In this document: in pieces, positions 1 to 33,574 of the stretch | Layout of the letters: the number at the start of each line of letters is the position of its first letter | How positions within the stretch are numbered: position 1 is the stretch's first letter | IMG/VR virus record: IMGVR_UViG_3300015199_000011 | Location: 1 to 33,574 of that record | Direction: 5' to 3' (one strand) | Length of the DNA: 33,574 nucleotides | Source: a virus | Position numbers and translations under genes: made by a program | Notes under the pieces: generated by a model | Seen by the model: the letters and a program-made list of their open reading frames with translations, nothing else | Database searches by the model: none | Told to the model about the DNA's origin: nothing

Positions 1-2
1 AG

Positions 3-308
3 ATGGAGTTGAAGACTGATAGCTACAGAATGGACTTTACTCCTAACTTTTTTCTAGAAGTCTGGTCTGATTTTAATCGCAAGAAGCCGGGAGGAGTTTT
101 TCGAGCCCAAGAAGATGGTTGTAAAGTATTTGCCTATTTATATATCCATGATATGATATTATTTCTATTTGACGTAGATACCCTCGTTAAAAGAATGAAA
201 GAGCTTGATATTAAACCCACGTACGTAGAGAATAGGAGTTGGACCACTGCAGGATTGCGAGTTAAAAGAGAACTTCTTAGAGATATTTATAAGGAAATAA
301 AACTATGA
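3..308 (+). CDS. PD-(D/E)XK nuclease, C-terminal part (5' cut by window edge)
   Basis: The reading frame is open to the left edge, so the Met at position 3 is probably internal and the true start lies outside the window. The visible 101 residues open with Glu-Leu-Lys-Thr-Asp. This matches the E-x-K half of the PD-(D/E)XK catalytic motif, with Glu2 and Lys4 as the expected metal-site residues. A stretch follows with the pattern N-F-F-x-E-x-W-S and then K-P-G-G, which recurs in small phage nucleases of this fold. The upstream catalytic Asp is not in the window. The stop overlaps the next start by four bases (ATGA), so the gene is co-translated with endonuclease VII. The assignment rests on motif resemblance only. 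Likely role: DNA processing or Holliday-junction-type cleavage in phage recombination. Confidence 0.6.
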   Translation: MELKTDSYRMDFTPNFFLEVWSDFNRKKPGGVFRAQEDGCKVFAYLYIHDMILFLFDVDTLVKRMKELDIKPTYVENRSWTTAGLRVKRELLRDIYKEIKL

Positions 309-712
309 AACAACGTTGTTATACATGTAAAAAGTATAAAGATTTAAAAGTATTCTGGAGTAATCAGTATAAATGTATAAAATGCTGTAAAGAATATAAT
401 AAATTAAATCAAGAAAAACTAATAAAGTACAGAAAATATTATAAGAAAACTGGTAAGTATTTAGATACAATGTTAAGATATACTTATAACATTACCGCGG
501 AACAATATAAAAGTATTCTAGAAAAACAGAAATACAACTGCGCACTTTGTCACAAAAAGTGTAAGGAACGCTCAAGATTATCCGTGGACCATAATCATAA
601 GACTGGAATCGTACGGGGGCTATTATGTATTAGATGTAATCTCAAGTTGGCAGTGATAGAAGACCGAGACTTTGTGACCAAAGCTGATAATTATCTAAAG
701 GAGCATATGTGA
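305..712 (+). CDS. Recombination endonuclease VII (HNH/His-Me finger)
   Basis: 135 residues. The C-terminal half has the endonuclease VII layout: a zinc pair Cys79-x2-Cys82, the catalytic Asp95-His96-Asn97-His98, then Cys108-x2-Cys111 followed directly by Asn112. In T4 gp49 the equivalent cysteines bind zinc, and the Asp, His and Asn form the active site that resolves branched DNA before packaging. The N-terminus adds a second possible zinc site (Cys5, Cys8, Cys24, Cys27) and a Lys/Tyr-rich linker. The T4 dimerisation domain is not recognisable. It starts inside the stop of the upstream nuclease and is followed by another nuclease, so it sits in a recombination module. Confidence 0.9.
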   Translation: MKQRCYTCKKYKDLKVFWSNQYKCIKCCKEYNKLNQEKLIKYRKYYKKTGKYLDTMLRYTYNITAEQYKSILEKQKYNCALCHKKCKERSRLSVDHNHKTGIVRGLLCIRCNLKLAVIEDRDFVTKADNYLKEHM

Positions 713-1485
713 AAGAGTTAACGAACGACCAATATCATGCCAACAGAACCCATCTAAGCAGTTCTATGTTAAAACTGTTACTAAAGTCTCCCGAAGATTT
801 TTATCGCCAATGGTTTCTTAATTTAAAGGAAGATAAAGGTGAACGTCCAGCTTTTGAAGACGGAACATTTATACACTCTCTTATATTAGAACCTCATAAA
901 GTCAAGGACGAATATGCAACATTCCCTGGATTACGCAAAGCCGGTAAACTTTGGGAACTATTTAAAGAGGCAAATCCAGACAAGAAATTAATATCACAAC
1001 CTCAAGCAGACAGGGGCAGCTCTCTTTTAAAAGCATATGAACGCTGTCCTATAGCTACAAGACTTTTATCGGGAGGTGAGGCCGAATGCTCTATCACAGG
1101 AATTATTCAAACATTACCATTAAAAATACGTTGCGATTATATTAATGTTAAGGAAAGCTATATAGTTGACTTGAAGTCAACGTCGATGCCATCATCTAAA
1201 GACATTTTCAAAAATACTGGACAGGAATATGGATACGACCTAAGCGCGGCGTTATATGCTAAAGTAGCTGAGCAGGTTCATGGTAAGCCCTTTGACTTCT
1301 ACTGGGTAGTCCTAAGCAAGTCTGATATAGACTGCCAAGTTTATAAAGTCTCAGAAAAGACCATGAAGCTTGGGTATGATAAATTGCAACTTGCTATTCA
1401 CAGATTCTTTGAGTATAGTAAGAGTGGAGTGTGGAGCAAGAGCCAACCAAGAGTTGAACAATCTAACGAGATTGAGGAAATATGA
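709..1485 (+). CDS. RecE-like PD-(D/E)XK exonuclease (DUF3799 type)
   Basis: 258 residues from a GTG start at 709, preceded by AAAGGAG and overlapping the previous stop. The N-terminus has the pattern typical of the exodeoxyribonuclease VIII-like PDDEXK family (H-L-S-S-S-M-L-K, then S-P-E-D-F). His56 lies in G-T-F-I-H-S-L-I-L-E-P. The catalytic core is the run K-I-R-C-D143-Y-I followed by V-D154-L-K156-S-T. The family degrades one strand of dsDNA from ends, giving 3' overhangs for single-strand annealing. No annealase (RecT/Beta/Erf) is seen in the window. The start of the next gene overlaps the stop (ATGA). Confidence 0.85.
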   Translation: MKELTNDQYHANRTHLSSSMLKLLLKSPEDFYRQWFLNLKEDKGERPAFEDGTFIHSLILEPHKVKDEYATFPGLRKAGKLWELFKEANPDKKLISQPQADRGSSLLKAYERCPIATRLLSGGEAECSITGIIQTLPLKIRCDYINVKESYIVDLKSTSMPSSKDIFKNTGQEYGYDLSAALYAKVAEQVHGKPFDFYWVVLSKSDIDCQVYKVSEKTMKLGYDKLQLAIHRFFEYSKSGVWSKSQPRVEQSNEIEEI

Positions 1486-1928
1486 GCTGCGTAAGTAATG
1501 GACACAAAATTCCAGTAGGTGGGCGCTGTTCTGGGTGCAAGAAGACTCTAGATGAGATTATGTCTGGGCCTATGCCAGTTATACCTCCCAAGCCCGTAAT
1601 AGGTGAGCCGCACTGGAAGCCAGATGTTGCGCTAAAATATGACGATGAGAAGCCGGATATGTCAATGCTACCCGCTTCTGCTAAAATCGGCATAGCCAGA
1701 GCTTTTATGGATGGCGAGCGTAAGTACGGTCGTTATAATTATCTTAAGGGTATGGATTGGACGAAATTACTTAGTGCTGTAGACCGTCATGTGACTGCAT
1801 TTACCGATGGGGAGGATTTGGCATCTGATAGTAAATTAAATCATTTATATCATGCAGGCGCAGGAATAATGATGCTTATTGAGTACTACGAGAGAAAATT
1901 AGGAACAGACAATAGGTATAAAAAATGA
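1482..1928 (+). CDS. dATP/dGTP diphosphohydrolase-like protein (MazZ/PF18909 type)
   Basis: 148 residues, SD GAGGAAAT. The conserved blocks are Tyr53-Asp-Asp-Glu-Lys-Pro-Asp-x3-Leu-Pro, Lys81-Tyr-Gly-x-Tyr-Asn-Tyr, Arg102-His-x3-Phe-x2-Gly-Glu-Asp and His121-x2-His124. These are the hallmarks of the phage family whose founding member, in cyanophage S-2L, hydrolyses dATP/dGTP to the monophosphate for 2-aminoadenine DNA. The wider family is common in phages that lack purZ, and no purZ is present here, so base modification should not be assumed. A cysteine-rich N-terminus (Cys3, His8, Cys16, Cys19) could bind a metal and is not part of the conserved core. It overlaps both neighbours by four bases. 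Likely role: nucleotide pool control. Confidence 0.75.
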   Translation: MSCVSNGHKIPVGGRCSGCKKTLDEIMSGPMPVIPPKPVIGEPHWKPDVALKYDDEKPDMSMLPASAKIGIARAFMDGERKYGRYNYLKGMDWTKLLSAVDRHVTAFTDGEDLASDSKLNHLYHAGAGIMMLIEYYERKLGTDNRYKK

Positions 1929-2122
1929 CAGACAATCTAGTTCTTCTTTCAGCTTACGTAAACTCCGCGACAAATATGGCCGAGAGCATTCGGGAAGATG
2001 CAAAACGAGACGGAAAAGTAAGCATCCGTACTATCGAATGCTTTAATCAGTTTGCATTTGCAGCGCAGGCTATGCAATTAGTTATTGACAAATTAGAACA
2101 GACAAAGGTACAATTAAATTAA
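1925..2122 (+). CDS. Small hypothetical protein
   Basis: 65 residues, not recognised. It is predicted mostly helical with no membrane segment, and is Ala/Gln-rich toward the C-terminus (F-A-F-A-A-Q-A-M-Q). It starts at an ATGA overlap with the diphosphohydrolase-like gene, which argues that it is translated. No strong Shine-Dalgarno is visible, so it probably depends on translational coupling. Confidence 0.65.
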   Translation: MTDNLVLLSAYVNSATNMAESIREDAKRDGKVSIRTIECFNQFAFAAQAMQLVIDKLEQTKVQLN

Positions 2123-2172
2123 CGGCAACTCTAATTAAGGAGTTCCCAAACGGCGAAAGCCAGGAGAGTAAT

Positions 2173-2568
2173 ATGTCCAATCAAACGCAAGCAGTAAAGT
2201 TCAAAAAGCCCACAGCACGTGGTGAAAATGAGGTATATGTAAAATTGAATCCGCCAGCAGAAGGCAAAGAGTTGGCTAATAACCAACTATGGTTGCAAGC
2301 AGGTTCTGTCATTGAAGGTTACCTTTCCGGGCAACGCACAACTGATACAATCTACGGCGCACGAAATGAATTTCTCATTAAGTCCCTTGACGGCACTAAA
2401 ACTTATGTGGTTCCTAAAGTAGGCAACTTGGCATATCGTTTGAGTAGTGAAGGTATCGAAGAAGGTTCTGCAGTTCAATTGACTTACAATGGTAAAAGCA
2501 AAATTGAAAAGGGAACACGTTCAGGTACTATGAGCCATGATTTCACAGTAGCAGGGGAGGAAGTATGA
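2173..2568 (+). CDS. OB-fold-like protein, candidate single-stranded DNA binding
   Basis: 131 residues with a good SD (CAGGAGAG). After a polar N-terminus the protein alternates short beta-strand-like segments: V-I-E-G-Y-L-S-G near residue 46, E-F-L-I-K-S-L near 66, K-T-Y-V-V-P-K near 76, and a final V-Q-L-T-Y-N-G-K-S-K. This resembles the five-strand OB folds of small phage ssDNA-binding proteins. Its place between recombination nucleases and the DNA polymerase fits such a role, but no diagnostic motif is present. The 50-base gap upstream holds a 5-bp hairpin (AACTC 2127-2131 with GAGTT 2140-2144) and a GGC-GAAA-GCC tetraloop hairpin at 2152-2161 just before the SD. Confidence 0.6.
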   Translation: MSNQTQAVKFKKPTARGENEVYVKLNPPAEGKELANNQLWLQAGSVIEGYLSGQRTTDTIYGARNEFLIKSLDGTKTYVVPKVGNLAYRLSSEGIEEGSAVQLTYNGKSKIEKGTRSGTMSHDFTVAGEEV

Positions 2569-2750
2569 AATTTTTACATATTTCACCAAATGACGTTATT
2601 TCAGCTGAGCAAATTAAACGCATTCAGCAATCTGGTTCTGAGTTGTATATACTCATGGTAGGTGACACCACTGCTTCTAGAGTTATCGACTATTCGGACT
2701 CTGCCTCCGCTGCAGCTGCATTGGCAGATATTATTAAGCAATTAAAGTAG
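2565..2750 (+). CDS. Small hypothetical protein
   Basis: 61 residues, no recognised family. It has a strong SD (GGGGAGGAAGT) and an ATGA overlap with the OB-like gene. The C-terminal third is alanine-rich and helical (S-A-S-A-A-A-A-L-A-D). It is the last gene before the structured RNA and terminator at 2759-2931, so it closes the first transcription unit of the window. Confidence 0.65.
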   Translation: MKFLHISPNDVISAEQIKRIQQSGSELYILMVGDTTASRVIDYSDSASAAAALADIIKQLK

Positions 2751-2758
2751 ATTTGTTG

Positions 2759-2931
2759 GACTAAGGCGCGAAAGCTGGGGATGAACAGGATTCGGGTGGA
2801 TGCCCAATCAGCTGCTACCTCTGGAGACGCGCAGGATATGACCGCAGCAAACGGAATACAATCTAGGCAAGGCTAGCATGCACTAGCCCGCGCCATGGCC
2901 GGAGTCGCGTCCGGCTAGTTCTTTTTTTTTT
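2759..2931 (+). ncRNA. GC-rich structured RNA or leader upstream of DNA polymerase (unclassified)
   Basis: This non-coding stretch is about 59% GC in 2761-2920, against about 35-40% around it. An outer helix GGCGCG (2765-2770) pairs with CGCGCC (2889-2894). A hairpin GGCTAG (2871-2876) with CTAGCC (2883-2888) stacks directly against it. Inside are AGCTG (2773-2777) with CAGCT (2809-2813), GGGT/GCCC (2794-2797/2802-2805) and the competing GCTGC (2811-2815) with GCAGC (2844-2848). It ends in an intrinsic terminator. GACGCG (2826-2831) can pair with CGCGTC (2906-2911), which would open the terminator. It may be a stand-alone phage small RNA, or a leader that controls polymerase expression. It matches no RNA class I can name. 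Confidence 0.6.
2897..2931 (+). terminator. Intrinsic terminator directly before the polymerase RBS
   Basis: The stem GCCGGA (2898-2903) pairs with TCCGGC (2910-2915) around loop GTCGCG, with an extra G-U pair at 2897/2916. Ten T follow at 2922-2931. The T run is followed at once by GGAGG (2932-2936), the polymerase SD, so read-through is needed to express the polymerase unless a promoter lies inside the RNA. None was found. Confidence 0.8.
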
Positions 2932-2940
2932 GGAGGTAGT

Positions 2941-5013
2941 ATGATTATTACAACACCAGAAGGTATAGCAAGTTTACTTGAATTCATTCACTCGAATGAT
3001 ATACTAGCATACGATATCGAGACCGATGGCTTGAATGCTCGAAAGAATATTATCATAGGTTTTGGCATCAGTAATGCCGTCTCCGGATTTTATGTACCTG
3101 TGCAACAATATAATTCAAAGCTAAAAACGCTTGTACCGTACGGAGTAAGTAAAGAATTGGTTCTCATGGTGCTCACAGCTCTGACTGCCAAGAAACTATT
3201 AATGTTCAATGCATCTTTTGATACTCGCTTCACTAAAAACTATTATGGAATTGATTTACTAGGGGCACTACACACAGATGTAATGCTGCTTAAACATACA
3301 TGCGATGAAGACTTTCCAATGGATTTGAAAGGCATTGCAACCAAACTCTGGGGGACAGATGTTAAAAAAGAAAAAGAAGAAATGCTTTCGTCTATCAAGG
3401 CAAACAAAGGCACTGCTACTGAGTTTTACAAGGCAGATACTGGCATCCTCGGACACTACTGTATTCAAGACTGTCTCCTCACGTTCAGACTCTTTTCTCA
3501 TTACTCTAAAGAGCTTAAGAAACAAGGACTCGTTGACTTTTATTATACAGAAGAGGTCCTCCCATTATATAAGGAAGTGACAATTCCGATGGAGGAGTGC
3601 GGAATCCACGTCAACGTTCCATATCTGACCCAATTAAGCATTGAATTAGGTCAAGAACTGACCCGATTAGAAGGTGATATTAAGCACCAAATAAGTCCTA
3701 TGCTAGGAGATTTTAATGCATGGTTCCTCAATAAGGAATATCCTCTTAAATCCTCGGGAAGAATTGCAAAGCTAATGAAAACAGGTATTTCCCTGGAAGC
3801 AGCGCAATCTCTCGCGTGCGTGCAAGATTACCCTGGAGGAGCCCTTAACTTGCTTAGTAAGCATCATCTTAAAAAGTTATTTTTTGACGAATTAGGTGAA
3901 ACTCCGTTATCTAGAACGCCCACTGGCCTGCCTCAAGTAGATGAGGAATTTCTCGAAAGCATTAAGAATAAGCACCTCTGGGTGCAAGATTTAATTACTT
4001 TTAATAAACTAACTAAACTAAAAGGAACCTATATCGATAGATTCCTAGAGGAGCAAGAAGATGGAATTTTTTATCCAAGCTATCAGCAACATAGGACTGT
4101 TTCTGGTCGGTATAGCGGTGATTTCCAACAACTACCCCGTATGGTTAAAGGCAGTAATATTGTCTCTCGCTATACTTCTGCGATACGTAAGTGTATCATT
4201 CCTTCGCCGGGCAGAATTCTTATCTCAGCGGACTACCAACAACTCGAGCCGACTATCTTCGCCCACGCATCTGGAGATACAGCACTCCAGAATATCTTCC
4301 TTGAAGGACGAGACTTCTACTCTGAAATCGCGATTAGAACGGAGCGAATCAGCGGTGCATCGTCACTCAAGTCAGATTCAAGGTATCTTGGACTCATTGA
4401 CCCAGTTAAGCGCCAAGCAGCAAAAGTCTACGCCCTCGGAATACCCTACGGACTCACCGGATACAAGCTGGCATTCGAGCTACCCGGACTGTCTCAAGCC
4501 TCTGCTGACACCCTTGTCCGAAGCTACTGGGAAGCCTTCCCCGAGCTTTCAAGGTGGGCTGAGCAGTGTAGAGATGCAGCAAGACATAGTGGACGCGTGT
4601 CGTCGCAGTGTGGCAGGGTCAGGCACCTCACGAAAGCCAAGGAACTATTCGCGCAGTACGGAGCCATCATCAACGACGACCTCGCGCTCTGGAAGATTTA
4701 CCACACCGAGGAAGCGGTCTACGCGCAAGCAAAGCTAGACAGAAAGATATACAAGAATCAAATAAACAATGCAGTTAACTTCTGCATCCAGTCCTTGGCA
4801 GCTTCCGTAGTCAATAGAGCAGCAATAGCCTTAGCCCGACAGGGCATACTGCCATGTGGGCAGGTGCATGATGAGCTGATATTTGACGTCTGGGAACCCA
4901 GTAAACTAGACATTATAGCGACTATCAAAGAAGTCATGGAAAATGTAATGAAATTAGACGTTCCGCTAAAAACTGACCCAATCTGGGGCGCTAACTACGC
5001 AGAATGTAAGTAA
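2941..5013 (+). CDS. Family-A DNA polymerase with 3'-5' exonuclease
   Basis: 690 residues, SD GGAGG. The exonuclease domain comes first: Exo I D25-I-E27-T, Exo II N90-A-S-F-D94, Exo III Y173-C-I-Q-D177. The polymerase domain has K-L-K-G-T-Y (359-364), motif A S-A-D431-Y-Q-Q-L-E, motif B R491-x3-K495-x7-Y503-G and motif C H643-D-E. There is no 5' nuclease domain, as in T7-type phage polymerases. The residue matching E. coli Phe762 is Leu499. A segment of about 40 residues between R-V-R-H-L (559-563) and N610-A-V-N-F replaces the short loop of bacterial PolI. Codons 480-600 are much richer in GC than the rest of the gene. Role: replication of the phage genome. Confidence 0.95.
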   Translation: MIITTPEGIASLLEFIHSNDILAYDIETDGLNARKNIIIGFGISNAVSGFYVPVQQYNSKLKTLVPYGVSKELVLMVLTALTAKKLLMFNASFDTRFTKNYYGIDLLGALHTDVMLLKHTCDEDFPMDLKGIATKLWGTDVKKEKEEMLSSIKANKGTATEFYKADTGILGHYCIQDCLLTFRLFSHYSKELKKQGLVDFYYTEEVLPLYKEVTIPMEECGIHVNVPYLTQLSIELGQELTRLEGDIKHQISPMLGDFNAWFLNKEYPLKSSGRIAKLMKTGISLEAAQSLACVQDYPGGALNLLSKHHLKKLFFDELGETPLSRTPTGLPQVDEEFLESIKNKHLWVQDLITFNKLTKLKGTYIDRFLEEQEDGIFYPSYQQHRTVSGRYSGDFQQLPRMVKGSNIVSRYTSAIRKCIIPSPGRILISADYQQLEPTIFAHASGDTALQNIFLEGRDFYSEIAIRTERISGASSLKSDSRYLGLIDPVKRQAAKVYALGIPYGLTGYKLAFELPGLSQASADTLVRSYWEAFPELSRWAEQCRDAARHSGRVSSQCGRVRHLTKAKELFAQYGAIINDDLALWKIYHTEEAVYAQAKLDRKIYKNQINNAVNFCIQSLAASVVNRAAIALARQGILPCGQVHDELIFDVWEPSKLDIIATIKEVMENVMKLDVPLKTDPIWGANYAECK

Positions 5014-5016
5014 AAC

Positions 5017-5045
5017 TTGACTTCCCTTCTTAGCTTTGCTATTCT
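5017..5045 (+). promoter_or_regulatory. Sigma70-type promoter with extended -10
   Basis: TTGACT (5017-5022) and TATTCT (5040-5045) are separated by exactly 17 bases, with TGC just before the -10 element. The promoter at 33320-33348 has the same architecture. It lies just past the polymerase stop, and the SD GGGAGG at 5055-5060 follows, so the leader would be very short. It would drive the small-gene cluster and the terminase. Confidence 0.5.
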
Positions 5046-5064
5046 ATATGTATAGGGAGGATTC

Positions 5065-5190
5065 ATGTTACTACTAACCACAATCGGAATATTACTAGCA
5101 GTTCTCTGGTTCAAAGTTTGGGGATTCTTCATGGGTATCGTACTTTTTATAGTTATACCAATGCTTAACAAAAAAGAAGGCAGCAAATGA
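5065..5190 (+). CDS. Tiny membrane protein (41 aa)
   Basis: ATG at 5065, preceded by GGGAGG. The 41-residue product is almost entirely hydrophobic for its first 34 residues (M-L-L-L-T-T-I-G-I-L-L-A-V-L-W-F...) and ends in a charged tail N-K-K-E-G-S-K. It would span the inner membrane once or as a tight hairpin. The stop overlaps the next ATG by four bases (ATGA), which supports it as a real gene. No family is recognised. It could affect the envelope during infection, but the sequence gives no function. Confidence 0.65.
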   Translation: MLLLTTIGILLAVLWFKVWGFFMGIVLFIVIPMLNKKEGSK

Positions 5191-5468
5191 GAACACAAAT
5201 CGGTAAATATGACGTAGATTTTAATTATCATGTATACGGCAAATATGAAGATGACATTCAAATTGACGAAATCAATTTAGAACAAATAACAGATGAAAAT
5301 GGCAGAGAAGTAGATGTAGAAGCCATGGTACCCGGCGAGCGTTTTGCTCTCGAGGAAGCTCTCGCTGAATACGTTTGCGATAATTGCCAGGATGATATGT
5401 ATCAAATGTGGTTTGAAAATAATGTATCTGCTGCAGAATATGAAAGAGACTGCGCGGAGGACAGATGA
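5187..5468 (+). CDS. Acidic hypothetical protein
   Basis: 93 residues, strongly acidic (many Asp and Glu, especially residues 20-50 and the C-terminus). It carries a C-D-N-C pair near residue 64 and a further Cys near the end (R-D-C-A-E-D-R). There is no membrane segment and no recognised family. It is flanked by tiny membrane-protein genes that overlap it at both ends through ATGA junctions, so the three are expressed together. High negative charge is common in phage proteins that inhibit host nucleic-acid-binding enzymes, but that is only a possibility here. Confidence 0.7.
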   Translation: MRTQIGKYDVDFNYHVYGKYEDDIQIDEINLEQITDENGREVDVEAMVPGERFALEEALAEYVCDNCQDDMYQMWFENNVSAAEYERDCAEDR

Positions 5469-5629
5469 GCTTGTTATTTCGTCTATGTCTCTTTTTTGGA
5501 CTAATGTACTATTTTCCTTGGGTATTCTTTACTTTGGCGATAACTACATATATACTTATATCTATAGTACAACATTCTGAGTATACCAAGTTTAAGAAAA
5601 GAAAGTTTTATGAACAGGAGGATAAATGA
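5465..5629 (+). CDS. Tiny membrane protein (54 aa)
   Basis: ATG at 5465 overlaps the previous stop (ATGA), and its own stop overlaps the ClpP-like start in the same way. The product has about 35 hydrophobic residues, with a Pro-Trp break at 18-19 that suggests two short membrane passes. A basic tail (K-F-K-K-R-K) follows, then an acidic end. The overlaps at both ends and the good hydrophobic profile make it convincing despite its size. Longer reading frames in this stretch are in another phase and cross the junction, so they are unlikely to be used. Function unknown. Confidence 0.65.
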   Translation: MSLLFRLCLFFGLMYYFPWVFFTLAITTYILISIVQHSEYTKFKKRKFYEQEDK

Positions 5630-6123
5630 GAACCATATATGCTATCGGGGAAGTAAATGATTCTATGGTCGAAAACATGGCGAAAGAGATAGACCGGCTA
5701 GTAGCAGAGAAACAAAAGCTAATAACGGTAAAACTGTCGTCAGAAGGTGGCTCAGCATACGATGCAATGGCTATCTATGCGTTAATTAGGAATACACCAG
5801 TGTCTGTAAATGTTGAAGCTTACGGAAAAGTTATGAGCGCAGCTATTCTTATTCTAGCAGCTGGCGACAAACGAAGTGCAGATAAGGATTGTATATTTAT
5901 GGTGCACGAAGGGTCAGTTTCTTCCGAAGGTCTTAATGTAAAGGATTTGAAGCGGGCTATTAAACAAGCAGGAAAAGAAGAAGTAATTTGGAATCAACTC
6001 TTAGCAGATAGGACCGGTATGTATTCGGGCATCTGGGAAACACTAGCAAAGAACTCTAGATATTTTTCTAGTGAAGAAGCATTATCTTGGGGATTATTAA
6101 CAGACATAAAGGCAGGAAAATGA
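5626..6123 (+). CDS. ClpP-like serine protease, candidate prohead protease
   Basis: 165 residues, SD CAGGAGGA. The ClpP/crotonase core is clear: S-S-E-G-G-S (38-43) forms the oxyanion strand, Ser71 in G-K-V-M-S-A-A-I is the nucleophile, and His94 in F-M-V-H-E is the base. The third residue is expected just before the conserved Y-F-S-S-E-E-A-L-S-W-G-L. There the protein reads A-K-N143-S144-R-Y, so the usual Asp is missing. Phage members of this fold mature the capsid by cutting scaffold or capsid proteins. Here it lies upstream of the terminase rather than next to the capsid gene, so a prohead role is an inference. The next gene overlaps by ATGA. Confidence 0.8.
   Translation: MRTIYAIGEVNDSMVENMAKEIDRLVAEKQKLITVKLSSEGGSAYDAMAIYALIRNTPVSVNVEAYGKVMSAAILILAAGDKRSADKDCIFMVHEGSVSSEGLNVKDLKRAIKQAGKEEVIWNQLLADRTGMYSGIWETLAKNSRYFSSEEALSWGLLTDIKAGK
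5719..5728 (+). repeat. CTAAWAACGG motif copy
   Basis: Exact CTAATAACGG, in the codon phase CTA-ATA-ACG-G inside the ClpP-like gene, 93 bases after its start. Confidence 0.6.
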
Positions 6124-6710
6124 AATATATACTAGCGCTTATAACAGCATTATCGCCAGCAGCCGTTACAACCATGGAAGCAAAAGGCGGAGCAGTGGTT
6201 AGACTCAAAATGATATCTGGACAATTCTTTTGCTCAGCGACAGTAGTGTCCAATACTCGAGCAATCTCGGCTGCTCATTGTTTTCAAGAGGCTCCCAAAG
6301 GTGTCACAATAAGAGTATTTGACCGGTATGAAACTATTATTACAAATGCTAAACTCTTAGGATTAGAAGCCCGAAGTGACCAGGCAGTGATAGAAGGTGA
6401 CTTCCGTGCATTTAATCACATTGCGGTGGAAACCGCTCCAGATGAAATAATAAATTCTTATGAGAAGCACGACTTATTAACATGCGGCTATGCTTACGGA
6501 GGCAAATTGTACTGCAATAAGTTCACATTTGAGTCTCCTGATATCTTTCAAATGTCGGGCAAAGCTTATGTATATCCCGGCATGAGTGGAGGACCTGTGA
6601 TAGACTTAAAAACAAGAAAAGTAGTGGGCATCAATACGGCTATGTCATCTTCTAAAGCTATTGTCAGCCCTACCATAGAAATTTATCAAAATCTTAATGT
6701 AAAGGAATAG
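6120..6710 (+). CDS. Exported chymotrypsin-like serine protease
   Basis: 196 residues from ATG 6120 (ATGA overlap; an earlier in-frame ATG at 6087 would bury the signal peptide). Residues 1-16 form a signal sequence (Lys2, then a hydrophobic run). The S1 triad is complete: His53 in I-S-A-A-H-C, Asp87 in S-D-Q-A-V, and Ser156 in P-G-M-S-G-G-P-V. Cys38 and Cys54 bracket the His loop as the classic 42-58 disulfide, and Cys122/Cys132 may form another, which fits a periplasmic or secreted enzyme. Such proteases are rare in phages. The target is unknown: envelope, host surface or the virion are all possible. Confidence 0.85.
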   Translation: MKYILALITALSPAAVTTMEAKGGAVVRLKMISGQFFCSATVVSNTRAISAAHCFQEAPKGVTIRVFDRYETIITNAKLLGLEARSDQAVIEGDFRAFNHIAVETAPDEIINSYEKHDLLTCGYAYGGKLYCNKFTFESPDIFQMSGKAYVYPGMSGGPVIDLKTRKVVGINTAMSSSKAIVSPTIEIYQNLNVKE

Positions 6711-6711
6711 T

Positions 6712-6789
6712 GTGCAAGAGACGTTGGCATATTTAACTATAGTAGTTCTTCTCAGTGCCTTGTGTCTGGTGTACTTGTATGAACTATAA
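6712..6789 (+). CDS. Possible 25-aa membrane peptide coupled to terminase
   Basis: GTG at 6712 follows AAAGGA and directly succeeds the protease stop. It encodes 25 residues forming a single hydrophobic helix (L-A-Y-L-T-I-V-V-L-L-S-A-L-C-L-V). Its stop lies 11 bases inside the terminase gene. The terminase ATG has no good SD of its own, so translation of this peptide may supply coupling. It is too short for certainty. Confidence 0.35.
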   Translation: MQETLAYLTIVVLLSALCLVYLYEL

Positions 6790-8203
6790 ACTAGCGCAAC
6801 AAGAGTTAGAACGGCGCAAGAAGCCGTCCAAGTTTATATTATCTGCTTATCTATTTGATAAGCAATTGGCATTTGTACAAGACCCGAGTCCATTTAAGAT
6901 TGCTGTATGCAGTCGAAGAAGTGGTAAAACCGTATCCTGCGCCGCTCATCTTATTGATACTGCTATAAATAACAAAGGAGTAGTCTGTGTCTATATCACG
7001 CTCTCTCGCAACAATGCTAAGAAAATCGTCTGGAAAGAGCTCAAAGAGCTCAACAGGAAGTATCAATTACAGGGACAAGTTAATCAGACCGAGCTTACCC
7101 TTAGTTTTCCCAATGGGTCTGCTATTTATCTTTCCGGTGCCAAAGACGTATCCGAGATTGAAAAGTTTAGAGGACTCGCAATTAAATTATGTTATATTGA
7201 TGAAGGGCAAAGCTTTAGAGCTTACCTTGAAGCCCTTATCAATGATGTCATCGCGCCAGCGCTTATGGACTATGGTGGTACCTTATGCCTCATTGGTTCA
7301 CCCGGAGCCATACCTACTGGATTCTTCCATAGTTGTGCAAGTCCTGATTCCACCTGGTCAAAGCATTCGTGGACATATTTTGATAACCCGTTTATAGTAC
7401 AAAAGTCTGGACAAACCCACCAAGCACTTCTTGACCGAGAGCTCAAACGGCGAGGCGTCAGTATATTGGACCCTAGCATTCAACGGGAGTGGTATGGCAA
7501 GTGGGTCCTAGATTCTGATTCTTTACTGTTACGCTATAAGCCAGAAGTAAATAATTATACGTCTCTCCCAAGCAACTTGATATACATCTTAGGCATCGAT
7601 TTGGGCTTTAAGGATGCAGATGCTTTAGCTGTAATAGGCTGGTCTGAGAACGAGCCTACTACTTATTTAGTTGAGGAAGTTGTTACAGCTGGTCAAGGAC
7701 TGACTGAGCTAGTGCAGCAGATTCAAGCTTTGCAGAAGAAGTATAACATTAGTAAGATGGTAATAGATGAAGGCGGTTTAGGAAAGAAGTTAGCTGAAGA
7801 AATGCGCAGACGCCATCATATACCAGTTCATGCCGCGGAAAAACAGCGTAAGATGGAAAATATCGCATTTCTAAATGACGCTTTACGGACGGGCCGATTC
7901 AGAGCTAAAGCTGGAAGTAGATTTGCCCAAGATTCTTATCTCGTGGAGATTGACCGCGATAAAAGTACACCAGATAAGATTAAAGTGAGTAGCTCTTACC
8001 ACTCCGACATCATCGATGCGGTTTTGTATGCATTCAAGGAAAGCCCAGCATTTAGCTATACACCTCCTGTAGAGAAGCCTAAGCAGGGGTCTAAAGAGTA
8101 TTATGATAACCTTACTTCGGAACTGGAGCAACAAGCTGAAGACTTTTTTACAGCGCAAGAGCTTATTCAAAAGGATGACCCGTATGGTTTTGATGATAGG
8201 TAA
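6779..8203 (+). CDS. terL: Terminase large subunit
   Basis: 474 residues from ATG 6779. An in-frame GTG at 6755 would add an unlikely Cys-rich leader. The ATPase domain has Walker A C44-S-R-R-S-G-K-T51, Walker B L137-C-Y-I-D-E-G143 and the coupling motif L171-I-G-S-P-G. The RNase H-like nuclease has Asp274 in G-I-D-L-G-F-K-D, Asp330 in M-V-I-D-E-G-G, and Asp410/Asp413 in H-S-D-I-I-D-A. It cuts concatemers and drives DNA into the procapsid through the portal. The small subunit was not identified; the helical protein at 30755-31033 is a weak candidate. The portal is encoded about 1.3 kb downstream. Confidence 0.95.
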   Translation: MNYKLAQQELERRKKPSKFILSAYLFDKQLAFVQDPSPFKIAVCSRRSGKTVSCAAHLIDTAINNKGVVCVYITLSRNNAKKIVWKELKELNRKYQLQGQVNQTELTLSFPNGSAIYLSGAKDVSEIEKFRGLAIKLCYIDEGQSFRAYLEALINDVIAPALMDYGGTLCLIGSPGAIPTGFFHSCASPDSTWSKHSWTYFDNPFIVQKSGQTHQALLDRELKRRGVSILDPSIQREWYGKWVLDSDSLLLRYKPEVNNYTSLPSNLIYILGIDLGFKDADALAVIGWSENEPTTYLVEEVVTAGQGLTELVQQIQALQKKYNISKMVIDEGGLGKKLAEEMRRRHHIPVHAAEKQRKMENIAFLNDALRTGRFRAKAGSRFAQDSYLVEIDRDKSTPDKIKVSSSYHSDIIDAVLYAFKESPAFSYTPPVEKPKQGSKEYYDNLTSELEQQAEDFFTAQELIQKDDPYGFDDR

Positions 8204-8402
8204 AAGGTCCAAAGGTTTAGCTTATTTAGATTCTTTAGAGCTAAGACAATGTGAAGTTATCTTTATAGAAAGTGATGAAGAAAGGTTTGCTAAATGTGTA
8301 TCTATAGCTTTGCGTATAGAAATGCCCATTTTTGCACTAACTTTGAAGGCTTCTAAGGCTTTAAGCAACAAAAAGCACATAAAACTACCCAAAATAAGCT
8401 AA
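8184..8402 (+). CDS. Small hypothetical protein
   Basis: 72 residues from ATG 8184, chosen because AAAAGG lies 9 bases upstream; ATGs at 8175 and 8193 have poorer spacing. It overlaps the terminase end by 20 bases in another frame. The protein is basic at both ends, with a short hydrophobic beta/alpha pattern in the middle (C-E-V-I-F-I-E-S, then I-F-A-L-T-L). No family recognised. Its stop is part of the hairpin at 8394-8415. Confidence 0.5.
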   Translation: MVLMIGKRSKGLAYLDSLELRQCEVIFIESDEERFAKCVSIALRIEMPIFALTLKASKALSNKKHIKLPKIS

Positions 8403-8415
8403 AAACGGCGCTTAT
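8394..8415 (+). other. Hairpin exposing the CTAAAAACGG motif in its loop
   Basis: ATAAGC (8394-8399) pairs with GCTTAT (8410-8415), leaving the loop TAAAAACGGC. The decamer CTAAAAACGG (8399-8408) is one of seven exact CTAAWAACGG copies and the only one outside a coding region. No T run follows, so this is not an ordinary intrinsic terminator. Confidence 0.45.
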
Positions 8416-8426
8416 CGTACTTAATT

Positions 8427-8618
8427 ATGCTCCCTTCCTTCATGGACCCAAAAAAGATGGCCGCTTCTATAGCGTCCAAGTATACACCAGAACATAAGAT
8501 AGAAAATGACAAGCCGGATAAGCTTGAACTAGCTGAAGAGTTAATCGAAGCGTTTCACGCCCGCGATGCCTCCAAAGTTGTGGAGCTACTTAATGCCATT
8601 AATGAGGTGCCAAAGTGA
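8427..8618 (+). CDS. Small hypothetical protein
   Basis: 63 residues from ATG 8427; Met6 (8442) is an equally possible start, because neither has a visible SD. The sequence is helical and charged: M-D-P-K-K-M-A-A-S-I, then a C-terminal helix rich in Glu, Ala and Val. Its position between terminase and portal genes fits a small head-assembly or packaging accessory, but no family is recognised. The stop overlaps the GTG start of the next gene. Confidence 0.55.
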   Translation: MLPSFMDPKKMAASIASKYTPEHKIENDKPDKLELAEELIEAFHARDASKVVELLNAINEVPK

Positions 8619-9202
8619 GTAAAAATCTAGCAATAGCTTATGCAGTCAAACGTAGAGCTAAGAAAATGGCTAATGGAGACTCAGTTCCTCCTAATAAGTA
8701 TGACATGCCCGAAGATGAATCCGTCACTGCTAATCGTATGCGTGCTAACCGAGTTGACCCTGAATTAGACGAACAAGTTATGCGTGGTATGCAAGATGAA
8801 GAATTGCGCCGTATGGCTCAAGGCGGCATGGTTGATAGCCCTCAAGCTGGTACAGTAGATGCAGCTATGGACGAGTACAACGATAAGATTCGTGGTAAGT
8901 TCGGCGGTAAGGCTATGGGTGGAGAAGCTCATCCTATGGATTGCTCTTGCTCACAATGTATGGATAGTGACGAGTACTCTAACACCGCTGATAACTTTCT
9001 ATCCGATGAAGAGCACATGGACCACTTCGGCTCTGATGAGCCCAGTAATGAAGAAGCTGTAGATATGGACATGGACTTTCAAGACCATGAGTTAGACAAC
9101 GAAGAAGTTGATGAGCAAGAAATGCCTAAGCTAGACGATATCATCCGTAATATCCGAAGACGCCACATGGGCAATCCTAATAAGAAGCTAAACCCTAGAT
9201 AA
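8615..9202 (+). CDS. Acidic head-module protein of unknown function
   Basis: 195 residues from a GTG start with SD GAGGTG, overlapping the previous stop. It has a basic N-terminal helix (A-V-K-R-R-A-K-K-M-A), a M-A-Q-G-G-M-V block near residue 67, a metal-like C-S-C-S-Q-C cluster around residue 110, and a very acidic C-terminal half. It ends in a basic tail (R-N-I-R-R-R-H). The M-A-x-G-G element recurs in the internal virion protein at 21600, which also has clustered Cys. It could be an internal or head-completion protein. No enzymatic motif seen. Confidence 0.65.
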   Translation: MSKNLAIAYAVKRRAKKMANGDSVPPNKYDMPEDESVTANRMRANRVDPELDEQVMRGMQDEELRRMAQGGMVDSPQAGTVDAAMDEYNDKIRGKFGGKAMGGEAHPMDCSCSQCMDSDEYSNTADNFLSDEEHMDHFGSDEPSNEEAVDMDMDFQDHELDNEEVDEQEMPKLDDIIRNIRRRHMGNPNKKLNPR

Positions 9203-9294
9203 GCATACGATTGTATGCCTACCGTATACATATAAGTATACAAACTGTCTAATAAAGTATACATATAAGTATACTTTTGTACGCTATAAGATAC
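9203..9294 (+). repeat. Array of GTATAC-type palindromes, operator-like
   Basis: The 94-base gap before the next gene is filled by symmetric elements. GCATAC-GATT-GTATGC lies at 9203-9218. Two exact copies of GTATACATATAAGTATAC lie at 9224-9241 and 9257-9274, 33 bases apart start to start. A decayed copy (GCTATAAGATAC) runs to 9294. Each perfect copy has GTATAC arms around ATATAA. The set could bind a dimeric regulator on DNA, or form consecutive RNA hairpins before the portal operon. Confidence 0.7.
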
Positions 9295-9296
9295 AA

Positions 9297-9512
9297 ATGA
9301 AGATAGAAACTATTAAAGATATGTCAGCTCTCTTGGACTTGTGTCGCAAGAAGGGCGTAGAATCTATAGAAGTAGATGGCCTAAAGATTACTCTCGGCTC
9401 TGCTCCGACTCGAAAAGCTAAGAACGCCGGACCCGACACAATAGTAGCACCTGATGCTCTAACAGATGAACAAGCTATGTTCTGGTCTGCTGGCGGTCAG
9501 CTAAATGGCTAA
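9297..9512 (+). CDS. Small conserved-type protein upstream of portal
   Basis: 71 residues. The N-terminus reads as a helix-strand unit (I-K-D-M-S-A-L-L-D-L-C-R-K-K-G-V-E-S-I-E-V-D-G), followed by a proline-containing linker and a short T-D-E-Q-A-M-F-W-S C-terminal element. Small proteins of this build often precede the portal gene in related phages, but I cannot name a function. The stop lies 8 bases inside the portal gene. There is no strong SD; the upstream palindromes occupy the leader. Confidence 0.6.
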   Translation: MKIETIKDMSALLDLCRKKGVESIEVDGLKITLGSAPTRKAKNAGPDTIVAPDALTDEQAMFWSAGGQLNG

Positions 9513-11400
9513 GATTACTACTTCAGACCGAAGCAAGCGCGATACCATTGTTATTAAGACTAAGAAGCCTAATGCAAAGAATGAGGCTTATACCTGGTGG
9601 AATGCAGACAAGAATCAAATCAGTGAGCAGCTTCTTTCGACCGTTTCATTCCTCAAAGATAATCAGCAATACAGATACAGACAAGCCAGTATATATGCCC
9701 GCATGTACGGAAATGTGCCTCTTAACTCGTGGTCGGGTGCATCATTCAATAGAATGGCTATCACTAACTCTTTACCCGTTGACAGGCCGACGTTCAATGT
9801 GGTACAGTCATGCGTAGACACTCTCGTTGCAAAGATTTGTCAGAATAGGCCTAAGCCTATATTCTTAACAGACAACTCAGACTACAAGCAGCGCAACTTG
9901 GCTAAACAAATGAACCGTTTTATTAACGGTGAGTTCTACCAGGTAAAGGCATATGAAAAGATTGAAGCTATTTTTAAAGACGCTTCAGCTGCTATGGGCA
10001 CTGGATGCCTTCACGTTTATGAAACAGATGACAAGCGTGTCGGCGTTGAGCGTGTTATGGCGACAGAACTTTACGTGGACAACAACGACGCTTTTTATGG
10101 AGAACCCCGCTCCTTATACCGTCTCAAGCTCATCGATAGAAGTGTGCTGGCGGAACTCTTCCCTAAGGACCCGAGCAAGATTGCATCGGCTGAGGCTGGT
10201 TATCCTGATTCTTCAGGCGAAAGTCAAAGGACTGCATCCGACCAGGTAATGATTGCTGAGGCTTGGCATTTGCCCTCCTCAAAAGAGGCTAAGGACGGCC
10301 GTCACGTTATTACATGCACAAGCGGCACTCTCCTAGACGAAGAATATACAAAACAAGACTTCCCATTCGTATTTCTACACTACAGCCCACGTATGGTCGG
10401 CTTTTGGGCTCAGTCTTTAACAGAGCAAATCTCAGGGACACAAATTGAAATCAATAAGCTTCTATATACTATTTCCAAGTCTATCAGTCTTGTCGGCGTT
10501 CCTCGTGTATTCGTTGAAGATGGTTCTAAAGTTGTTAAAGCCCACCTCAATGACAACATTGGCGCTATCGTTACGTACCGAGGTACAAAGCCAGAGTATG
10601 AAGTTGCACCATGTGTACCACAGGAGCTGTATGCGCAACTTCAAAGGCTTATACAATATGCCTATCAGCAGTCTGGTGTGTCTGAGTTGTCAGCGTCTAG
10701 TGAGAAGCCTGCGGGGCTTGACAGTGGAGAAGCGATTAGAAGTTATGAAGACATACAAACTGATAGATTAGCAACACTTGCAAAGCGGATTGACCGACTT
10801 GCTATAGAATTGTCGTACAAGATTATTGACTGTGCAAAAGATATTGCAGAAAGAGACGGCTCTTATCAAACGGTATATCCTGACAAAGATGGCACCAGAG
10901 AGATTGACTTACCTGCTTCTAAGTTGCTTGATGACCCTTTCGTTATTCAATGCTATGATGAGTCTTCGCTTCCGAGAGACCCAGCAGGTAGAAAGCAAGC
11001 CATTGTTGACGATATGCAAGCGGGTATCATCTCGCCGCAAGAAGGTAGACGTCTACTTAACTACCCAGATTTAGAACAGGAAGATAAGCTTGCTATTGCT
11101 GGCGAAGAAAGAATATTAAAGCAATTAGACGATATCGTAGAAGAAGGTAAGTACACTCCTCCAGACCCATACACTCCGATACAGTTAGCAATGGAAAAAG
11201 TTACTCAATATTACAATTTATATGTAGCAGCTGGACTAGAAGAAAGTAAAGCAGAGATGCTTCGTACTTATCATTCTCAGCTCCTAGCACTTATGCAGGC
11301 AGCAATGCCTCCCGCACCACAACCTATGGCTGGTGCCCCACAGGCGGCGCCGCAACCGTTGCCCACTAACCCCATGATTCAAAATACGCCAGTCCAATAA
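9505..11400 (+). CDS. Portal protein
   Basis: 631 residues. Size, position after the terminase and before scaffold and capsid, and the pattern R-P-T-F-N-V-V-Q-S-C-V-D-T-L-V-A-K followed by N-R-P-K-P match podovirus-type portal proteins. The M-G-T-G-C-L-H-V-Y-E segment near residue 165 and the long helical region S-G-E-A-I-R-S-Y-E near residue 410 are typical of the family. The last 35 residues are rich in Pro, Ala and Gln. Twelve copies would form the ring at one capsid vertex through which the terminase pumps DNA, and to which the neck proteins attach. Confidence 0.88.
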   Translation: MAKITTSDRSKRDTIVIKTKKPNAKNEAYTWWNADKNQISEQLLSTVSFLKDNQQYRYRQASIYARMYGNVPLNSWSGASFNRMAITNSLPVDRPTFNVVQSCVDTLVAKICQNRPKPIFLTDNSDYKQRNLAKQMNRFINGEFYQVKAYEKIEAIFKDASAAMGTGCLHVYETDDKRVGVERVMATELYVDNNDAFYGEPRSLYRLKLIDRSVLAELFPKDPSKIASAEAGYPDSSGESQRTASDQVMIAEAWHLPSSKEAKDGRHVITCTSGTLLDEEYTKQDFPFVFLHYSPRMVGFWAQSLTEQISGTQIEINKLLYTISKSISLVGVPRVFVEDGSKVVKAHLNDNIGAIVTYRGTKPEYEVAPCVPQELYAQLQRLIQYAYQQSGVSELSASSEKPAGLDSGEAIRSYEDIQTDRLATLAKRIDRLAIELSYKIIDCAKDIAERDGSYQTVYPDKDGTREIDLPASKLLDDPFVIQCYDESSLPRDPAGRKQAIVDDMQAGIISPQEGRRLLNYPDLEQEDKLAIAGEERILKQLDDIVEEGKYTPPDPYTPIQLAMEKVTQYYNLYVAAGLEESKAEMLRTYHSQLLALMQAAMPPAPQPMAGAPQAAPQPLPTNPMIQNTPVQ

Positions 11401-11427
11401 AGGATAGGCACTAACAAAGGATACCCT

Positions 11428-12240
11428 ATGGCAGATACCGTAGCTACTTCTGCGCCCGTCGCAGTTACAGAAGCACAAGAACCTGTTGCGCCGCAACAAG
11501 CTCCCGACCCCAAATTAGCCGCTTATGAGAAGAAAGAGCGACAGTTAAGACAGATGTATAAGCAGATTCAATCTGAAAAAGCTAAAAACGCCGAAGAAGC
11601 GCGCAGATGGCAGACAGAGTCTGAAAGATACAAAACAGAATATATCCCTAAGCAAAGAATGCAAGAGGACTTGTGGGGTGTGCTTAATGAAGCTGGGATT
11701 GACCAGACTAAACTTAGCGAGATGTTGCTCAATTCCCCCAATAGTTCCCAGGACCCCGTTATTCGTGCTCTTCGTCAAGAAATTAAAGCCCAAAATGATA
11801 AGCTAGCAGCCTTCCAAGCTAATCAAGAAAGCGCCTCCCGTACTCAATATGAGCAGGCTCTGAAGCAGATTGGCACAGACGTCAAGTTACTTGTAGACGC
11901 CTCTCCAGAATTTGAAAGCATTAAGCAGTTAAATATGCAAGATGCAGTAGTTGAGTTGATAGAGCAGACCTTCGAGAAGCAAGGAGTCGTTATGGACCTT
12001 GCAGATGCAGCAAAGGCGGTAGAAAACCACCTAGTTGAAGAAGGGTATCGCATGAGTCAACTTAGCAAAATTAAAGCACGCAACCAGCCTAAAGCAGAAA
12101 CACCGGCTGCCAAAGTAGCGACACCTCCACTCAGAACTATAACCAATTCTACTGGAAATGTTCCTTCTTCTGCAAAACAGAACGAGAAGGCAAGGGTTGC
12201 ACGAGCAATCGCGGCATTTAACGGTACATTAAAAGGATAA
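11428..12240 (+). CDS. Capsid scaffolding protein
   Basis: 270 residues, SD AAAGGATA. It is highly charged and predicted almost wholly helical, with a coiled-coil stretch at residues 28-70 (K-L-A-A-Y-E-K-K-E-R-Q-L-R...) and again at 110-150. A low-complexity Ala/Pro N-terminus and a basic C-terminus precede the stop. Composition, length and its place directly before the major capsid gene are those of a scaffolding protein. The basic C-terminal end would contact the capsid protein. No protease domain is fused to it; the ClpP-like protein at 5626 could be the maturation protease. Confidence 0.8.
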   Translation: MADTVATSAPVAVTEAQEPVAPQQAPDPKLAAYEKKERQLRQMYKQIQSEKAKNAEEARRWQTESERYKTEYIPKQRMQEDLWGVLNEAGIDQTKLSEMLLNSPNSSQDPVIRALRQEIKAQNDKLAAFQANQESASRTQYEQALKQIGTDVKLLVDASPEFESIKQLNMQDAVVELIEQTFEKQGVVMDLADAAKAVENHLVEEGYRMSQLSKIKARNQPKAETPAAKVATPPLRTITNSTGNVPSSAKQNEKARVARAIAAFNGTLKG

Positions 12241-12244
12241 GCAA

Positions 12245-13537
12245 ATGGCAGCAGTTTACGCAAGTGCGTCGAACCAAGTAGCAGCTCTAAAAGAGTTATA
12301 TACCGGCGACGATTATATGAAAGACCTAGTGTATAAGAAGAATCCAATGTTGGCTCTTATGCCTAAAGATGAATCCCCTTCCGGCTTTGCTGGTAAGTAT
12401 ATTCCAGTACCGCTAATCTACGGAACTCCTCAAGGCCGTAGTGCTGTATTTGCTACAGCTCAGTCTAACCAAACTCCTCCAAACTTAGTTTCTTTCTTCG
12501 TTTATCGCGTTAGCAACTATCAATTGGTATCTATCACTAACGAGTTGCTAGAAGCTACTAAAGATAATGCTGGTGCATTTATCGATGAAGCAAAGTTGAA
12601 CATGGACACAGGATTTCGCAATATCTCTAACGACTTAGCTTTAGACTTGTACGGCGCTGCAAACGGCGTTCGTGGTTCTCTAGTTAATGCTGCTATCAGC
12701 ACTGGTGTTATCACTCTTGATGATGCAGGTTCTGTTGTTAACTTCGAAGTAGGCATGGTATTGACTGCCTTTAGTATCTCTGGTTCGACTTATACTCAAT
12801 CAACTGGTGCTGCTCTTGGATATGTAATTGCCGTTAACCGTTCTGCTGGAACTATCACAGTTTCTGCTACTTCTGGCGGTTCTGCTGGAACTCCATCCAA
12901 CTGGTCACAATCATTTCCGTACCTCTCGGTACAAGGCGATAACCCGTTTGGTAGCTTAGCAGTTCAAACTGCATTCGTAAAAGTGAGTGGGTTGCAAGCA
13001 TGGCTTCCTTCTATCTCTCCTTCGGCTGCTGAAAGTTTCTGGGGCGTTGACCGCAGTCCAGACCCTACTAGACTTGCAGGTATTCGCTATAATGGTTCTT
13101 CGCAATCTATCGAAGAAGCTCTTATCGATGCTTCGTCTTTGGTAGCTCGTGAAGGTGGACAACCTGATATCTGTTTCATGAACTTTGCATCTTACTCTGC
13201 TCTTGAGAAATCTCTAGGTGCTAAAGTACAATATGTAGACGTGAAACATGAAGAAGCTGATATCGCTTTTGCTGGTATCAAGATTCACGCTCCTTATGGA
13301 CAAATCACAGTCATTCCTGACCGTAATTGCCCTGGACAAAGATGTTTCTTGCTTCAAATGGACACTTGGAAGTTGCGTTCTCTTGGACGTGCTCCTCACA
13401 TTCTTACTTACGGTCTGGAAGGACTAGAAGGTTTGCGTGTAGGCGCTGCTGATGCTTTGGAAATTCGAATTGGTTACTATGGTAACTTGATTTGTAATGC
13501 TCCAGGCTGGAATGCTACTGTTTCTTTGTCTGCTTAA
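12245..13537 (+). CDS. Major capsid protein (HK97-like fold)
   Basis: 430 residues, SD AAAAGGAT. The N-terminus Y-T-G-D-D-Y-M-K-D-L-V-Y-K-K-N-P-M-L-A-L-M and the later G-L-E-G-L-R-V-G-A-A-D-A-L-E-I-R-I segment are typical of one large phage MCP group. An inserted beta-rich segment (about residues 155-225, full of Gly, Ser and Thr) may form a surface domain. Codon use is biased to CT-ending codons, as expected for a highly expressed gene. Hairpins follow the stop at 13552-13643. Confidence 0.88.
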   Translation: MAAVYASASNQVAALKELYTGDDYMKDLVYKKNPMLALMPKDESPSGFAGKYIPVPLIYGTPQGRSAVFATAQSNQTPPNLVSFFVYRVSNYQLVSITNELLEATKDNAGAFIDEAKLNMDTGFRNISNDLALDLYGAANGVRGSLVNAAISTGVITLDDAGSVVNFEVGMVLTAFSISGSTYTQSTGAALGYVIAVNRSAGTITVSATSGGSAGTPSNWSQSFPYLSVQGDNPFGSLAVQTAFVKVSGLQAWLPSISPSAAESFWGVDRSPDPTRLAGIRYNGSSQSIEEALIDASSLVAREGGQPDICFMNFASYSALEKSLGAKVQYVDVKHEEADIAFAGIKIHAPYGQITVIPDRNCPGQRCFLLQMDTWKLRSLGRAPHILTYGLEGLEGLRVGAADALEIRIGYYGNLICNAPGWNATVSLSA

Positions 13538-13551
13538 TAATCTGTAATTAC

Positions 13552-13643
13552 CCTCTAGGGCTTAAAACGCCCCTAGAGGTACCTATATAACTTCGTGTGG
13601 GGGCACACGTAACCAATTCTCACCGTAGGTCTAAAACGGCCTA
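13552..13643 (+). other. Three consecutive hairpins between capsid and decoration genes
   Basis: CCTCTAGGG (13552-13560) pairs with CCCTAGAGG (13571-13579), a 9-bp perfect stem with loop CTTAAAACGC. CGTGTG (13594-13599) pairs with CACACG (13604-13609) around GGGG. TAGGTC (13626-13631) pairs with GGCCTA (13638-13643) around TAAAAC. None is followed by a T run. They may act as a partial terminator, a processing site or an mRNA 3' stabiliser after the capsid gene. Two of the loops contain TAAAAC. Confidence 0.6.
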
Positions 13644-13656
13644 AAAGGAATTATCA

Positions 13657-14706
13657 ATGGCTAATCGCCGATTTCGCTCACAGTTTAATCAATCTTGGCT
13701 CGGACAACGGGCATCCCTATTTGCACAACTAGTGTTTAGCGGTAACGCTGGACAAACTTATATTGGAGGCGCAGCAGCTGCAGCACAAGCAGATGCACAA
13801 GCGGCTTACACTGCATTGGCAGCTCGCACTTTTACTCCTATTTCTGCAATATTAGATGGACAAACTCTTACTGCAGGTAATTACTCAGAAGCTTCTAGTA
13901 CTTTTCGATTGGCTACATCTGGTAATGGAACCTTGACTCTCAATGGTTCTGCAACTGATGTATTCGTCTTTAAAGCCGCGTCTACTTTAGTAACGGGTGC
14001 CGGTGGTACTCCTACGATAACTCTTACTGGCGGAGCACTCGCTAAAAACGTTTACTGGCTTGTAGGTTCTTCTGCAACCATTAACTCTGGAAATACTGGT
14101 GTATTCAATGGTAACATTATCGCCGTTACTAGCATCACAGATACTCTTGGCGGAACTGTAAATGGTTCTATGATAGCTCTCGGTGCGGCAGTAACTATGT
14201 CAGCTGCAACTATCAGCAATGCTCAGAATGCTCCTTTGCTTAACAGCGCTGGTTCTTTCGGCGTTCTCGGTGCATCTGCTGTAACTAGCACAGGTAGTAC
14301 TGTTATTACTGGTAACTTGGGTATTTATCCAGGAACATCTATCACTGGCTTCCCTCCTGGAACAGTTGTAGGCACCAGTGCAGTAGCTATATCGTCTTCT
14401 GCAGCTCAAGGTATTAACTATATTGCATCTACGGGCATCTTGTCAGTCACTAGATTGTCTGCTGGTCAATATAAGATAATCCTTAAAGATAACTACAACA
14501 AGCTATTTATGGCTAATCATGTAGTTGTCAATTCTACTGGAATTCCTACTGTAGACCAGATGGGCGTTCTTAGCTCCTCAAATGTTCAGTCTCTCGCAGC
14601 TCCTACTGTTATCGTGCAAATGTCCTCTTTAGGTGTCGCATCAGATTTAGCTTCTGGGGATATTCTAAACATTGAATTAGTATTGAATAACTCGGACCAG
14701 ATGTAA
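13657..14706 (+). CDS. Decoration-type virion protein with permuted DUF3494 (ice-binding-like) domain
   Basis: 349 residues. Residues 1-27 (M-A-N-R-R-F...L-V-F) and about 252-349 (I-N-Y-I-A-S-T-G-I-L-S-V-T-R...) read as one small phage surface protein. Between them lies a DUF3494 beta-solenoid in permuted order. Residues 38-190 hold what is normally its later part (A-Q-A-D-x3-A-Y, L-D-G-Q-T-L-T-A-G-N-Y, G-T-L-T-L, V-F-V-F, N-V-Y-W-L-V-G-S-S-A). Residues 197-236 hold what is normally its beginning (S-A-G-S-F-G-V-L, T-G-N-L-G-I-Y-P-G, T-G-F-P-P-G). It follows the capsid gene, so it probably sits on the capsid surface. Ice binding is known for some DUF3494 proteins; here the ligand is unknown. 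Confidence 0.75.
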   Translation: MANRRFRSQFNQSWLGQRASLFAQLVFSGNAGQTYIGGAAAAAQADAQAAYTALAARTFTPISAILDGQTLTAGNYSEASSTFRLATSGNGTLTLNGSATDVFVFKAASTLVTGAGGTPTITLTGGALAKNVYWLVGSSATINSGNTGVFNGNIIAVTSITDTLGGTVNGSMIALGAAVTMSAATISNAQNAPLLNSAGSFGVLGASAVTSTGSTVITGNLGIYPGTSITGFPPGTVVGTSAVAISSSAAQGINYIASTGILSVTRLSAGQYKIILKDNYNKLFMANHVVVNSTGIPTVDQMGVLSSSNVQSLAAPTVIVQMSSLGVASDLASGDILNIELVLNNSDQM

Positions 14707-14709
14707 TTT

Positions 14710-15699
14710 ATGGCAATACCCGCAACCCCTAGCAACGTAATAGTTCAGCAGGGGAACGGGGAAGTCTTAGTTTCCTGGGATATCGTTGCAGGTGCTACGT
14801 CTTACCCTGTCCTTCGCTCAACAGATGGCGTGACTTACGCCTCTCTAGGCTCTGCTGCAACTAACAGCTATTTAGATACTACTGTAGTATTAAATACTCT
14901 TTATTATTATCAAGTACGGTCTACCAACGGGTCTGGAACATCCTCTGCCTCCTCTGGTTTGCAAATCATCCCCACGACTGCGTCAGATATGTCTCTGGGT
15001 GCATTACGTTTGGCCGCACAGCAAAGAGCAGACAGAGTTAATAGTAACTTTGTAGGCACAGCAGAATGGAACAGTTATATTAATCAATCTTATTTTGAAT
15101 TATATGACCTGCTTGTGGATGCATATGAAGACTACTTCATGACGTCTACTCAGTTTACAACTAATGGAACAGATAACTACTTTACCCTTCCTACGGACTT
15201 CTACAAACTTCTGGGGGTCGACCTTGGTTTACAATCTTCTAACGGTCGTGTCACACTTAAGAAGTATGACTTCATTGAACGCAACCGGTATGTATTTCCA
15301 AATCTTAATGCCAATTTTCTCGGGGTGTTTAATCTTCGTTATCGCCTCATGGGAAACAGGTTAACATTCATCCCCACTCCCTCTGCAGCTCAAAATGTAA
15401 CTGTATGGTATATACCTAAACTCTCTGTCCTGCTTCAAGATACAGATGTAGCTAACGGCATCAGTGGTTGGACCGAGTATGTAATAGTGGATGCTGCTAT
15501 CAAGGCATTGCAAAAAGAAGAAAGTAATGAAGCCGTGCAAGTCCTATTTATCCAAAAGCAAGCTCTCATCAAACGAATAGAAGAAGCAGCAATGAACCGT
15601 GATGCTGGCCAAGGAGATACTATCTCGCCAACACGCGGCAATGGCGGATTTGGCTCTTACGGCGGTCCAGGTTTTGACGGCGGATTCGGTGGTTACTAA
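14710..15699 (+). CDS. Neck/connector protein with N-terminal fibronectin III domain
   Basis: 329 residues. Residues 4-88 form an FN3 domain (P-A-T-P-S-N-V, V-S-W-D, Y-P-V-L-R-S, Y-Y-Y-Q-V-R-S-T-N-G-S-G). From residue 93 comes the connector-like domain: a helix A-L-R-L-A-A-Q-Q-R-A-D, W-N-S-Y-I-N-Q-S-Y-F-E-L-Y-D, then L-P-T-D-F-Y-K-L-L-G-V-D and E-R-N-R-Y. This arrangement is shared by head-to-tail adaptor proteins of many environmental podoviruses. The tail is Gly/Phe-rich (G-G-F-G-S-Y-G-G). It would sit under the portal, with FN3 perhaps exposed for weak surface binding. No clear SD is visible. Confidence 0.7.
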   Translation: MAIPATPSNVIVQQGNGEVLVSWDIVAGATSYPVLRSTDGVTYASLGSAATNSYLDTTVVLNTLYYYQVRSTNGSGTSSASSGLQIIPTTASDMSLGALRLAAQQRADRVNSNFVGTAEWNSYINQSYFELYDLLVDAYEDYFMTSTQFTTNGTDNYFTLPTDFYKLLGVDLGLQSSNGRVTLKKYDFIERNRYVFPNLNANFLGVFNLRYRLMGNRLTFIPTPSAAQNVTVWYIPKLSVLLQDTDVANGISGWTEYVIVDAAIKALQKEESNEAVQVLFIQKQALIKRIEEAAMNRDAGQGDTISPTRGNGGFGSYGGPGFDGGFGGY

Positions 15700-15995
15700 T
15701 GTTACCAATCTTACATGGCGACGATACAGTTCAAATGCAAACCAAATGGGCTGCGCAGCTTAACCCGATTATAGATAATCCCATCAGTCAAGGAATTTTG
15801 CTTAAGAATCAAGTATTGGTATCGGGTGCAAATGTCATTAACCATAAACTAGGACGCAAACTCCAAGGCTGGATTGTAACGCGCATCCGTGCTTCTGCAA
15901 CATTATACGATACTCAAGATGCCAATAGCTCTCCTGCTCTAACTTTGCAACTAACAGCCAGTGCTGGTGTAACAGTTGACCTTTATGTTTTCTAA
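15699..15995 (+). CDS. Small virion-associated protein
   Basis: 98 residues starting at a TAATG overlap. It is beta-rich, with V-I-N-H-K-L-G-R-K-L-Q-G-W near residue 46, a S-S-P-A-L-T-L-Q-L-T-A-S segment and an aromatic C-terminus V-D-L-Y-V-F. Proteins with this pattern lie between neck and tail genes in related phages. It probably caps or plugs part of the tail. No enzymatic signature. Confidence 0.6.
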   Translation: MLPILHGDDTVQMQTKWAAQLNPIIDNPISQGILLKNQVLVSGANVINHKLGRKLQGWIVTRIRASATLYDTQDANSSPALTLQLTASAGVTVDLYVF

Positions 15996-16003
15996 GGAAT
16001 AAT

Positions 16004-17137
16004 ATGCCTAGTGTAATTAATTCAGCCAATATGAATCTGCCAGTGCCTCAAGTGGGTGTAGACTCCGGGCCTCAATGGGCAAGTGACCTAAACAGTTGCT
16101 TAGCTATTATAGATGGACATTCACATGTGCCCGGCTCTGGTGTGCCCATAACCCCGTCTGCTATGAATATCAGCAGCGACTTGACTATGCTAAACAATAA
16201 CCTAATTGCTATCCGCAGTTCTCGTTATACTGCTCAAGTAGCACCTTTGGCTTTAGCATCCGATTTAGGTTGCTTGTATGTATCTGGTGTAGATTTATAC
16301 TTCAATGACGTATCTGGCAACCAAGTACGCATTACCCAAAATGGTAATATAACCGGCTCCGTTGGCTCTATATCTAACCTTAATTCGCCTGCATCAGCCT
16401 CTTATGTCTCAGGTAACCAAACTTTTGTATGGCAGTCAGCGGCCAATACTGCAGCTAATATGGATGCCGGCTCATTAATCTTGCGCAACATCACTGCTAA
16501 CTCTTTTGGCATGACTATCAATCCTCCCAATGCTATGGGCTCCAACTTCTCTGTCACATTTCCAGTATTACCATCTGTTCAAAATATCATGACTATGGAC
16601 AACTCTGGTAATATTGGCGCATCTTGGAATGTTGATAATAGTACAATAGAAGTCGCAGCAAATGTTATTAGAGTTAAAGCTGGCGGTATTGCTGCTTCTC
16701 AAATTGCTGCTGGCACTATCACTACATCCCAAATTTCTGCCTCTGCTGGAATAGTTGGAACTCAACTCTCTGCTTCTGCAAATATCGCAGGAACGCAAAT
16801 ATCTAATACAGCTCAAATGGGAGTTGGCGTAACCTTTAATAATAAGTTGCCTATTGTATCTAACTCTAATGACGCTGCCCCCATGGCCCTTATTAGGTGC
16901 ACATATGATGGAGGCGGAAACGTTACTGTAGGCACTATTGGATTTATATCATCGGTGCAAGCTGGTGGTGCAGTAAATTTAGTATTTAGAGCACCATTCA
17001 ATGGCACTCCTGTGGCTGTCATATCATCACTTGATGGCTCTACTAATTTCACATATGATGCTATTACTCAAAATCACGTAATTGTACGCCCAGGGAACGT
17101 GCCTTTCAACATGATTATAGTAGGTGTTGGAGCATAA
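16004..17137 (+). CDS. Tail/fibre structural protein
   Basis: 377 residues, SD AAGGA. The N-terminal block L-P-V-P-Q-V-G-V-D-S-G-P-Q-W-A-x2-L-N-x3-A-I-I-D-G-H-S-H is a recurrent start of phage tail-fibre-type proteins and may be the virion-attachment part. Residues about 227-270 contain three imperfect repeats of the type I-A-A-S-Q-I, I-T-T-S-Q-I-S-A-S-A-G-I, V-G-T-Q-L-S-A-S-A-N-I, likely a trimeric beta-helix or coiled stalk. A compact beta-rich C-terminal domain (about 280-377) follows. It ends in a TAATG overlap with the next, much larger tail gene. Confidence 0.6.
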   Translation: MPSVINSANMNLPVPQVGVDSGPQWASDLNSCLAIIDGHSHVPGSGVPITPSAMNISSDLTMLNNNLIAIRSSRYTAQVAPLALASDLGCLYVSGVDLYFNDVSGNQVRITQNGNITGSVGSISNLNSPASASYVSGNQTFVWQSAANTAANMDAGSLILRNITANSFGMTINPPNAMGSNFSVTFPVLPSVQNIMTMDNSGNIGASWNVDNSTIEVAANVIRVKAGGIAASQIAAGTITTSQISASAGIVGTQLSASANIAGTQISNTAQMGVGVTFNNKLPIVSNSNDAAPMALIRCTYDGGGNVTVGTIGFISSVQAGGAVNLVFRAPFNGTPVAVISSLDGSTNFTYDAITQNHVIVRPGNVPFNMIIVGVGA

Positions 17138-20130
17138 TGCAAAAGCAACCAGTTGCTATTAATTTCGGCCAAGGTGTTAGCACTAAGGTCGACCCATTCC
17201 AAGTCCCTGCAGGTAAGTTTCTTGCTATGCAGAACTCTGTATTTGATGTTATAGGTCAACTCAAAAAGAGATATGGCTTTCCACAGATAACAGCGTTGCC
17301 AAATGGCAACCAACGCAACTTAACTACTTATCAAGGTAATCTTATAGCACTGGGCCCTAGTCTCTATGCTTTTAACGGTAATATTTCATCTTGGAAAAAT
17401 ACAGGAAGTATATATAATGTTCAATTATCAATAGCACCGCAAGTCCGTACTTCAACGAGTCAAACTACCGTCGATTGCGCCGTTCATAGTTCCGGTCTTG
17501 CTTGCTCTGCCTGGCTTGATTCTGACGCAAATAGCTATTATCAAATATCTGACAGTATTACATCTCAAATTGTTATTGCAAAGACACAACTACCTGCAAC
17601 TGCAACGATGCCCAGAGCATTTGTATTAGGTAATTATTTTGTAGTTACATTCTTAGTTACAATCTCTGCTACTCCTCATTTACAATATGTAGCTATACCT
17701 GTGAATAATGCGGCTTCTCCAGTCGCTGCAACTGACCTTAGCACCCAAGTATTAAATATTACCACTGGCTATGACGGTTACGTCGCCAATAATAATCTAT
17801 ATGTAGCCTGGAATGGTTCTGATGGTGGCGGAGCAATAAGAGCAACATATATCGACTCAACATTAGCTCAACATAATACTATAATTATTGCTGGTAAAAC
17901 GGCAAACCTAATTTCGGTCACAGCAGACATTTCCGGTTCTAATTCTGTAATTTGGATTAGCGCATGGAATAACAGCGACAACAATGTTTATACATTTGCA
18001 CGTTCGCAAACTTTAGTATCAATTTTAGCTTCCACAACAACTGTAACAAATAATGTCCTTAGAACACTAACATCTACTGCAACCGGTAATGTCCTTACTT
18101 TATTGTATGAGATATCTCAAAACTATACCTACGTGGCTATTCCATCAGACTTTATTCGCAAAGTTACATGCACGATAACTGGCACTGTAGGCACGCCTTC
18201 TGTCATTAAACGTGGAGTAGGGCTTGCCAGTAAAAGCTTTATCTATAATAGTATTGTATATGTACTAGTTGCATATTCAGGTGCATTGCAACCTACCTAT
18301 TTTTTAATGGATTCAGTTGGTAATCTCGTTGCTAAAGTAGCATATCAGAATGGCGGAGGATTAGAAGTAAATCAAATTCTACCCGGAGTGACTATTTTGC
18401 AGACCTCTGCATACATCGGGTATCTATTTAAGGACCAGTTGACCCCAGTGAATAAGTCTCAAGGTGTTGTGCAAGTAGCAGGTATTTACTCCGCTAAAGG
18501 CATTAACTTAGCTAAGATAAACTTTACTTCATCTATTCAAACAGTAGAAATAGCTAATAATTTACATTTAAATGGTGGGTTCTTATGGATGTTTGATGGT
18601 GTTGCGCCTGTTGAGCATGGCTTCCACGTATACCCAGAAAATGTTGTAGTTACAACTAATGCAGCTGGTGGTAATTTGACAGACCAGCAATACTATTACA
18701 TTGCAACGTATGAATGGACGGATGCCCAAGGGAATTTGCACCGCTCAGCTCCATCTGCTCCAGTTGGACAAGTGACTGCTGGTGGTGGTGTCTCTACTAA
18801 TACTATAAAAGTGCCAACACTTAGACTCACATCTAAGACCGGAGTTAGAATTGTATTATACAGATGGTCCGCAGGGCAGCAAGTTTACTATCAAATATCT
18901 TCTATCACTACTCCGACACTCAACGATACCTCTGTTGACAACATTACCTATACAGATACTGCTGCTGATAGCTCTATATTGGGTAATGTGGTTTTGTACA
19001 CAACTGGCGGGGTGGTAGAAAATATTGCAGCGCCGGCCATGACTGCGCTCACTTTATATAAGACTCGACTGATAGGAGTAGCTGCAGAGGATACAACCAC
19101 ATTCTGGTACAGCAAACCAGTTCTGCAGGCTACTCCTGTTGAGATGAGTGACTTATTCGTGCAATATACTGCGCCCACTGCATCGTCTGCCGGCTCTACT
19201 GGCGGTATGAAGGCAGTTGCTCCTATGGATGATAAACTCATTATCTTTAAGGACAATGCTCTATATTACATAACCGGTCAGGGCCCTGATAGCACTGGCG
19301 CTAGCAACGATTTCAGTGAGCCGGTGTTTATAACTTCGACAGTAGGCTCCTCAATTCCTCAATCGATAGTATTAACTCCTAACGGCTTGATGTTCCAGTC
19401 AAATAAAGGAATATGGCTCCTGAGTCGAGGGCTTCAAACTGAATATATTGGAGCTGACGTGGAATCCTTTACTACTAATGCAATTGTAGAATCAGCTATT
19501 ACAGTACCTGGTACAAATCAAGTGCGATTTACTCTTGACAGTGGTGTAACTTTAATGTATGATTATTTTGTACAGCAATGGGGCACATTTAACAACATTC
19601 CAGCCGTCTCCAGTACTATATATGAGAATCAACACACGTACATCAATTCTTCGGGTCTTGTTTTCCAGCAGAATCCCTTATCTTATCTTGATGGGTCCAA
19701 TCCGGTGCTGCAAACGTTTACTACTTCCTGGTTTAACCTTGCTGGTCTTCAAGGGTTCCAACGGGCATATTTCTTTTACCTCCTTGGTACTTATCTTTCA
19801 CCGCATAAACTCAACATCTCGATTGCGTACGATTATAACCCTAGTCCGGCGCAGTCGTTCCAGATAACGCCTGACAATAATAATAGTGTTTACGGGGAAG
19901 ACCCACTCTACGGCAATGGAAATCCGTACGGCGGAAAAGGAAACTTGGAGCAATGGCGCGTATTCATGACACAACAAAAGTGTGAGTCATTTCAAATAAC
20001 GATTGCAGAAGTCTTTGATGCTTCTCAAGGCATGATAGCTGGAGCTGGTCTCACATTATCGGGTTTAAATATTATTGTCGGAATGAAAAAAGCTTACACA
20101 ACTCTCAATCCCTCGAGGAGTGCTTCATAA
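17137..20130 (+). CDS. Large tail protein (tail nozzle / tubular B-like)
   Basis: 997 residues, the longest gene in the window. It begins Q-P-V-A-I-N-F-G-Q-G-V-S-T-K-V-D-P-F-Q-V-P-x-G-K-F, a start seen in large structural proteins of environmental podoviruses that are comparable to T7 tail tubular protein B. It then runs as beta-propeller or beta-sandwich-like sequence. Residues 520-610 contain an FN3-like segment (Y-Y-Y-I-A-T-Y-E-W-T-D-A-Q-G). The final part has a Y-G-E-D-P-L-Y-G-N-G-N-P-Y-G-G loop. It probably forms the distal tail nozzle. Assignment is by size, position and start pattern. Confidence 0.65.
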   Translation: MQKQPVAINFGQGVSTKVDPFQVPAGKFLAMQNSVFDVIGQLKKRYGFPQITALPNGNQRNLTTYQGNLIALGPSLYAFNGNISSWKNTGSIYNVQLSIAPQVRTSTSQTTVDCAVHSSGLACSAWLDSDANSYYQISDSITSQIVIAKTQLPATATMPRAFVLGNYFVVTFLVTISATPHLQYVAIPVNNAASPVAATDLSTQVLNITTGYDGYVANNNLYVAWNGSDGGGAIRATYIDSTLAQHNTIIIAGKTANLISVTADISGSNSVIWISAWNNSDNNVYTFARSQTLVSILASTTTVTNNVLRTLTSTATGNVLTLLYEISQNYTYVAIPSDFIRKVTCTITGTVGTPSVIKRGVGLASKSFIYNSIVYVLVAYSGALQPTYFLMDSVGNLVAKVAYQNGGGLEVNQILPGVTILQTSAYIGYLFKDQLTPVNKSQGVVQVAGIYSAKGINLAKINFTSSIQTVEIANNLHLNGGFLWMFDGVAPVEHGFHVYPENVVVTTNAAGGNLTDQQYYYIATYEWTDAQGNLHRSAPSAPVGQVTAGGGVSTNTIKVPTLRLTSKTGVRIVLYRWSAGQQVYYQISSITTPTLNDTSVDNITYTDTAADSSILGNVVLYTTGGVVENIAAPAMTALTLYKTRLIGVAAEDTTTFWYSKPVLQATPVEMSDLFVQYTAPTASSAGSTGGMKAVAPMDDKLIIFKDNALYYITGQGPDSTGASNDFSEPVFITSTVGSSIPQSIVLTPNGLMFQSNKGIWLLSRGLQTEYIGADVESFTTNAIVESAITVPGTNQVRFTLDSGVTLMYDYFVQQWGTFNNIPAVSSTIYENQHTYINSSGLVFQQNPLSYLDGSNPVLQTFTTSWFNLAGLQGFQRAYFFYLLGTYLSPHKLNISIAYDYNPSPAQSFQITPDNNNSVYGEDPLYGNGNPYGGKGNLEQWRVFMTQQKCESFQITIAEVFDASQGMIAGAGLTLSGLNIIVGMKKAYTTLNPSRSAS

Positions 20131-20495
20131 TGCAAGTTAAACAAGTAGAGCTAAAAACGGCGGATATGCTATCAATAAACAAATGGCTTCATAAAAGAAA
20201 TAAAGAAGTTGTGCATTCTTGGGATTTGCCTAAACTGGCATTTTCTATTCCAGGAGTTGGCTATATGTTTCTGCGTAAGGTGGAGGGCAATATCGCTATG
20301 ATAGATTCCACCGTTACCAATCCTTTAGTATCTGCTGCAACTCGTAACAGAGCAATGGACGCATTAGCAGAACATGTATTGTCTTTAGGCTTTACAAGAT
20401 TTATAATCCTGACAGAAGATTATCACACGTCTATCCGTGCGCTGAATCATGGCTTTAAATGTAAGCAGCACACTTTTCTAACTAAGGAAGTATAA
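20130..20495 (+). CDS. GNAT-fold-like protein in tail module
   Basis: 121 residues with a TAATG start and SD GAGGAG. The C-terminal half resembles a GNAT acyltransferase: a helix A-T-R-N-R-A-M-D-A-L-A-E-H-V-L-S-L-G-F, strand F-I-I-L-T-E-D, then S-I-R-A-L-N-H-G-F-K, like the family's final helix-strand. The acetyl-CoA loop R/Q-x-x-G-x-A is not intact. It may be a degenerate or structural GNAT. It overlaps the following gene (TAATG) and contains a CTAAAAACGG motif 21 bases after its start. Confidence 0.55.
   Translation: MQVKQVELKTADMLSINKWLHKRNKEVVHSWDLPKLAFSIPGVGYMFLRKVEGNIAMIDSTVTNPLVSAATRNRAMDALAEHVLSLGFTRFIILTEDYHTSIRALNHGFKCKQHTFLTKEV
20151..20160 (+). repeat. CTAAWAACGG motif copy
   Basis: Exact CTAAAAACGG, extended on both sides to GCTAAAAACGGCG, 21 bases after the start of the GNAT-like gene and in phase CTA-AAA-ACG-G. 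Confidence 0.6.
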
Positions 20496-21598
20496 TGTCT
20501 TTTCTCGGTAATGATTTTAACGCAACTAAAACTCCTTTAGCATCGGGCACTAATCAAGCTCAATTAGACCAGAGTTACGCTAATACTCAAAACGGCCTGA
20601 ACATGCAACAACAACTTGTAAATGCTTTGCAAGTTCAAAACCCGCAAGCAGTTATGCAGCAACAGCAAGTAGCTCAACAGCTACAGCAGCAAGCCATGGG
20701 CCAGGGGCCTAATATTGCTCAGACACAGTTAGCTAATGCAACAGGACAAAACATTGCTCAGCAAGCAGCACTCATGGGTTCGCAACGCGGGGCTGCAGCT
20801 AATCCGGGCCTGATAGCCAGACAAGCTGCTATGCAAGGCGGGGCATTGCAACAAGATGCAGCGGGGCAGTCAGCAGCACTCCAAGTACAACAACAACTGG
20901 GAGCCCAACAACAACTAGCAGCACTCTCTGGACAACAGATAGGCCAATCTAATACAGCCGTAGGTGGATACAACCAAGCAGCGAATCAGCAAATGTCGGT
21001 GCTTCAAGGTGCTAATTCAAATTATAATAATACAATTGCAAATCAGCAAGCAGGTATAAATACTATTAACGCTGGTACGGCGGGAGCTAACGCGGCTACA
21101 AGAGGCCAACTATTCGGCGGAGTGATGCAAGCTGCATCTGGCGCTGGTGCTAAGTCTCTCTTTGGTGGAGGCGGTGGAGGAGGCATGGCCGGCGGCGGTT
21201 TAGTTGGCAATGTCATGACTTCTGGTTCTGATAATCCGGGAGCGGCACTGGTCGATACCGGCGGAGGTCCATCTTCTTTTGCTGGCAATTTTCTACAAGG
21301 TGTTAATCAACAACCTGCTGGCGGCGGTTTGGGTGCCGGCGGATATATGGGTCACTCTTTAGATAGTTTTGGGGCTGCTCCAGATATGAAAGGAATGATG
21401 GGTTTACTAGCACTTTCTCCTGGCGGTTCTGTCCCTGGTAAAGCTGTTAAAGGTGGTGATAGTTATGCAAATGATACTGTACCAACTATGCTTTCTCCTG
21501 GAGAAATAGTTATTCCTCGCAGCATCGCTCAGCATCCTGATGCTGCTAAAAAGTCTGCAGCATTTGTTGCGGCGATATTAGCCCGTAAAGGAAAATAA
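20495..21598 (+). CDS. Internal virion (ejection) protein, Q/A/G-rich
   Basis: 367 residues. Residues 35-175 are rich in Gln and Ala (long Q-Q-Q-Q and A-A-Q runs) and helical. They are followed by a glycine-rich hinge (about 225-240 with seven Gly in a row, and again near 275). The C-terminal domain ends N-D-T-V-P-T-M-L-S-P-G-E-I-V-I-P-R, a conserved signature of podovirus internal virion proteins. Such proteins are stored in the head and pushed through the envelope on infection. Two similar low-complexity genes follow, matching the usual three-gene ejection set. Confidence 0.75.
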   Translation: MSFLGNDFNATKTPLASGTNQAQLDQSYANTQNGLNMQQQLVNALQVQNPQAVMQQQQVAQQLQQQAMGQGPNIAQTQLANATGQNIAQQAALMGSQRGAAANPGLIARQAAMQGGALQQDAAGQSAALQVQQQLGAQQQLAALSGQQIGQSNTAVGGYNQAANQQMSVLQGANSNYNNTIANQQAGINTINAGTAGANAATRGQLFGGVMQAASGAGAKSLFGGGGGGGMAGGGLVGNVMTSGSDNPGAALVDTGGGPSSFAGNFLQGVNQQPAGGGLGAGGYMGHSLDSFGAAPDMKGMMGLLALSPGGSVPGKAVKGGDSYANDTVPTMLSPGEIVIPRSIAQHPDAAKKSAAFVAAILARKGK

Positions 21599-21599
21599 T

Positions 21600-22988
21600 A
21601 TGTCCGCTTATCCTTGTAAAAATCCATCTTGCTCCTCTTTTGGTTCTGCACACCCAAACTGTAAATGTTACGGCGGCATGGCTAAAGGCGGCTCAGTTGA
21701 ATCATACTGTGCAAAAGATAATAAGCATAAAGCTGGTTGTCAATATCTAGCAGACGGCGGGTCTGTATTAGATGAGCCGTCAATTCAACCGGAACAGCCG
21801 CAACCGCCTATGACCCAATTTCCAGAAGGTAAGTTGCCGTCTGCGTATTCTTCTATGCCGCAAGTTGCTCCCCCAACGGAAGTGCTGCAACAAGTTGCTC
21901 CTCAACAAGAGGCGCCCAATGACCAGTTCAATCCTCAAGGGTTGATTAAAGCTCGGGAACAGCAAGTAGCAGCGCAGAACCAACAATTAGCAGATGCTAA
22001 AACGCACTATGATGCCATAAATAATCAAGTACAAACAACGATGCAAGATTACCAAAATGGACACATAGACCCGCAGCATTTTACCCGCTCTATGGGCGAT
22101 GGTCAAAAAGTAGGAATGGCATTGGCCCTTATCGCTGGCGGTATCGGCTCGGCATTCACTGGACAACCTAATGCTGCTATGCAATATTTGCAAAAGCAAC
22201 AAGATTTGGATATGGAAGCCCAAAAATCTGAACTAGGAAAGAAACATAATCTTTTATCTTCTAACTTGCAACTCATGGGCAATATGAATCAGGCTATAAC
22301 AATGACTAAACTCATGCAGAATGAGGCATTAGCATCAAAGATAGACTTAGAAGCTACAAAACTTCAATCGCCAATGGAGCAACAAAAACTACAGCAACAA
22401 AGTATGCAGCTTCGTGCTCAAAATGAAATGTGGAAGCAACAATTGGCAACCACCAGGGCTTCGTCTGCTAATGGCGGAGGAAACTCTGAGCAAAACTGGC
22501 ATCAGATGAATAGCTTATTGCGGCTCACCAGTCCAGAAATGGCTAAAGAGCGAGAAAGTCGTACTATTCCCGGAGTAGGAGTTGCTCAAGTGCCTGTAAG
22601 CGCCGAAGACAGAAAAGCATTATCCGATAATACAGATTTTCAAATGTCTGCTAAGAACTTATTAAACTTTGCGCAACAACATTCTGGTTCCTTAAATCCT
22701 GCCATAATTAGACAAGGTTCTACTATGCAAGCAGACTTAATTAACAAGTTCCGTGCTGCTACTCATCAGGGTGTGTATAAAGAGTCCGCTAAAGATTTTG
22801 ACGAATCTGCTCTTGGCGGAAATCCTACTCAATTTGCATCCGGCATGCGTACCAAACCCAAAGTTATGCAAATGATATCTTCTCTTGAGCAAACTAGACA
22901 ACAAGAAATGAAACGTATGGGCGTTCAACCCTTCGGCGGCCAACAACAAGCACCGCAAAAAGATATAGGATTCAAACCTAGAAAGTAG
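21600..22988 (+). CDS. Internal virion protein with Cys-rich N-terminus
   Basis: 462 residues. The first 50 residues hold Cys6, Cys11, Cys21, Cys23, Cys37 and Cys47 with G-G-M-A-K-G-G at 25-31, suggesting a small zinc- or disulfide-held domain. A proline/glutamine-rich linker follows, then a long Gln-rich helical region (about 105-270). A short Gly/Ala-rich hydrophobic segment (M-A-L-A-L-I-A-G-G-I-G-S-A, about 172-184) could insert in membrane. It lies between two other likely ejection proteins, so it is probably packaged in the capsid. The Cys plus M-A-x-G-G combination also appears in the protein at 8615. Confidence 0.65.
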   Translation: MSAYPCKNPSCSSFGSAHPNCKCYGGMAKGGSVESYCAKDNKHKAGCQYLADGGSVLDEPSIQPEQPQPPMTQFPEGKLPSAYSSMPQVAPPTEVLQQVAPQQEAPNDQFNPQGLIKAREQQVAAQNQQLADAKTHYDAINNQVQTTMQDYQNGHIDPQHFTRSMGDGQKVGMALALIAGGIGSAFTGQPNAAMQYLQKQQDLDMEAQKSELGKKHNLLSSNLQLMGNMNQAITMTKLMQNEALASKIDLEATKLQSPMEQQKLQQQSMQLRAQNEMWKQQLATTRASSANGGGNSEQNWHQMNSLLRLTSPEMAKERESRTIPGVGVAQVPVSAEDRKALSDNTDFQMSAKNLLNFAQQHSGSLNPAIIRQGSTMQADLINKFRAATHQGVYKESAKDFDESALGGNPTQFASGMRTKPKVMQMISSLEQTRQQEMKRMGVQPFGGQQQAPQKDIGFKPRK

Positions 22989-22990
22989 TC

Positions 22991-24781
22991 ATGGACGCAA
23001 TTACATCTACAATACCTATATATGACATATCTGGGGCCAAACCTGTGCTTGGAGATATGCCTCAGCAGAATATCCCGGAAGCGATAGCATCAGGTAAATA
23101 CTCCTTGCCCCAGGGTGCAACTGTTCCTTTTATGTCCCCAGATGGCCAAGAAGGGACAGTCCCTGCTGAGAATGTTAAAGATGCTTTAGCGCAGGGTTAT
23201 ACACCCGCGACACATGAAGCAGTGATGCAAGCTCGGTATGGCACTGGAACTCAACAAGCTATTACTGGCTTGGAAGGAGCGGCTAAAGGTGTTTTGGGGC
23301 CACTGGCACCTGCGGCTGAAAAGTTCGCTGGAGTAGACCCTGAAGAAATTACAGCACGACAAGAAGCGAATCCGGGAACACATATGGCAGGAGAAATTGC
23401 TGGTTTGGCCGGCTCTACTATGGCTGGTGTTGGCCTAGGAGGCGCTCTAGCTAAAGCGGGGTCTTTAGTTAAAATCGGCGAAGGTGTATCCATTGGGTCC
23501 AAGATAGCCACTGGCGCTTCAGCAGCTGCAATAGAAGGTGCTTTATATCAAACATCTGATGAAATGTCTAAGTATATTCAAAATGACCCTAAATCTTCTG
23601 TTGAGTCTGCTCTAGTTAATATCGGTGCTTCTGCTGCTATCGGCGGTGTTGCTGGCGGCGCATTCACCGGAGTTGGCGCTCTCGGCGTTCCTAGCAAAGC
23701 CTGGAAAGCTTTTCAAGGCACGAAAGTTGGAGAGTTTGTTAATGATTTTTCTAGTAGAATAAAACAAGAGATACATCCCGAAGCGGGATTAAATATAGGC
23801 GCAGCAAATACAATTGATGCTATCAAACCGAAAGTTTCAAGTAATCCTGGCGCTAAAGCTGCCGATTTCTTAATAAACAAAATTAAAGATATGGAACCTG
23901 GCGCGGCAACTGGTGCGGTAGCCGGCTCTATGACCGGCATACCTGGTGCTCAATGGCTAGGTTCGAAACTCGGTGCAAGACTAGACCCATTGATTCAGAA
24001 AGTTATGCCTTCTATCATGCGTGCAATTGTAAACAACGCACCAGACGGCTCTGCATTTAAAGCTGCAGTAGATATGGGCATGAACGTCATCAAGGGCGAA
24101 TCCATGATTAACCAGGCAGCTAAATCTATATTCAACTCCGCCAGCATTGTAAATACAACTCATCAAATAGACAAACTTAATTTAGCTGTAGATGCATTTA
24201 AGAAAAATCCTCAAAGCTTAATGAATATAAACCGCTCTACTGCTCATTATATGCCAGACCATGACCAAGCACTAGCAATGTCGAACGTTCGAGTTTTGAA
24301 CTACTTATCGTCGCTAAAGCCAAACGTATCCCCGCAGACACCTATGGATTCGGAACGTGTAGTAAGCAAAGTTGAGCAGGCCAGATATGATAACGCGCTA
24401 AAAATAGGCGAGCAGCCATTACTAATATTAAATAAGGTGCGCACAGGCACCCTGACGCCGGAAGATATCAAAGACGCGTATGCAATGTATCCTGCTCTTA
24501 TGCCCAAATTTCAGCAGAAGGTAACTGAAAACCTAATAACGGCTAAAACAGATGGTAAGACTATACCATATAAGACTCAAGTAAATATCTCAATGTTATT
24601 GCATCAGCCAATCGCTGGTTCTATGTCTCCACAATCTATCCAAAGCACGCAACCTAACCCCCAAATGCCACAGCAACAAAAACCTAGTAAGCAAGGTACA
24701 TCGGCTATGTCTAAGTCTATATCCATGGGTATGACGCCTAATCAATTGAGAGAGTCTAGAGCAGCAAATGAGCGCTCCTAG
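22991..24781 (+). CDS. Internal virion / ejection protein, membrane-active
   Basis: 596 residues. After a V-P-A-E-N-V-K-D-A-L-A-Q-G-Y block near 57 there are long Ala/Gly-rich stretches with membrane character (residues 132-152, 165-185 and 210-235: A-G-L-A-G-S-T-M-A-G-V, I-G-A-S-A-A-I-G-G-V-A-G-G). The rest is polar and helical, ending in a Gln/Pro-rich tail. This alternation is typical of the largest ejection protein of podoviruses, which helps form the DNA channel across the envelope. No lytic transglycosylase motif was seen. It carries a CTAATAACGG copy at 24533. Confidence 0.65.
   Translation: MDAITSTIPIYDISGAKPVLGDMPQQNIPEAIASGKYSLPQGATVPFMSPDGQEGTVPAENVKDALAQGYTPATHEAVMQARYGTGTQQAITGLEGAAKGVLGPLAPAAEKFAGVDPEEITARQEANPGTHMAGEIAGLAGSTMAGVGLGGALAKAGSLVKIGEGVSIGSKIATGASAAAIEGALYQTSDEMSKYIQNDPKSSVESALVNIGASAAIGGVAGGAFTGVGALGVPSKAWKAFQGTKVGEFVNDFSSRIKQEIHPEAGLNIGAANTIDAIKPKVSSNPGAKAADFLINKIKDMEPGAATGAVAGSMTGIPGAQWLGSKLGARLDPLIQKVMPSIMRAIVNNAPDGSAFKAAVDMGMNVIKGESMINQAAKSIFNSASIVNTTHQIDKLNLAVDAFKKNPQSLMNINRSTAHYMPDHDQALAMSNVRVLNYLSSLKPNVSPQTPMDSERVVSKVEQARYDNALKIGEQPLLILNKVRTGTLTPEDIKDAYAMYPALMPKFQQKVTENLITAKTDGKTIPYKTQVNISMLLHQPIAGSMSPQSIQSTQPNPQMPQQQKPSKQGTSAMSKSISMGMTPNQLRESRAANERS
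24533..24542 (+). repeat. CTAAWAACGG motif copy
   Basis: Exact CTAATAACGG near the 3' end of the third internal virion gene, in phase CTA-ATA-ACG-G. Confidence 0.6.
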
Positions 24782-24831
24782 TACATTAACGACGCTAGAG
24801 CAATACCAGCTCGAACCCTTCAGGAGCCCAC

Positions 24832-25206
24832 ATGCCGAGAAAAAATAGTTTATTACCAGTCCACCTAGTTTCGGCGCAGGCAACTTCTGCCTCTTTTCAA
24901 AGCTCTGCAGTCAATATATCTTTTTTAGATAACGTAGCAGTTCAAATTAATGCCGTTACTAATGATGCAGTGGGTACATTTCAGATTCAAGGGTCTCTTG
25001 ACCATGTAGAGCAAAACAGTGTAGTACAAGTTGCTGGTAATTGGATTCCTATAACTCTGCCAGCTACACCTACATTGGCCTCTGCAAATCAACAAATTCT
25101 ATTAGACTTAAATCAATTATCATTCCCTTATATTAGAGTAGCATATGTGCGCTCATCCGGCTCCAACGGTACAATAGATATTTATATTTCCTCTAAGGAA
25201 GTGTAA
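24832..25206 (+). CDS. Small beta-sandwich virion protein
   Basis: 124 residues, SD CAGGAG after a 50-base gap in which nothing else is seen. It has a beta-rich pattern: S-F-Q-S-S-A-V-N-I-S-F-L-D-N-V-A-V-Q-I-N-A, G-T-F-Q-I-Q-G-S-L-D-H, then L-S-F-P-Y-I-R-V-A-Y. This resembles the discoidin-like domains that many phages place near their fibres. The first domain of the gene at 26711 has the same build, so the two are probably paralogues attached to the tail. Confidence 0.6.
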   Translation: MPRKNSLLPVHLVSAQATSASFQSSAVNISFLDNVAVQINAVTNDAVGTFQIQGSLDHVEQNSVVQVAGNWIPITLPATPTLASANQQILLDLNQLSFPYIRVAYVRSSGSNGTIDIYISSKEV

Positions 25207-25209
25207 GCA

Positions 25210-26709
25210 ATGTCGACTACTTATATACGATACCCTTCACCAGTTGGCGCCACCATACAAGAATTTGCAAACTTTGCATCATTCCCGTCTAACCCTGCCA
25301 ATGGTATTCTAGCTTTAGACCTTAGTACTGATATATTATACGTTTATAGCGGAGGAACATGGGTTGTAGTAGGCGGTAGCACTGTGCCGCTGGGCATGGG
25401 TGCACTCGATGGCCAAGCAGCTTCGGCCAATGGTGCAACAATAACTGCAAACTTGTTATATTTGCAATCTGCGGATGCAACACACCCTGGACTTATAACC
25501 ACTGCGGCTCAAAACTTCACAGGACAAAAGACTTTTGCAACAGGACTAACTGGTACTTTAACCGGCGCTGCTTCCTTAAATATTCTTACGTCTGCGCGCG
25601 GTAATCTGACGGACGCTGGCACAGATGGTATAGTTATTACCGGAGGCACTAACGCTACTATCGGTAACGTATCTATTGCGCAAACACTAGCAGATGCAAC
25701 CCACAACGGATATCTGTCATCCACTGACTGGACAACATTCAACGGTAAACAGGCATCTGGAAGTTACATCACAGCTCTTACTGGCGATGCAACTGCATCA
25801 GGCCCAGGTTCTGTAGCATTAACATTTGCAACTGTAAATAGTAATGTTGGCTCATTTGGTTCTGCATCTAGTGTCGGGGCTTTTACAGTTAACGGCAAAG
25901 GGCTAGTTACCGCTGCTTCATCCACTTCAATACAAATCGCAGAATCACAAGTTACAAATTTAGTTTCAGATTTAGCAGGCAAGCAGCCTACTGGTAATTA
26001 TATCACTGCCTTAACTGGGGATGCAACTGCATCAGGACCTGGTTCAGCAGCGTTAACCTTAGCTACTGTCAATAGCAACGTTGGAACTTTTGCATCAGTA
26101 ACTGTAAATGGTAAAGGATTGGTAACAGCAGCTACGGCTTTATCCGGAGACTTAACTACTTCTTCAGCAGTGGCAACATTAGCAACTGTTAATAGTAATG
26201 TGGGTTCATTCGGCTCTACTAATGCTATTCCTGTTATAACTGTAAACGCCAAAGGGCTAATAACGGCGGTAACGACTGCATCGCCTACTTTGGGTTCTAC
26301 ATCTATGCACGTATCTACCGCCAGCCCAACTGGGGCATTAGACGGTACTGGCACTATGATATTTGGTTCCGGTGTGGCCTGGGACACTAACTCAGCATAT
26401 AACACAGGTACGGGTAAATACACAGCACCTACAACAGGGTACTATCGAGTAAATTTTAACTTAGGATTAACAGGTACATTTTTAGTGTCCTCAGTCGTAT
26501 TGTGGATAATTCGCAAAAATAGTTCTACATGGCAGTATAATCAAGTAGTACCACCAGCAGCGGGAGTATGCGTTGGTGGCATCAGTACTCTTGTGCAATT
26601 GACTGCAGGAGACACCATAGAACCTAGAATAAACACTAATGCTGCAAGTGCAGCAGTACAAGCAGACCCAAACTCTAACTGGTTCGAAGTTAACTTAATA
26701 GGAACATAA
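25210..26709 (+). CDS. Tail fibre with internal repeats and C1q-like tip
   Basis: 499 residues. An N-terminal part (residues 1-110) gives the attachment region. Imperfect repeats of about 75 and 45 residues follow at 187-236, 263-307 and 310-352, built on I-T-A-L-T-G-D-A-T-A-S-G-P-G-S, A-T-V-N-S-N-V-G and N-G-K-G-L-V-T-A; they likely form a trimeric stalk. Residues 365-499 match a C1q/TNF-like jelly-roll (Y-T-A-P-T-T-G-Y-Y-R-V-N-F near 404, then a final W-F-E-V-N-L-I-G). C1q-like tips are used by phage fibres to bind surface sugars or proteins. Host recognition is the likely role. Confidence 0.75.
   Translation: MSTTYIRYPSPVGATIQEFANFASFPSNPANGILALDLSTDILYVYSGGTWVVVGGSTVPLGMGALDGQAASANGATITANLLYLQSADATHPGLITTAAQNFTGQKTFATGLTGTLTGAASLNILTSARGNLTDAGTDGIVITGGTNATIGNVSIAQTLADATHNGYLSSTDWTTFNGKQASGSYITALTGDATASGPGSVALTFATVNSNVGSFGSASSVGAFTVNGKGLVTAASSTSIQIAESQVTNLVSDLAGKQPTGNYITALTGDATASGPGSAALTLATVNSNVGTFASVTVNGKGLVTAATALSGDLTTSSAVATLATVNSNVGSFGSTNAIPVITVNAKGLITAVTTASPTLGSTSMHVSTASPTGALDGTGTMIFGSGVAWDTNSAYNTGTGKYTAPTTGYYRVNFNLGLTGTFLVSSVVLWIIRKNSSTWQYNQVVPPAAGVCVGGISTLVQLTAGDTIEPRINTNAASAAVQADPNSNWFEVNLIGT
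26257..26266 (+). repeat. CTAAWAACGG motif copy
   Basis: Exact CTAATAACGG, extended to GCTAATAACGGCG, in the third repeat of the C1q-tipped fibre. Sister repeats encode G-L-V-T-A at this place with different codons, so the motif is not inherited from the repeat itself. Confidence 0.6.
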
Positions 26710-26710
26710 T

Positions 26711-27706
26711 ATGAGATATTTAAATTTTAAACCTTTGGATTCAATAACATCTAATAGCTCTGTAAATAGTAATGCTATTGATATGAGTCAAATAGTAAAA
26801 ATGTCTGCGCAAGTTGTAGCCGGAGCTGGAACTGTAGGTGGAACATTACAACTCCAAGTGAGTAATGACTATGCTCCTAATAACTTATTTAGTGATGGGA
26901 TATTTACTAACTGGTCAAATCTGGGCTCAGCAGTTACAGTCACAACTGCAGGTTCTACGCTTATCGCACAACAAGATATGTGTTATAGAGCACTGAGAGC
27001 AGTCTGGACCGATACTGCTGCTGGAACTCAAACTGTCCTAGTACATGCGGATGTACCTTCCGCTAGAGCAACACTCGTAAACGGTAACTTATTACTTACT
27101 GCGGTCGCAAATGGCCCTAAAGGCAATCTAGTTAAATTTATTATTAACGTATCTGGAATTAATACTCCATTTGCACTCAGTACAGTCGGCAACGTTATAA
27201 CAGTAACTGCCGCAACAGATGGTCTAGGCACAAACATTACATCTACTGCTTTCTTAGTAGCTCAAATGAATGGTGACGGGCCTACAGCTGCTCTAGTAAC
27301 TGCTTCCGGAACTGGTGGAATAGCCGCGGGTATTAATGCATTCCTAGCTGGCGGTCGGTCATCTTTAAATGGCAAATACTTCTTGTTAAGCTCCGCAACC
27401 GGTGTAAACTATTATGTATGGTTTAACGTAGATACAGCGTCTACTGACCCGGCTATTGCTGGCCTAACCGCAGTGCCTGTGGCCATAGCAGGAGGAGACT
27501 CCGCTGCCACAGTTGGAGCTGCTTTAGCTTCCGCTGTAGATGCTTTAGCCACGTTTGCTGCGACAGGCACAACCACTGTAACTATCACTAACTCGCAAAT
27601 CGGGCCTTATACTCCCGCTTCTGATGTTACTACAGGATTTACTATTACACTCACGACTCCCTCTACGCTAGCTATAACCGTAGAACTCATGTGTCTGGGG
27701 TTGTAA
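26711..27706 (+). CDS. Multi-domain virion protein of the fibre module
   Basis: 331 residues, SD TAGGA. Three parts can be seen. Residues 1-118 are a beta-sandwich like the protein at 24832 (L-Q-V-S-N-D-Y, Y-R-A-L-R-A-V-W-T). Residues 120-212 are a compact domain, L-V-N-G-N-L-L-L-T-A-V-A-N-G-P-K-G-N to A-F-L-A-G-G. Residues 215-331 start L-N-G-K-Y-F-L-L-S and hold Y-Y-V-W-F-N-V-D, a domain found in other phage structural proteins. It is probably a fibre or baseplate-like component. No enzyme motif is present. The stop is followed at once by the start of the long fibre gene. Confidence 0.6.
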   Translation: MRYLNFKPLDSITSNSSVNSNAIDMSQIVKMSAQVVAGAGTVGGTLQLQVSNDYAPNNLFSDGIFTNWSNLGSAVTVTTAGSTLIAQQDMCYRALRAVWTDTAAGTQTVLVHADVPSARATLVNGNLLLTAVANGPKGNLVKFIINVSGINTPFALSTVGNVITVTAATDGLGTNITSTAFLVAQMNGDGPTAALVTASGTGGIAAGINAFLAGGRSSLNGKYFLLSSATGVNYYVWFNVDTASTDPAIAGLTAVPVAIAGGDSAATVGAALASAVDALATFAATGTTTVTITNSQIGPYTPASDVTTGFTITLTTPSTLAITVELMCLGL

Positions 27707-30217
27707 ATGTCAACCACTGCTCTAAGCGGTGACGCAGTATTACAACAAGTTTACAATCCTGTAGATGAAAGTCTTAAAGTAGATGTAATTGCTAATATAT
27801 CTGGTGCGCAAGAAGTTATAATTAACAGCACCAGTGATAGTATCACTATCGGTGATACATCCGGTAATCATGTAACCACGACAAATACTGGAGGCGGCCA
27901 TCAAGCGATGGACGTTAATGTCACAAGCGCAACTGGTGTCACTGTATCCGGTTCTGTATCAGTCAGTAATTTTCCAGCTACGCAAGCTATCAGCGCCGCT
28001 TCCCTGCCCTTACCCACAGGAGCGTCAACATCTGCACTACAAACTACTGGTAACGCATCGCTATCCTCGATAGATACAAAACTAACATCGCCATTAGCAG
28101 TCACTGGCACATTCTTTCAAGGCACGCAACCAGTGTCCATTGCTGGGACTGTGGCTATATCCGCGGCTGCTTTACCATTACCAGCAGGAGCAGCTACCAG
28201 CGCATTGCAAACCACAGGTAATACATCGCTATCGTCTATCGACTCTAAATTAACATCGCCGTTAGCAGTTACTGGCACATTCTTCCAAGCTACTCAACCT
28301 GTATCAGGAACAGTAACAGCCAATGCAGGTTCTGGAACATTTGCAATATCAGCAGCTGCACTTCCATTACCAAGCGGTGCGTCTACTAGTGCTCTGCAGA
28401 CAACAGGTAATACATCTCTTAGTTCGATAGATACTAAAACGCCATCCTTAGGTCAGGCATTAGCAGCTGCTTCTGTTCCAGTGGTTCTAACCGCTGCACA
28501 ACTTACAACTCTTACACCAGTAACATCAGTAACTGTAAATAATGCTTCTGGCGCATCCGCTGTAAATATACAAGATGGTGGCAATAGCATTACTGTCGAT
28601 GGTACATTTTTTCAAGCGACACAGCCAGTATCTATCTCAGCCACAGTAGCAGTATCTGCTGCTTCTTTGCCGTTACCTACTGGTGCGTCCTCTAGCGCGC
28701 TGCAGACTACTGGCAATACCTCTCTCAGCTCTATAGATACAAAGACACCTGCTCTAGGACAAGCACTTGCTGCTGCATCTGTACCAGTAGTACTTACAGC
28801 AGCACAGTTGTCAACTTTGACACCTCTATCATCTGTAACTGTATCGGGCACAGTAGCTGCTACGCAATCCGGAACATGGACTGTACAGCCGGGTAACACT
28901 GCTAACACCACTGCATGGAAAGTAGACGGCTCAGCAGTTACACAACCAGTATCTGGTACCTTCTTTCAAGCGACACAGCCAGTATCTATAGCGGCAACTG
29001 TTGCAATATCTGCAGCCTCCTTACCGTTACCGACGGGCGCCTCTACAAGTGCGCTTCAAACTACTGGGAATACATCGCTCAGCTCGATAGACACAAAAAT
29101 TCCGGCGCTTGGGCAAGCATTAGCAGCCGCTTCTGTTCCAGTTGTACTTACAGCTGCTCAATTGTCTACATTAACCCCATTATCATCTATATCAGTTAGT
29201 AACTTTCCAGCTACTCAACCAATATCTGGAACGGTCACGGCTAACGCCGGTACTGGCACTTTTGCTATATCAGCTGCATCGTTGCCTTTACCTACTGGAG
29301 CCTCAACGTCAGCATTGCAAACAACAGGTAATACATCTCTTAGTTCTATTGATACAAAGACGCCCGCACTAGGTCAGGCTTTGGCCGCTGCATCTGTTCC
29401 TGTAGTTTTAACAGCCGCGCAGTTAACGACGCTTACACCAGTAACATCAGTAACTGTAAATAATGCTTCTGGCGTATCCGCTGTAAATATACAAGATGGT
29501 GGCAACAGTATAACAGTCGATGGCACCTTTTGGCAGGCAACGCAGCCTGTAAGTGGAACTGTAACAGTAAACGCTCTTACAAATAGTTCTGTAGTTAAAG
29601 CACAGCTGCAAGATAACGCGGGAACAGCGATAGTATTAGGGCAAACTACAATGTCTGCATCTTTGCCCGTGACTATAGCTTCAAATCAAAGCGCTCTAGC
29701 TGTAACGCAGGCAACACTTACAAAGGGAACGCAGGGAGCGCAAGGTGTCTCGACTCAAGACCTGAAAGATGCAGGCCGTACTGCAATAATATTTTCTGCT
29801 GCGGGTGTAGCATCTGGAGCAACTACCGTAGAGACTGCCATCACGCTTGTAAAATCTGCGGGCACTGCTGCCACGAGTTCCGCAGCATCCTTTGTAGTTA
29901 CTAGTGGTAAACGCTTTAGAATTACAGGAATTTCTGTGGGCACTAGAGGCAACGCTATCGCAACTATACAAACTACCACATTCAACTTTCGATTAAATAC
30001 TGCAGGGGCAGTCACCACTTCTTCAACTCCTATTTTATTCTCCAATAGAAGTGCGACTCCAGCCACCGCTTCAGCTTATGATAGGTTCATAATACCTATT
30101 CCAGACGGATACGAAATTCTAGGAGACGGAACTCTGCAAATAGGAATGACAGCGGTGGCTACATTTGCTGTCAATGCTCCCACTTGGGATGTTTTCATCA
30201 TAGGATTTGAATACTAA
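27707..30217 (+). CDS. Long repetitive fibre protein
   Basis: 836 residues. Six copies of a unit starting L-P-x-P-x-G-A-x2-S-A-L-Q-T-T-G-N begin near residues 100, 156, 219, 321, 439 and 526. Four carry an A-L-G-Q-A-L-A-A-A-S-V-P-V-V-L (or S-L-G-Q) extension, and most are joined by T-F-F-Q-x-T-Q-P-V-S linkers. The C-terminal 150 residues are a separate globular beta-domain ending D-V-F-I-I-G-F-E-Y. The repeats probably build a long trimeric shaft, with the C-terminal domain as the tip. The DNA of the repeats is diverged mainly at synonymous sites, except for one 74-base pair of copies (see repeat entries). Confidence 0.7.
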   Translation: MSTTALSGDAVLQQVYNPVDESLKVDVIANISGAQEVIINSTSDSITIGDTSGNHVTTTNTGGGHQAMDVNVTSATGVTVSGSVSVSNFPATQAISAASLPLPTGASTSALQTTGNASLSSIDTKLTSPLAVTGTFFQGTQPVSIAGTVAISAAALPLPAGAATSALQTTGNTSLSSIDSKLTSPLAVTGTFFQATQPVSGTVTANAGSGTFAISAAALPLPSGASTSALQTTGNTSLSSIDTKTPSLGQALAAASVPVVLTAAQLTTLTPVTSVTVNNASGASAVNIQDGGNSITVDGTFFQATQPVSISATVAVSAASLPLPTGASSSALQTTGNTSLSSIDTKTPALGQALAAASVPVVLTAAQLSTLTPLSSVTVSGTVAATQSGTWTVQPGNTANTTAWKVDGSAVTQPVSGTFFQATQPVSIAATVAISAASLPLPTGASTSALQTTGNTSLSSIDTKIPALGQALAAASVPVVLTAAQLSTLTPLSSISVSNFPATQPISGTVTANAGTGTFAISAASLPLPTGASTSALQTTGNTSLSSIDTKTPALGQALAAASVPVVLTAAQLTTLTPVTSVTVNNASGVSAVNIQDGGNSITVDGTFWQATQPVSGTVTVNALTNSSVVKAQLQDNAGTAIVLGQTTMSASLPVTIASNQSALAVTQATLTKGTQGAQGVSTQDLKDAGRTAIIFSAAGVASGATTVETAITLVKSAGTAATSSAASFVVTSGKRFRITGISVGTRGNAIATIQTTTFNFRLNTAGAVTTSSTPILFSNRSATPATASAYDRFIIPIPDGYEILGDGTLQIGMTAVATFAVNAPTWDVFIIGFEY
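28511..28584 (+). repeat. Near-identical 74-bp repeat, copy 1
   Basis: These 74 bases match 29432-29505 with a single C/T difference, which changes Ala to Val in S-G-A-S / S-G-V-S. Elsewhere the repeats of this gene differ at many synonymous sites, so this pair was copied more recently or converted. Confidence 0.85.
29432..29505 (+). repeat. Near-identical 74-bp repeat, copy 2
   Basis: Second copy of the 74-bp unit at 28511-28584, 921 bases downstream in the same frame. Recombination between the two would remove 307 codons and keep the frame, shortening the fibre shaft. Confidence 0.85.
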
Positions 30218-30369
30218 TGGCAATACTTCATTTCCACTGGGACAAAAGTAAAATGGTTAAGGGCACTTCCTTAGCTCATTACAGTACTGTAAAAATTTAT
30301 AAACGATACCTAATATTATCTGTGGTTATTAACATATGTTTAATACTTCACTTCTGCGGGGCTATATGA
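30217..30369 (+). CDS. Small C-terminally hydrophobic protein (50 aa)
   Basis: ATG at 30217 overlaps the fibre stop (TAATG), and its own stop overlaps the holin ATG (ATGA). The 50-residue product has a His/Lys-rich N-terminal half (H-F-H-W-D-K-S-K) and a C-terminal membrane segment (Y-L-I-L-S-V-V-I-N-I-C-L-I-L-H-F). It looks like a small lysis-cassette membrane protein, perhaps an antiholin or accessory, but no family is recognised. Confidence 0.6.
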   Translation: MAILHFHWDKSKMVKGTSLAHYSTVKIYKRYLILSVVINICLILHFCGAI

Positions 30370-30749
30370 AAGAAGTTATAATAAAAGCAACGATGATACT
30401 TTTAGCCATACTAGCACCAGCTAAGGCAATGCTAATAACGGCGCTTACACTGATAATGATTGATTTAATAACGGGAGTCATCGCTGCGCGAAAGCGCGGT
30501 GAGCCCATAACCAGTGCAGGGCTAGGTCGGTCTATTTCTAAATTGTTAGTTTATGAGTTGGCATTAGTTATAGGTTTTATCACGCAAACCTACATGTTGC
30601 CGGAAGTGCCTGTTGCATCTATTATATCAGGCTACATCGGCCTTACTGAATGCACATCTTGTTTGGAAAATATTAATGAAATTAGCGGAAATAATCTTCT
30701 TAAGTCTATCGTAGACAAACTCAGTTCTAAAAATACTCCACCTACGTGA
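30366..30749 (+). CDS. Holin (phage holin family 4 type)
   Basis: 127 residues from ATG 30366. This start fits the ATGA overlap, and an in-frame ATG at 30336 would add ten residues. Membrane segments are at about 8-40 and 58-75, with a third possible near 83-96. The family pattern is present: D33-L-I-T-G-V-I-A-A-R-K between segments, a following S-A-G-L-G-R-S-I-S-K-L, and E-N-I-N-E-I near residue 101. It would open the inner membrane to time lysis. No endolysin is encoded in this window. A CTAATAACGG motif lies 66 bases into the gene. Confidence 0.75.
   Translation: MKEVIIKATMILLAILAPAKAMLITALTLIMIDLITGVIAARKRGEPITSAGLGRSISKLLVYELALVIGFITQTYMLPEVPVASIISGYIGLTECTSCLENINEISGNNLLKSIVDKLSSKNTPPT
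30432..30441 (+). repeat. CTAAWAACGG motif copy
   Basis: Exact CTAATAACGG, extended to GCTAATAACGGCG followed by CTTA as at 8399, in phase CTA-ATA-ACG-G within the holin gene. Confidence 0.6.
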
Positions 30750-30754
30750 GACTT

Positions 30755-31033
30755 TTACTTCTTAAGTAATTTAGCCAAGTCTTCATCTGATAACTCAGCT
30801 AAACTTTTAACCATCTTGCGTTGCATACCTTGAAGAAGCTCCAAGTACACTACCAAATCTCTAGAGGAGGATGCTGACAGCTTCCCTTTGGACGACTCAG
30901 ACATCAGATTCTTCACTTCCCTGATGAGTACGGTCTGGCAGTGTTGGAGCAGTTTATCAATCTCAAAATCAGAAGTCTCTGGCGCGGGTGTAACTAAATC
31001 TACAGGTGTCGCACCCTTCGCAATAAATTTCAT
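30755..31033 (-). CDS. Helical hypothetical protein
   Basis: 92 residues, last gene of the leftward operon, started through an ATGA overlap with the lipoprotein gene. After a flexible N-terminus the protein is helical: L-L-Q-H-C-Q-T-V-L-I-R-E-V-K-N-L-M, S-S-R-D-L-V-V-Y-L-E-L-L-Q-G, and a final L-S-D-E-D-L-A-K-L-L-K-K. The pattern resembles small DNA-binding or oligomerising phage proteins, and a terminase small-subunit role is conceivable, but there is no diagnostic motif. Its end nearly meets the holin end (5 bases between), so the two transcription units converge here. Confidence 0.65.
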   Translation of the reverse strand: MKFIAKGATPVDLVTPAPETSDFEIDKLLQHCQTVLIREVKNLMSESSKGKLSASSSRDLVVYLELLQGMQRKMVKSLAELSDEDLAKLLKK

Positions 31034-31194
31034 GGAGTTTCTTTAGCGCATGAACAGTCTAGTGCCTTACCACTTACTTTAATATGGTCTAGACCCCGTA
31101 AACCGCACGCGTCTGCGCATGAGTTAACTTCCAACGAGCCCATGGTGCAGCCTGACAGTAACAATAAAGCTAAAAACGCCGTAAGAAGTTTCAT
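31030..31194 (-). CDS. Cys-rich phage lipoprotein (54 aa)
   Basis: ATG on the minus strand at 31194 overlaps the upstream stop, and the TGA at 31032-31030 overlaps the next ATG, both as ATGA. The N-terminus is a textbook lipoprotein signal: M-K-L-L-T-A-F-L-A-L-L-L-L-S-G-C16, with Cys16 as the lipidated residue. The mature 39 residues contain Cys26, Cys30, Cys47 and Cys49, with A-C-G-L-R-G-L in between. It would be anchored in the outer or inner membrane facing the periplasm. An outer-membrane spanin is possible, but the sequence is not proline-rich like Rz1 and no partner Rz was seen. Confidence 0.75.
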   Translation of the reverse strand: MKLLTAFLALLLLSGCTMGSLEVNSCADACGLRGLDHIKVSGKALDCSCAKETP

Positions 31195-31442
31195 TCATAG
31201 TTCTCCATGAAGGCTTGCACATTTGTACAATGTGTTCCACCTACTTTACCGTTAGCATTATTCTTAAAATATAAGAAGTCACCTTCAAGCCAGATATCAA
31301 TATGTGGTGCTGTAGCCTTGCTGATAGTTTTAACACCGTTCAAAACTCCAGGCATGATAAATGCTGTATGCAGCAGCACCCAGTTAATAGGACGTTTTCT
31401 ATCCTCGAGGCTTGAAACGATTTTTAAATCAGGTTTTCTCAT
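31191..31442 (-). CDS. Small conserved-type hypothetical protein
   Basis: 83 residues, overlapping both neighbours by four bases. The basic N-terminus (M-R-K-P-D-L-K-I-V) is followed by a helix, and then a strand region H-I-D-I-W-L-E-G-D-F-L-Y-F-K-N with G-K-V-G-G-T-H-C-T-N-V at the end. The latter resembles a small phage protein type with a short beta-meander, whose function I do not know. No membrane segment is present. Confidence 0.65.
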   Translation of the reverse strand: MRKPDLKIVSSLEDRKRPINWVLLHTAFIMPGVLNGVKTISKATAPHIDIWLEGDFLYFKNNANGKVGGTHCTNVQAFMENYE

Positions 31443-31720
31443 TCTACACCTTCTAATTTTGGAACTTCGACAATCGGTGCTTCTTCTTTAGCTTTTTTAA
31501 CATCCAAAGATTCTTGGTTCAATTGCGATAGACGTTCATTAATTTTACTTAACTGAAATTCTTGAACTTTCATGTTATATTGCAACTGCCCTGCTTCTGC
31601 ACATAGTTGTGCGTATTCTTTTTGAATCTCACTCATTTCACGGTTCTTTTTTGATGCATCCATAATTCTCCTCTTTTGACTATTTAGGTTATTATTAATA
31701 TTTCCAAATTTATCGGTCAT
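31439..31720 (-). CDS. Coiled-coil protein with two possible starts
   Basis: 93 residues from ATG 31720 (SD TAGGA, 11-base overlap with the PDZ gene). A second ATG at 31663 has a stronger SD, AGAGGAG four bases upstream, and would give 74 residues. Both products may be made. Residues after about 30 form a long coiled coil (I-Q-K-E-Y-A-Q-L-C-A-E-A-G-Q-L-Q...), ending in a Pro/Glu-rich tail (V-E-V-P-K-L-E-G-V-E). There is no membrane segment, so it is not an Rz-type spanin. Function unknown. Confidence 0.65.
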   Translation of the reverse strand: MTDKFGNINNNLNSQKRRIMDASKKNREMSEIQKEYAQLCAEAGQLQYNMKVQEFQLSKINERLSQLNQESLDVKKAKEEAPIVEVPKLEGVE

Positions 31721-32147
31721 AGCAAATCCTACCACGAGTAATTTTAAAGTGCAACAACTTTTCTCCTCTATTTACATCTATTTCTAAAATAGTTCCTACT
31801 TCTCCTCTGACTTCTTCCGTACCTATAATTCGGTCACCAGCTAATAGACCTGCATCTGCTGCTGGATATCCAGGATATACAGACCATATTTCTCCCATGG
31901 CTTCAATAATACCTATACCGCCATACCATTCCTTACATTTAGACTTCTTAGGTTTCGGCTTTGACTTTCCTGGCCCTTTTCCCTTATATCTAATTTCGGT
32001 TGTAACTGCCCTAGGGACTATTGTAACCTTATCACTTCCAGAATTGTAACCACTATTAACATTTTCTTCCAATAATGTTAATAGCAGCAGTATATGAGTA
32101 ACAGCAGATATAGCTATAGCAGTAATATCAGATTTTCCACGGGTCAA
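31710..32147 (-). CDS. Membrane-anchored PDZ-domain protein
   Basis: 145 residues from TTG 32147, chosen because GAGG lies 8 bases upstream; TTG 32183 would add 12 residues without a visible SD. Residues 9-26 form one membrane helix with Ser14-A-V-T-His18 and Leu25, the spacing of the Ser-His-Leu residues in the TonB anchor. A basic Pro/Lys linker follows (K-P-K-P-K-K, about 63-68). The PDZ domain covers 75-141: G-I-G-I, V-Y-P-G-Y-P-A-A-D-A-G-L-L-A-G-D and L-H-F-K-I-T-R-G. Cys71 and Cys142 flank it and could form a disulfide. No protease domain is present. It is likely periplasmic, binding a host or phage envelope protein. Confidence 0.75.
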   Translation of the reverse strand: MTRGKSDITAIAISAVTHILLLLTLLEENVNSGYNSGSDKVTIVPRAVTTEIRYKGKGPGKSKPKPKKSKCKEWYGGIGIIEAMGEIWSVYPGYPAADAGLLAGDRIIGTEEVRGEVGTILEIDVNRGEKLLHFKITRGRICYDR

Positions 32148-32514
32148 AGTGCCAGCCTCGCTTTTGTCGTATGGGATTGCCAATGTCTGTTATACAAGAC
32201 ACGTGTGTAATTTCATTGTTACCTAGAAGTTTCTTGGCTATTCCTAAATTCCTAAAAGCAGATTTTACAAATAGATAGTGCAGTGCGGTCTGTTGCGCCA
32301 CTATATAACCTAGGATAACATCTGGGTCATCTTCCAGGACTGCACATGTCACTGTCGCCTTACCTAGGATATGCTCAATGACTTTTGGATAGTTATCAAA
32401 GAATGACTTCTTTTCTATGTTTTGCATCCAAGAGCTGTAATATAAACCACGCAGCCATGTGGCCATGATAAAGTTTTTGTCATCTGGTTTAACTGGTCTA
32501 AGGGCTATTTTCAT
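32128..32514 (-). CDS. GNAT-family acetyltransferase-like protein
   Basis: 128 residues. The first strand-helix I-A-L-R-P-V-K-P-D-D-x2-F-I is the usual GNAT opening. The acetyl-CoA loop is present as R88-N-L-G-I-A93 after the strand A-L-H-Y-L-F-V. A later segment I-T-H-V-S-C-I-T-D-I-G-N-P and R-G-W-H-F completes the fold. It overlaps both neighbours (ATGA at 32511-32514, 20 bases at 32128-32147). The acceptor is unknown. Phage GNATs near lysis or regulatory genes have been reported only as putative, so the function stays open. Confidence 0.7.
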   Translation of the reverse strand: MKIALRPVKPDDKNFIMATWLRGLYYSSWMQNIEKKSFFDNYPKVIEHILGKATVTCAVLEDDPDVILGYIVAQQTALHYLFVKSAFRNLGIAKKLLGNNEITHVSCITDIGNPIRQKRGWHFDPWKI

Positions 32515-32837
32515 CGCATTAACTTCTCATGTTTCTTTCTTATCCTGCCTACTACATCATGGGATATACCAAGCAGCATTCCAGTTTCATATGTGTCGCA
32601 GACCCTGGTGAGCAGTGCCCAGGCTTGGTACTCCCGGTTACTGACAAAAGCGTATGATTCCAGGTGCATAGACGCTAATCTGTAATAATCTTCTTTGGCA
32701 CGAAACTGGTCGGGTGTATACCGTTCCCGGAAATAAGAGCCGTGATACTGCATCTTGCTGGATTCCTCAATATCAACAAACCCGGTATCGGCTAACTTCT
32801 TATACCACAGTTTCTGTAGCTCTTTTAGCGTCTTCAT
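32511..32837 (-). CDS. Small protein with C-terminal helix-turn-helix-like segment
   Basis: 108 residues from ATG 32837 with SD AGGAGAAGG. A further upstream in-frame start at 32879 lacks an SD. The protein is basic and aromatic. Residues 83-107 (Y-E-T-G-M-L-L-G-I-S-H-D-V-V-G-R-I-R-K-K-H) look like the recognition part of a helix-turn-helix, as in sigma or response-regulator DNA-binding ends. The N-terminal part has no recognised domain. It could be the local regulator that binds the palindrome at 33139-33153, but this is only suggested by proximity. Confidence 0.55.
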   Translation of the reverse strand: MKTLKELQKLWYKKLADTGFVDIEESSKMQYHGSYFRERYTPDQFRAKEDYYRLASMHLESYAFVSNREYQAWALLTRVCDTYETGMLLGISHDVVGRIRKKHEKLMR

Positions 32838-33120
32838 CCTTCTCCTGGGAGCGTATCTCCATTGCGATGTTGTAAGCAACCTGATTAGCGCAGGCTTTCA
32901 GGATAGTTAGGACGAAATAGGCATCAGCCCTGTAAGCTTGTTGCGGCTTTAACTGCAAAACAGAGTTAGCAATGGCCTGGACGAAAGAGGGGTTCTGGGG
33001 AAGCCCAGTCATATCCAGGATACGCGCTGCAAGACGTTCGAATTGTGCCCTACCTATGGGCAGCCGTCTGGGTACCAGTACCAGTAGCCAGGCTATAATG
33101 CGTTTTAAACGTTGTTTCAT
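32800..33120 (-). CDS. Small membrane-associated protein, first gene of leftward operon
   Basis: 106 residues from ATG 33120 with SD AAAGGAG seven bases upstream. The first 16 residues after a basic start form a short hydrophobic helix (R-I-I-A-W-L-L-V-L-V-P), then R-R-L-P-I-G-R. The rest is helical and soluble. It is too short a helix for a typical anchor but would suit a signal-anchor or membrane-surface protein. It overlaps the next gene by 38 bases. No family recognised. It lies directly behind the strong promoter at 33165-33193. Confidence 0.65.
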   Translation of the reverse strand: MKQRLKRIIAWLLVLVPRRLPIGRAQFERLAARILDMTGLPQNPSFVQAIANSVLQLKPQQAYRADAYFVLTILKACANQVAYNIAMEIRSQEKDEDAKRATETVV

Positions 33121-33138
33121 TAAATAACTCCTTTGTGA

Positions 33139-33153
33139 GTTCGTAGAACGAAC
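33139..33153 (-). promoter_or_regulatory. Operator-like palindrome downstream of leftward promoter
   Basis: GTTCGT-AGA-ACGAAC is a perfect 15-base palindrome located about 5 to 19 bases after the expected start point of the leftward transcript. Its position would let a bound dimer block that promoter. The same bases could also form a short hairpin in the leader. Confidence 0.55.
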
Positions 33154-33164
33154 CTTCATGTCTC

Positions 33165-33193
33165 ATTATGGCACATGTTTCAAAGCAAGTCAA
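33165..33193 (-). promoter_or_regulatory. Strong sigma70-type leftward promoter
   Basis: Read on the minus strand: TTGACT (33193-33188), a 17-base spacer, then CATAAT (33170-33165), with TGC just before the -10. This is the best promoter match in the window and is placed to drive the whole leftward operon. Confidence 0.7.
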
Positions 33194-33319
33194 ATCAAAT
33201 CTACTCAAATTTAGTCAATTTCTGGATAAAGGTAGCAAGCTTGGATAGACTTAGTATATTAGTTTAAACACACAAAAAATTAATATATAGATACGATATA
33301 GCTTTACCGCATAAAGAGC

Positions 33320-33348
33320 TTGACCCAGACATGCATCCTTGCTATCGT
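33320..33348 (+). promoter_or_regulatory. Sigma70-type rightward promoter
   Basis: TTGACC (33320-33325), a 17-base spacer and TATCGT (33343-33348), with TGC before the -10. The layout is the same as at 5017-5045. SD AAGAGG (33355-33360) and ATG 33367 follow. The rest of the 246-base divergent gap is AT-rich, with several TCAAAT-like direct repeats near 33190-33215 and no visible gene. Confidence 0.55.
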
Positions 33349-33366
33349 GAGTTTAAGAGGTAATAG

Positions 33367-33574
33367 ATGAACAAGGACATCTTGTTAGATGCAAGGCTAT
33401 ACGTGGCGTATTGGGCCCAGAAACATAATGGGCTAACAATGAAACAAGCTGCTTCAGTTAAATTAGATTATGATGCTGACGTCAGGACTTGGAACTGGGC
33501 CCATAGAGACCAGATTATCCTAAAAACGGTGGTAAAGATAAATCCGTTGAAATATGCATCAATAGACTTAGATA
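33367..33574 (+). CDS. Hypothetical protein, 3' cut by window edge
   Basis: ATG 33367 with SD AAGAGG and a promoter directly upstream. The 69 visible residues are open to the end of the window. The sequence is soluble and mixed helical (M-N-K-D-I-L-L-D-A-R-L-Y-V-A-Y-W-A-Q-K-H, later W-N-W-A-H-R-D-Q-I-I). A helix-turn-helix reading of residues 20-45 (G-L-T-M-K-Q-A-A-S-V) is possible but weak. It is the first gene of a rightward unit, possibly an early or regulatory gene. It contains a CTAAAAACGG motif. Confidence 0.6.
   Translation, partial: MNKDILLDARLYVAYWAQKHNGLTMKQAASVKLDYDADVRTWNWAHRDQIILKTVVKINPLKYASIDLD
33520..33529 (+). repeat. CTAAWAACGG motif copy
   Basis: Exact CTAAAAACGG in the partial gene at the right edge, in phase CTA-AAA-ACG-G. 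Confidence 0.6.

Follow-up and report, generated by a model that had tools for sequence, protein, structure and literature searches.

The window, the whole 33,574-nucleotide stretch of IMG/VR virus record IMGVR_UViG_3300015199_000011 analyzed here, encodes a terminase large subunit, a portal protein, a major capsid protein (MCP), and an adaptor protein on the same strand (Table 1). The gene adjoining the MCP gene encodes a 349-amino-acid protein, and its ATG is preceded approximately 8 bases upstream by AAAAGGA, a good ribosome-binding site. Elsewhere in the window, positions 5626–6123, upstream of the terminase gene, encode a ClpP-like protease (PF00574, E 1.2e-19), and a 499-amino-acid protein encoded at 25210–26709 has a C1q-domain match near its end that falls below the cut-off (PF00386, E 7.8e-4). 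Residues 3–86 of the adaptor protein weakly matched Ig-like regions found in tail proteins and Hoc-like head proteins of phages.

Table 1. Positions of genes and of the parts of the small head protein in the window
Feature	Position	Strand	Evidence
Terminase large subunit	6755..8203	+	PF04466; phrog_2, E 1e-36
Portal protein, SU10/P22-type	9505..11400	+	PF23899, PF16510; phrog_156
Major capsid protein (SU10_MCP)	12245..13537	+	PF17236, E 6.8e-8; 143 relatives in IMG/VR
Insert-bearing small head protein, MANR family, 349 aa	13657..14706	+	ORF; host-family HMM, 69.1 bits, C-terminal part
Host protein, N-terminal piece (residues 1–28), including host strand 1	13657..13740	+	By-eye alignment to insert-free homologues, e.g., L091
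Inserted stretch (residues ~29–252), loop after host strand 1	13741..14412	+	Missing in homologues next to the same MCP gene; L091 model
DUF3494 helix and coils 2–6 (profile 53–207)	13765..14214	+	PF11999; pLDDT 96–98 over most
Junction ISNAQNAPL, canonical C-terminal end to canonical N-terminal start	14215..14238	+	xVNAQxxPL-type motif in 24/24 permuted copies
DUF3494 coil 1 and cap (profile 1–41), displaced C-terminally	14239..14388	+	PF11999, phmmer, bacterial-only profiles
Host protein, C-terminal piece (residues ~253–349)	14413..14703	+	HMM of insert-free homologues, 69.1 bits
SU10-type adaptor protein, N-terminal Ig-like stretch	14710..15699	+	PF24175, E 1.9e-9; PHROG, residues 3–86

The 349-amino-acid protein holds a complete DUF3494 (PF11999, ice-binding-like) domain, a type found in antifreeze proteins of microbes, that is circularly permuted. 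PF11999 matched it in two stretches in swapped order, the first at window positions 13765–14214 (110.7 bits, E 1.2e-33) and the second, corresponding to the start of the profile, at 14263–14388 (28.0 bits, E 3.5e-8), and the total of 129.5 bits is above the curated cut-off of 28.7. The same swap was found by phmmer against PDB sequences, where residues 83–225 of the 6eio chain aligned with residues 40–185 of the query and chain residues 23–77 with query residues 188–242. Profiles built without the window sequence gave 225.1 and 71.7 bits for the two parts, compared with 7.4 and 12.5 for the best of 2000 protein shuffles, and profiles made exclusively from bacterial copies matched residues 43–183 (E 2.3e-35) and 195–239 (E 1.5e-18). 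Every DUF3494 element is present (the long helix, coils 2–6, and coil 1 with its cap), with the helix and coils 2–6 at residues ~40–190 and coil 1 at ~195–240. The canonical chain order, b1-helix-b2...b6, is found neither in this protein nor in 23 other viral copies, which therefore represent a permuted variant rather than canonical members of the family. The initial annotation had placed the motifs that normally open DUF3494 at residues 197–236, after the closing segments at 38–190; these coordinates proved correct in the PF11999, phmmer, and bacterial-profile alignments, and the order was permuted in every alignment, with no unbroken canonical arrangement in any of them.

Forty phage copies were aligned as input for an AlphaFold2 model of the window protein. 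Residues 40–235 had pLDDT values mostly of 90–98, with a helix at 37–55 and strands up to residue 238 that include the displaced coil 1, so the structure prediction agrees with the proposal of a single permuted domain. All of the top 31 Foldseek matches in the PDB (31/31) were DUF3494 ice-binding structures, and VIA-align gave Z scores of 16–18 to DUF3494 ice-binding proteins over residues ~34–193. Uninterrupted beta-helices ranked lower (tapirin, 6n2b, Z 9.8 over residues 53–258; pectate lyase, 1ee6, Z 8.8 over 67–256); these alignments run through the displaced coil 1, which fits a continuous solenoid in the modeled protein. Two incomplete DUF3494 domains in tandem could in principle produce the swapped matches, and a tandem pair, the likely ancestor, is known from another sequence (L158), but this explanation is very improbable given that neither part was found a second time in the window protein by profile search, that the model is confidently one domain, and that the permuted unit recurs in 24 copies.

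In crystal structures of canonical DUF3494 proteins, the coils stack in the spatial order b1-b6-b5-b4-b3-b2, with b1 adjoining b6, an arrangement described as unique to the family (PMC7277481, PMC7966756). Because b1 already adjoins b6 in these structures, the chain of the permutant is expected to form a solenoid without interruption, in which the joining of b6 to b1 follows the canonical spatial order. Coil 1 would pack on coil 6 as in the canonical crystals, and the chain ends would meet at the cap/helix end. On this reading, the permutation shifts the tether to that end while rendering the solenoid continuous, and the resulting helix-b2-b3-b4-b5-b6-b1 solenoid would be projected from the loop of the host protein by that end.

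The protein that carries the insert was defined by comparison with its relatives at other capsid loci. A scan of IMG/VR with the MCP yielded 143 relatives, 80 of which were fetched. In many of these loci, the MCP gene is followed by one encoding a 121- to 145-amino-acid MANR protein without the insert. An HMM of the host family matched an ORF in 64 of the 80 MCP loci, mostly of 120–160 amino acids. These homologues bear out the earlier proposals that a permuted DUF3494 domain sits in a small head protein adjoining the major capsid gene and that it splits what is otherwise a single small virion protein, since the homologues beside the same MCP gene (~125 amino acids) lack it. The split itself was retained, and its borders, originally given as residues 1–27 and 252–349, were refined to those in Table 1. 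When insert-free and inserted host proteins were aligned jointly, MAFFT misplaced them, and these alignments were not used; the position of the insert, in the loop that follows strand 1 of the L091 model, comes from alignment by eye, and the HMM match to the N-terminal host piece alone was weak (4.5 bits). The host domain was modeled poorly in the full-length prediction because the alignment had no host rows, and it was predicted separately. The insert-free L091 protein was predicted to be an eight-strand beta-sandwich (pLDDT 82.9), resembling the tips of phage tailspikes and fibres, as well as H-type lectins, with modest scores, the best being Z 8.2 (phiAB6). Searches of the head protein against PHROG gave only negligible matches.

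Other insertions were seen at this locus. In one relative (L132:4816–6423), the same head-protein loop holds an unrelated repetitive insert of ~370 amino acids, which suggests that the loop after strand 1 is a general insertion port. In the gene after the MCP of L066, L089, L090, and L100–L107, a different domain of ~90 amino acids occupies a later loop, and ORFs resembling, by eye, HNH or GIY-YIG endonucleases follow the MCP gene in L080, L088–L090, L093, L094, L097, and L099.

Copies elsewhere were counted by IMG/VR scans and an HMM tally; including the window, 23 contigs of uncultivated phages together carry 24 distinct copies in permuted order. Twenty are in tail sheath proteins of two types (phrog_279), 15 of the 24 being in one sheath type; one is in L001, a baseplate wedge protein (phrog_6), two are in an unnamed protein of ~530 amino acids (L148 and L149), and one is in the head protein of the window. 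The permuted DUF3494 is thus an optional domain of sheath, baseplate wedge, and head proteins, with domain-free homologues known for the head and sheath proteins; in the 15-copy sheath type, these are 717–733 amino acids long compared with ~920–930 in most insert-carrying copies. Several copies can occur in one phage, as on a 166-kb contig with five PF11999 matches and a 171-kb contig with four, and two relatives with empty sheaths had zero PF11999 matches. The 171-kb contig (G003), which carries a permuted sheath copy, also has a 325-amino-acid ORF (L269) that combines a canonical DUF3494 domain with an N-terminal part resembling that of L148/L149.

At least 26 copies in canonical order were also found within phage proteins, including some that could be identified as virion proteins. 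One is in L057, which is homologous to the L001 baseplate protein with 53% identity and carries its canonical DUF3494 at another site. Permutation is therefore not required for insertion. The suggestion in the initial annotation that permutation enabled insertion, by bringing the ends of the domain together, was accordingly not supported, since coils 1 and 6 are already side by side in the canonical fold and the canonical copies are embedded in phage proteins all the same. The 40 bacterial loci fetched were canonical wherever both parts were detectable, save for one tandem artefact: L048 was considered as a permuted bacterial copy and rejected because it is a tandem pair in which the first coil went undetected. 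A tblastn search of 50,697 GenBank phage records with the protein and a hand-written consensus core gave no match, although the BLAST low-complexity filter may hide some. BFVD held no match other than giant-virus DUF3494 proteins, S-SKS1 (named in PMC11515562) had no PF11999 match at E <= 0.001, and our literature search found no paper linking DUF3494 to phage.

A 9- to 10-residue linker of the xVNAQxxPL type connects the core to coil 1 in all 24 permuted copies, and it looks like the C-terminal tail of a canonical domain running directly into a canonical N-terminal start. The permuted copies share this junction motif and the region of the break, and the outer break points vary by ~10 residues between host proteins. 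L158 contains two canonical DUF3494 domains in tandem, and the middle part of such a pair would be a permuted unit, comprising the core of copy 1, the linker, and coil 1 of copy 2; this unit could then have been shuffled as a cassette among virion proteins. From these sequences, tandem duplication followed by shuffling is the likely source of the permuted copies. Most virion copies cluster apart from the bacterial ones (SH-aLRT 89). In a tree of 50 viral copies, permuted and canonical forms are mixed, with five changes on the best tree, and a single clade of permuted copies was not rejected (AU p 0.058). The permutation may have arisen repeatedly, but a single permutation event followed by recombination is the simplest explanation and is favoured by the common junction.

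We consider it most likely that the permuted DUF3494 is a surface-displayed binding module, because it occupies loops of sheath, head, and baseplate proteins, is optional, occurs in multiple copies, has a host protein of the fold described above, and carries a conserved S-x-T-x-(T/N/S) pattern. This pattern forms a face on coils 4, 5, 6, and 1 that is near-invariant in the phage copies and less regular in the bacterial set; such a regular Thr/Ser/Asn face could be structural or due to recent common descent. A many-copy surface module would hold virions weakly and multivalently to a repetitive surface before receptor recognition, the candidate surfaces being a cell-envelope or matrix glycan, or ice. 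Weak surface adhesion is also the role proposed for the Ig-like domains of phages. Taken as a whole, the explanation that a permuted DUF3494 solenoid, derived from a tandem pair as a cassette, sits in a head-protein loop as a virion-surface binding module is somewhat probable. That the domain is a mobile display cassette of tailed phages, exchanged between head, sheath, and baseplate proteins and sticking whole virions to ice or another ordered surface, is a more tentative and less probable proposal.

The domain might still bind ice, so that virions would cling to ice or brine channels where hosts concentrate, or would escape freeze damage. Its Z scores of 16–18 are to proven ice-binding proteins and the S-x-T-x-(T/N/S) ladder is near-invariant in the phage copies; however, ice binding is not universal within the DUF3494 family, and Ser, Gly, or Thr in place of Ala in one face column has been tied to possibly weaker ice binding (PMC12337378), which leaves this reading doubtful. 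It is likewise unlikely that the insert has a passive structural role, as a decoration or spacer by which the virion is stabilised or shielded, with no specific ligand. Insertion at subunit loops of high-copy proteins such as the sheath would suit a spacer, as would the unrelated repeat insert in the head-protein loop of L132, but the exposed-looking Thr/Ser/Asn columns are strongly conserved, and stability alone would not call for the several copies that one phage can carry in different proteins. An auxiliary gene that guards the bacterial host from freezing, which membership of PF11999 might bring to mind, is highly implausible here, since the domain is nested in virion proteins that have domain-free homologues at the same locus and there is no separate secreted protein.

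The domain adds, besides Ig-like domains, a second widespread type of module common to unrelated phage virion proteins. DUF3494 is noted for its odd, discontinuous coil order, and a natural permutant removes the break; with permuted and canonical sister copies in related phages, the evolution of a fold by permutation becomes directly testable. A further caution is that, before a PF11999 match from a viral metagenome is called a host cryoprotection gene, it should be asked whether the match lies inside a virion protein.

The window domain has the helix and triangular solenoid of the DUF3494 proteins EfcIBP (6eio), AnpIBP (7bwx), FfIBP (4nu2), and SfIBP_1 (6bg8) and belongs to the same sequence family, with about 30–40% identity over the core at the Z scores given above. 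Unlike these four proteins, it is permuted and nested in a virion protein, and it is at most a candidate ice binder. Ig-like domains of tailed-phage virions are optional in several unrelated virion proteins that have domain-free homologues, and they are proposed to act in weak adhesion. The permuted DUF3494 shares this optional distribution, whereas its fold is a beta-solenoid. The insert-free host protein resembles phiAB6 (5jsd), AP22 (4mtm), and Helix pomatia agglutinin (2ccv) with Z scores of 8.2, 6.2, and 4.9, respectively, but, in contrast to tailspike or fibre tips and lectins, it is encoded between the capsid and adaptor genes. An earlier study of viral contigs from the Arctic took their PF11999 genes to be auxiliary ones that serve cryoprotection of the host (PMC11515562). 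The copies described here belong to the same Pfam family and also occur in viruses, but they are embedded in virion proteins and often permuted, and this nesting means that the host-cryoprotection reading does not fit them.
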